Source: Apostichopus japonicus (Eukaryota > Echinodermata > Holothuroidea > Aspidochirotida > Stichopodidae). Taken from it: a stretch of 64,000 nt of DNA. Below the pieces are notes generated by a model. It had not been told where the DNA came from. It saw only the letters and a list, made by a program, of their open reading frames with translations, and searched no databases. The stretch lies in the NCBI RefSeq assembly GCF_037975245.1, contig NC_092569.1, positions 33,501,668 to 33,565,667 on the forward strand, written 5' to 3'. Both the position numbers and the translations under genes were made by a program. Positions 1 through 64,000 of the stretch are shown in pieces (position 1 is the stretch's first letter; the number at the start of each line of letters is the position of its first letter).

Positions 1-575
1 GTGGGGACCAGCTCACAATGGAGTGTATGCATCATAATGTTATAGAGTCTAAGCTCGACGCCATCCTTGCCGACGAGAATCACCCATTGTTTCTTAATCT
101 CAACAGTGCAATAATATCTCGCAGTGGGCGGATGAGGCTTCCGAGTGCAATAACAAATCGACACAAATCTTCCTTTATCCCTCAGTGCATTAAGCTCTTT
201 AATTTTCGTTTCAATCGTTAGTTGCCTGCTTTATCTTCCCGTTCTTGCCATCCATACGGGTGTTCATTTGTTATATTTCACGCCTTTATACTTTTATACT
301 TTAATTCTCTGATACTCTTATGTTTGCCATTCTTATGTCTTTTTACTCTTTATCATCTTGTATTTGTCTTATTTGTACATATCTATTCGGGTGTTACATT
401 TGTTTTTTCATCACGCCTTTAAACTTTTACACTTTAATTCTCTGATACTCTCATGTTTGTCATTCTTATATCTTTTTACTCTTTATCATCTTGTATTTGT
501 CTTATGTGTACATATGCGAGCTTGTATTTTCCCTTTTGGGATGAAATAAAGTTTTACTTACTTACTTACTTACTT
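1..575 (+). mobile_element. 3' end of a non-LTR retrotransposon (LINE)
   Basis: The reading frame at 18-221 encodes HPLFLNLNSAIISRSGRMRL followed by a TNRHKSSFIP stretch. This resembles the conserved C-terminal tail of LINE ORF2 proteins of the CR1/L2/Rex type. A 3' UTR follows, made partly of two tandem copies of a unit of about 137 bp (near 245-382 and 383-520). An AATAAA lies at 545-550 and the element ends in a CTTA tetranucleotide tail up to about 575, as some LINEs do instead of poly(A). The 5' part lies outside the window. The element sits exactly at the left limit of the homology between segments A and B, so it inserted in or next to the duplicate. The clade assignment is uncertain. 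Confidence 0.7.
245..520 (+). repeat. Two tandem copies of a ~137-bp unit in the LINE 3' UTR
   Basis: Both units contain CTTTAATTCTCTGATACTCT, then a CTTTTTACTCTTTATCATCT stretch and TTGTATTTGTCTTAT. They differ at scattered positions. The open frames across them are T-rich leucine/phenylalanine translations without domain signs and are not called as genes. Confidence 0.75.
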
Positions 576-3500
576 ATTACACATGCATCTGTTAATAATA
601 TTTTCGATTCGGTTATGTGCGTTTATCATATGGATGATTTTGACGCTATCAATGTAATAATCATCAACTAAATATAGTTATTCTAATAGCGAACATTTTG
701 TTACAAGTTTGCACGAAACGCCGCCATAAAACTAAAAATAAAGTACGAAAATGATAACCTCAATGTTATGAAAAGTGATAAGAAATTGAGAATAAAGTAT
801 AATACAAAAAGTCAATGTGAAACGTTGTTCGTTTTGAAATTTTGCCTATAACATCAGAAAGATCGTCTACTTAACCCACAATAATAAACAAATATTGAAG
901 CTAAAAATGTATTTTTAAAAGTTGTACCAGACCAATGTCAAGAAAAAGGAGAGTAGTAAAACAGACATGTTTATTAACATTACTGGATCCTCCCAGAAAA
1001 AAAACAATAAATTAATGCGTATGCCTTCACGCTGTGCGTTTCCGTTGTAAATTTCCTGATTCTGTTTTTTAAAAGAACAAAACTGTAGAAAGGTAATAAT
1101 TTATGATTCAGAGTTTTTTTTTGCCACGTTGTCGACAAGACAGGCTTGTATCCATCATTTCCTCGTTTCTTCCTTGCAAAGTCTATAATTTAAAAATATT
1201 GAAAATTTACCATACAACACGTGATCACGTAGACAAGAACGGTCATTATTCAAAATCGTGTTGTTTTGAGGGAATCTAGAGGATGTTGATTGTCAAGAAA
1301 TTTCAAAATGGATCTAGCTTCACAGAAACTCTAAAAATTGTTTTACAATTGGTTTAAAGTCATATTTGAAATTTAATGTGACTGTTGTACAGTTACCTAT
1401 CATTTTTTAGAGTTAACAGTTATCTTTTACTTAGGCACTTATATGTTTTTTCGTAACTACTTTGACAAAAATATGTTTTTGAAGAAGAATTTTGCACGAC
1501 TCGTATATTATTAGCTTCTATCTCCCAACATACTTAGTTAACGAATTATCGGATAATCTCAACACATGTAAGCCATGTAAGAGTTGTCCTCAACCAATGC
1601 ACAAGTAAAATACTGACTAATTTTTATATGTTATATTCAATAGGATAAATGTGATGTTTTGCTGAATTCGACGGATCGGGCATTCATGCAATATATCCGA
1701 ATTATATCCTCCTTCAACGTTATATCTAACTTTCTTTCATACAACGCTTTGCGCACAGGCGTCAAGTGACACTTCCTTTTATATCAAGAGAAGAAAAGAA
1801 AGATATGTGTCGTTATGATAATATGTGTTATCCTTGATTTAGAATACTTCAGAGAATTACGCCACCGAAAGGTAAAAAATAAATATTCATGCACGTTTCG
1901 TTATGAACAAGGATGTGTTTTCATGGGAGCTGGGTTCACGGGGATGTTGTGTGGCTTCCAAGAATGATGTTCTGTCTTAAATAGATACAGTAAACGTGAA
2001 GTTGCCGAAAGAGTATCCATTTTTGCTGATGTGCTCAAAGGGTAATCTAAACAGTTCTCGACATGGAAACGATTGAGAGGGAATCGACATACAAGTGTTA
2101 GGCTTTGACAAACATTTTCTACTCCGATCTTATAGTTTGTTTTTTTCATTGATAAAAACATAAAATATAACTTTAACCATGTATTCGTAGGTTACAGATA
2201 ACTCTGCATAATGTAAGTACATTGAAAGCATTAGTTATTGCATACGTTCTGAGTACAATATTTCTAAAAATATCGACATATTTTCTATGAGCAAAAAGTT
2301 GTTGTCACAGAAAGGTGTTGTAGCAGTTCTAGCTTTCAGGCGAACGAATGTTGACAATTAGCGTCAGTAGCTGGGGCGTAAAACGTGTAGGTGTTTTGTG
2401 ATGCTGAAGACAAAAAAAATATATTGTGTTGCTGATTCTTGTCCAAGTCAATCAAGTGGCTTGTACGTGTCGAAACCAACAATACTCTTCTTCACAACGG
2501 ATGAATTTTCAACTTGGTTGGTTGCTCTTTTTTTGGAGATATTTTCAAAACTTGGCTATTTTCAAGCTTTTGAGGGTAAATTGCACATTGTCCCAGTGTA
2601 TAAGTACCTCATTAGCATATCTATCCAGTTTCCCGCTCTAGATAATTGCGCATAGATTACTATACTGACACCACTAGGAGATTAACGTTTTACGGATTAT
2701 GAATTTTCTTCATTTATTTTCAAGAAGCTGAGAATAAAGTGAATCATTGTAAAAATAGAATACAATTTGATGAATATTGTAACTAGAATACGTTTCCAAA
2801 TAGTTCGAAATTACTGCAATTATTCCATATTTTACTTAATTTTAAAAACAAAAAACGTTTCTACATAATAGAGACCTTGTCATTGTTAGGAATAGGTTAC
2901 GGAAGCGTTTGACGGACACAAACACATTGCATTATTTCATTAATCTTAAAATCACCGTGTTTAAGTGAGGTTCTTAGTATGCGAAAAGGTAACAAGGTAA
3001 AAATTATCGCTTTTGGTCTATAATATGCAACTTGAGAGCGTGCCAAACAACTTTGGCGGTCGTGAAGAGTGGTTATATTTAAAAGAGCCTATTTATATCG
3101 ACTATTTTTTTTTATTCATAATTTACACACACCCGCAATGAACAACATTCATTACCAAAAAGAAAATAGTATAATGCGGGAACATGTACAGTCGGATACG
3201 TGTTTTTTAAAGACGTGGGTAAGGTTTCAATTTGTTTTTAACTAATAGATAACGCTGTTTTTTGTAATCTTAAGTTTCTTTCAATAATGTATTGTATGTT
3301 TTTTTTTCGCCTTTTTAGATAATATGTCATTCACATTTCATTTAGCATAATGCACAAGAAATATTACTTTCATCTGCTTATCGTAGTTATGATCGTTTAA
3401 TTAAGTTATTGTATGGTGACCTATGATTGTTTTATGTATAGTAATGAGAAAAAGAAGTATTTGAAGACATGCAAACGGACATATAAGAAGTTGGAATGTG

Positions 3501-3790
3501 AACTTTTCTTTCCGTTCTTATCACCTATTCTATAATAGTTAACAAGTTAGAAATAGTTTATTTATTTGAATCAAAAGCAAAATCAGATTTTATTTCAATG
3601 AGCTATAACATTCTCTTTTGAATATTTAAACTTAAAATGATAGGATCTGTTCAAGTGAATGTGCAATAGATTGGCGTATGTCCTGTATTTTGTGATACAT
3701 TGACCTTCGTACAATCTTCTTAACTTGAAATTGTTTCTTCAGAATGTACTTTACTAAATCGCACATTCCTTTAAATGTTTGTTTCCTCAG

Positions 3791-3821
3791 ATATCGTCAA
3801 GCACAAGAGTCAACGATTCAA
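3791..3821 (+). CDS. 31-nt microexon of FReD-A
   Basis: Flanked by TTTCCTCAG and GTAAGT. In phase 0 it encodes ISSSTRVNDS plus one base, which joins the phase-1 acceptor at 4670 to make Asn. The copy-B microexon (36417-36447) encodes the same peptide, and FReD-C has an exon of exactly the same length at 62621-62651. Confidence 0.8.
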
Positions 3822-4669
3822 GTAAGTTTTTTTTTTCTGTAAGGGTAACGATTAATATAAACTACTGAAAACTAACCAATTAACAGAAATGTGGAACCAT
3901 CAAGATGTAGGCTACTTCATATGTGGTACTTTCTCCTATTTCAATTTGTAAGATAAATAATGATTTACAATTCTCAATAATGTCCTTGTACTGTGTATTA
4001 AAGTAGCTTTAGCGCTGATTGGGGTTAATTGTAGATTCTCAGCGATAATAAAACTGAAAGAATTACAAGTCATTAGTCAATTCATATTTCCAGAATAAAG
4101 ATAGTTCCGATTATATTTATTCATACTTGTTATTTGTGCAAAATAAGTTAGCCTGACGTTTGGATTGTAACAGGATCTTCTTCAGAGGCTAAATGGCAAG
4201 TAACAGTAACAAAAGAGACAAAATACGCACTTTGTTTAGACATTGCATACGGTAGGCTCGTTCAATAATTTGGCAGTTTCAAATCTCACTTACTGCTGAT
4301 GAACGTAAGATTGTGTTAAGGTGAAAATAGGGCCAAATCAAACCCTCATGTCAAGAAAAGCTATTAGTAATCATGTTTGCTTCTTTGACCATGTCGCCGC
4401 AGAAACATGGTAGTTCTTTGCGTTAGATTTTCATTTCATATAAAATCTACTTGCTGAAATTTGCCTCCATGAATATTAGCCGAGATGATTGAAAACATTC
4501 AGTTATGGTTTATAGTAGTTACGACTTTTTTTTTACAGTGTAATTTAAACAAAGCTGTTGCAAAGTAGCAATCATATTTATGTTGAAAGAATTTGTTAAT
4601 ATGGAGCTGATTCTGCAACATTTGTACGTTATGTTCTGATCTTCTTTTTAACATTTTTCCCGTTGCTAG

Positions 4670-5509
4670 ACTTGCAGTATTTTCTATTCCAAACTCCGGA
4701 GTATCCAAGGGATTGTCATGAAGTACTTAACCAATGCTCTTCTACCAACGTTAAATCAGGTGCATACCAGATTAAACCTGACCAGTATCCGGAACCATTT
4801 CAGACATATTGTGATCATAACACTACATATGGAGGTTGGACAGTAAGTAATGTATTTCAAGACGTGAACTCTTACAATATCAGAGTTACTCTCCAATATA
4901 CACTTTGTAGAACACACTGGAATTGTCAGTACATTTTAGTTGTAGATTGTGTTGGATGATATACCTTGTACGATGTATGGGTATTTGAAGAAGCCTAATA
5001 TCGAAAACAAAACTACCCAGAGTAACTACGTTGACTTTTAATACGATTAGAAAACTTATTGTATGTGCACACCTCGGATAGTGATATGAATATGTATACA
5101 GATAACATATAACGCAACATCAGAAATATGTTCTATCCTATTCGTATTTATTGATGTGAGCCGCACGTTTTGGCTATAAGGTTTAGTTCATAAGATAATG
5201 AAATTTATCCGTTAGTTGTCTACCTATATTTTTGAATTCTTCAGGTCATACAACGACGTGTTGATGGATCCATCGGTTTTAATCGAACCTGGGACGAATA
5301 CAAAAACGGTTTTGGTTTCTTAGGCAGTGAATTTATGATTGGTAATGAAAAGTTAGCTCACTTGATAAATCAAAAGAGGTACCAGCTGCGCATCGAGCTA
5401 GAGAATTATGCAATCCAGTCATATTCCTTGACATACGACAACTTTCGCATTGCAGATGAATGGGGGAATTATTCTATAACAAGTCTTAGTGATATCGAAC
5501 GAATAACAG
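4670..5509 (+). CDS. FReD-A first fibrinogen-like domain (two exons, C-terminal part absent)
   Basis: Exon 4670-4842 is 173 nt, from phase 1 to phase 0, and encodes LQYFLFQTPEYPRDCHEVLN, continuing with two more Cys and ending GGWT. Exon 5245-5509 is 265 nt, from phase 0 to phase 1, and encodes VIQRRVDGSIGFNRTWDEYK continuing to the ITG end. These match the A and start of the B subdomain of fibrinogen C-terminal domains. The P subdomain with its calcium site never follows: the next exon is a TIL module joined in the same phase 1. Intron 4843-5244 shows nothing else. Confidence 0.85.
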
Positions 5510-5871
5510 GTTAGACATTTTTTTTAAATTATTTTCTCCGTATGTTTGTACTCAAAACGGAAATTGAAGCATGTTAAAGAAAGGTTTCAATGGAAGAAAT
5601 GAATATCATCCACAACTGTATTTATTGATTCCCATAGTCGAATACTTGAAAATGTTATAATATTCTGTATGTGTGACATTAATGAGTATAAGTTGAATGA
5701 GTCTAAACAATAACAAATCCGGTTCACATTTGATCCTTTGTTAACAGTCAGCAATTGTTCCGAGCGGCCAGAGCATTACAATGGTAACAAGATTCGATAG
5801 TAATGTAACGTAATAAAAGTGAGTTAACACTTCAAGCTAGGATTACATTTTGGTGGTTTCAATTTTACCAG

Positions 5872-6080
5872 ATTTACCCATTACCTGGTGCTCATCCAAC
5901 AAGGATAATTATGATAATACATGTGAAAGAACTTGTGAGAATCCGAATAATTGTGCCATACCGGATCCAGCGGAACCAGAGAGATGTCTTGGTCCAGAAA
6001 ACCACATGATTTTTGGAGATAGCTGCATACCTCAAGAGCAATGTGGCTGTTACGCCCAAGGGGAAGGCGTCGTATTAGCA
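5872..6080 (+). CDS. FReD-A TIL (trypsin-inhibitor-like, VWF/zonadhesin type) exon
   Basis: Phase 1 to phase 0, 209 nt. It encodes DLPITWCSSNKDNYDNTCER and ends with SCIPQEQCGCY, the usual TIL ending. The codon at 5991-5993 is GGT (Gly). The duplicate at 38617-38619 has TGT (Cys) in the C-x-C pair (RCLCPENH), so one disulfide of this module is probably lost. TIL modules occur in secreted, multidomain adhesive or protease-inhibiting proteins; no function can be assigned here. Confidence 0.8.
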
Positions 6081-6460
6081 GTAAGTTTATTTGATGCAGT
6101 TCACAAGTCTTAATATATAACATGAAAGTACACTATAACTTAAAATCTTGGATTTCAATTGATTGACCTTACTCTTTATTATATTTGTAATTAATTCTCA
6201 TTATTATTGTTGATATTGATTGTCCCCATATTTCGGTTGTACATGTTCTTGCAAAAGTCTCCTAATTGAGACCTAGCAAAATAAGGCATCCAAAGCAAAT
6301 ACATCAATAATGATGAACTTTACATAAGATATATAAAACGCTCACGACCATTTAATAGTAGAAATTCAGTTTTACTCAAACAGCGTTATCAAGCGTTGTA
6401 CCAAATAAGCATTGATTTTACTTTCACTGGAATATGCCGTTTAACATTTATCATTTCCAG

Positions 6461-6493
6461 GAGAGTGAAACTTGCATTAATTATGACTGTTAA
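6461..6493 (+). pseudogene. Relic of an EGF exon start in FReD-A
   Basis: CATTTCCAG is followed by GAG AGT GAA ACT TGC ATT AAT TAT GAC TGT TAA. This matches the first codons of the live exon at 7029 (EGESYINSDC) but stops at once and then loses similarity. The preceding intron also resembles the intron before 7029, so an intron-plus-exon unit was duplicated and then decayed. The same relic is at 39088-39120. Confidence 0.65.
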
Positions 6494-6567
6494 ACTTGTC
6501 GATTATCGCAATACATTTACATAATGCATTTACAGATTTATTTTTCCCACTGAATATCTTATATTAG

Positions 6568-6777
6568 GAAGGCGAGTTTTACATCAATTCAAGATGTACA
6601 CGAAGATCAACTTGTAGCAACAACCAGATTATAGAGGCGAGTTACTAGTGTAGTGATCACGCAACCTGTGATGAGAGGAACGGTGTCCGTAAATGTTACT
6701 GCAATCAAAACTACGAAGGGGACGGAGTGAGGTGCACCCATAACTGCTTCGTTGCTGCCAAAGGAAGTGTAGTCAGG
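6568..6777 (+). pseudogene. FReD-A EGF-like exon with an in-frame TAG
   Basis: The exon is 210 nt, phase 0-0, between TTAG and GTCAGT. It encodes EGEFYINSRCTRRSTCSNNQ, then a stop (TAG, 6646-6648), then CSDHATCDERNGVRKCYCNQ and NYEGDGV. FReD-B has CAG at the equivalent codon, so a single C-to-T change explains the stop. The rest of the exon is still well conserved, which suggests the stop is recent or the exon is skipped. Confidence 0.85.
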
Positions 6778-7028
6778 GTCAGTACGATTTTTTTTTAGGG
6801 TATCTTAAAAGCTTTGGCTGTAATTCATTTACACTTAGCGAAAATACATAGCATGGCAACGCAATTATGATACACCAAGATCGATGAACGTTATTAAGTA
6901 TATTTAAAATGCGCATGAACGTATATAAGTGTTCATCCAGTGCGTCGTCAAAAGTGGTAAAAATGTTACAAATTCACACATATTTAACTATCTTCGGAAT
7001 ATGTAGTTTTAACGTTTATCTTTTCCAG

Positions 7029-7832
7029 GAAGGTGAATCATACATTAATTCTGACTGTTCTTTACGGATAACTTGCAATAGTAACGCACTTACAAATGAG
7101 AGTTACATTTGTAGCACAGACGCAACCTGCGAGAGGCGGAATGATGTCCGTAGATGTTACTGTAACGAATGGTTTGAAGGCGATGGTGTTGCATGTATCC
7201 GTAGTGGACCGAGAGATTGTTCTGATCTCCACACAGCGGGTAGAAGAAATAACGGAAAATATACCATTTATCCCGCTGGAAGCTCCGGGTCTGAAGTTTT
7301 TTGTGAAATGTCTAGTGGGGGATGGACAGTAAGTTTAGCCATTGACAAGCAAATGCTTTAACTTGTGTTTTCTCATATGACAGGGCTTTCTTTACTAACA
7401 TTGGAAGTGAATCATAAAATTTTTTAATTAAATAGTTCCATCTTCCTATCACTTTAAAACAAATCAAATTATTGACCTTCACCAATTGATTTATCTTACT
7501 TATTGTAGTACAAAAGATATTTCATATATTACTCACTTGCAATCCATAAACTAGTTGATTCTCTTTGTAGATTTTGCAACGACGTACAAGTAGATCCGTC
7601 AGTTTTTATCGAAACTGGAATGAGTACAAAAACGGGTTTGGAATTCCCACAGGAAATCATTGGATTGGCAACGATAAAATATACAAATTGACAAATCAAA
7701 AAACCTACCAACTCCTAATAGAAAAGACAAACACGGAAGGATCAACATACCACAGCCGCTATTCATTTTTCAGTATCAGTAACGAAAGAGACAAATACCA
7801 ACTGACATTGAGTGGTTACAATGGAAATGCTG
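7029..7832 (+). CDS. FReD-A EGF-like module and first two exons of its second fibrinogen domain
   Basis: Exon 7029-7328 (300 nt, phase 0-0) encodes EGESYINSDCSLRITCNSNA, an EGF-like run with ATCERRNDVRRCYCNEWFEG, then GPRDCSDLHTAGRRNNGKYT and GGWT. Exon 7571-7832 (262 nt, phase 0 to 1) encodes ILQRRTSRSVSFYRNWNEYK and ends in YNGNAG. Both are open and keep the canonical GGWT, which FReD-B has changed to VGWT. The third exon of the domain, with calcium site and ligand pocket, is deleted downstream. Confidence 0.85.
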
Positions 7833-8890
7833 GTATGTATTGTGCTGAATGTCAATCATACGCAGACTTGTAGTTATTACATAATATTTTTCTACAAAAT
7901 TAACACTGTTAGCAAACTGCTAATCCACTAGAGAGCCCGTGTAAGAGAGTGTGTAAACGTAAGTTGGCTTGACGTTTTGATCCTAGCAGAATCTTCTTCA
8001 AAGGCTAACTGGAAATATTATTCTAACATAACTACATCTAGTCGTAATCACACTACATGATTTGTATTCGTATATAAATAAAATATAATAACTAGTCTGG
8101 GAACCTAGACATTTCATTAAATATGACTTTACCGTACGGTTTCAAAAGAGAAGCAAATTAAGTTCAATTGGACCATTGAATATTCGTTCATGGAAATATT
8201 AAGAGGCCTATAATATGACTATGATAATAGAAAAATATCAAATAAATCGGACGTTTTCTTGAGAGATCAATAGAGAAAAATCGTATGTGTTACATTTCCA
8301 AAGCATTACCTGCCCTATTTCTTATATGTATGAATGTTTCATCAGAGCAAAGGTATCTCATTAATTTTTAATTATCAAATGGATGTAAAAACGTCATATG
8401 AAAGATAAGACATCTCACGAAAGATGGTGGTGACAAAGATGAGAAAATCCAACACTTTACATTTGTTCCTCTTACTTGAAAACCTAAGAGTTTAAAAATC
8501 AAAGCTGTACTTTCCATTTGGCAGAAATTTAGTACTTCTAATCATCTCAAAAGTACCTTTAAATCGCTTATACTAAATATTATTCGTCGCAAAAGTGAAA
8601 GAGTTCTATACATTTTACTATTTATATCAAATATATTACTGAATAATGAACGATGTTATGAAATAAAATTCCCAAACAAATTGTCAGAATTAGAAATTAA
8701 CACTTATCTTCAAATTTTTAAACTGCGAAAGGAAAGTTAAAGAACTTCTAATAAAACCTAGCAAATCTTAATCAAGCCCAAACATGAAATAACATAACAG
8801 CAAAAGCCACTGACAGCCGTTTTTTACAACAAACTAACCCACGGTAGTTTTATTACGTCCCTTATGTAAATATGTAGACTTGACAATGAC
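7833..8890 (+). other. Former last intron of FReD-A with terminal exon deleted
   Basis: The region aligns with the last intron of FReD-B up to GTAAATATGTAGACTTGACA. It then jumps straight to the sequence that lies downstream of the FReD-B stop codon (GAAACGGTTGGCGATAT). About 560 bp present in copy B (near 41631-42188), including the whole terminal coding exon, is missing. A short TGACAA-like match at the junction fits a microhomology deletion. After the donor at 7833 the frame stays open for 13 codons (MYCAECQSYADL, then TAG at 7871-7873). Confidence 0.8.
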
Positions 8891-9313
8891 AAGGGCAGGA
8901 AACGGTTGGCGATATAATAATATGTAATAAATAAATAAGAAGCTAACATTTTATAGTCATTACATCACGTACATTATTATTAACGTTGATCTGTTATGAC
9001 TAAAGGTGATCAAATGAAGACTATCAAGGCATTAATATGTTTTGAGAGAAAATAACAACTGACAGTGAATTTTATAGCACATGGGACTCGATGACTTATG
9101 ATACTTTGTCTGTTCCTGAAACTTGCATTGAAATTGGATTGTGTTCGTTAAAATGTCATCTTTAATAATGGCACTGAGAATGATATAACATAAAATACAA
9201 TAACAGTACATGAAACATGACACCAGTATGATGACTTGTATTATTTTTTTTTTAAATGTCGCCAATATGTTTTATAGAAGCAAATGGCAACATGGGAACA
9301 ACATCCAAATAAT

Positions 9314-9357
9314 TATATATATATATATAGATATATATATATATATATATATATATA
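9314..9357. repeat. (TA)n microsatellite
   Basis: An almost pure TA run interrupted by one G. It begins just past the right limit of segmental duplication copy A. Confidence 0.95.
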
Positions 9358-12150
9358 CATTGGTATTTTTGTTTACTTCGAAGCATGATAGCTGGGACTT
9401 AGGTTTACCTCGGGGATAGGTTTACGTCTAGGGTCTTCTTGTTCAATCAATTTCACTTCCTTTGAGGAATGATTATTTCAAGTTAAGAGAAAACCTCATA
9501 AACTTTTCAATTCCGAAGTTACAAAAAAAAAATCGTTCATTTAAAGGGTAAAATTTCCCCTCAAAAGTGGAGGTAATTCCGAAGGGTATATAACAGAATT
9601 ACGAACATGGTATGTTGATCCCAACTTTACACCGCGATTTTGACCAAATGCGGCTATATATAGTTCCGAAACTTAAAGGTTCCTCTAATTACACTGAAAT
9701 CTTCGTGTTTGTACTTTTTCTTCCATTAATTTGGGATATTTAAGAAAATAAGAGTTTCTATTTTAACTGGCAAATTTACACGTAACGAAACAACGCCCCC
9801 ATACATAAGCAGTTCTTTCTGTGTTCGGTGGCAGGGCAGTCGATCGGATCGTATTGTTGCTATCCCAATAGCCTACATTCAACGTTACTTTATGTGGGCC
9901 TAGCCATGTAGTCTACAAAGGAAAGTGCCGCAGGTTACCGTAAACGTTGCCCATTTGAAGTTGGCTTTTGGAACTTTGGTGGAGTATATGCATTGTAAGT
10001 AAATTCCTTAAAAGTGTTCCGGATATATTAATAACATTTAGAGTAAATACCTTTATGCTGAACACAAATAAAGTAAGACCATGGTTAGAGTTAGAGTAGA
10101 CTAGCCTAGGCCTAACGTTAGCCCTAAATTGGACCTATCAGTATTACTGGCTATGGTAAATCACAGCTGCCTGCTACTGCCTTTGCCGATACTCGGAATA
10201 TAAAATGTGATAAATAAATTAAAGTATATACTTGTAACAGACTGGTCAACCTACACATTTTGCAGCCTGGTGATCTTCCAGATCTTTTAAAGTAAAGGCT
10301 TAATAATTGACGCACCTCCAAATATTACTAGGCCTACTACTATTACTATACTGTACTAGCCTACTACTACTGTATCTAGTACTAGCAACGATACAGCAGG
10401 CAACCATACAGTAACTTTTTGTAGCCAAGCAGAGTTAAATATTTCATGAGTTTGAATCCATTTCAGGTATATGCTGATCAAATTGTGTTTGTGATTGTTT
10501 TTGGGCATTTGGAAATCTTACTCCCTAAAAAATAACCAAAATTACCTCAATATAATACCACTAATCTCTGGGACCTGACCTTTCTGAGGTTAGAGGCTCA
10601 GAGCATAGCAAACAGCATCCAAAGATAATGGATGTTTACTTAGGCCTTCACTACAGTAAGCTTATCGACAGATGTGTCAATTTAGGGGTATGAAAAAACT
10701 TGCATTCGTGCGATGCAATTTTGAACCATTTCACGAAATATAAATCTTTGGGTATGTCTCAATCTCTCTGCCATAAAATAAGGCAGTCAGAAAGTCACAA
10801 CTCCACAAAAACAGATACACAAGCAAACGGAACACTACAGTAAAAGAAAGGGCCTGATAGATTCCATAAACGAGTTACAAAAGTAAAAAATGTGAAAACG
10901 TTTGCCGTCTCAGTACAATATTCATCCCCACAATATTCTCTATATGTGTTAGTGTGCATCACTTAGCCCTGTGCGTACAGTAGTAGTGGTGTGTCATTGG
11001 TTCTGATTCAGAGAACTAAGTCACACAGGGCCTCAGTGTAGCAGTGTACAACAAGTTTTTGTAACATGAGTTTTTTTTCCCTGCACCTATGGGATGAATC
11101 ATGGCTGAAGGTAAACAATTGAGTATTCATTTTAGGATAACAAAGCAATCATGGCTAAGTATTTTAGGCATTTTGATATTAACATTATGATGTGGGTAGT
11201 GTTAATAGTGCTGAAGTAATAGCTTGATCAAAAGTATTCCTCAAAGTCCCACAATGCCTTCACAGGGTGACCTACTGTACAGTCACTTGAGCACTTAGGA
11301 GTTTTTGCGAAAAGAGCAAATTCCTTGTCCAAAATTTCTAGGTTTGATCCAGTTTTACGGAGTCCCATAACAAAAAAACACAGCCTGTGATATATCAATG
11401 GAAAAGTGTAAAGATTCAATGTAACATATTTGAAAGAATTAGAGTATGTTGAAAAACCACCAGCTATGCATTTTAAGGAAATAAACAGTATATACCTCAT
11501 TGAACCTTGCATTGTGTTCACACTAATGAGTTATGAAATTGTTATCAGTGTCTTCATCATTAAAAGCTATTAATTAGGTTGATCAATGGTCTCACATATT
11601 AGTGCAATCACAGAGGTTAAATTTCAATCAGGTTATAATGCCAAGGGAAACCAGACCTACTTCATAAAAATAAAAAAATCATGGCTCCTATAAAAATCAT
11701 TCATGATAAAAACCAGCATACATACAGTATGTGCAACTAAAGTAGTTTCATATTGGGTATCATGTCCAAATAAAAGCTCTTGATTGTATTCAGTTTTCAT
11801 ACTTTTAAAATGACCATCTGTGTGCAGTAATTTGGTGTTAGTAAGTAACATGAAAATGCACAAGACTAATGTTCAACAGGCACTAGAAAGTTCTCATGTC
11901 CATAGCACGAACCAGGGAGTTGTTCCATTACAATTCCCTGCACGAACATGCTATTATGATCAGAGTTGTTATGGAACAATTAAAACTCCCTTGTATGATG
12001 TTAGCACTGTACTGTGTGACAAAACACTTAAATGCATACATGTGGTAACATGTTGTTATGATCCGATACTAGCTGGTTGGATGTATAAATAGATCACCAT
12101 TATGCAAACTGCACTGAACATGGTTTCCATTATGTAATAAGTTTCATTTT
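9358..12150. other. Spacer without a recognised gene
   Basis: I see no supported coding exon. Around 10080-10400 there are many AGGCCTA/TAGGCC motifs and ACTACTACT runs. 10970-11490 is one copy of a dispersed repeat described separately. The open frame at 11228-11521 (minus) lies mostly inside that repeat and is not called a gene. Confidence 0.5.
10970..11490. repeat. Dispersed repeat, uninterrupted copy (inverted partner 46680-48760)
   Basis: The reverse complement of 46.68-48.76 kb aligns here in blocks. Examples are GAGAACTAAGTCA, GGCTGAAGGTAAACAATTGA, GCGAAAAGAGCAAATTCCTT and CCACCAGCTATGCATTTTAA. The copy here lacks two insertions found in the other copy and so shows both empty target sites: TTTGAAAG near 11440 and GCACCTATGG near 11085. 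Confidence 0.8.
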
Positions 12151-12179
12151 ATGAATTTGTCAATCTGACATGTAAATTA

Positions 12180-13120
12180 TTAACAATCCATTATCTCTTC
12201 AAATATTTATGGCAGAGCTGTAGTCGAGTCCAATTAGCCAGAGCCCGATCCAAGTCCGAGTCCATCTGGTCTGAGCCAAATACAAGACCCCTCAAGTCCG
12301 AGCCGACTCCAGATACTAAAGATCACATTTGGTAAAAATTCTTGAACTCTTATGATAATTATGCACCCAGGAGGAAATTTACCTCATGCTATAATTTTTT
12401 CGGACCAGATAAGTGGCAGCAAGCTCTTCCTGGTTCATAAATGTTATACAACTACTTGGAGGGGAGACACCAAGGTCCTTCAATACTTTCAGTTACCCAA
12501 TAAATGCTAATTAGACGCTCAATAATGCTTCCCACAATGGGGGTGTTTGGTCTAGCAAACCTTAAGTCTAGTGGACCCTCAATATAATGGGCATCCCTCT
12601 TGTTGGTACTGCATGTGGTATCCTTTGTTAGTGAAACTAAGAGTTTTATCCTAGTCATTACATTGAGGGATGCTCTTTATTAAACTCCCTTTCTTCACTG
12701 CATCGTATTGGTGGTCCATTATTTCAGCTGTAATATTGCTAGTACTGTATTTGAGAATGCTTTTGTTAGTGAAACGAAGAGTTTAATGCTATCCATTACA
12801 TTTAGGAGTTAACTTTCTAAGTCTCTACCTTCTCAACATCATATCATAAATTATTAACAATCCATTATCTTTTTATATTTATGGCAGAGCTGTAGTCGAG
12901 TGCAATTAGCCAGAGTCTGAGCCAAGTCCGAGCCCACTTGGTATGAGCCAAATCCAAGACCCTTCAAGTCCGAGCCGACTCCAGATATTCAAATATGATC
13001 ACCTTTGGTAAAAATTCTTGAACTGTTATGATAATTATGCACCCAGGAGGAAATTTACCTCATGCTATAATTTTTTCGGACCAGATAAGTGGCAGCAAGC
13101 TTTTCCTGGTTCATAAATGT
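12180..13120. repeat. Pair of ~270-bp direct repeats with a smaller internal duplication
   Basis: TTATGGCAGAGCTGTAGTCG begins the similar parts at about 12210 and 12880. They share AGTCCGAG-type stretches and GCACCCAGGAGGAAATTTAC, and end with CCTGGTTCATAAATGTT. Between them TTAGTGAAACTAAGAGTTTT (about 12628) is repeated in diverged form near 12765. No protein similarity is seen. Confidence 0.8.
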
Positions 13121-16090
13121 TCAGCCCGGGCGCTCAACTTTCAAACCATGCAGGGAGAGGCAAAATCATATTCAAACCACGACCACCGCCAGGTTAAAAC
13201 GTGCTTGTGAGAACCCTGCTCTACTAAAAGTGATATTCTAGTTACATTTAGGATTGCTCATTAAGATTTTCAAATCATCATCATTGTCATGGTTGCTACT
13301 TTTTCTGATGTCATCATCATTTGTGAATTATTGTTATTGTTGCCATGTTACATTTGCCAGTATCAATTTTGCTTATTGGTCTCTCAAAATTGCAGAGTAG
13401 AAGGAAGAAATGTTAGCTAATAGTTATTATACCATTTGTTCTTGGTCTCTAAATTGTTTACGCTGAGGTCAGTATGAACAGAAGTGTTTATAATAGTTTT
13501 TCTTTCTGTTAAAGTATTTTCTGAATCATTTCATTAATTTTATATTTATACTGGAATTTTCAGTAGGTGTTGGCTTCATTGAGGGTCAAAGGCTACTCAA
13601 GGTCAGTAGAGTAACATAGAGCATCTAACTCAACAAGGAAAAGTTGGTAGTCATATGTAGTGCATATAGGTTTCTGACATTGAGTACTATTCTATAAATT
13701 TGTACAGTATAGCAGAAGCCCATGTGAGATAACTAGATATCTGAAACTGAAAGCCCTGTTAACATGATAGTTCAATATTGGAATGATGAATGGAAGTTTG
13801 TATGCAGGTGTGTCATGTGCTGAGTTCACGATAATGCTTTTAGCCAAGTCAAAGGTTATTTGAGGCCAATATAGGTAAAATCTGAAACCCTTCATGATCC
13901 CATACTATCTAGTATCTGACTAGTAGCTGCTTTAATAGCTGAATCTTAGGGCAATTAATATATTTATCAGAACAAGTAATGTACCTCAAAAGACTTCTTA
14001 AGCTCTTTTGAGCCCCATTCAATATTTCAGTGTATTAACTTCATCATTCTTTTAACAAATTTACTCCAAATTGCTAGTTTCATGTTCTGGCAATGAACCT
14101 TTGTCATATCATGTTGCATGAGTGCTGTAACTGGTTTACAAGCTTGCAAAAGTCTCAAAAGGAGGATAGGGTGTTTGGATAAATAGTTCAAAATAATATT
14201 AACAAAATTGTACCATATTTTGCTTTTCTTTTTTCCCATATGTTGCCACTGCTTGAATAAGACTAGTTGATAGGACTTTTTGTGAGCTCCACCTTTCACA
14301 ACAAGGTACAATAGACTTCAACTGCATCTTGTTGGCAACATCCTAGGAAAGTTTCAATAAACACAGATGTTTCTATAAATGAGAAATCTGATGAACATTC
14401 CAATACTGCGAGTCTTTATTGGACATTTCAGCAGGAGGCAATAACCAATTTTGCTATCGTTACATACTGTAGGTCCTTCATAAAATGCCACTTAAAGAAC
14501 TATATTACTTCCTTGGGAAGGTGAATTTTATTGTCAAATACAACATCTGTCAAATATTTAGTTTCCCAACCTGTCCAACTCCCCCACCCCTCCATTTATC
14601 CTGAGTAGTTTACAAAAACTGGGAGAGAACATTTTTTGTGGGAAACAAGGTTAAATAATGTTGTTTGAGGTATTGAGCATTTATCTATATTTCCCTTTCG
14701 AATCTAGATAGGAGGAAGTAGCAAACAATGCAAGGAAAACATGAAGTTCAAGTGGATGCTTTAATTGCTTTTACCCAAAACATTGCTATATTCATTGATA
14801 AATATAATCCACTTCAAATTCAGTACCGTTATACAACATGCAAAAGAGATATGATATTGATGTACTTTCTGAATTTAGACCATTGCAGGTGAACAAGTTT
14901 AACATTGGTTTTTAATTTGACTGTATGTAGAAAACACCGGTTACATTACGGTCGTGTAAATACATATTACTGCTAGGAGCTGTTTAACAAACAGTGAAAG
15001 AAAAATTTATTACTTGACTATCAAGAGATTCGCAGAACTCCACTCCTTCAACAATATTTACAGTGGTGCAGACTTCAAAGCAGTGCAAGGGCAACAACTG
15101 CCTATCTCTTTAAGAAATTTCCAAGTGCTTTCATGTCTAGCATTTGCATATGTTCAAAAGAAAAATGACAAATTAAAAGATGTGGTCTTTTCAACATGTT
15201 ACCACATCTCCCCCCCCCCCCTCTCCCCCATCAAAAAAGTATTGCATGTACAGCGGTAACCCTTTTTGTACATGTGCAATATATGGGGCAGAGCCTTATT
15301 CATGACTTGACCAAGCCCATTATCCATTTGAATAGCACAAGTTATGTCAGTGGTATTCACATCAATGCCTCATAGAAAATGTGCCTCGTGGTAAATTTTC
15401 TAGCTGATAGCATGAATGTGAATGAGCTGAAGTTGTAGAAGTTGCTTTGTTTATATATTTCTGAAAGTAACATGAAATTTCATATTGATTTTTAATGAAA
15501 ATATTTGCATTTATCAGTAATAAACAGAAAGAAGACATAATGATTTCTGCTATAGTGTCTTATCTCTGCCTCTTATGTAAAAATTGTGTTCATTGGTTGG
15601 TCCTTGTACTTCGAACATATTACTCCCTAACTCAGCAAACCCATATTCGATCTGAAGATGCTAATTCAGACAGCTTACTGTTCTAGCAAGTTCTCGACCA
15701 ATTATATTGATGAATTTGCATCTGGATGAATTTGCACTGGATGAATTTGAATCATGCCAACTATGTAAGGAGCTATTTCTTTAAACCTTGCAAGACTGGT
15801 CTATAGAGTTTCAGCTAATTTAATACAAAGCCTTGTAGAACCTGGGATGTGTTATCTAGAGATGGATATACAACGAATAAAGCTAAGAATTTAAGCCGAT
15901 CGATAAAGAATTCAAATACTGTGTAATCCTATCCTACTTCAAAGGTGTACGTGGTCGAAAGGTTTCCTAGTAAAATTACTGGTCCTTTCAGATCTGCAAC
16001 TTCATCTTGAGAACTTCTTTTTGGTCACATAGTAGCTTGAAACAATTGAAAGTTGGAGACATTACTTTGAAGATATGTGCTTCGGCACCA
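13121..16090. other. Spacer without a recognised gene
   Basis: Several short open frames (for example 14027-14311 minus and 15014-15259 plus) lack domain signs or coding-like composition and I do not support them. A C-rich tract lies near 15210-15235. Confidence 0.45.
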
Positions 16091-16096
16091 TGTACT

Positions 16097-16649
16097 TAGT
16101 GGCGTAGCCAGAGGGAGGGGAGGGGGGCTGGGCGACAGCCCCATGAAAGCTTGTCGCCCTCCCACTGGGATTTTGGGTGTCGAAAAAATTACATGTGCGA
16201 AAAATATATCATTCATTGGTCTGCATGGTATCGAATCTCCATGATGACCACTCATGAACGACCCTTTGACCGCGGACCGGCAGTAGGCTATAGTTGCTGA
16301 AAAACCTGACATGACATAGCGCATAGGCCGAGATATGTCATGATATTTCAAATCAACTTACCAGATTGTCTTTTTTCTTCTATTTCTCTAAACTATTTGA
16401 TGACCATATCAAGACATGGGGATCTCAAAATAAAGGATGTTGTGAAACTTTAGAGCAGCTTACAAGGCCTGGGAAGTGTTATTTCCAACGATCTAGGAGG
16501 TCTTTATAGCTGAAAATTTCCCGTACGCTGAGCGCCAACCCATGTTGGCACTCCACTCAGGTAGTAACAAGACGCCCTCCCAGGAATTGGTCAAGCCCCC
16601 CCTCCAAGCGCCCACCCCCTCCACTGGAACAATCCTGGCTACGTCACTG
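16097..16649. mobile_element. hAT-like non-autonomous DNA transposon (553 bp)
   Basis: The left end TAGTGGCGTAGCCAG and right end CTGGCTACGTCACTG are inverted repeats with a few mismatches. Flanks are CATGTACT (16089-16096) and CATGTACC (16650-16657), an 8-bp target duplication with one mismatch. Length, ends and 8-bp duplication fit a hAT-type MITE. The minus-strand frame at 16025-16351 is repeat sequence rather than a gene. Confidence 0.75.
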
Positions 16650-16849
16650 CATGTACCACAGGTTTATCTGATATCAAAGTGAAAGCGGCTTTCCACAAGA
16701 ATAAAGAAAGCATCTCTACATTTTTGTGTAACACCTACACAACTCAATCCCACGCAAACAAGACTACCTACGTATAGTTTTCATTGAGGATTCCAATAAT
16801 TCCTGCAATTTCCTACCAATAACATTTGGAAAGTCACTCCTGTTATCGT

Positions 16850-17223
16850 GACGGAGCTAGGGGTATTGGTAAGAGGGGGTGAGAATGGTCTGTATGGGCG
16901 CTTTCGACTTTATCTAAGCGGAGCGCCACCACAGGTTGGCGCAGAGCGTACAGAAATCTTTTGAGTAAAGATACTCCCTATATGGCCGGAAATGACCCTT
17001 TCCGGGCCTTGCTAATTTGCAGATAAACGAAGAATAAATAGGTTTCATCGCCAACAAAATGTGACAAATGTCAATAGGTAGATGAGAGCGCCATAAAAAA
17101 GTCAATAATCGCGAATAAGTAAAAAAGTAATAAATAGCTGAAAAGGGCGCCAGCAGTCCATTTGAGTCCATTGGTGGGGGGGGGGGGCATCCGCCCCCTG
17201 ACTGTATTGACGCTCCGCCACTG
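16850..17223. mobile_element. Possible second short TIR element
   Basis: The left end GTGACGGAGCTAGGGGT and right end ACGCTCCGCCACTG are roughly inverted. A G-run is present near 17176-17187. I find no convincing target duplication. Internal AGCGCCACCACAGGTTGGCG resembles a segment of the element at 16097-16649, so the two may belong to related families. Confidence 0.4.
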
Positions 17224-18665
17224 TTGGGAGCTCAGTGTAGGAAGAGAAGGGGGGAGAGGGCGGTACTTTTTAACGGTTTAGGTGAGCGTCTGCAATGATT
17301 CGTAATGACATGTTAACTCAAGCGTTCAACATGCTCAAATAAAAAGAATGAATGAGGAGGAATTCATATCACTTTTCAATCATTTTTTGAAACAAATTGA
17401 GCGAATTGATCGCTAGTAATCTTGAAATTAGTTTTATCACGGTCGTTGTCATGTTTTTCATATGTACCTTTCTCATATAAAAGAATTCTGTACGTAATGT
17501 TATCAGAAATACTTTTAAAGTGACACCAAAGAGATTAATTTTTTTTCGAATTTGTTAATAATATTGTCTTTTAAGAGACACCGTAGACACGTTGCTCGGT
17601 TGGGTTTACTGCAATAGTGGCAAATGGAGACCAATATCCGCACTTAGTGGACCTAATGTTATAGTCGTGCATTGACCTTGAACAGAGGGGCCTACCGTGA
17701 AAACGTACGGAAAATTCATCCTTTTATATCTCAGGGAGACAATTCCACTGGATACAATAATACGACTCAAAAGTCCATAGATGTGGTCATCATAACAATC
17801 ACAATAAAAGATATGTTGAAAAGCAGATTAAAGATATGATGGAAACTCAAATGTGGACCAAAAAAACGATGTCCCTACGGATGCCGTTTAGTGACATTTA
17901 CATAATTTGTGTGTAGTAGGTTCCGTAGCTCTTTTGTGGAAAAACTTTGTTATATGTGCAGGCTTCTAAGATGACAAGATCAATGAATGCATTAATTCGA
18001 TTGTGGATACTCAGTGTGCTTTGCACCTCTGATACATCTTATCATCACTAAGAAAAGATGTTTAAATCTCTAAAAGGATATAGTAGTTGGGTCTGAAGAA
18101 AAGCATAGTCTTCAAATAAAAAAAGGGCAAAGAACAGCAGTTCAGGACTTCATTCAGGAATGCTCACGACAACCACCAGCATATCTCATTGTGTTCATGT
18201 GATGAATAACCTTCGAGAGTTACTACAAACAATGCACTAGTTTCTGAAGTATGCAAACTAAATTTCATCCCTGATAGTCAAAGAGTTCTAGCAAGTCGAG
18301 TTTGACATGCAAATGTGCCAAATAGGTTTGAAGTTTTGGTTTACATCACTTGAACTTTACTTATATCACCATAAATCAAAGCAACACAAACATTATGCAT
18401 TTGTACTATGCCTACTAATCCATTTCATCAGACCTATCGTCAAGGAAGTGTTTTTGGCACAGAGCCCATGAAAAGATATTTCAGTAATTATATTCCTTTG
18501 TTTAGGATACAATAACTTATGGAATAAGATTATGTGAGAAATATCAATTTTAATAAATTTGATTTGTTTATTTTTTTACATCTGAATTAAATTTCTCACT
18601 CAGAGTAAATTATATACTTTTGAGAGAGCTTGAGTTACAATCATAGCACAACTTGATATACTCAC

Positions 18666-18802
18666 CGTTCACCATGGCGCATGCTTAAGAAAAGGCGAGG
18701 AATACCATGTCTACATGCACAGCCGAATACACCCTTTGATGACAAGTTTGCGGATTTGTCCTTTGAGCGAATTGTATTGGCTGCCTGGAAGTTGCTACAA
18801 TC
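18666..18802 (-). CDS. KDZ gene exon with GVFGCACRHGIP motif
   Basis: Acceptor ATCTCTAG, donor GTGAGT, 137 nt, phase 0 to 2. It encodes DCSNFQAANTIRSKDKSANL, SSKGVFGCACRHGIPRLFLS and MRHGER. This Cys/His block is the strongest family signature in the gene. The next exon should start in phase 2 but was not found. Confidence 0.78.
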
Positions 18803-21800
18803 CTAGAGATATGACACAAAATACAACACAATGTACATCAAAGGAGATTGCACATTTCAAATGTGGCTAAAATGAATGTACTTGAATAATGTCTCAAGAA
18901 GTTCAATATTTTTGAAACAACTGAAAACAAGAGAACACAAAAGAGGATAGACTCGAGTGCACCAACTGTGCAAAACTGAGAGACATACTTGTTACGTAGA
19001 TTGCAAGTGTAGGAATGCAAAGATAACAATTATAGCCATTTGAGGGCAATAACTCCGTTTAGTTAGATAAACACCCCCCCCCCTCCTTTTGTCCGAAATG
19101 ATTTGGTTGCCTGCAAAAGCTGTACCATTTGAGCTGATCAGAGTTGCAGATATATGGTAGATTTCAGATGAGAGAATTTTATGTATATTTTTTCTTCAAT
19201 GAATACAAATAACGTGTTTCAACAAGAGAAAAGCTCAAACTTCTCATTTTGGACACAAAAAAAAACCCAGACCTGAGTTAGGTCAGGAAGACAAATATTA
19301 TTGTTTAAGAATGTGAGCTTATCATTGGATACTACATCATTAACTGATCATAAGTATCTGAACTTTGAACTAGGCAAAAAGAAAATACTTGAACTTTCAA
19401 AGTCTTTGTTTTCCAAGTGTGTAAGTCTCCTACCATAGTGTCTTCTTTGTTCACTTCATCAGATTGGTAGCTGTCTACAAAAGAATTAACTTCTTTATCA
19501 TCAAGGAAGTACCTTGTAGAATGCTTCGGTGGCTGTGAACTTGTACCTGAGTTGCTTTTTCTGCCAAGACCAAAATTGGCATCAAAACTGACAAAAATTT
19601 TCCCCTCTTCCTATTAGGGGAGTAGAAAAAAGTAAAAAGAAAGATTACCATAAACTGTAAATGAAATTGACACATGTCATTCTGCATGTAAATAGTGATG
19701 GGATCAACATAAAACCACATTTTTACAGACACAAACCTCTTGATAAAGATGGCAAGACAAACAAGATTGAAGAGGGATTATGTATTGGCGTTAATCCACG
19801 CTATTCTGTCCTCTCAAGGGACTTGATATAAATATTACTATCTCCTTATAATATTTTCAGGATTCCACTTGTTAAGTGTGCAAACAAAGCATCATTTAAA
19901 TTTGGAGAGAGTGCAACAAATCTACTTTTCATGCTTGATTTAAAATGAAATGGTCCATGCATGTTTATTCCAACACTGTAACTTCATATGCTTTCATGGT
20001 AATATATTATTTCTTGTTACTTTTTTAATATTAGCAATCAAGGCAAAAATTAAAGCAACATTTTGCATTTGTTGCCATTTTCCACTTTTTTGACATGTCC
20101 ATTGAGGTTTTTACATATATCACTCACAAAACAGCAAACTAAGATATTAGCCAAGTTTTTCCCTGCAAGCAGCATTAATTGGCGAGTAATTAAGGACATT
20201 TGCAGATAATGATAAAAGTGTATAACGACAAAATCCACATTTAAAATTAATCGCATGCAGTTCCCCCAAAACCCTGCTAGTTTGAATTGAACCAATCAGA
20301 GATGCAGGTTTGGTTATGAGCCGTTGCTAAAAAATAGATTCAAACGTTGCATTGGTACAACCAGGGAGTTGTTATGGAACTCCCTGGTACAATTGCCCAA
20401 CGGAAAAAATCTGTGAGAAATCAAAGTTGAAAGTTGTAAATTTTTTGACTTTCTATGCCACCATTTGAAGTAAGATTTGAATAGATAAGCTAGTTATGTA
20501 TGTCGTTATTGCATCGTGGAGTCAATGAGGTTGAGAAAGTTCATAGAAAAGGACGCAAAATGCTGCTTTAAGACACCCTGTGATATGTTAAGAAGTATTC
20601 TCCAATGTGTGATGGACAATTAGTGATGGACTTCAGCATTGGTTCTCCTGGTGTCAGCATGAAATATCTTTGAATGAGCTGTCACAAATATTTAGAGCAT
20701 GCAATAAATATTCCAACTAAAAATTCCACTGTAGAGACAATGAAATTTGCACTACAGGAGCATTCTATGCAATAATCATAACTACAAACTTTACAGAAAA
20801 GCAGAATACCCTAACAATTTTATTTTTTTGAGCTGTAGCAAATTTATAGCTACATTTTTGCCCAAAATTGACAGCTGAGAATCCAATAATTTATAGAAAA
20901 CAGGGGGGGGGGGGGGGGGTGAGCAAGTGAATCCTCAAGATACAAAATGATGCAAAATGTTTAATATTAAAGTACTTAAATATTTGCAAACATTTCTTTG
21001 TATTCCTATTCTTAGATCAGGAACGGCATCGTCATCCCCTGTGCTGCCAATGATTGAAGGATTCCTGTAATGCTATTATAACTTACCAGTTGCAAACCTT
21101 TGTATAAATTGAATGCAAGTGTTAAGTAATTTATATGATTAAATTTAGGTTTCACGTTACCTTTGGACAAGCGGGACAAGATGTTCCATCATCTATATCA
21201 AGACCCTCTCCTTGTAGGTGGCTGATCAAAAAGTAAAAGTGACGGAATTCCTCAAAGGTCTCATCTGTTAAGGTGCGATACAGGTAGGATATCTGAAAAT
21301 TCCAAATGTTAGTCGGATACAATTTTTGCTTGTAAATGAAGATATAGGAGATGTGCTAACTTAATGACCGTAAAGCAAGCAGCACATACCTGTTGGTCAA
21401 AAAACTCCTACATCAATGCCTGCATGTTAGATACCAGAATATCCATGAAAATCAAAGCTAAGACATGTATTTCCTTTTGGCTGTTTAAACTGTGTAAAAA
21501 ACAACTTTTTATTTAAAAAGCGAGCCATCTTAAGTATTAAATAAGACATTTGTGAGATGCGGTGGAGTGCCCTATGTGTGCTCAACTTCAAATGGTTACT
21601 CACTGATAAAACAATATCGTATTGTTTCCTGTGAACATCAATGTGCAGTCAGTATTACGACATGTTAAATTCTGATTCTATTACCTAAAATTCTTACCAA
21701 CAATTTTTTTTCAAGACCCACATCTAGGGGGATCCAAGAAGCTGCAAAGTTAACTTGACACTCACATCGTTATCTGCTATTCCATGTAGCCACTTCAATG

Positions 21801-24800
21801 ATTGGCATATAGACTTAAGAGAAGATTGGGTCTCCAGTAGAAATGTTGCAATCCATTTTAGCAAGCAGATACTTATTGCACAAGTTGGATTCCTCGGACT
21901 GGATGGCCAATAACCACATCTCACAAGACTCTCTGTATCATTTGTGCAATGGCAAAAAGTCACTTGAATAGAAAAAACCATTCCTGCAATGGTTAAAGGG
22001 AAAAGGGAGGCATGCTTAAAGGCATTGAAGACTCGTGCACAAAGAAACATCTCATGCCGGTCATCTGACCTAGTTTCGAATGAAGTGTAACAGAAGCGTT
22101 TTACGCACCACCATCAATCCCAGAAAATACACACACAGTTTGCTACCGTAGGTACTGTAATTAGACACTTGTGCACAGTCTTTACATGCAGCTACAGTCA
22201 ATACCCACAACACAGTGTACATAGCAGCGATGGACATCTCAGGGCTAGATTAAAGATAACAAGGTATCACGTTTCATTACTGTCTGCATTTTGTAGCGGC
22301 ACGAAAAAAAATTCACTTGCAAGCAACAGAAAGTTTACTTTTTCAGATAGCAGCGGTTTCAGGCGTGTCTTCAATGCCTTTAATCAACAGATCACCAAAC
22401 CCTTGTGTTTGATATCTATTAGGTTTCCTTAATGCAGGGGAGAGCGATGAAGGCAAAATCATACCAAGTAATTATCGTGGTTCCCTTTCTTGAGAAATTG
22501 TAATGACTTATGGCATTATTATTAAAGGCTGCATAAGAAAATCATCAATTTCAATCGACAGTGAATTCTGATTCCAATACACAAGAGCAAAGAGGCACAT
22601 ATAGATTACAACTAGGCCTATACACACTGAAGAGGAGACTCAACAAACACGAAGGAGATCACAATGGTTATAGTTTCTTTGCAATCTTCAAATAGAGAAT
22701 AATTTCATAGTTTGTTTGCTTCTGAGGAAAAATTTATACAAAAGCTCAACCTTTTTATCCTGAATATATCTAAGCTAACCCCTTATTAATAGAAACAATT
22801 TTATGTGTATAGCATGTGTATATAATCCCATGCAGTATCATCATACCCATTTTAGAGAAATTCTGGTTGCCACATTTTTGCAACTACTGTACACTTCAAC
22901 ATATGTGACCAAATGTAGTAGGGCGTGGTTAATATGGAGAAACATTGCAATAAATCCACCCGCAAAGTATGATGATAATGAATTACTCCCTCGTGTGGTT
23001 ATCCCACACAATAAAGAGTCACAAACCCATATCCGTACATCACAATAATGCAACATGGCATTATCAGTTGAATGGCACAAAGAAGCATATCACAGCATGG
23101 TATTAAACAGTGTATGTATTCCACTATGGGGTGTAATTCTTACCATGTTTGTCAAATAACCTCATTGACTTCAAATATTTCTTGTTACAACTGTGTTGTG
23201 AGGCATTGAGCTCTCTGCAGAAGTTAAAAGTTGAGCGGTATCCATTCTGTGAGCATTAAACATAAAAAGCAAAAAGATAGTGTTATGCTCATCACTTACG
23301 GTAAAGGTCAAAAAAAGTTTGGTCAAATAAAAGCAATTTTCATTTCTTGAAGATTTTCATAATACTGTGCAGCAGGGTCCTTTTTAATCTCTCCAGAAGG
23401 TAGTTTTAATAAAGAATCTTGAAAATTTGTTTACTACCCCAACTTTGAAGAATGCTAAAATATCTCATTGTATTACAAGGGTGGTGTAGAAAGTTTATGA
23501 TGCTCCATATGTGCAACATTCCTTGTAAATGTTTTTTTGATGTTGGGGGGGGGGTGCAGATGGGAGGTGTCTTGAGCAAGAGAGGTTGCCTTGCACAGAC
23601 TGTTGCATTAAATAACATATTTTTTTATTATCTTGGATCTTAGAGTAATGTCTCTGTCTGCCATGCTCATTATACTTTTTTATCGGAATATAGGGCACCA
23701 GATCTGTAGGCCCCAAAGCAGACTCCATGAAAAATGGTGTACCAGGTGTGGGTGTCATATATATTCCTCTTCCTGTACATGATATTACATTAATAGGTTG
23801 GATATCATTGAAATTAATCTACAGGCAGCCTTCTACGAGACTTGCATGCATTGAAGTAGGTTACACTAAACTTTTTCTGTTTAAATTAACACAGTTAGTC
23901 ACTATTTATCCAAATTTACCAGAAATGATCAACCATTAGCGAATAGGTCTCTTCAATACCCCTCTCCCGACCCCTTCTCTGCATGTTATTGTGTTACATA
24001 CAGCTCAGCCTAGTAGAGTACAGGGTGGTAACAATTAAGGTTATGATCGAAACAAGCATGAAAATCAATTGTCCTAACCTGCAGTTTAATCTAAGTAGGA
24101 ACTTCACAGAACTTCATAGTTTTTTACACAGTATGACAAAATGTGTTACATTCATAATTCATAAAAGATAATATTGTAATAGGTGCATGAGAATCAGAAT
24201 TTGTAGCTTCATTGAGTGTACTGTTTTAATTCATCCATGCCACTACCCATTACAGTACCCTAGAAATGTAACCATGCAAGAACACTAGAAATTGGCATAT
24301 ACTGTAAGTTCCTATTCAGAAACCAAAAGCTAGGAGGAACTACTGTTAGTGAAAGCCGTAATTTCCATACAGTAAATCCCACCTTGGGATCATTCAGTAG
24401 AAGCTACCAAAAGAAATCATGAGTAACCATTTTGTGAATTTGAAATAATGATAACCCGTACTTGACAGGACATACAGTACATGTGCAAGTACTGTACTTA
24501 CATATCACAGCGCACAGACCAAAAAAAAACTACTTGATTGTGATCCAATTTCAGGAATTGGCATCGCAGTGCCAATCCCTAAACATGGCGCTAAAGAACA
24601 AAGCCACATATTCTCATTATTTTTTTTTTACTTTGTGTGAATATAATATATAATTGGTTTTGAAGTTATTTGTGTGTAGTTTGGTAATCTTCAACTAGAG
24701 CATTGGCTACCTCAATCTGGACGGGCTGGTGTAAAATATGCTCTCTGAAAACACAAAAATGGCTTTTACCTTAAACTGTACTAAATGATGGAACTGTACA

Positions 24801-25291
24801 TTCTCTCTGTGACTTTCTACCGCACACTCCCAGCAGAAGATAGGTCTTGAGGTGCAGTCTTCACACATTACTGGTTCTGAAATTACAGTGTTGCAGGAAT
24901 CACACATGTTGGAGCTTGGGGCAACTGACTCAATGAAAGCCTTGGTAAGCTTGGAACGAAGTGCCTGCCAAGCATTTGCAGCTTCTCTCTTCCTGTTTCT
25001 CCAGCCATCAGATGATTGTGATGATGATGCTGACAGAGAACGAATACTGAGTTCTCCTGTGAGAGGGCTTGGATCACCTTGATGGAGCTCCTCAGTAGCA
25101 TGTGGATATGGGTATGTCTCCCCAGCAAATAAACTGCTCTCAGGGTATGTCCTAGTCAAAGGGCCACTCCTCTCCATCTGTTGACTACATCTTGTGTACT
25201 CAAATGGGGACCTCGTCTGGGTCAGGTCGTCGTTTACCTTTGTATGGAAAAACTTTAATTTTTGTTTTTTCATTGGTGGCTTCGGAGGCAT
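18666..25291 (-). CDS. KDZ-type transposase-like gene (Kyakuja/Dileera/Zisupton superfamily), partial model
   Basis: Exons in transcript order: 25291-24770, an unidentified link exon, 23214-23144, 21983-21766, 21292-21161, 19610-19434, 18802-18666. Each has AG/GT borders and the phases agree from 23214 onward. The first exon carries a Cys/His cluster of the type found N-terminal in KDZ proteins. Later exons give RCGYWPSSPRNPTCA, GTSCPACPK, SFDANFGLGRKSNSG and GVFGCACRHGIPR, blocks I recognise as KDZ-like in this order. The Asp of FDANF is a candidate for the first RNase H-fold catalytic acid. The 3' half, with the remaining catalytic residues, was not found below 18666. All exons seen are open, so this may be a resident transposase with introns or a gene captured by the host. 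The family call rests on motif memory, not on a search. Confidence 0.7.
19434..19610 (-). CDS. KDZ gene exon with FDANFGLGRK (candidate first catalytic Asp)
   Basis: Acceptor CCTAATAG, donor GTAGGA, 177 nt, phase 0-0. It encodes EEGKIFVSFDANFGLGRKSN, then a polar linker and STRYFLDDKEVNSFVDSYQS. The beta-strand-like KIFVSFD followed by NFGL resembles the first acidic strand of an RNase H-fold transposase core. Confidence 0.75.
20358..20388. repeat. Short hairpin repeat
   Basis: ACCAGGGAGTTGTTATGGAA followed by CTCCCTGGT forms a perfect-stem hairpin with AGGGAGTT/AACTCCCT arms. A diverged version is near 11909-11936. It lies in an intron of the KDZ gene. Confidence 0.6.
20903..20919. repeat. 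Poly-G tract
   Basis: Seventeen consecutive G in a KDZ intron. Similar G or C tracts occur near 43327-43337 and 46762-46776. Confidence 0.95.
21161..21292 (-). CDS. KDZ gene exon with CPACPK motif
   Basis: Acceptor TTTTCAG, donor GTAACG, 132 nt, phase 0-0. It encodes ISYLYRTLTDETFEEFRHFY then FLISHLQGEGLDIDDGTSCP and ACPK. The CPAC pair just before the catalytic region is typical of the family. Confidence 0.75.
21766..21983 (-). CDS. KDZ gene exon with GYWPSSPRNP motif
   Basis: Acceptor CCATTGCAG, donor GTGAGT, 218 nt, phase 1 to 0. It encodes MVFSIQVTFCHCTNDTESLV then RCGYWPSSPRNPTCAISICL and a helical LLETQSSLKSICQSLKWL stretch. Conserved GYWP/SP residues match what I know of KDZ proteins. 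The ATG-initiated frame upstream of the acceptor is intron. Confidence 0.75.
23144..23214 (-). CDS. KDZ gene small exon (CNKKYLKSMRLFDKHG)
   Basis: Acceptor CTTCTGCAG and donor GTAAGA, 71 nt. It completes a codon, encodes ELNASQHSCNKKYLKSMRLF then DKHG, and ends in phase 1, which fits the phase-1 start of the exon at 21983. Its 5' phase does not match the first exon directly, so at least one more exon is missing between them. Confidence 0.55.
24770..25291 (-). CDS. KDZ gene first coding exon with Cys/His cluster
   Basis: ATG at 25291 opens 174 codons ending at TTTAAG before GTAAAA. The first ~95 residues are basic and Ser/Pro-rich (MPPKPPMKKQKLKFF), probably disordered. Residues 97-125 contain the W-R-x(2)-R...AWQALRSKL segment. 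Cys 130, 133, 143, 146, 153 and 156 with His 161, 168 and 169 form a zinc-binding-like cluster (CDSCNTVISEPVMCEDC). TTTTCACAG lies just upstream of the ATG, so a 5' UTR exon probably precedes it. The minus frame 24883-25128 overlaps in another frame and is ignored. Confidence 0.75.
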
Positions 25292-28200
25292 GATACTCTG
25301 TGAAAAGATGATAAGTATTTTTACATCTTTTTTTTACAATCCTGTACATGTCTGGCAGTTGGTTTTACTTTTCTTTGGTTATATTGCCACATGCAAGCTT
25401 GAATGGCTTATTGTAATTTGGCAAAAAACACAGGCATTATTTTAGAGCTTTAGAGAGTCACTTCTAGGTTCAGAGGGATGCTGAGTAACCAACGTAACAT
25501 TTTATCGAAGTGGTGAGTAAGCACGACTTTTCTATACAAATTTGATGTGAGAAAGCTTCTCCTCTGTTGCACAATATAACAGCTGTGAAAATATGTGATT
25601 CTTTTAACTACAATGTTTCCTAGGTAAAGTTTCAAGATATAAAATATATAATTTCTATGCATGATGCAATGGTTATGTACATTAATTAGCGATTTGTCAA
25701 ATCTTCCCTTGAGGTATCATGTTTACAATGTTTTCACAATTTAACCACTGTTGACCCAAATGATCTCTGATCTTCACTACAGCTCACAAAAATAATAGGC
25801 GTCTGGTACTCAATTGGGTGGTACACTTCATATCGCATATGTGATTTCTCCAAGCTTCACTTCTTGTCAGATGCTAATAAAACTTGACTACCTGAAATTG
25901 ATGCCATCTGCCCTTTAACTAATTAAACTAAAAACATAGATTTCAACAGTTTAATCCTATATAGTGGTATGTGGAACATGATCTGCCCTGCTCTGTGCCT
26001 ATAAATTCCTGGGCAATATCCTTGCAATATCCACACTGGTGAGCTGTCTCTGAATAGTCTTGAGTTGTGAAACCACGTGATACATTTGTCTTGTTTATCA
26101 AACTGGATGGATAAAAGATCCATGGTGCAAATAAATGCACATCAGTTATCAAATAAAATTTATTCAACAATTTAGAAAGTGTAATATTTTATAAAAAGAG
26201 AGATTTTAGTGTGGAAATGATCTAAAATAGATATTCAAATGATGCCCTTTGTGAAATCCATACGTAATGATGTATGCAGGCAGGTTTCCACAGCAGACAA
26301 CATGCTGTTCCCTAGCAATTATGAACATCTAGCCTAATATACTACCTAAACTATTTTTGAATATTATAAGACTACTCAGGTGTCTTCCATTGGTGGAAAG
26401 CTATACATTGTCCAACTAAGTACTGTTAGCTAGGATGCCATGACAAACATGGAACAGTTAGATTTTTCAGATAGTGGTAATAGAAGAGCATTGACCTAAG
26501 CCTAATATCATACAGCAGCAGGGAACAAACTGTTTATGAAATGAAGATGGCACTATAGTTGTACATGGACCAATGTGACGTTGAAATGTCATTTCTTACC
26601 CTTCTTGTGGGTCTATACTGTACTGAAGTACATTACAATTACTGCACCGTCGGATATTGGGAAATAACAACTGTGCCGCCATGGGATATGTCACATGACT
26701 CTCCATGCAGGGTATGTGCACACCCACTGGCTAACAGATTTGGTTTTTCAACTGTCTGGTTACCAGCAACTACATGTAATCACCAAATGTGATAATCACA
26801 CATACTGTAAACAAATTAGCAGTGACATTCATTTAGTTGCATACAGATTGAGAAGCTGAAGAATTATCACCCCTTTGAAAACTAGCTATAGCAGACATTT
26901 CTTAAGGGGCAAATTTCATCTTCCAATGAACAGAAGACCTATCTTAGACTTAGCAAGTTAGACTAAATAATATTAGACTAGATAATATACAAAGAATTAA
27001 ACACCGTACACAGCAATACTTGTGTTGAAAACTGCACCACCTTGACTGAATTATTGGCATTTGCAAAAAAAGAAAACAGCGCTATGTAGGACACACCTTT
27101 AATGTCTTTGACAGGCTTTCAGTTAGGTTTATCACAAATAGTGGCCATTTTTGTTTCCTAGCATTATACAATTTCCAGGGTAGCTGTTAATATATTTATG
27201 CCTATGCGAGAAGGAGAAAAGCTCCTCGTCAATCTAGCACCAAACTCAAAAGAAAAAAATCCTATTTCCTCTGCCGTAATTGCATTCAATTTTACCCCTT
27301 CAAATTACATACGAGTGTTCCATAGATTTTTCTCATGCATTTAGTATATATAGTTTACAGCTCAGCTCAAACCAAAAGGTTATACTTTGCAGTGACAAGG
27401 TATTAACGATTGCATCAAGTACCTGTTCTTTCCGAGACTTAAGGGCAAGGACCGACAATTTGGTGCTACATTGCTTAAAAGTGATTCACCTTCTCGTACA
27501 TAGGCCTGTCTGTCAGTTTAGTGACCGTTTAGGCCTAACATAAATGTCACAAAAATACCTATGGTTTCTTCAACTACACACGCCTTTAGGAATTAGGGTC
27601 AAAAGGGGTACTTACCACTTAGAAAAGTGCATACCTTTCCGCCATTTTAGCACCATGGCGGTAAAGCACTTTTCTATGATGGCGGTAATACTAAGAGTAG
27701 GCCTACATAACTGTGGGTATGGGTAACGTTAGTATGTAGGCTAGGAATAACAAGGAATGGATTGTTAGGATGGGGTAAAGATGGGCTAGGGAACAAGAAA
27801 TTCCCAGAATTATGTCCCCAAATAGGTCTTCTAGAATCTGTCAATTTTTATTTTAATTCAATTACTTCAACCAACCATTGAACATTTGAAGACGGTGTAC
27901 CTCTCCTTCCATGCGATTTAAAGTAGGTTTCACCGGAAACACCGCCTTCTTCAAGTTCGATCATGCTGGAAAGTCAGCAGCTAGCACCATTAGCAAAAGT
28001 CGAAGGACTGCAGTACCACACCAAGACCAAGGTACATTCCTGTACACCAGGGTAAAGTACTTCCTAAAATGTACGTTTCCGCCCTAGGTAGTGCCATGGT
28101 GGAAATGCTCGAATCCTATGGCGGAAATGTATGGCGGCATGTACCTAGGCTATGGCGGAATAGCACTAGATCAAGATTCGGGTTAAATACTTCTAAAGTT

Positions 28201-28679
28201 TACTTTTGTTATGGTAAAGGTACCTGGCATAGAGGCTGTACGACTTTAATAACCTAGTGTAACTTGTGTTAAATTCTGGCCATCAAACACTCCAGCATTT
28301 GCAAAAACAAACGGGTATACTGTACTAGCCTAGTAGTAGTAGTACCTGCCGAGTCATTATGCTGGTAAACTATTGTATTACTGTTACTAGGCTAGGCCTA
28401 ATTTAGAAGTGAATCTGTTTTGTATCTATTTGAGACTTGCACACACTCACCAGTCCGTGAAGAAGGTTTTAATTAAATGGATTTACCAAAACGATTGGAG
28501 AAAAGTTAAGATACCTTCTGAATCTCGTATGCAGTTTAAAATAACCGCTGCCGCAGTGTGTCGGCTACGTGTTGTGCCAGCGCCGACAATGCACTCCGTA
28601 GTCCGAACGGCTAGGGAGTAGTCTTCGTTACCCAGCCGCCGCGCATTTTCAGCTTTCGGGCTCGTAGTTCAACGTGTAA

Positions 28680-28800
28680 CAGCTTTGCAGTAGTTACTGT
28701 GCCACCTGTAACACACGTTACCGTGTTACGAACACGGCACAGTAGTTACTGATGCACGGTGGTGGAACATGAACAGTAGTTACTGTACTAGCTATGAGTA
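28680..28800. repeat. Diverged relative of the 139-bp foldback element
   Basis: It shares GTGCCACCTGTAACACA, GTTACCGTGTTACGAACAC and TGATGCACGGT with 29362-29500. CAGTAGTTACTG, itself nearly palindromic, occurs three times. Confidence 0.65.
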
Positions 28801-29361
28801 TCGGGTGAATCACAACATAGGTGATATACCTATACTAGGTTATATGAGGAAGGGGGTATGCAAGTGAATTAACACAAGAAGTATGGACTCCGATTTCTTG
28901 GCACAGATAATAACGTCTGGCAATATGCCTTTGTATCATTGTAGTAAAGAATCCAGCCACGATTCGTCATCATTCAAGATGTATTTCCTTGTGATGTCAT
29001 CATATTGAACACGTGGAACAGTGCTACGTGGCTCAATCACATGATATCATACGGTTTATACGTCCATCAGATTCCATTAAGTATCGTGAGTTGCCAGCCA
29101 CGTTGTTTATCATATAGCAGCTTGTACATACCAGCAAGGAAAATTAAAGGCATTACCTTGTAAATGATAGGTAACGTTAAAGCAGTTAAGGTACTTCGAA
29201 ATCATCATAAATATTATGGTGTACATCAATTTACGTATGAAATGGGTAGTTCCTGGTTATGATCATTTAAAGTGAATTACATTATTTCAACAGTTCACAG
29301 CATGAGTGAGATTGTAACAAATAATTTAATAATATGTATAAAAACCCACCGATGCTCATAA

Positions 29362-29500
29362 CTAGCACAGTAAGTACTGGTGCCACCTGTAACACATGTT
29401 ACCGTGTTACGAACACAAAGTAAATATTAATGATGCACGGTTGTGGGACATGAAAAGTAGTAACATGTGTTACAAGTGGCACCAGTAGTTACTGTGCTAG
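29362..29500. mobile_element. 139-bp foldback element with 41-bp inverted arms
   Basis: Arms at 29362-29402 and 29460-29500 are inverted repeats differing at two positions; each begins CTAGCACAGTAA from its outer end. A related, less symmetrical sequence with CAGTAGTTACTG, CACCTGTAACACA and CCGTGTTACGAACAC lies at about 28680-28800. The design fits a tiny MITE family. Confidence 0.75.
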
Positions 29501-29916
29501 ATATGTGTTTGAAGTTAAGTAGGTACTGTACCGTGTGATTCCAGTTCACAACTCTCTTTAAAAACAACCATTCTTATCCTTTCCTTGTGGTAAAATCAAG
29601 AGTTCTTAAATTCTAACTAACGATTCGAGATAAAAGAGCTTATAAGTAAAATATAGCACATAATTACCCTGTAATGATAATGACACATACTTAATATACA
29701 GATGCCGATATGGGACACACTCGATTGCATAACATAAATTATGGATCTCAAATGTGACCAACTGATAAATTACGTGGTGTAAATGGACATCCGTACGTAT
29801 GCAGGTCCCTCTTTGTGTAACGATTTTACGTTCATTACTTCTGTCACTGTCTCAGACGGTCAGTAAGTATCTCCTTTATTTCGTGCACCCTTTTTTCTAT
29901 GTTTCATTTTGGATCA

Positions 29917-29988
29917 ATGGCAGAACTTCGAAGCAAATGTATTTTCGTCTTTGCGGTGTTGCTGCTTTTAAACTCAAGTGGTTTTCGG
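29917..29988 (+). CDS. FReD-B exon 1: signal peptide
   Basis: ATG at 29917 encodes MAELRSKCIFVFAVLLLLNS then SGFR, a basic start and a ten-residue hydrophobic core, ending at a GTAAGT donor in phase 0. Phase and type match exon 1 of FReD-C (56955). The linkage to the microexon 6.4 kb away is inferred from phase and from the same layout in FReD-C. Confidence 0.72.
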
Positions 29989-32900
29989 GTAAGTCTCTAA
30001 AATATTAATAAAATGAAATTAATTTCTTCAAAGTAAAATTGAATTAATATGGTTTACTTGTATAACTTTTGTTCACTGATTGACAATTTGGAACTAAGTA
30101 TTTCATTAACTTCATATTAACAAATTCCTGTACTTTTTTGTCTACATATAAAATATAACAACGGTCTACCTGCGCTGACTTGTTACCTCGAGTCTTTGTA
30201 GAAATATTACGATTGGTGAGCTATCCGCTCTATTCAACTGTAACTTTTTGGAAATTTTGATGTTTTTTTTTTAAATGTTGTGCGTTATCCAGCATTATTC
30301 TGAACACAATTATCTCTCTTTATTACTTTATTCCATTTATGATCTTGCCCTTATATTTTTCTGCTGATAGCCCCACTATTCGTACTGTTCATTCTGTATC
30401 ATTTGTTGATATCCAATTATGAATTACATCATTTGATTTTTGAGAATCAAACAAACACGTAAAAAGAAAATCTACAACAGAATTTTACTATGCAGAACAT
30501 CTATCTTTTACATGTCTTTTTAGATTCTAAACTATTTAAAATCAACACGAATATGTTTGGAGGAGAACTCTGAAACATACAAAAACATATAAATATTGAA
30601 ATGTCTCAATGTTATTACTTAAATATATCTCAAATTCACACAATTCTGTTTTTAATACAAGTTTCTCGTACATATTGAGTGCAAAGCCTAAACGGTGTTG
30701 TTACGAGATCATAAGGGTTTAATACCCCTACATTTGATTAAGTATCCATTAACCGATGCTAATAAAAATAACGTTATGATTAACTTATGAACTAATCATT
30801 TGTTTATCAAAGAAAATATCGGAAGAAATTTAAAATGCAAATGCAAAAAGTAACAATTTCAAGAAACAACTTGAGAAGTTATTCCTTAACGATGACAATT
30901 CCTTCCTTTAATTCATAAAATAATTCCATATTTTCCGAATACAAAATTTACCTCTCCGTCAAAATGATTGTCCAACTTGTATTCTAAAGTAAATAAGTTC
31001 AGCTTTTGACTTTCTAAAAGAACAATATCCATACGGAAATGATAATTAAGCCAAGTTGAATAAGTTTAATATCTAACTTGCTATATTTATTACGCTATAC
31101 TGATATGATCAATCTGTTGGATTTAGTATTCAAAAAATATTTCCTAATACACAGAAGTTTAATTTTGTCAAAAATACAGTATTGATAGGTTCTTAGTGTA
31201 AACAAAAAGAGCAGCTTTACGCAGTATAGCTGAAATGTTTTTTTTTTTTTTTTTTTCAAAACGAGCTTAGAAAACCTCAGTATTGTAACAGTTAACATTA
31301 GAGCAATCAAAGCACTTTTAAATTGGCTTTTCACAAAATTGTTAATATACTTAGTATTACAATATATAACTGATAACAACTTGGAAATTTGCTCGCTGGG
31401 CAGGTATTTGTAAAACATTACACAATAAACGCATTCATGTAAAACACTCTTCAATACAGACAAGAACGTACAAATATATATTGATCAGTTTATCATGTAA
31501 ATACCTCAGAGGAAATATAATGTATCTTAAAATGATCAACAACTATTTTCCAAACATCCCCAAAACACCTTATATTTGATACAAGTAATTTGGCAACCAA
31601 TATTTAAAATCCAAGTATCAACGTTTTATAACAGAATTATATTGAAAAATCGTCTGCATTAGTGTTATGTACAATCTTAATAATTCTGTATTTTATCTTG
31701 AAACATTCTTTTTCATGACAAAGTAATATCAATCTTAATGTTCCTTCTTAAAATGTATCACCCTCTTAATTTCAATCGTTCCCTTTACTATTTAGCGTGT
31801 TAAGGTAGCACTGTTTGTTCTCCAACGTTTTGTTTTCCCTCTGGCGGTCATCGCGTCGTATTACACATGCATCTGTTATAAATGTAGTTGATTCGGTCAT
31901 GTGCGTTAATCTTAGGAATGATTTTTAACGCATGTCAATATAATAATATAATAATAATCATCTACTAAATGTAAATATTTAAATAGTCGACATATTTGTA
32001 AGAATTTTGCACGAAACGCTGCTTTAAGAATAAAAATAAAGTACGACAATTATAAACAAAATGTTATGAAAAGTTATAGGAAAAAAAGTTTTATAAAAAA
32101 AAAATCAATGTGAAAAGTTGTTACTTTTTGAAATTTTGCCTTTAGCATCAGAAAGAGCGTCTACTAACCGACAATAACAAACAAATTCATGCTAAGAAAA
32201 GGAAAATTGTACCAAACCAATATCAAGAAAAAGGGAAACAGTAAAAGAGACTTGTTTATTAGCATTACTCAATCATCTCAGACAAAAACCAAAATAAATG
32301 CATACAGCTTTCCGCTGTGCGTTTCCTTTGTAAAGTTCTTGATTCTGTTTTGAACAGAACAAAAATGTAGAAATGTTATAAATTATGATTTAGAGCCTTC
32401 TTCCTCGGCAAGACAGGCTTGTAGCCATCATTTCCTCGTTTCTTCCTTGCAAAGTCTGTAATTAAAAATATTGAAAATGTTACCATACAACACGTGATCA
32501 CGTAGACGAGAACCTTTATTTCAAACCGTGTTGTTTTTAGTGAGTCTAGACGAGGTTTATTGCCAAGAATTTTCAAAATGGATTTAATTTTATAGAAACT
32601 CTAATATTTTTTTACAAGAAGCCTAAACGTTCTTGTAACGAGAGCATATTTGTTCGAAGCCCTACATATGATCAATTATCCATTAACCTATGCTAAAAAA
32701 ATAACTTTATGATTATCTTGTAAACTTATCATTTGTTTATCAAAAAAAAAATATCGTGTGAAGTTTAAATCGCAAATTTATAAAACAAGTAACAATTTCA
32801 AGAAACAACTTGCGAAGTTATTACCTTCACGATGCCAATTTGTTCTGTCAATTCATATTTTCCGAATACAAAATTGACCTCTCCGTCAAAATGACAGCCC

Positions 32901-35900
32901 AACTAGTACAAAAAATAGATAAAGTTCTCCTATGATTTTTTATAAGAACAAATATGCATACGGAAATGATAAATACACTTTTGAATAAGTTTAATATCCA
33001 AATTGCTATATTTACAACGCTATACTGATATGATCAATAAGTTGGATTTAATATTCGAATGAAGCATTATTCCTAATCCAAAGACATTTGATATGTCAAC
33101 ATAAAGTATTGATAGGTTTTTCGTGTACATTAAAATGGCGCAATTTAGCTGAATATTTTTATTCAAGCCGAGCTAAGAAAACCTCAGTATTGTAACAGTT
33201 TATGTGTGAAATATTTAACAATCAATGTTGAACTACAAAAACAGTTATGAATCGATTGACCATTAGAAGCATTCCAAGCACTTTTAAATTCTCGTTCACA
33301 AAAGTGTTAATATGTTAAGTATTACAAAATAAACCTGACAACAACTTGGAAATTTGCTCGCTGGGCAGGTATCTGTAAAACATAACACAATAAACGCTTT
33401 AATGTAAGACACTCTTCAATACAGGAACGTACGTACGCATATCTATTGATCAGTACGTCATGCAAATACACAACAGGAAACAGAATGTATCTTAAAATGA
33501 TCAACAATTATTTGCCAAATATCCCCTAACACCTTATACAGGTAATTTGGCAACCGATATTTGTAAGCCAAGTAACCCTTTTTTGTACTAGTTCAATACT
33601 GAAACATCGTCTCTAATAGTTTCATGTACAAAAATTTTTCGGGTAAAGGTAACACTGATTGTTCTCCAATGTCTTGTTTCCCTTTGGCGGTCATTGGGGT
33701 ATTACTCATGCATCTGTTAATAATATGTTCGATTCGGTCATGAGCGTTTATCATAGGGATAATTTTGACCCTATCAATGTAATAATCATCAACTAAATAA
33801 AGTTATTCTAATAGCCAACATGTTTGTAACAAGTTTACACGAAACGCCGCTTTAAAACTAAAACTAAAGTACGAAAATTATGACATCAATGTTATGAAAA
33901 GTGATAAGAAATTGAGAATAAAGTATAATACAAAAAAGTCAATGTGAAACGTTGTTAGTTTTGAAATTTTGTCTTTAACATCAGGAAGATCATCGACTAA
34001 CTTACAATAATAAAAAAAAATCATTCCAAGATTTTCTTTTTTAAATTGTACCAAACCAATGTCATAAAAAAATGAGAATAGTAAACAGACTTGTTTATTA
34101 ACATTACTGAATCCTCCCAGACAAAACAATAAATAAATGCGTATGCCTTCACGCTGTGCGTTTCCGTTGTAAATTTCCTGATTCTATTTTTTAAAAGAAC
34201 AAAACTGTATAAAGGTTATAATTTATGATTCAGAGCTTTGTTTTGCCACGTTGTCGACAAGACAGGCTTATATCCATCATTTCCTCGTTTAATCCTTGCA
34301 AAGTCTATAATTTAAGAATATTGAAAATGATACCATACAACACGTGATCTCGTAACCAAGAACGGCTATTTTTCAAAATCCTGTTGTGTTGAGGGAATCT
34401 AGATGATGTTGATTGTGAAGAATTTTCAAATGGATATAACTTTACAGAAACTCTATTAATTGTTTTACGAGGAGTCATATATGAAATGTGATGTGTCTGT
34501 TACCTATCATTTATTTCAAATTTAACATATATCGTTTATTTACACACTTAGATTTAATCATAACTACTTTGACAAAAATATCTTTTTGAAGAAGAATTTG
34601 TGCACGACTGATGTATCATTAGCTTCTTTCTCCCGACATACTTAATTAACGAATTTTCGGATAATGTCAGCACATGTATAAACCATGTAAGAGTTGTCCT
34701 AAACCAACGCACATATAAAATAATAACTAATTCTAATATGTTATATTCAATAGGATAAATGTGATGTTTAACTTTTATTCAATATATCTGAATCATTTCC
34801 TCCTTCAACGTAGTATCTTATTTCTTTCATACAAGCTTTGCGTACAGGCGTCAAATGACAATTCCTTTTAAATCGAGAGAAAAAAATTATGTGTCGTTAT
34901 GATATTATGTGTTATCCTTGATTTAGGATACTTCTGAGAATTACGCCAAGCAAAGGTCAAAACAAAATATTCATGCACGTTTTTTTTATACACAAGGATG
35001 CGTTTTCATGGGAGCTGGGTTCATGTGGATGTTCTGGGGCGTTCAAGAATTGTTTTCTGTCTTAATGTAGATACAGTAAACGTGGAGTTGCGGAAAGAGT
35101 ATCAGCTTTTGCTGATGTTCACACAGGGTAATCAAAACAGTTTTCGTTATGGATACGCTAACTTGTATTTTGCTATACATGAGGTTATTTTGATTGGGCG
35201 TGATTCGTCAATTTTAGCATTTCTCGTAAAAAGTTCGCAATCATTCCATCACATGTCTTGTAAATATTTTCATCCTTTTTGTTTGTTTAGGTAATTAACT
35301 TTAGATAAGTTGAAAAACAATAATCAGGAAGTTCCCATTAAGTGTTAGGCTTTGCCCAAATATTTTCTAAGGCGATCTTAAACTTGTTTTTTTCTTATTT
35401 ACAAAAATATAAATTGTGACTTTAACCATGTTTTTGTAGCTAACAAATAACTTTGCATAATGTAAACACATCAAAAGCTTTAATTATTGCATACGTTCTG
35501 AGTGCAATATTTCCAAATAGATCGACATATTTTCTATGATAAAGCAAAAAGTTGTAACAACAAATGTCGTAAAACGTAAACGTGTTTTGTGATGTTGAAA
35601 AAAAAAAGATCTATTGTGTTGTTGTACTTGTCTAAGTCAATCAAGTGGCTTGCACGTATCGCAACAAACAATATTCTTCTTCAAAACCGATGAATTTTTA
35701 ATTTTTACACGTTTTTGTTGCTCTTTTTTTGGACATTTTTTCAAAACTTGGCTAATTTCAAATTTTTGAGGCTAAATTGCACGTTGTCCCAGTGTATAAG
35801 TACCTCATTAGTATAATATATCCAGTTTCCCGCTATAGATAATTGTACTTAGCTTACTGTACGAACACCACTAGGAGATCAAAGTTTTCGGATCATGAAT

Positions 35901-38900
35901 TTTCTTCATTTCTTTTCAAAAAGAACAGAATAAATTGTCTCATTGTGAAAAAAAAAATAATGAGAATAAGACGTATTCGAAGACATGCAAACATACATAT
36001 AATCATATTTTCAAACATTAAAGTTATTCAATAAAAACTACTTTTAATCTTAGCTATAATAATAATTATAAGCAGTAAAATCAATGTTAAATAAATATTA
36101 AGATTTTGAAACATTATATTACGGCTTAAATTTTTGGCCATTCTTATCACCTTTTTCTATTAAAATTTACAAGTTGGAAATTGTTCATTTATTTGAATAA
36201 AAAGAGAAATCAAATTTATTTTAATGAGCTATAAGATTTTGTTCTATATATTTAAACTTAAAATGATAGAATCTGTTAAAGTAAAGGTGTTATAGATATG
36301 CATATGTCCCGTATTTTGTGATACATTGACCTTCGTACAACATTCTTAACTCGATATTGTTTCTATAGAATGTACTTTACTTAATCTTACATCCCCTTTA
36401 ATTTTTGTAACTTCAGATATCTTCAAGCACAAGAGTCAACGATTCAAGTAAGTTTTTGTTCTGTAAGGGTAATGATTAATATAAACTTACGAGAAATAAA
36501 CAATTAGCAGACATTGGTTATATAACAAATAGTTAGGAAAAAAGTTTAATTTAGAAAGAATCTAGATGTATTCATATGTGGTACTTTCATCTATTTTAAT
36601 TTATAAGATAAATAATGACTTACAAAATCCAACAATTTCCTTGTATTGTGTACTGAAGTAGTTTTAGCGCTGATTGGGGTAAATTGTAGATTCTCATCGA
36701 TAATAAAACTGAAAGAAATACAAGTCATTAGTCAATATATATTTACAGGATAAAGGAAGTTCCGATTATATTTATTCATACTTGTCAGTAATTTGTGCAA
36801 AGTAGGTTGGCCTGATGTTTCAATCCTAGCAGGATCTATTTCAGAGGCTAAATGGCAAATAACAGTAACAGTAGGGACAAAACACGCACTTTGTTTAGAC
36901 TTTGTATACTGTAGGCTCGTTCAATAATTTGACACTTTCAAATTTCAGGTCGGTGCTGATGAACGTTAGATTGTTGTAAGGTGGAAATCGGTCCAAATCA
37001 TACCCCAATGATGAGGAAAGCTATTACTAATCATGCTTGCTTCTGTGACCATGTTGCCACAGAGTCACAGTAGTTTTTTGCGTTAGATTTTCATTTCAAA
37101 TAAAATAAACTTGCTTAAATTAGCCCCATGAATATTAACCGAAAATGATTGGATACATTTTCTTATGGTTCATAGAAGTTACCACGTCATGTTTACTGTG
37201 TAGTTTAGACAAAACTAATGCAATGTAGCCATATATCACATTTCTCTTGAAATAATTCTTTACATATGGCGCTGTATCTGCAACAGTTTTACGATTTGTT
37301 CTCATCTTCTTCCCCACATTATCTTGGTGCTAGACTTGCAGTATTTTCTATTCCAAACTCCGGAGTATCCAAGGGATTGTCATGAAGTACTTAACCAATG
37401 TTCTTCTACCAACGCCAAATCCGGTGTATACCTGGTTAAACCTGACCAGTATCCGGAACCATTTCAGACATATTGTGATCATAACACTACATCTGGAGGT
37501 TGGACAGTAAGTAATATATTTTCAGACGTAAACACTTACAATCACAGACGTTAATCTCCAAGACACACTTTGAAGGACACATTAGAATTTTCAGTTCATT
37601 TTTGTTTTACAGTGTGTTGGATTATGTACCTTGTACGATGTATGAATATTTGAAAGCTAATATTGGAAACAAAAGTACCCAGAATAATTACATTGAATTT
37701 TAATACAATTGTAAAATTTATATTTTCTCTGCACACCTAGGTAGTGATCTAGATATGTATTAGGATAAGATATAACGCAACATTACAAATGTGTTCTGCA
37801 AAGAGAGCCGCAAATTTTGGCTATAAGGTTTAGATCATAAGATATTGAAATCATCTGTAGTTGTCTACCTATCTTTTGAATTCTTCAGGTCATACAACGA
37901 CGTGTTGATGGCTCCATCGGTTTTAATCGAACCTGGGACGAATATAAAAGCGGAATTGGTTTCTTAGGCAGTGAATTTCTGATTGGTAATGAAAAGTTAG
38001 CTCACTTGATAAACCAAAAGAGATACCAGCTGCGCATCGAGCTAGAGAATTATGCAGGCCAGTCATATTCCTTGACATACGACAACTTTCGCATTGCCGA
38101 TGAATGGGGGAATTATTCTATAACAAGTCTTGGTGTTGTCGAAGGAATAACAGGTTAGACTTTTTTTAAATTATGTTCTCCATATCTTTGTACTCAACAC
38201 GGAAATTGAAGAATGCTTAAAGAAATGATTATCATACACAACTATATTTATTGATTCCTATAAACGAATACTTGAAAATGTAATATTATTTTGTATGTGT
38301 GACATAAATGAGTATAAGTTGAATGAGCCTGAACATTAAAAAATCCGGCTTACATTTGATCCAATGTTAACAATCAGCAAATGTTCCGAGCGGCCAGCGC
38401 ATAACAATGGTAACACGAGTCGCTAATAACGTAATTTAATATCAGTGAGTTAACACTTCAAGCTATGAATAACTTGTTTTGGTTTTAATTTTCCCAGATT
38501 TACCCATTACCTGGTGCTCATCCAACAAGGATAATTATGACAATACATGTGAAAGGACTTGTGAGAATCCGAATGATTGTGTCACACCGGATCCAGCGGA
38601 TCCAGAGAGATGTCTTTGTCCAGAAAACCACATGATTCTTGGAGATAGCTGTATACCTCAGGAGCAATGTGGCTGTTACGTTCAAGGGGAAGGCGTCGTA
38701 TTAGCAGTAAGTTTATATGATGCCGTTCACAACTCTTAATATATAACATGAAAAGTACAATATAACTTAAAATCTTGGATTTCAATTGATTGACCTTACT
38801 CTTTATTATATCTGTTATTAATTCTCATTATTATTGATGATATTGATTGTCCCCCTATTTCGGTTTTACATGTTCTTGCAAAAGTCCTCTTATTGAGACC

Positions 38901-41900
38901 TAGCAAAATAAGGCATCCAAAGGAACTACACCCTGAATAATGAACTTTACCTAACATATTTAAAATGCTCACGACCATTCAATAGTAGAAATTCAGTTTT
39001 ACTCTAACAGCGTTACCAAGCGTTGTACCAAATAAACTTTGATTTTACTTTCACTGGAATATGTCGTTTAACATTTATCATTTCCAGGAGCGTGTAACTT
39101 ACATTAATTTTGACTGTTAAACTTGTCGATTATCGCAATACATTACAGAATACATTTACAGATTTATTTGTTTCTGCTGCATATCTTAAATTAGGAAGGC
39201 GAGTTTTACGTCAATTCAAGATGTACACGAAGATCAACTTGTATCAACAACCAGATTATAGAGAAGAGATACCAGTGTAGTGATCACGCAACCTGTGATG
39301 AGAGGAACGGTGTCCGTAAATGTTACTGTAATCCAAACTACCAAGGGGACGGAGTGACGTGCACCCACAACTGCTTCGTTGCTGCCAAAGGAAGTGTAGT
39401 AACGGTCAGTACGATTTTTTTTAGGGTATCTTAAATTCTTTGCCGGTAATTCATTTAGACCTAGCGAAAATACATAGATATGGCAACGCAATTATGATAC
39501 ACCTAGAACGATGAACGTTACCTAATATATATTAAAAACGCTCATGACCGTATCTTAGTTCTAATCCAGAGTGTCATCAAACGTCGTTAAAACTGTAACA
39601 AATTAACATATATTTTACTATCTTTGGAATATGTCGTCTAACATTTATCTTTTCAGGAGGGTGAAACATACATTAATTCTGACTGCTCCTTAAGAATAAC
39701 CTGCAACAGTAACGTACTTACTAGTGAGAGGTACAGTTGTAGTGCAGACGCAACCTGCGAGGAGCGGAATGATATCCGTAGATGTTACTGTAACGAATGG
39801 TTCGAAGGTGATGGTGTTACATGTACCCTCAGTGGACCGAGAGATTGTTCTGATCTTCACACAGCGGGTAGAAGAAATAACGGAAAATATACCATTTATC
39901 CAGCTGGAAGCTCTGAGTTTGAAGTTTTTTGTGAATTGTCTAGTGTGGGATGGACAGTAAGTTTAGCCATTGGCAAGCAAATGCTTTAACTTGTGTTTTC
40001 TCATATGACAGGACTTCGTTCACTAACATTGGAAGTGAATCATAACATTATCTAATTAAATTGATCCATCTCCCTATCAGTTTAAAACAAATCGGATTAT
40101 TGACCTTCACCTATTAATTTATCTTACGTATTGCAGTACAATGATACATTTCATATATTACTCACTTGCAATCTATAAACTAGTTGATTCTCTTTGTAGA
40201 TTTTGCAACGACGTACAGGTAGATCCGTCAGCTTTTATCGAAACTGGAATGAGTACAAAAACGGGTTTGGAAATCCAACAGGAGATCATTGGATTGGCAA
40301 CGATAAAATATACAAATTGACAAATCAAAAAACCTACCAACTGCTAATAGAAAAGATAAACACGGAAGGATCAACATACCACAGCCGTTATACATCTTTC
40401 AGAATCAGTAACGAGGAAGACAAATACCAACTGACATTGGGTGGCTACAATGGAAATGCTGGTATGTATTGTGCTAAATGTCAATCATACGCAGACTTGT
40501 AGTTATTACGTAATATCAGCACAACTACCTGTAGTCGTAATCACACTGTAGGATTTGTACTCGTACATTTACTCTGGTCATGTTACAAATATAGTGTAGA
40601 TACTAATGTATGTACTAGACCTCCTGCCTACAGTCTCGTACCCAGTGTTGATTGTACAATTGCTTTACACTTCATCACGTGTTTGTATAATTATATATCG
40701 TAACATCATGATATACCATATCAACCTTGCACTTTCATTCAGACTTTGTCAATCTTAGAAAAGAAAGACAAAATAACTCGCCTGGGAACCTAGAAATTTC
40801 ATTAAATATGACTTTACCGTTTTCAAAAGAGAAGCAAATTAAGTTTCATTAAACCATTGAATATTCGTTCATGGAATTATTAAGAGGCCTATAATATTAC
40901 AATGATAATAGAAAAATATCAAATAATTCGGACGTTTTTTGAGAGATAAATTGAGATACGTCCTGTGTGTTACATTTCCAAATAGCATTACCGGCCGTAT
41001 TTATCATTATATGTATGAATGTATAATCAGAATATAGGTAAATCATTATTTTGTCATGATCAAATGGATGTAAAATCGCCAGATGAAAGATGAGACGTTT
41101 CACAAAAGATGGTTGTGACAAAGATGAAAAAATCCAACACTTTACATATTTTTCCTCTTATTTGAAAACATAGTAGTTTAAAAATCAAAACTTTACTTTT
41201 CAATTGGCAGCAATTGAGTACTTCAAACAATTAGCTGTTAACATTTCTACTCATCTCACATGTACCTTTAAAACGCTTTACTATGATATTCGTGGCAAAG
41301 CGAAAGAGTACGATAAATTTTACTATTTAAAATGTTTTTTTTTAAGTATATTTTAAATATATATTATTTAATTATGAACGATGTATGAACTAAGGTTGCC
41401 CAGAAATCGTCAAAATTGAAACCTCTCCAGAAACTCTGAAAACTGACACCTATTTTCAAATAATAAACTGCGAAAGGAAAGCTCAAGAACTTCCATATGA
41501 AACCTACAAAGTAATAGTCAAGCCCAAACATGAACTAACACAACAACAAACGCACTAACAACCGACAATTACAGCAAACTAACCCACGGTAGTTTAATAA
41601 CGTCCAGTATGCAAATAAGATCTGACAAAAATATAACTTCACTAAGTATTTGCTCACATCCTTCCAGGTAATAACGCAATGGGAGCAAATTCAGGACATC
41701 GATTTAGTACGCACGATCAAGATAATGATGGATCGAGTACCTTCGACTGCGCAGAAAAACACCGTGGTGGCTGGTGGTATCCAGACGATAGTAGTACGGG
41801 CTCATCCAGCAACTGCTACTCATTCAGCAACCGCGTAGCTACAGGTGACTACGAGTACTCTGACTGTTCCTGTTATATTGATTATGATAGTTTTTATAAT

Positions 41901-42164
41901 TGCCCTTCTAGTCGTCCACATTTTAAATGCTATGATTGTGACGGCTGTGGTTATTATTATTGTTATTTTTTTGTAAGTTTCTATAAAGACAGATGCTGCG
42001 CAAACGAAAACCCGATCTATGAAACAACCTTCTATTCTTGCGGATACTCCAATCTCAACGGTGACTACTCGTTGAACGATAACCGCGGTATCTTCTGGAA
42101 GAATCTTCGCGGTTCGGATTGCGGTATAACAACAACAACAATGAAAATTCGCTCAGTTCAATGA
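29917..42164 (+). CDS. FReD-B: secreted protein with truncated fibrinogen domain, TIL, two EGF-like modules and a C-terminal fibrinogen domain
   Basis: Nine exons: 29917-29988, 36417-36447, 37334-37506, 37889-38153, 38498-38706, 39195-39404, 39657-39956, 40200-40461, 41668-42164. All borders are AG/GT, all phases match, and the sum is 2019 nt, giving 672 residues. Layout by residue: signal peptide 1-24, linker 25-35, partial fibrinogen domain ~36-181, TIL ~181-250, EGF-like 251-320, EGF-like 321-~375, second fibrinogen domain ~376-672. The last domain has the calcium-site run HDQDNDG (523-529) and ends FWKNLRGSDCG. Proteins with such domains are secreted lectin-like or adhesive molecules in invertebrate immunity and matrix; the ligand here is unknown. 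The canonical GGWT of the second domain reads VGWT. The pocket loop has an 85-residue insertion. A possible poly(A) signal, AATAAA, is at 42552-42557. Confidence 0.88.
29989..36416 (+). other. FReD-B intron 1 with a tandem ~1.9-kb duplication
   Basis: 30.68-32.6 kb and 32.62-34.45 kb are diverged tandem copies. Matching blocks include GCCTAAACG (30688/32621), AAGAAACAACTTG (30860/32800), GAAAACCTCAGTATTGTAAC (31270/33178) and CATGCATCTGTTA (31868/33717). The end of the second copy also matches segment A at 576-1340. The poly-T tract in the first copy (about 31237-31256) is missing in the second. No coding exon is supported here; the frames at 31095-31463 and 34998-35294 look like chance openings. 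Confidence 0.8.
36417..36447 (+). CDS. FReD-B 31-nt microexon
   Basis: AACTTCAG before and GTAAGT after. It encodes ISSSTRVNDS and one base of the next codon. It is identical in protein to the microexon at 3791-3821, with one synonymous change. Confidence 0.8.
39088..39120 (+). pseudogene. Relic of an EGF exon start in FReD-B
   Basis: TTTCCAG then GAG CGT GTA ACT TAC ATT AAT TTT GAC TGT TAA. It is the same broken exon start as at 6461-6493, so the relic predates the segmental duplication. Confidence 0.65.
41668..42164 (+). CDS. FReD-B terminal exon with Cys/Tyr-rich insertion in the ligand-pocket loop
   Basis: Acceptor CCTTCCAG, phase 1, open to TGA at 42162-42164. It begins NNAMGANSGHRFSTHDQDND and reaches FDCAEKHRGGWWYP, the normal fibrinogen P subdomain. 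The usual next element, a Cys a few residues later followed by GYSNLNG, appears only after an 85-residue insertion (41781-42035). The insertion holds ten Cys and fourteen Tyr, with CYDCDGCGYYYCY at its centre and a CC pair. The domain then resumes as SCGYSNLNGDYSLNDNRGIF and ends KIRSVQ. No plausible intron would remove the insertion: no AG acceptor lies next to the resuming Cys codon. The frame is open over all 497 nt. Confidence 0.88.
41781..42035 (+). other. 85-residue Cys/Tyr-rich insertion
   Basis: It starts at the Pro after GGWWY and ends before SCGYSNLNG. Cysteines occur singly, as C-x-C, C-x2-C-x2-C and CC, with Tyr, Ser and Asp between. The normal spacing between the two framing cysteines is about 13 residues; here it is 97. 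Even the ten inserted cysteines could pair among themselves, so the parent disulfide could still form. Confidence 0.85.
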
Positions 42165-44500
42165 TAAAAATAGTAAGGTAAAGTCTTCATGATAACAAGG
42201 ATATGAAACGGTTGGCGATATACTTACATATATTTAATATGGAAGTACATATCAAAGCTTGGCAAAGTTTGTGTATTGGAAGATGAAAGTGAATGAAGGA
42301 TACACTAATGAGCCGATGAACATTTTAAAGTTATTACATCACGTACAGTATCCTTAACATCAATCTGTTATGCCCAAAGACTACTTCCAAGACATGCATA
42401 TGTTTTGAGGGACAATACCAAATGACAGTGAACTGTATAGCTCATGGAACTCGATGCCTTTTGATACTTTGTCTGTTTCCGATAAATGTATTGAACTTGA
42501 ACAATATTTATTAAAAGGTCATCTTTAATAACGGCACTGAGTATGATATCAAATAAAAAAACAGATAAAAGTATATGAAAACAATGCATCAGAATGCTTA
42601 CTAGTATTATTATTGTTTTCTTCAAATGTTGCCATTATGTTGTATAGAAGCCCTTGGCAACGTGGGAACGATATCATATACGTTTTGATATGCTTTCTGA
42701 GCTATTTAGTTAGTATGTCTGACGATCAGTTATTCCAGTAGAATCCTGAGTTAAAGCCTCTGTTAAAAGCCTCTGTTATATTCAGAAAGAACACACCCAG
42801 ACGAAACCACCATAATATGTGCCTTCCTTATTCTCGAATCACCTTTCTTACAGTGACACATAGGGGGAATGTATTAGCGTTCGATAACTAAAGAAGCGTT
42901 TACATTCACACGAAGTTGATCATATAAGCATGGTTCCCGACGAGTCCTTTGATGAGTTATTTGTCAAAGAATTATACTCAACCAGTCTTACTAACGTTGT
43001 CATTAGTCTACATAACTGTATTTTTCCCTTAGTTATATCCATGTGAGAATATGATGTAGTGTTTATTCATTTTATCGTCTGTTTGATTGTCCCAAATAAA
43101 AAAAAAGCTATCGTCCTCCGAAATACTAGTTAAGTGCGATAAACACCTGTCTGATCCCTATCAACCCCCTTCCAGTCCAGCGTGTATTTAAAGCTTTACT
43201 ATTGTGTTTAAAATATACAAATATGAGAGATATTCCGCCATAAAACCCTTTGATACTAACAATTCAAAGGAGAGTGTCATTAAAAAAAAACACAGAAATT
43301 GGAGGGCGGGGAGAGAGGTTAGAGGGGGGGGGGGGGGATGAAACACGGGATGACAGTGGATTTTGTATTCAACAACAGATAATGGCGTTGTACATTACAC
43401 AAAAAACTGGCGTTCATATATAAAACACATTATCTTCATCGAATATCTGGTATAAATTTCTCTCAACTTCAAGTTTTAGTTCACAAATAAATTCAAGCAA
43501 TGTCGAAATAGGAAGTATAAGAGTAAACCTTGAGTATTAGTAAATAGAGATAACAATTGTTAGAAAACATAAAATAAACAAAGGCTGATAAGATGTTAGC
43601 AAAGTCTCTAATACCCACATATTTCATTGAAATTACCCTATCCGCTCTTTCCTCAAAGTAGATTACCTAAAATGTGACTAGAATTTCTTCTAAAATATCA
43701 TAGCTTTGTGTTCATTTATGGATGCAAATTACTAAAACGATAAGAAAATGCGATGTGAAAAACCGACTGTTTTGTATCCCTTAATATGTAGAACCAACAT
43801 CAATGTTATACTATTGCTCTTTTTCCTTCCGTTTACCGAATTTGTAAGCCGAATTTCCGATTGTGGACAATACATTAAATTCAATTCAAATGACGTAGAA
43901 CATATATCAAGAAAGGAGAACAAGATAAACGGACTCGACGTATTATCCTTGTCCATGAAGTTACATTATTTTTGTTTCGTACAGACAGGATTGTTAACAT
44001 TGTTATTGATTTTAGGTGACTCAAAAACATGTTTATAGTTTTTGATTGTAGTATTTCTACCTATATCGGCAGAGAAATTTCTCAAAGATTCATATTTACA
44101 CGGGTCGTATCTTTATCTCAGAGAACAGGATGTTTTACGTTTCCATTTAAGGAGATTGATGAGTATATTTTTTTGGCACTTTACCGGACCATTTTCCATA
44201 ATCCTTAACCCTCACATATCAGCCCACTAGAGCAATTTATAACAACCAAATAGTCTTCCCACAAAGGATAATAATTGATAAATGATGATATTAATATCGA
44301 TGGATATTGCTAAAATATACGCTTATCAAATCCATAAATAAACATTTCAGTAAATTATGTAAAGATTCTCCTGCAAAGCGTGTACTTTTCGAAATCGAAT
44401 AGAAGGGCTCTTTCAATGATAACGACAGACACTCAGTTTTGTAACCATTTAGAAATCGTACTTCAAAACGTCGAAGAATGTTCCGACAAATTTTCTTTTA
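42165..44500. other. FReD-B 3' flank, no further gene recognised
   Basis: The first 500 bp matches copy A downstream sequence. A G tract is at about 43327-43337. The plus frame at 43748-44038 has a hydrophobic stretch (INVILLLFFLPF) followed by a polar run but no recognised family or splice support, so it is left uncalled. Confidence 0.4.
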
Positions 44501-44519
44501 CACTGGTCGTAGCACGGTA

Positions 44520-44850
44520 TATAAGCATGTCCAAATAGAAGAATGTCTATGTTTAAATAAGCATGTCGAAACTCATATAAGTATGTCCATAAATAAAATG
44601 AGCATGTCCCAAAAAATTAGATGAACATGTCAAATGTAACTGCTAATTTCATATTTGTAGTGAACATTTTGGCGTTTAATTTCACGCCATTCGTTGTGTG
44701 TCCAAATGTCCAAAATAATATAGACATGTCCAAAATAAAGGAGTATGTTCAAAGTAATATAAACATGTCTAAACTAGTTTAAGTATGTCTATAAATAATT
44801 TAAGCGTGTCAAAATAATATTAGAGTGTCGAAAAGTTATACGAGAATGTC
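44520..44850. repeat. Degenerate minisatellite, unit about 20-30 bp (ATGTCCAAAATAATATA type)
   Basis: ATGTC recurs at short intervals (GCATGTCC, GTATGTCC, GAACATGTC, GACATGTCC, AACATGTCT). A longer period is also visible: GTAACTGCTAATTTCA...GGCGTTTAATTTCAC near 44637-44685 recurs as GTAACTGCTAACTTCA...GGCGTTTGAAGTTAC near 44881-44932. Confidence 0.8.
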
Positions 44851-44949
44851 CCAAATAAAAACTTATACAAAAGTATCGAGTGTAACTGCTAACTTCAATT
44901 TTGTAAATAACATGTAGGCGTTTGAAGTTACAAAACGTATTTTCAGTGG

Positions 44950-45082
<133 letters not shown>

Positions 45083-46724
45083 GTACTACTTCTACTTCTA
45101 CCGGCCATTTCAAAGTGTGACAAAGCCTCCTAGTGTTGTTATTGTCATTTTTCATCAACTTAGAATAAAGCAAGAGAGGTTAAGTTAGGTGTTGTTTAAG
45201 TCTGTTTTTGGAAAAATTAATGAAGCAGGAAGTCTAAAAATACTAAGTCATTGAGAGCCCCATCAATCAGAGGAGAAAAACCGCATTTAGCAACCACAAA
45301 TAATCTACTACAGTGCTTGAAAAACTCAGCTAAAGCTATATGTGAACTACAATACAGTCACAACGAACTACTCAATTCAATAACAAACATTTGAAGTAAA
45401 AAAAAAAAAGGTTTTAAAGCCCTGATATTTATTCTGTTACTAACCTTCTGTCTTTTTTTCTGTTTGTAATATTGTGAATTTGATAACTATAAAATATTGA
45501 CATTTAATATATAGTGCATTCTGCAACAATGTTCTAAATATGAGATAATATTGAATCATTTAGGTAAGAAAACTTGAAGCTCTTCTTTCATATTTTCACA
45601 TATATTTGCATTTGAAAGACATTTGTCTAAATGGATTAGCGAACATAAGTAGTGATGCCTGCTCTCAAAGGATTAGGATGTGTGTCAAGCCTTCAAAACA
45701 CTCGATGAGTTTATCTTTAAAATAATCATTTTGTGAAGTAATATTCATCTTCTTACTTTATGTCTCAACCCATTATCCCCTCCCCCCCCTCAAAAAACCG
45801 CAGCCCCTTCCTACCCGCAACATTGGACTTAGCCTTGTCATTAATTAATAGCATCAGTAAAAGTTAACATTATATCATGCTAATTATTTACTTTCTCTCA
45901 TATTTGGGAAAGGTTGTGTGTTTGGGAGAGGGGGGGGGGTGTGCTAGGTTGCCATGTTCCTCTTCATGCAATCATTTTATTCAGGAGCCCATGGTTGTTT
46001 GATCATGATTTCTGAAACAAATCCCAACAAATGGGATAGCATGTGCTCTGTTGAGTACACAGTCCTTTTGTTAGGAATATAATCAATTTCATTTAAATTT
46101 AAATATACAATAACATGTGGTCCTAAGTTCACAAAAAAACTAATAATTGCATTGCTTTTTTGGACGGAAAATAGCACATTCAAACTACCTTTAGTACTAC
46201 TGAGAAAGTGGCATCACCTGATTTTACTTGATTTATCATAAAAATTATCACATTTCTTTCTAAGCTTCCTTTGATAAAGATTCTTAAATATATGTGGACC
46301 TGGATCGTTCGTGTTGCTTATTTTAAAATGTGAGATTCTTGACAATATACTACACAAAATGTATGTAACTATTGATAATGTTACTCAAATAGTAACTAAT
46401 CAGCGACACAACCAAACTGAATGATAAAATGACTTTATAAATATACCCTCTAACTGTAGAAAAAATAAAATACAGTAGGAAATATGTACAGATCATGGTG
46501 GACGTTAATTATTAGCAAACAGTAAAAAGATGAGAATACTGGGAATTATAGGATTATAGGATTATTATAGCCACATAAATAATAAAAAAATAACATTTAT
46601 AAAATGAGGTCTTTAATTAATTAAAAGGACATTTTTGGAAACATTTGTAGGAATTTCGAAGTCGGCAAACAAACTGTTTAAAATGCATAGCTGGTGGTTT
46701 TCGACATTCTCTAATCCTTTCAAT

Positions 46725-47471
46725 CAGTGGCGTCGCCAAGGGGCGCCAGGGGGCACGTGCCCCCCCCCCCCCCCCCGGAAAACCTAGTGCCCCCCGAGTG
46801 CCCCCATCTGAGATTTGGGTTGGTAACAATATATATATATATATATTTGGTTATATTCATCTCCCATCATCTGAGAAATGTGAGAATGTGAGGGTCCGCA
46901 GGCACCATACTTGCCTATATTTGTGGACCCATAACCCTGTTGTGTAGGGGGTGCAGAGGTCATTTGAGGTCAGATGCTTATAGGAACAAATGGCGAATGT
47001 TCACACCTGCATACTGAGCCATACTCGATGTGTGATCAAACTTTGGATTGCATGGTGAGATCCCTGGTAGGAGCCAATAACGATGCTGGAACCTATTACA
47101 TCTTAATAGATAATGGGAGAAAACGAGAAGGACAAGAAAGGAGTCGGGGTCATGCACACATTAATTCAACAAATGTAGGTTCTATTGATAGGGTTAGGCA
47201 TAATATCGACAGCATGTGGTTCATATCCTCTGCAAAATTCTGCGCGTTGTTAAAATCATTACCTCAAAAATAGCAATTTCTGGAGATATCTTCAGATCGA
47301 ATTTAGCATCAAATGTGGCACCATTTTGCATCTAGCCCATCCTCCGTATGCGAAATTTTTTTTACTTAGACCCCTCCCCCAGGACGGCGATCCGTATCCA
47401 CCCAAGTGTCCCCCGATCAAATGCTGGTGCCCCCTGTGCCCCCCAGACTGAAAAGTCTGGTGACCCCACTG
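46725..47471. mobile_element. hAT-like non-autonomous DNA transposon (747 bp) with perfect 8-bp target duplication
   Basis: The left end CAGTGGCGTCGCCAAG and right end CTGGTGACCCCACTG are inverted. CTTTCAAT stands on both sides (46717-46724 and 47472-47479). The uninterrupted copy near 11440 reads TTTGAAAG once in inverted orientation, which confirms the insertion. A C tract and a short AT repeat lie inside. No transposase frame is present. Confidence 0.9.
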
Positions 47472-47963
47472 CTTTCAATTGTATGTTACATTGAATCTTT
47501 ACACCTGTACCTTTCCATTGATGTAAAACTTGATCAAACCTAGCACTTTTGTACAAGGAATTTGCTCTTTTCGCAAACATTCCTAAGCGCTTAAAATTTT
47601 GATCAAACTATTCACTTCAGCACTAACACTACGCCAATACGACACTCTGTCATACTGTTACTATCAAAATACCATTGAATTGTGTAGTAGGAGGTTGAAA
47701 AAAACACTTCAGAAAACCAAAGTTTAAGTTTCTTTACGTTTCCCAGTCATCAAACCGACGAAAAAGTAACAGGTTTTGGATTATTTTGTACTGGGTTTCT
47801 ATAGGCAAACACATATAGGCAGTATAGTCTATGCAGAGGCCCTCTAAAGGTAGTCTCCCTAATTTGTTTTATATTTGCTTAAACTTATTAGCCACAACTG
47901 CCTTGCTATTCTAATGCGCATGCTCAATTGTTTATCTTCAGCCGTGATTTACCACATAGGTGC

Positions 47964-48638
47964 TATGGCGGACCATCAGTCTCAAATCGTGGGGAATCGA
48001 CATATTCCGATTTAAATCGACACATACCAGTTTAATTCTACATATCATCGATTTATATCGATATATACCAGTTTAATTCGACACGATATCTCGTGTTTAT
48101 TTTTAATTATTCGCCCGCATTGTCAGGTTATTGCACGTGATGTAACTTTACATGTCAATCATCACTGAAATTAGGATTTGGAATATGTAAATTAGCTAAA
48201 GATATGTCGATTTAAATAGGTATATTTCAATTTGAGCTTCTAGAAACTGGTTTAAGTCCATCGAAGTTGACTTCTACCGATTTAATTCTACATATTAAAC
48301 TGGAAGATGTCAAATTAAATTGACATATACCGATTTATTTTACATATCATCGATTTAAACTGGAATATGTCGATTTAAATTGACATATACCGATTTATTT
48401 TACTTATCATCGATTTAAATTGGTATATGTCTATACAAATCGATGATATGTCGAATTAAACTGGTATATGTCGATTTAAATCGATGATATGTCGATTTAA
48501 ACTGGTATATGTCGATTTAAATTGGTAGAAGTCAATTTAAGTTGCTTGAAACTGGTATAAGTCTGAGGAAATTGGTATATGTCGATTTAAATCGGTATAA
48601 GTCGATTCCCCACTATTTGAGACTGATTGCCTACCATA
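47964..48638. mobile_element. 675-bp TIR element filled with AT-rich palindromic repeats
   Basis: The left end TATGGCGGACCATCAGTCTC matches the inverted right end TATGGTAGGCAATCAGTCTC, continuing as AAAT(C/A)GTGGGGAATCGAC on both. The direct repeat AGGTGC flanks the element (47958-47963 and 48639-48644), and the empty site near 11085 has it once. The interior is mostly variants of TCGATTTAAACTGGTATATG in both orientations, with GATTTAAATC palindromes. No coding capacity. Confidence 0.85.
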
Positions 48639-48760
48639 AGGTGCAAGGAAAAAAGATCATTTTACACTAGAGAAGTTGTACACTGGTATACAATAGGCCC
48701 CAGGCATGACTTAGTTCTCTTTAGCAGAACCAACGACATGAAACGACGCACACTTACATG

Positions 48761-50960
48761 TGCATTGTAGGAATGTATATATTTTAACATTTTTTTACAT
48801 TTGAAACTAGAATATGGAATATTGAATCTATCAGGTGCTTTTTTTTACGGTGATGTTCCCTTTACTTGTGTTTCTGCTCTCGTCGAGTTGTGACTTTCTG
48901 AAACCCTTACTTTGTGGCAGCGAGACTGAGACACACCCAAATCTTTTTGTTTAATGGATTCGATTAAAATTGCATATTCTGACTGGAAACTAACTGCAAA
49001 CACGATTAATTGCAACAACAAATGAAGATATACCAGAGATGTTGACATATTTCACAAGGCAGGCCTTTCAATTGCGGCAACACCTTCATATCGTACGGCA
49101 CAGTATGTATACTGGCCTATAATAGAAACTAATCTTACGAAATATGACCAGTTAAGTTAAGTTAAGCATCTGAACTTGTTTTTGTCTTAAAGAATATTCT
49201 GTTGGCTTAAGTCGATTGCTGAATATGAATCTTACCGTGCAAACCACATCCTCATAGCTTTTTGTATTGTGAATATTCAATGTTTAAAATTTAGTGATAT
49301 TTCCAAACATCCAAATGAATCATGTTTCAAGGACAAATAAACAAGAAGGTTTATAGTAGTCTTAGTAAAGCTTCCAAAGAGCATTTTCCAAGATGATATC
49401 ACAGACCCCCTACCGTGATCCAACTTCCTGTAGTAGTTGAAGGTTTAGCCAGTCAAAAACGTTCATGGTATGATATTGAAATGGGGTTTTTAACTATCAG
49501 TGTGGAATAATTTATATGTTTACAATTGTCTGTCACCAGAATACCCTATTAAACATGTTTTCATTCAGTGAAACTGCACAAGCAGAACTTTGAATGAATC
49601 AATCATCCAGCTCCGTCTTCAAACAATTTCACCTGGGGTGTTCCCTAGCTTACTATGATCCTTTAAGATTGAAAGAAATATCTTTGGATATCAAGGTGAC
49701 CAATAATGAATACCAGAAATATTCTGTAGCTAACCAACTTACTAATGTGAGCTGCTTCGACTCAGATGGTAATGGTTAGAGATCCAGAAGTTATTTCTGT
49801 CTTAATTATTTTATGTCCTCCTTCTCACTCAGTTGGCGTGATTCCTCCTGCCCTTGCCTCTCACGCTACAGGACATCTTCTTTCGTTGCTGACGACAGTT
49901 GTTTAATGATAAAATGGAATATTTATATGATTACTATCTGAAAGATGATTACATTTTACATGTATTTTACATGATGTGGATTTTGTAACCCATTAGACTA
50001 ACAAACCGCAAACAGTTGATTTACCTGCCAGTCAATGGGCTATTCCAGTAGACTAATGAAGCATCTTCCTTTTGGCATTAAGCTTACACTCACCCTCATT
50101 TATAACGTATAATGATGGTAGCTTCAAACTTAACAGTATCTGCCCCCTCAACCCACCCCAATCTAACCCCACCCATGTGCCTCATAAAACCACCCTAACT
50201 TACAATTATTTGCCATTTGACACTGTCTCTAACACTTTACACCAGTAATGTTTTGTACTGTTAATTCCACTGTATTATTATGAAAAATTAACATCTCCAG
50301 TCTGCTGACTGGAATGTCGACTTTCTCCAGATAAACTTCCAGCCAAATAACGTAAATTTCATGACAAAGAAGGGTTTCTTACATTTAATCGCCATTTCAT
50401 TGTAGTATATAGTGGTGCATTCTGGAATTACAAACAATCAACTCAGCGTTTCAGAATGCAGTCATTTGTAACAGATATGCTACTGGTCTATGAGTTCACA
50501 CAAACTTTAAAATCCCAAACGTCTGGAATAAAAAGTTGCCACGTTTGTTCAGAGCATTGGTATTACTGTCTGCTGGCTTCTGCCAGGAGAACTATGCTGT
50601 TAAAAGCTTTAATACCTAACACATAAAATTTAATTTCATATTCATTCAGCAATTTCCATGACCACAGTCTGTCATGTCATTAAGATTTGGAAGACATAAT
50701 TTAACACTTGATTTTTACAAACACTTGGACAGCTTGGACCCTATAAGTATGGTCACCAACGATGGATATGAGTATTGAAATAATACTACTTTGGAGAGGG
50801 GGAACGCAGAAGGTGGGGGATTGAAATTACTTTATGTTGAACACACATTTATGGACTGACATTTGAATGGTTAAGCCAAATAGCTACATTGTAATGAAAC
50901 TATGCCTTGGAACAAACTTGATGTAAGGCAAATTGCTCTTACACAACAATGCAGGACAGA
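48761..50960. other. Spacer without a recognised gene
   Basis: Small frames at 48845-49048 and 49594-49779 have no supporting features. Nothing else stands out. Confidence 0.4.
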
Positions 50961-50967
50961 AAGTCAC

Positions 50968-51137
50968 CCATGCAAAGAATATAGCAGCCCCAGCACTGAC
51001 AAGTCAAAGGCAGACAGGATGCCTTTCACTTCGATAGCTGTCTCAGGACGTATCTTATTTGGGTCAGTTTCCATGACTCGTCTTTTCAAGACTTCCTTTC
51101 CAGTCTTACCTATCAGTGCTTGCATTTTCTCCCAATC
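50968..51137 (-). pseudogene. Dynein heavy-chain-like exon with a one-base frameshift
   Basis: Acceptor ATTTTACAG and donor GTGACT bound 170 nt. It reads DWEKMQALIGKTGKEVLKRR, VMETDPNKIRPETAIEVKGI and LSAFD, then must change frame to continue VSAGAAIFFAW. Adding one base would give 57 whole codons in phase 0-0. The Trp, the I-rich middle and the SAGAA-FFAW ending resemble the region next to the stalk of dynein heavy chains or DNHD1-like proteins. Family assignment is by eye only. The frameshift could also be an assembly error. Confidence 0.4.
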
Positions 51138-51339
51138 CTGTAAAATACCAGAGTAAAATGGTTTTATGTCTACAAATGAGGCTAATGTAATAACGATCAA
51201 TTCTTGTTCACTTAGTCTTGCGTTTACCAATATGGAGAGTCGTCATCCAATCAAATACAATCAACAATACAACAAGTAGCTTTGCAAAAGGTTGCCCTCA
51301 TGGTAAGTAGCTATCTTTGCCACAGTCTTTCAGACACTA

Positions 51340-51450
51340 ACTGTTGTAAAGAAGTCATCATCGTTACCCCACTTGATACCCGTACCAGATTGCATGGTTT
51401 CTAATGAACTATCATCGTATTTCACCACTATGTATGTTGCTGTAAAAAAG
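51340..51450 (-). other. Possible exon of the same minus-strand gene
   Basis: After TTTTTTTACAG (minus strand) the frame reads TYIVVKYDDSSLETMQSGTG then IKWGNDDDFFTT. This looks protein-like but I do not recognise the family, and the 3' border is unclear. Confidence 0.25.
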
Positions 51451-52239
51451 GTTTGACATTCAATTCAATTAAACATGATAGATGAATAAAAAAGAAAAAT
51501 TGCACAACGTTTGCAAAAAAGTCAAATAAGTAATACTAAAGGATCAAACAAGTTTAGGAACTGTGAAATGGACACCAATGTTTTTGAACATTTTAATTTT
51601 GGTTTCCTTCTCATTTCTGTTGCTTCCTGATTCGAGGTCAATCATATTTACAAAGCATTCCTATCAACATAAAGCATTATTTCAAAGTATCATGGAAATA
51701 AAAATATGTCCTTTTTACCCGTTTTAGAATGTTTTCAACTTTATTCAGGTCACAATCCGTGTTGGCTAATTTTAAACAAAGCATGAAAAACAGTTATTAA
51801 TAAAAGAAAAAGGTAGAAAATGATCTAACTTTACTTTCTTTCCTGTCCCAAACATTTTATTAGTATTTCCTCTACTACTGTCTTGCAAAGTATATGAGTA
51901 TGGTATTAAGATAACTTCTATCATCACGAAAATTGTAATTATTCTTACAGTCTTCAGGGTGAAATATGTCACCATGTGACGACCTACAATAGCTATAGAG
52001 CACTCCGGTTAGACTTCAGCAACCCCTGGTTCTATTGTATTTCTTTGAAAATATTTTCTGAGGATATCCTTTAATTTAAGGATATTTTTCTCCATTAAGA
52101 CGGGTTCCCATCTTCTGCTTCTTCTTATTTTTTGACATATTGTTGGCAACCAAAATAAAAAATATGATATTCAAAAACTTATAAAAGCTAATTAATGTCT
52201 CTTCTTTGATCACATTTGGTTTAATTAAATGGGAACAAA

Positions 52240-52325
52240 TTACAAATCTTCTTCTTTCTCGGCTTGTTTTATAGCCTCTTGAACTTTCCCTACTTCCTCT
52301 TCTTTCGCCAGCTCTGCTGCCCTCT
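52240..52325 (-). other. Possible coiled-coil exon of the same minus-strand gene
   Basis: After CTAATAG the frame reads RAAELAKEEEVGKVQEAIKQ then AEKEED, followed by a GTAATT donor. The charged helical composition would suit a dynein stalk, but linkage is only positional. Confidence 0.25.
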
Positions 52326-53069
52326 ATTAGCCAAAACTTAATATACAATGTTTAATAATGACCTAATTTAAATAAAATGACGAGATAAACTTTTAATTTT
52401 AGCAAACTTTGTTAAATTTGTAAAATAGACAATGATTGTATCAAGTATTGCATTTCTCATTTTCTTCTGACGGGTACTTTACAAAACAACTAGATAATTC
52501 TTGAGATTTATTGTAAAACTTATTTACTGAAGTTAGTTTGTTCGAAATTTCTGTCAACTCTGCAATTTCTCAACGGTTGAATTTTTGTCGCATGAAATAA
52601 TTGGTTAAATATGATGTCAAATTTTACCCAAAAAATTGGGAAATATGTTTCTTTTACGTGTCGAAATTCGGCTATACACTATTCAAAGGGGAGGTCTAAA
52701 AGAATTCATATTTCAGAGTAAAGTGTAAATTACAGACAAAACAGCACTATCATAGTTTCTGTTCCGCGCCCGAAAAAGGACAGCTCACATGGGAAATCCT
52801 GTTTTCTTTTCTTCCAACTATAGTCACTCCAGAAATAAGGAGGAATACTTCCAAAATTTGGTTCATGCTTCTCTTTTTTTTAACATTCCTACTGAATGCG
52901 CTCAAAACTTAATGTAGGGCATGACAAAAAAAATCGACTTTTATCGAAACGTTCCAATTCTTACTACCACCGTATCCCAAAATGTCAACCAGTTTTGAGT
53001 TGACGCTTGTATTGATATCATTTTGCATAACAAATACAGCCTGTACTATGATAGGCAATTCAAATTTAA

Positions 53070-54294
53070 AGTCCCAGTCACATCTCACCGGATTGCAATA
53101 ACGGAGAGGGAACAAAGACAAAAAATGGCACTCCGTTGATGTACGGTAGTGTCCGTTTAGTCTGCGGTTCTCCTCCGTCCGTCTACGTTTCATTAACGGT
53201 GAGGTCCGGTTTGTCCGGCGTCGATTTTGAACATGCACAAAACTTGGAACGGACATCCACCGAAAAAAGTCTCCGTTATTAATTCGTTACTATTCCGTTA
53301 AGCTTCCGTTTTATCAGTTTTTCATGCGTTTTGTTCGTTCTGTATGCGTTTGGCATACTGTATTTCTCCGTTCGTCTTTGGTTATTGCTATTGCTCACCG
53401 GATCATTAACGGACAAAGAACGGATGAAACGTAGAAGTACAGTACCTATACCGTATATTCGACGGACGCTAACGTAGAAATAACGGAAGTGTAAAGGAAT
53501 AGAACTGACAATGAACAGATAGGTAACGTACGTTACACGGAAGAAACGGAAGAACTCAGGCCAGAAAAGTATAACAGACGGACATAGAACGGAGATGCAG
53601 CGTACTTCCACCTTGTCCACTCCCAGCCTTCCACGCCTCATTCTGCTCCTATAACCTCTACCGTCAACACCTACATCATGGACCCTTCAGAAAGATTAAG
53701 CTTCACACCACAGTGTCAGTTTTACAAGCACAGATGCTTATCATTGAAGCCAATATCAAGAACTATGAACAAGTCAAGAAGAGACGGAAGAGACGTGCTC
53801 GGCGTAAATGCTGGTCTAGGGCCTGGCTTGGTCCACAGAGAAGACGGCAGTTTAGTCTTTATGACCAACTAACGCAGTAGCTGCGAATGGAAGACCAAAA
53901 TCTTTCATCAACTTCATGAGGATGCCCCCTGATATCAAGGCACTCCGGAGGCCCAGGTTTTAGACCGTTTCTTCTCCGTTACTAGTCCGGTATGTCCGTT
54001 ACTTTTCCGGTACTCCTACGTTTTGTATTTTCTTTATCCGTTAATTGTCCGTTGTAATTTCGTTACTATCCGTTGATGTTCGTTAGTACGTTCGTTGTTC
54101 TTCCGTTGTTTTCCGTTGTTCGTCCATTGCTGTCCGTCCCTTGTACGTTTGTAATCCGTTTCACCGTTGAACTTCCGGTACGTTGCAATCCCCAGATGCA
54201 TGCGCGACAACTTTTGCCAACGGAAATAACCGGATGACTGTTTTTCGCGCGGACTCTTGTCCGTTCGTGCAATCCGGTGAGATGTGACTGGGCC
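53070..54294. mobile_element. PIF/Harbinger-like element with degraded transposase and AACGG arrays
   Basis: The terminal AGTCCCAGTCACATCTCACC and the inverted right end GGCCCAGTCACATCTCACCG enclose 1.2 kb. TTAA (or TTA) stands on both sides at 53066-53069 and 54295-54298. Around 53775-53945 the plus strand reads KCWSRAWLGPQRRRQFSLYD, then a TAG at 53878-53880, then LRMEDQ, a frameshift and SFINFMRMPPDI. This resembles the N-terminal part of Harbinger nucleases. Both flanks are packed with CCGTT/AACGG motifs. The element is dead as a coding unit. The minus frames at 52909-53256 and 53279-53641 overlap these arrays and are not called. Confidence 0.75.
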
Positions 54295-54298
54295 TTAA

Positions 54299-55255
54299 GA
54301 CACACAAAATTGTTCTGACGTCCGTACAAGGACGGGCTTAAGGTGCGGGGCCTACGGTAAGTAGTGTCAGAGATCTTAGAAGCAATATGATTCTATCATT
54401 ACCATTATTTCAACTACATTAAGGTGCTTTCTAAAATGCTAACTATTGCAAGAAACTTTGGGGACAGGGCAAGTACTTCTCCCGTGGTCCCAATGGCCCC
54501 GGCCTTGTTTATATAAACGATATCAAACATTTACAAATACATATTAATACTGGTAGGTAGGTATACACATTTATCTCCTTTCCCAGTGATCTTATATTAA
54601 ATACGACAATCCAGTGCCGTACGACTCACGGAACTTTGTCTAGAAGTATCAATAACTGACTCGAAGTTAACTTGTCGAGGTAAATATCTTTCTAAGGAGA
54701 CTATATCTAAAGAGAGAAACCTGATTAGCAGATCACACCGTGCTTTAAAATTAGCTAGCCTATCCAATATCATATATCATAGCTATTTATTCTTTTGTCA
54801 AATTTCTTTGCCATCCCAATTTTCACACCGCAAGTCCTGTGTGAATGGGGGAGAGTGTACATTCCATCTACCCCTGGCTACGCCACTGTCACCGAAATAA
54901 TACTTTGGTGTAGGCATGCTGGTACTCATTTAATCATTATTGCTAGAACATTACGGGCAGTTGTCATCCGTTGGCTAATACTGTTGGGAACCAACCCTCA
55001 GGACTCTCCTGAGAAATGCTGGCCAGGGATATATTAACTGCTTGAACTACCTATAGCTACGCCTTTCAATATATAAAAGGTTTATGTCCAAGCAAATTAT
55101 GATATGAATGTACCATATGTACCAAACGTATAAAGAAGATATGGATGTAAATCCTATAGTTCATTTAAAAGTCCTTGTCCAATAAAACAGCTGACATTGC
55201 AATGAGATGTGAGAATACTCGATCCAGCAAACAGGATGTGACGTAGGCAGTATAA
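54299..55255. other. Spacer without a recognised gene
   Basis: CCCCTGGCTACGCCACTG near 54873-54890 looks like one terminus of a hAT-like element of the 16-kb type, but I find no matching left end. Nothing else is supported. Confidence 0.4.
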
Positions 55256-55328
55256 AACAAGGAAGTATTGTTCATACAGTATGCCGCTTCACAACTATTC
55301 GAAACGGTGTTAATAAGATATTTGTACA

Positions 55329-55367
<39 letters not shown>

Positions 55368-55470
55368 TAGATAGATAGATAGATATATGAGAATGTATAC
55401 AAATATATATTTAACACCGTTTCGAATTGTTTTGCAGCGGTATACTGTATGAACAATACTTCTTTGTTGG
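55256..55470. mobile_element. Foldback element with ~70-bp arms around a TA/GATA microsatellite
   Basis: The left arm contains GAAGTATTGTTCATACAGTA and CGAAACGGTGTTAATA. The right arm is its inverted copy with a few changes (TTAACACCGTTTCGAATTG, TACTGTATGAACAATACTTC). Between them is (AT)n followed by (AGAT)n. The minus frame 55272-55496 is a translation of this repeat. Confidence 0.8.
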
Positions 55471-55574
55471 GAGCAGGTGGTGGGTTTGGTGCACAATTAG
55501 GGCTATTTTGATTACCACATCTTTTAGAGATGTGTCCAACATGATGAAAAAAAAATGGAAAAAGAAAACCCTAT

Positions 55575-56265
55575 AGTGTGTTATTGGTGATAATGTGTAG
55601 ATGCACTATATATTAGTTCATACATTTGTATGGTGTAGAAGAGTCCATATAATGTGTATATTGTACACCGTAATGCATACATAGTGTATGGTATATGCTT
55701 GTTCATACGGTGTGTATAGAGTATACATAATTCATACAATGTGTATACTTTAGACTAGTTCATACAGAGCGTAAAGTGTAGACTATAGTTCACATTGTGT
55801 ATAATTCGTGCAGTGTGTATATTGTATATACTATATCACACCTTGAATATAGTGAATACTATTACATACGGTGTGCATAGTGTGGACTAGGTTATACCTT
55901 CCATATAGTGTAGACTAGTCAATACAGTGTCTAAAGTGTAAACTATAGTTCACATCGGGTATAGTTTTTATAGTTTGTATCGTATAGATCAGATCATACC
56001 TTGAATATAGTGTAAACCAGTTCATACAGTGTGCTTATTGTACACTAGATCATAAATTGTGTAGTGTAGACTAGTTAATGTAGTGTTTAACTTATATACT
56101 ACATCATACAGTGCGTAAAGTGTACACTATTTCAAACAGTTTGAAAATTGTAGATTATTCCTTGCATGATTGATAGTGTAGTATAACTCATACAGTACAT
56201 TTCACTGTTTACACGATATAGTGTACCAGTTCATGCATGTTATAAAGTGCTGACTAGTCCAAGTA
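55575..56265. repeat. Degenerate minisatellite, TAGTGTAGACTAGTTCATACAGTGTG type
   Basis: About twenty diverged units built from AGTGTAGACTAGTTCATACA-like sequence. It also yields TTGTATACACTA-type inverted versions. No coding content. Confidence 0.8.
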
Positions 56266-56954
56266 GTTCAATAACACTTCCATTCATCCATTCATCCAGT
56301 CGACACTTCTTGATTTTTTTCCTGCCAAAAAAAAGCGTTGTAACGTAGCTAACGTAGCAAACTGAATATCGAAATGACATCTTAACCACAATCAGCAAAA
56401 TCAGCATTCTGACTCTTTTTATCGACTAGGTTGCCTGAACGTTGTTTAACACACCACTACAAAACCCTTGAACATGAACCATGCTAAATATTATATGCAT
56501 TAAAAGCGACCAAAAAGCTAAAATATATTAACAGTTATTGAATTTGCAATACCATTGCTGTCCTTGGAACTAGAGACACGCTGTTCGTTAGCTATGCAAT
56601 ACGTGGTTTAAATAGTTTTATTGGAGCAAGGACAATTCAACATTATGCAACTGAAGCTTACTATTGACTAAAATCTCAAGATATAGATAGCTGTACATAA
56701 TATTAAGTTGGATTGCGCATGTCGAATAGTCTTTTTTACATACAAGCCAAAGAATACTATATATGTGCAGTACGTTTTGTATAAGCTGTTCAACTAATCA
56801 TGTTTCAAATAAAACGATGGCATTAATGGACATCCATACTACTTCGGTCATTCCAATGAGGTGTTGGTAACCCCTAAATGGATACTCTGTGTCATTTGTC
56901 ATCTTGCCCTTCATCGAATATATTTCAGCGTGGCATTTCTTCAAACCCGAAATC

Positions 56955-57020
56955 ATGGAGAATTTTTTCAAAGTTTGTTTAACTGTTTTGACGATTTGGA
57001 ACTTGTTTGGAACAGAAAAG
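56955..57020 (+). CDS. FReD-C exon 1: signal peptide
   Basis: ATG at 56955 encodes MENFFKVCLTVLTIWNLFGT then EK before GTAAGT, phase 0. It has a Lys and a hydrophobic core as in a signal peptide. An ATG further upstream in the same frame (56889) would add 22 residues and place the core too deep, so the 56955 start is preferred. Confidence 0.65.
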
Positions 57021-60000
57021 GTAAGTATTTTAATTTTTTTAATTTGTTTAAAAAAATATACGACTCTATTGAATATCTTCTGACTGTTTCAAGTTTTGAA
57101 AGCTAAGTCGCATCAATGTGCTGCTGCGCCAATCTTATTAAAGTTAAATGTTAATACAAACTGAGTGTTAGCATCTTACAAGAAATAGATAAACACGGAT
57201 TAAAATACTTAATGACATTCAGTAAGAAAGCCTTCAATTTAAATACTGAGTATTTTCAACTTCGCTAAAGGACAACTGTGTTTCGCCTTAAAACATAACG
57301 TTCTAACTGAATAATATATACATAACAACTTTGTTCTTTAAAAAGTGCTTTCATGTACATTACTAAGAATAAAAGCCAATTATACACCTCATTTTTTTTT
57401 GTTACGCACCAATTTGTAATCAATAACGTTTCGTGATGTGGCCAGGTAAAAATATACTTTTTCATATTTCGAGTATACAGCTTACCAATATCACGTACAT
57501 AACGTCAGCGCACAAGGTTCCCCTCAAATATCCAACCCCACTGTTTATCCGTATACCAACACGTTACAACAATCCTTGATTACATTTTCCAAATTATTGA
57601 GCTTTGATTCACATGTTTTTCATTTTAGTTTGAATTCATGCTCCATATGCCATTTTTCTCTCTTCTAGAATAATAACTAAATGCGAAACAGTAACATTCA
57701 GTTATTTCAAGATTCATAATTTCAAATATAAAAAAAAAAAATCAATCATGCGATTCCCCTATCGAAACAGAGCTTTACTCTTTGTATGGGTAATATACAA
57801 TATTCTCCTATGCAGTCTAAAGTTGAACAGATGTTTTATAAAGGCTTTGCTATTTTTAAATAAACTGTATACCTATAACGTATAACTTGAGTCTAATCTG
57901 TACAAAGGCAACTTCCCTTGTCGGTTCTGTTATTTTGATATGATTTCCGAGCAGTTATGTTATTCATTGTCCTTTTTCAAGTTGTCGGTATTAAATTTTA
58001 AAGTAACATTAACGTTTGATAATCTAAAAACAAAGACAACATTTCTATGTCAAAATACCAGTACAAAGATAATTAAGTTAGCCTATACATATCTCAATAG
58101 TAAACAGTATTATAGATACTGTGAACACAACTAATATAATGATATGGTACATTCTTTTAGTATGATATCTTAACTTTAAAAAAGTGGAAGGTTCCATTCT
58201 TTGTAATCAAATTTGAAGACATTTTCAATTTAAGTTTGGTGATATTGCTGCAGCGAACTATCATCTAAACGCAAAATTTTGCAGCTCGAAAATGTATAAA
58301 GAGTGCCGAAATGGTTACATCCTTCACATTCTCATAGATATCAATTGTTAAGATATCATTATTTATGTAGCTATGTTTGGCAAACAGTCTGCAACAAACA
58401 ATAACGATATTTGTTATATGTTATATGATCCATCTTTTTAGCCACATATTCAAGGAAACAAGGTTGATAAACATTAAAACTAACTGCATTACATGTCAAT
58501 CTAACTTAAAGAAATGTATCAAGGTTATATAAATATAAACATATGGACGGGATTATTGCTGAATATCATAAACTTACGTTACTCAAGTTTATTGCAGTAC
58601 AAAATTAGCAAAGAAAAAAAGACTGCCACAAAGCCCAAACATTGACAATTACCTTTTTGTGAGTGCTACGTCTATTTTCAGACACTAATATATGGCTTTA
58701 AATTGCTTTCACGAAAGAATGGTATGCGATCATAAGAGATATCTCTTGCGCTTTAAGTGTCTAGCCAACGGTGTTTTCCTGATTCCATGTTTCTTTTCTC
58801 ATCTATATTGTTATTTGCTTCCAGTAAATATAATTTAGATACTGTTTGATCTTAATTAATAGAACCGTTTGACCGCACATTCGCAAAGATACTGGATATA
58901 CGAGTAGAAAAACTTTAAGACATGATGAAGTTTGTAAAATAAAATCTATATCGCCTGCATTTTGAAGTGACAGTTAAATTAGATAGATTTCAAACTATAG
59001 AGTATATGTATTTCCTCAATAATTGAGTTGTAAAGAGAAGTAATATAACATAACCAAAAGTAACTGCGTGATAGCAACTCAGATTTAATGTCGTATTACA
59101 ATACCAATGTAAGGGGGAAACGAAAGGACGAAAATAAATTAAGAACGGAAAACTTAAATCTGAATTTATGATACCTCGTTACCAAACCGAAGATCTATAT
59201 TTAAAAAATAGGTGCTCGTATTAATAAATCAATTAAAATATTAAACAAAGAATTTACTTTCTTCTAAATACACATATGATCATTGTCCTATTGTTCTAAT
59301 TCTTATGAGTTAAAATGAAATACCTATCAAGTATTGTTTGTCAAATTTGTGCGACATATTTAACTATCTATCACTTAATTACGTGTCGCGCTATTATAAA
59401 ATGTTCTTAAAAGTTAATCTAGTAAGTGGAATCGATTTTGGCGATGATAATAACAACTAGTAGTAATGTAAAAGCATTATTGAAAAAAAAATACTGTGAC
59501 ACGAACATGATATTCAATCAAATAAACTGGAAGAAAAAAAACAACAGAAAGTCGATTTCAAATGCCATAGACGTTACTTATACGTATAAGTTGTTTTATA
59601 ACTGATGTTTCTTTTATAAAATCTTACAAGTTGCCATTTTGGTACTTTTTGAATACTTTCTTCCAATCATTCGAAGAAATATAATTATAATAATTTAGAT
59701 GTAAGCTATAGTTGGATCTCTCGTTTATACCCTTTAAATTTCAAAACCAACCATTAAAACGAATCATTGTGAGGGCTAAATGTGGATAAAAGCGAATAAT
59801 AGTTAGCCTCTTTGTGTAAAATCAGACACAATATAAAACTCCTAAAAAGACCATTTTTTAGTAAGTTTGAAATCAAGTCAAACTACCAATTATACAAAGA
59901 AAATTGTTTTAAAATCTACATAAATGCCTTGTCAAACTTGTCAAAAAGTTAATTTCACTCAATTTCACCACAAATTTTAATTTTTTTTTTTTTTTTTTTT

Positions 60001-63000
60001 GGGGGGGGGGTTAAAGTTAAAAACATAAGCCATATTCTGGACATAGTTTGACAAGCAAATGTACATTTTCACCAATCATGAAAATAAATAAAAGGACATA
60101 AAATAACTGCATAGGGACGTTTTAATGCGGAAACCATGTTTAAACAATAAAAAAAAACTTAATTTTATTCTGCTTGTTTGTCCTAAAATAATTTTAATGT
60201 TCAACACTAAATGAAAATTCATTCATACATTCTTTTTTTTTCTTTCTTAAATTCAAATTGGGATATAATCTGTAACAGTAACATCAATGCAGGAACAAGT
60301 GAGACAACATAATTGCAGAGAGACAATTTCCACCGACAAATAAATTTCATTTCATTTTAATCGAGAACAACCTACTTTCTACATAATCCAGTTTCACAAC
60401 ATTTAAATGACAATCTGCAATAATTTGTCTCCAAGCTTTGGAATACAACGAGCTAGTTTATCGTGTTAAGAAATCAAAGGTTTAATACATATGCTAAATA
60501 CAAATGTGATAGGCGTAGTCAGCGACGTTCAGCCACACCCAACCCTTTTCGCTGGCCGTCATCACACCCTCCCACCTGACTCTCACCTTCCCGTCATGCT
60601 ACCATGTGGCTGGTCGGTGGAGTGTTAACCTTAACGTTCGTTTGTCGTTTTAAAGTAACATATAATCTAATTCGGTAGGGCCTATACAAAAGGAAAATTT
60701 TCCTATGCCTCAAACAACATGGATAATAGACTTTAAAAAATTAAACAAATTCATCAAATCTGTTACACTGTATCTAAATGTCGCTTTACTAGCACATGTT
60801 AGAAAAACTAGAAAGTATATCATAACACTTAAACAACTCCATACATGGTAATAATTCGCTTGAAACACTTTCGATTCACTGATTTGTTGAAAGATACCTA
60901 ATTAAATTCCTCCATATGATATTTTGTGGCTATCGTTCGAACGAGCAACATATTCAAGAAAAACACGACTTGTGACAATAAGATTACTGTGATTAACACA
61001 ATGATAAATGCAGATAGAACAGTATAACGTCTCACACAGTCTAAGTCATTGCTTCCTCAAAAGCGTTATCGGCATAAAAAGCTAATTTGGCTATATCCCA
61101 AAATATTCGTCTTTGACCGCGTCAATCTCTTTGTAACAATGGTACATAGTGTACCACTAGTGAAGCTAATATCGAAATTCGTAACTATTTCGATTCTATT
61201 GATTTTATTTTCATGACTTAAGTTACAGGCGATTTGATATTCTCGTATAAAAGGAACATATTCTTCTCCAAACCGTGATAAAGTAAATCTTGACATAATG
61301 AACGTGTTAACGCTATAATGACAAGATGACCCGTGTGCAGACGTTGTTTTAAAAAATCAAATATTTGATGGAGACAAAAATATATCAAAGAACTGTTGAC
61401 ATTTCAGGAAAGAACTAAAGCGTGTCCTTTTGTTTATTCAGACAGTTGTCTAAATTCACTTCATCTCCTGGAAATGCTATACAATATTTTTGTCTTGACA
61501 GATAACATCATAATTTCATGACAATTAAACTCCCATATACTCGTCTGTTCTGAAATATCAGTATTTGGAATTTACCAAACAAGAAAAATGTAAATGGTTA
61601 AGTTGCTAAAGATCATTCTTACTGTAACAAGTTTAAAGCCGACGAATTGTACAACATAAGGCAAAACAATTACAGAATTGTATTTTTTGATTGTCTTGGT
61701 CTGAAAGGAAGAAAACATTTCTTATTTCTTTGAAATCTTCCTCATTATTTTTTGTCCATTTTCTGATAAAATTCTTTATCTCTTGCCATTTTCATCATTA
61801 TCATGTAATAGAAGACAAATTTTAATGTTAAGTTTTCTATTATTTTTCTATACCACGTAAATTTGTAGAATTAGCGTTTAACTAGGTTGTCCTATATTCT
61901 CTAGTTCATAACGTACTGCTATATTGTAATAAATTTTAACTTTTAATGTTGTGAAATTTGCAATCAACTAAAAAACAATTAAGACAAAAATTATCGCAGA
62001 CTATGTTTTTACTATTTTACGCCTTATAGTTTAATACAACAAATGCATCCCCCTCAATCTCGTGCCTTAATGATTTGAATGGAGGTTTTTGTTTAGTAAG
62101 ATATACAAGTCTGTGACGAAGAACTTACCTTACATTTAAAATGACACCTTTTAAATCTCAGAGTTACCATTTGCTAAGTAATGATCAAGACACGGTAATC
62201 ATATTCCAACGAGAATAGCTGGGACGATATAAAAGATCCGTCCGTTTAATAAAGGACTGTTAAACACAAATGCGTTACATATCATGTCTGAAATGTTCTG
62301 TCAAAATATCACTTGAACAAAGAACATCTGTCTGCAATGAGCAACTAAGTTTAATTAAGGAAGCAGCCGGCTATTGCCTTTGTTCTTAACGTTAGATTAC
62401 ATATCTAATCCCGGAAAATGCCATTAATCTAATGTTTCCTGGATGGAAGTGGTAATATGAAGTTCAGTTCTGTTTTTATTGACTTGCAGACTAGATATCA
62501 ATTTCAGTAGAAGACTAACGAAACAACCACTGCTTTAATCTAAAACAAATCGGACCAGTTTGCCTAAATGTTGTTTCTTCCGATCGAATAGATTCATTTG
62601 ATCCTTCTTTTATTACGCAGGTTATCGTCAGTGCCGAGGTACGGTCTTCAGGTAGGTGTAGTAGTTATGCCATCCGAACTACCTTATTATGACAAGTAAC
62701 CTCTGTGAGTTATGTCAGCTATGTATTATAAATGTTAACACTAAGTTGGCCAGCTGAATGGCTAAAACATTGACTCTTTATAGTGTTTGCTCTAAATGTG
62801 TGTTTTTCAATCTTGTCACCATTTCCGAACATTTATTATGAGATTGATTTTCTCTGAGTCGCGTATTTTCGGTCTCTTCACATCCTACGTGCTACATCGA
62901 TATTTTCTCAGGTACGCTAAAAAAATGGGATTGGACTGTCTTCATGAGTCTTTTGATCTCACTTGGATAAGACTGATAACTACGGAAGTTTGATGAAAAC

Positions 63001-64000
63001 TAAATTCAAGTTATTTGGTCTTTGAATGTTTTATTGCAGGCTGAAAACTAATCAAAGCTAATGATTCAAAACAGTTACATCTGAGAATTCAATAACGATT
63101 ACCGTATATAATTTTATTCGCGAAATATTCTCCTATATTGCAGTTGAGTAATAGTTGCCATTTAAACTGATGTATAACCTTAACTCTTATGTAACGAAAC
63201 TAGTTCTCTTACAATTGGCTGAGAATCTATGGCAATACTTTCGTTAACTGAAATGATTTTTCAGTCCCAATAAAATGTTAACTTTGTTTTACTTTCCATA
63301 CAGGTTCTTCATACTTTGTTTTTCAACAACCTGCGTATCCGAGAGATTGCAAAGAAGTATCGAATGCATGTTCCTCTACCCACAATGCATCTGGAGTGTA
63401 CCTTATTAAACCAGATGGCTATCCAGAACCGTTTGAGGCTTACTGCGATAATGATCTTGATACTGGTGGTTGGACGGTATGGCTGATTACTTGATGTTTC
63501 CTTTTCAACTTGAAATAGATATGTAAAAAATTACTTTTTTACAATTTTGCATACAGTAATATATAGCGGTGTAATAAAAATCGTTATTTCAAATAGAATC
63601 TTGATATTTGTTATTGAAGCTAGTGTTTAAAACAATGATGTTATATATTTTGAAATTTAAGAACAGTGTAGTTCTTCTTCCAAGTAAACAGTAAACTTCT
63701 AGCCCACACACTATAAACTGAAGTTAGAAATATAAATTCTTATTTCTGTGTAATAATTGTTAGCAACAAATCGCATGCAGAATGGAACGTTAACACTTAA
63801 CTTCTCGTTGTAGGTACTACAGCGACGAAGATTAGATTCTGTTAAATTTAATAGAAGTTGGAAAGACTTCAGAAATGGATTTGGCTTTCTAGGGAGTGAG
63901 TTCTGGATCGGAAATGAGAAAATTGCCTACTTAACAAATCAAAAGCGGTACCAACTGAGAATGGACTTTGAGAACATTGCTGGAGAAACTTACTATGTAA
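56955..64000 (+). CDS. FReD-C: third fibrinogen-related gene, first four exons, incomplete at right edge
   Basis: Exons 56955-57020 (signal peptide), 62621-62651 (31 nt), 63304-63476 (173 nt) and 63814 to beyond 64000. Sizes and phases equal those of FReD-B although the sequence is clearly more diverged. The linker reads VIVSAEVRSS, the next exon SSYFVFQQPAYPRDCKEVSN and GGWT, the last VLQRRRLDSVKFNRSWKDFR then NGFGFLGSEFWIGNEKIAYL. It is open to the last base. Whether TIL, EGF and a second fibrinogen domain follow cannot be seen. Confidence 0.82.
57021..62620 (+). other. FReD-C intron 1
   Basis: 5.6 kb of AT-rich sequence. A T tract followed by a G tract lies at about 59981-60010. Small frames (for example 57940-58134 plus and 61066-61296 minus) show no protein features. 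No tandem duplication like that of FReD-B intron 1 is visible. Confidence 0.6.

Follow-up and report, generated by a model that had tools for sequence, protein, structure and literature searches.

The 85-codon insert in the terminal exon of a fibrinogen-like gene of the sea cucumber Apostichopus japonicus belongs to a large family of loops that vary strongly in sequence and occur in dozens of neighbouring fibrinogen-like genes. At least 75 exons contain such a long insert, and every one of those fetched from the 671.6 Mb genome lies on chromosome C9. The first-pass annotation of the window analysed here (a stretch of 64,000 nucleotides) had described a single odd module; this was wrong, as the form is common to all these exons with their hypervariable loops and is found in shorter versions of 22–38 residues in the exons of related genes. 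It had also stated that its view would fall if the insert proved to be a common known subtype of fibrinogen domains. Common in this genome it is, but the main texts of the freely accessible papers searched contained no description of a comparably large insertion between these two Cys. On balance, we lean towards the explanation that the insert is a germline-diversified, disulfide-knotted recognition loop in a tandemly duplicated subfamily of fibrinogen-related proteins (FREPs), where it would replace the sugar pocket.

The insert (41781..42035, + strand) is part of the terminal or P-subdomain exon of the fibrinogen-related domain FReD-B (41668..42164, + strand; Fibrinogen_C E = 5.7e-9; splice acceptor score 7.2), and the open frame spans this exon from end to end. 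The sequence confirms an in-frame stretch of 85 codons, 10 of them for Cys and 14 for Tyr, between GGWWY (ending at 41780) and S-C-GYSNLNG (Cys codon 42039-42041). It also bears out that about two residues are normal at this site: according to the alignment, the insert occupies the P-subdomain disulfide loop, which has two residues there in ficolin-1 and in the canonical FREP exons L002, L003, L004 and L007 of the same genome. Comparison with the paralogues divides the insert into a conserved N stalk (PDDSSTGSSSNC...SDCSCY, 41781..41876), a first hypervariable centre (41877..41924), the conserved KCYDCDGC (41925..41948), whose three Cys columns are kept in 55–57 of 59 copies, a second hypervariable centre (41949..41990) and a conserved C stalk (RCCANENPIYETTFY, 41991..42035), all on the + strand. 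A DNA query overlapping the N stalk (41745-41868) showed at least 92% identity in the 40 copies scored.

The insert looks coding. Of 20,000 sequences obtained by shuffling its dinucleotides, 31 remained open, and none of these reached 10 Cys together with 14 Tyr. Scored by codon in this frame, the insert attains +0.24 per codon, compared to a mean of -0.15 for random 255-mers from 10-30 kb, and was matched or exceeded by a fraction of 0.0003 of 3000 such sequences; across the window, fixed-frame stretches of 255 bases are open at 81 of 9107 places. A chance open frame was rejected on these grounds. This strong coding signal also argues against the view that the insert is partly an unrecognised, perhaps alternative, intron or that the whole insert is an assembly error, as does the recurrence of the same insert, with the frame kept, in 75 fetched exons. 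What could favour an intron is that the sequence is rich in AT and contains a fair donor (41845, score 5.0) with weak frame-keeping partner acceptors (-2.5 to -4.7). However, a scan with a consensus splice-site matrix (both sites above zero, candidate introns of at least 30 nt) yielded only one frame-keeping candidate, 41767-41844, which would remove GGWWY but keep the greater part of the insert. The zero cut-off is unsafe, one control acceptor having scored -2.6, and below it the best of the weak frame-keeping candidates (41845-41988; donor 5.0, acceptor -4.7) would excise 48 residues. No candidate pair in the strict or the looser scan restores the canonical two-residue loop. The earlier claim that no splice sites would remove the insert thus holds for good sites, although weak frame-keeping candidates exist. 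From these sequence features an intron within the insert is judged unlikely, and we regard the intron and assembly explanations together as highly improbable.

The gene that hosts the insert encodes two fibrinogen-like domains on the + strand. The N-terminal one, FReD-A, comprises a first exon (37348..37508, 5' end approximate; Fibrinogen_C E = 1.5e-7 for the containing ORF), which is conserved in gene 1 (see below), and a second exon (37890..38152; E = 2.2e-20, profile positions 45-124 of 221). No P-subdomain exon was found after FReD-A, since P-exon queries match only 41670-42161 within the window, and FReD-A would therefore be without Ca2+ site and pocket. Further downstream are a TIL-like cysteine-rich exon (38498..38709; Pfam TIL E = 0.048, under the curated cut-off), which is conserved in the paralogues, a TILa and EGF exon (39195..39404; EGF_3 1.4e-9, TILa 4.9e-6), an exon with TILa, EGF and the start of FReD-B (39657..39957; EGF_3 4e-8, TILa 1.3e-7, Fibrinogen_C 3e-6) and the second FReD-B exon (40200..40461; Fibrinogen_C 3.8e-26). 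The A, B and P subdomains of the fibrinogen-related domain (Pfam PF00147) are matched by exon with 27.7, 92.7 and 36.6 bits, respectively, at a cut-off of 22. Gene 1 (3512..9305, + strand) is a tandem pseudogene copy with an in-frame stop in its TILa-EGF exon. As its entire P exon has been lost by a deletion at about 8886, it was dropped as an insert-free comparator; the near-identical copy L018 keeps this exon. Gene 3 starts at 63304..64000 (+ strand), and its P exon, located beyond the window, has a Tyr-rich loop of 28 residues (L010).

The exons were sampled by a search favouring full-length open matches, and 62 of the 75 long-loop exons are open, which does not prove that the respective genes are intact; 12 have stops and one (L068) a frameshift. 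The loops measure 71–105 residues, and their conserved ends enclose a hypervariable centre rich in Tyr and Cys. In the 62 open exons, the loops come in 18 lengths and 60 different sequences, compared to 36 different sequences for the upstream segment and 44 for the downstream one. The open exons have 7–13 loop Cys; eight loop Cys are nearly invariant (46–59 of 59 aligned copies) and the others vary. Because the number and position of the Cys in the centre vary, a fixed knottin fold for the entire loop appears unlikely, and the knottin-like subdomain envisaged in the first-pass annotation would not describe the loop as a whole. AlphaFold modelled the single exon with a pLDDT of 38, too low to be informative.

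The homology search of the insert alone that had been suggested at the outset gave no match in Pfam (best E = 0.057, a FeS profile under its cut-off) or in the PDB (best E = 0.17). Known Cys-rich domains are recognised by a profile or sequence match or by fixed Cys spacing, and the insert displays neither. PSP94-like domains differ from the insert in the order of their Cys. Such a ten-Cys domain, which PMC5638244 had brought into consideration, gave no Pfam hit and was discarded. An origin by partial duplication of the P-subdomain or of a TIL, TILa or EGF exon was rejected, as none of the protein alignments with seven domains scored above shuffled sequences (lowest P 0.20), and the two halves of the insert gave no sign of an internal duplication when compared with each other (P 0.89). 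In eight nucleotide comparisons for a source of the insert, the 3' UTR (+ strand) reached P 0.04, which was taken as chance. The viral contigs searched contained no relative, and the genome contig collection searched yielded one weak cyanobacterial match.

Most of the variation among copies resides in the centre of the loop. Among 78 pairs of close copies, the two centres have accumulated 0.124 and 0.099 substitutions per site, the KCxxCxxC segment 0.056, and flanks and stalks 0.018–0.029, the divergence of the centre being about five times that of the flanks between close paralogues. The same pairs have 0.79 and 0.29 indels per pair in the two centres, 0.08 in KCxxCxxC and 0.00–0.03 elsewhere, with about nine tenths of all indels located in the centre. 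TAT or its one-step neighbours make up 69.9% of the 1646 centre codons, compared to 26.6% in the stalk and 21.9% in the flank, which gives the centre the look of a degenerate (TAT)n tract. This codon make-up and the concentration of indels are consistent with neutral slippage of a coding TAT tract in a tolerant surface loop, in which the richness in Cys and Tyr would be a by-product without a recognition role. The elevated dS of the centre points in the same direction, and implies that slippage or misalignment contributes to the variation. The dN/dS of the two centres is 0.59 and 1.77 for close pairs, 0.70 and 0.76 for wider pairs and 0.72 and 0.53 for all pairs; as these values are not clearly above 1, positive selection is not established by this measure. 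However, the stalk and KCxxCxxC have dN/dS values of 0.16–0.60 in the wider pair sets, which, like the eight nearly invariant Cys, argues against purely neutral slippage, an explanation that we consider possible but rather unlikely.

The number of Cys provides arguments on both sides. Of the 62 open long-loop exons, 50 have an even Cys total, as do 30 of 36 open shorter-loop exons; the exon in the window has an odd total of 13. Under a null model on the tree, the observed 47 even exons out of 59 had P = 0.0046 when events were distributed by branch length and occurred less than once in 5000 when they were spread evenly. Such an excess speaks against neutral slippage, and selection may lie behind it. 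In favour of neutral slippage, the stop-bearing or frameshifted copies are equally even (11 of 13), so that working and dead genes cannot be told apart by parity; the dead copies may be as even as the open ones because they are recent. The reconstructed changes in Cys number per branch were odd in 11 cases and even in 11, and among 29 matched pairs the number changed by two in seven and by an odd number in six. Neutral slippage is further at odds with the extra last-strand Cys that accompanies the expanded loops. All 75 long-loop exons have a Cys 7–8 residues before the MKI motif, and so do 38 of 40 parsed shorter-loop exons, the remaining two consisting of an incomplete sequence and one that runs into other sequence, whereas the four canonical exons have no second Cys. 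In the window, this residue (SDC, 42120..42122, + strand), which is seen across the paralogues, is the proposed partner of a loop Cys and presumably stands at the position of FIBCD1 Tyr445. In the long-loop exons it adjoins the former pocket.

The loop has grown at the site where related lectins bind their ligands. The two framing Cys (41748..41750 and 42039..42041, + strand) align with Cys401 and Cys414 of FIBCD1 and with Cys206 and Cys219 of Tachylectin-5A (TL5A; PMC3908420, PMC1242226), and each of the 59 open copies aligned has Cys in both columns. The Ca2+-site motif DQDNDG is retained (41715..41732, + strand) and aligns with the Ca2+ aspartates of ficolin-1, corresponding to the Ca2+ ligands described for FIBCD1 (PMC3908420), in a Ca2+ loop that is one residue longer. 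The pocket aromatics were checked at TL5A Tyr210, His220, Tyr236 and Tyr248. All 59 copies have His as the fourth residue after the first framing Cys (C+4) and Gly directly following the second one; compared to ficolin, the exon in the window has the Tyr236 loop deleted and Ser at the Tyr248 position. The set of four acetyl-pocket aromatics of TL5A, ficolin and FIBCD1 is thus not preserved, whereas the Ca2+ aspartates and framing Cys are. His at C+4 also occurs in the canonical exon L002. Judged by these alignments, the acetyl pocket is lost and the Ca2+ aspartates are kept in the long-loop exons. As the pocket residues are gone, the loop would stand in for the old site rather than add to it. 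A new binding surface at the pocket, as proposed in the first-pass annotation, remains the reading that we favour from the sequences, with this amendment.

According to the recognition-loop explanation, the loop would leave the P subdomain of a putatively secreted protein between the two Cys that link the Ca2+ site and the acetyl pocket in lectins, and a further disulfide would probably pin it to the extra last-strand Cys next to the former sugar-binding site. The two conserved stalks would support the Tyr/Cys-rich centre, which has a different length and Cys pattern in nearly all copies. This diversity would be of germline origin, arising by tandem gene duplication, by in-frame growth and shrinkage of the (TAT)n triplet tract and by single base changes from TAT (Tyr) to TGT (Cys), CAT, AAT, GAT, TTT or TCT, with selection maintaining the frame and a mostly even number of Cys. 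The resulting loop may serve as a protein recognition surface, in immunity or in another role, in place of the lost sugar pocket, much like the knob of a bovine ultralong CDR H3. Alternatively, the Tyr- and disulfide-rich loops might be cross-linking or sticky patches, for instance via DOPA or di-tyrosine, in matrix or secretions. A centre with 38.6% Tyr, a run of 12 Tyr in the copy L073 and the companion TIL, TILa and EGF domains are compatible with such a structural or adhesive function, as is the increase of A. japonicus FREPs during visceral regeneration (PMC5638244). However, Gly and Lys are not abundant in the loops (5.4 and 2.9%, respectively) and a generic adhesive need not vary its Cys positions between nearly all copies, and we deem this function improbable.

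Bovine ultralong CDR H3s are stalk-and-knob antibody loops of 40–70 amino acids (PMC7366855). They resemble the sea cucumber loops (71–105 residues) in being very long and rich in Tyr and Cys, in using Tyr codons one base away from Cys, in their variable Cys pattern and in combining conserved ends with a variable middle. A bias towards even Cys numbers is described in PMC7366855 for bovine antibodies with shorter CDR H3; the excess of even totals seen here is ambiguous in this respect, since dead copies are as even and changes per branch are as often odd as even. Unlike the bovine loops, which are built on an immunoglobulin, those of the sea cucumber are genome-encoded, sit on a fibrinogen scaffold and contain little Gly. 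Their diversity is spread across many germline genes, V(D)J recombination, AID and somatic change being without support in the genome sequence, and the comparison of the insert with the PDB revealed no sequence homology to the bovine loops. A sea cucumber germline repertoire of giant recognition loops, knotted by disulfides and built on a fibrinogen scaffold, convergent with bovine ultralong CDRs, generated by a mutable (TAT)n cassette of codons one base from Cys and anchored as a knob over the abandoned sugar pocket by the extra scaffold Cys, can be proposed tentatively.

Diversified fibrinogen-related immune proteins of invertebrates are exemplified by the Biomphalaria FREPs, which are not known to diversify via a P-subdomain loop insert. 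Tachylectin-5A, FIBCD1 and ficolin share the P-subdomain signature, the Ca2+ aspartates and the framing Cys pair with the long-loop exons, but have the aromatic acetyl pocket that is lost here and lack the extra strand Cys; their accounts, as far as accessible, describe no insert of 71–105 residues (PMC3908420, PMC1242226). Smaller changes are reported: some mosquito FREPs have short loop insertions (PMC1242226), and P-subdomain loops of fibrinogen gamma are longer by 14 and 7 residues (PMC3908420, PMC1242226). Sp185/333 of the sea urchin, another echinoderm multigene family, likewise has tandem copies, and its repeats have been proposed as a source of diversification (PMC3091723). These proteins are different, however, and the microsatellites described for them flank the genes, with mention of further repeats within the coding region; in the sea cucumber, the triplet tract is the coding loop itself. 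In A. japonicus, FREPs have been described as the most expanded family, with tandem clusters and 21 genes on one scaffold (PMC5638244). They very likely belong to the same gene superfamily as the long-loop genes, and the accessible text of that account does not mention a loop insertion, hypervariability or the Cys pattern.

The expanded family has been linked to regeneration, and the available part of that study does not explain the basis of differing specificities (PMC5638244). If a hypervariable loop rich in disulfides occupies exactly the place of the ancestral ligand pocket, this would offer a directly testable answer to how FREP specificities differ. If true, the stalk-and-knob solution of cattle antibodies would have arisen independently on an unrelated fold. 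With about 60 distinct open knob variants on a single scaffold, the family would amount to a natural library. It would also clearly exemplify how a coding triplet repeat is used, or tolerated, as a generator of diversity. Should the loops also differ between individuals or cells, they would constitute an anticipatory receptor system in an invertebrate.

The first-pass annotation had described 85 codons with ten Cys and fourteen Tyr (41781..42035) in the terminal, P-subdomain exon of FReD-B. They are indeed open within this exon (41668-42164), preceded by GGWWY and followed by S-C-GYSNLNG, at a site where about two residues normally stand, as in ficolin-1 (two residues) and in the canonical FREP exons of four other loci of the genome (L002, L003, L004, and L007). 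The insert has the character of coding sequence. Among 20,000 dinucleotide shuffles, the frame stayed open in only 31, none of which contained at least ten Cys and at least fourteen Tyr. Read in frame, the insert has a codon score of +0.24; the two remaining forward frames score −0.35 and −0.29. Antisense to it, a 110-codon open frame on the minus strand (41820-42152) is not coding-like; the reverse frames of the insert have codon scores of −0.18 to −0.01. Downstream, a nearly perfect (AT)64 tract (44955-45082) yields long Tyr-Ile ORFs on both strands and was taken as not a gene.

The claim that no splice sites would remove the insert stands in part. When a candidate intron had to span 30 nt or more and to score above zero at its two ends on a consensus splice matrix, the only frame-preserving one would also take out GGWWY. 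Because a control acceptor scored −2.6 on this matrix, weaker pairs were listed as well, and several that preserve the frame would excise much of the insert. The best of these (41845-41988; scores 5.0 and −4.7) would retain 37 of the 85 residues. None of the frame-preserving candidates, weak pairs included, would restore a canonical loop.

An expansion of FREPs in Apostichopus japonicus has been described (PMC5638244). In the window (C9:33501668-33565667), the insert-bearing gene lies on the plus strand and encodes a FReD-A that lacks the P-subdomain exon, then one TIL-like and two TILa-EGF exons, and finally FReD-B, whose three exons include a first one shared with the second TILa-EGF. FReD-A (37348-38152) comprises A and B subdomain exons only, directly followed by the TIL-like exon, and P-exon queries of the 64-kb window found no Ca2+/ligand subdomain for it. 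As their sole match in the window was 41670-42161, the search located a single P subdomain for this gene, that of FReD-B. The start of the gene (first exons, signal peptide) is provisional; a short block flanked by AG and GTAAG (36417-36447), strongly conserved between this gene and its neighbor gene 1, looks like a small upstream exon. In some paralogues TILa-EGF exons are more numerous, with nine matches in L028 (1262-7147) and four in L010 (4238-6798), so the length of the inter-FReD spacer also varies.

Gene 1 (3512-9305) is a tandem pseudogene with an in-frame stop in a TILa-EGF exon, one missing TIL cysteine, and the entire P exon gone in a clean deletion of ~514 nt. Since the sides of the gap are 99.7 and 99.0% identical to locus L018, which contains stops but retains the 514-nt P exon, this exon was deleted in gene 1 and not gained in the insert-bearing gene. 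A further paralogue of the cluster, L026 (C9:33431700-33441699), contains FReD-B exon 2, but neither it nor the following stretch, L025, showed a match to the P exon; loss of this exon may be recurrent.

When the genome (671,581,487 bases, 35 contigs) was searched with the exon, near-full-length matches among those listed lay solely on C9; 150 of 707 candidates were scored, and family size is therefore a lower bound. We fetched 75 insert-bearing exons (the window's own, L015, L018, L023, and L028 from its neighborhood, and L030-L099), leaving out five loci with merely fragmentary matches. They lie at 22.4-23.1 (13 exons), 27.7-27.9 (5), 29.7 (2), 30.4-31.4 (40), 32.9-33.7 (14), and 35.7 Mb (1). 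Motif parsing succeeded for 69 exons and with looser motifs for 73; as the two missed by the latter (L093, L097) were parsed with the first set, WWY and the SNLNG motif share one frame in all 75. Twelve exons contain stops (in L039 the sole stop is the first codon of the segment that was compared) and L068 has a frameshift farther upstream; 62 are open. A DNA search with the N-terminal stalk of the insert, in which 40 of 78 candidates were scored, gave matches exclusively on C9, with at least 92% identity.

Shorter loops, of 22-38 residues, are present in related exons; they are Tyr-rich (for example the 28-residue loop of gene 3 in the window, L010), Ser/Cys-rich, or of other types. For this comparison 50 loci were fetched (L100-L149), 11 of them without a clear reading. 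A distinct FREP class with GWWH (L103, L107, L113-L115, L117, L118, L124, L127, L129, L131, L140, L144) has loops of 24-27 residues, mostly Ser/Cys-rich, and in most members an extra Cys ahead of the first framing Cys; some are located on C15, C16, and C22. A P-subdomain Ca2+/WW-like stretch is also encoded by an Oscillatoriales (cyanobacterial) MAG (L001, 5001-5084; 43% identity over 28 residues).

The long loops are hypervariable. Their length ranges from 71 to 105 residues, and the 62 open exons contain 60 distinct loops of 18 lengths, whereas their upstream segments come in 36 and their downstream segments in 44 distinct versions. Conserved parts (PDDSxTGSTSNCYSFSxRVATGxYxYSDCxCY, KCYNCDGC, and RCCxNKNPVYETTFYS) alternate with two centers that are not conserved. 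Among 78 close pairs, the number of substitutions per site was 0.124 for center 1 and 0.099 for center 2, compared with 0.056 for the KCxxCxxC block between them and 0.018-0.029 for the flanks and stalks. The number of indels per pair was 0.79 and 0.29 in the respective centers, 0.08 in the block, and 0.00-0.03 in the remaining parts. The dN/dS values of these pairs were 0.31 (upstream flank), 0.45 (N stalk), 0.59 (center 1), 0.41 (KCxxCxxC), 1.77 (center 2), 1.02 (C stalk), and 0.25 (downstream flank), and those of the centers in wider pairs 0.70 and 0.76. As dS is elevated in center 1 too, we do not claim positive selection. Neutral slippage in a tolerant loop is a less probable alternative to the reading favored below.

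TAT makes up 34.2% of the 1646 center codons, and together with its one-step neighbors 69.9%, compared to 26.6% in the stalks and 21.9% in the flanks; all seven coding one-step neighbors are among the ten commonest center codons. The dead copies contain 16 stop codons. Twelve of these fall within the loop, and 11 of the twelve are TAA or TAG, which differ from a Tyr codon by a single base. In the simplest reading, the centers represent a (TAT)n tract that slips by three and decays through point mutation, TAT to TGT yielding Cys. The same one-base step is among those described for the ultralong CDR H3 of cattle, where TAT, GGT, or AGT becomes TGT (PMC7366855). A Tyr-based adhesive role of the loop is a further, less probable alternative.

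Eight loop Cys are nearly invariant (each in 46-59 of 59 copies), the others varying between copies. Of the 62 open copies, 50 have an even exon total. Under a tree null in which the minimum of 39 Cys steps is placed according to branch length, the 47 even copies among 59 exceed the null mean of 29.9 (P = 0.0046). However, 11 of 13 dead copies are even as well, reconstructed per-branch changes are 11 odd and 11 even, and 29 matched pairs include six odd changes, all of which counts against such a bias. Copies also cluster, which makes the counts less independent (even in 30/39, 19/25, and 7/9 clusters at 0.9, 0.8, and 0.7 identity). The window exon has 13 Cys, its closest relatives (L030-L033) 14, with Cys at the site of a Tyr in the window copy; among shorter-loop exons, 30 of 36 open copies have an even total (L106 and L135 excluded). 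An extra Cys stands 7-8 residues before the MKI motif (in SDC, GYGC, NDC, or YCN) in all 75 long-loop exons and in 38 of 40 parsed shorter-loop exons, the exceptions being L106 (incomplete sequence) and L135 (reading into other sequence). A second Cys before MKI is absent in L002, L003, L004, and L007 (L005, whose reading breaks down, was left out). Because the extra Cys aligns to a strand bearing a pocket residue, a loop-to-strand disulfide is plausible.

As the first-pass annotation had recognized, the insert lies between the two framing Cys that in known fibrinogen-related lectins form a disulfide beside the Ca2+ site and the ligand pocket. In FIBCD1, this is described as Cys401-Cys414, which has a cis peptide preceding Cys414 and links the Ca2+ site with the acetyl pocket (PMC3908420), and in tachylectin-5A as Cys206-Cys219, beside a funnel of Tyr210, His220, Tyr236, and Tyr248 (PMC1242226). 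Aligned to ficolin-1, the window exon retains the Ca2+ aspartates. It has His at C+4 and Gly directly after the second framing Cys, as do all 59 aligned family members, and, with the numbering transferred by us, the Tyr236-bearing loop is four residues shorter and Tyr248 is replaced by Ser. Among canonical FREPs of the same genome, L004 keeps four pocket aromatics and L003 three, but L002 has His at C+4, so this one of the four pocket changes also occurs outside the inserted family. An AlphaFold model of the exon alone (pLDDT 38) gave no structural information. Among solved structures, angiopoietins are nearest to the C-terminal half. Angiopoietins bind a protein receptor.

Most likely, by analogy to bovine ultralong CDR H3, to which it would be alike in working and unrelated by descent, the loop forms a recognition surface, knotted by disulfides, that would take over the role of the sugar pocket, its diversity arising in the germline. 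Directly observed are the gene family, its variability, the codon basis of the loops, and the excess of even Cys totals. The proteins would be secreted, their loops disulfide-bonded and ligand-binding, and the family may serve an immune role in A. japonicus.
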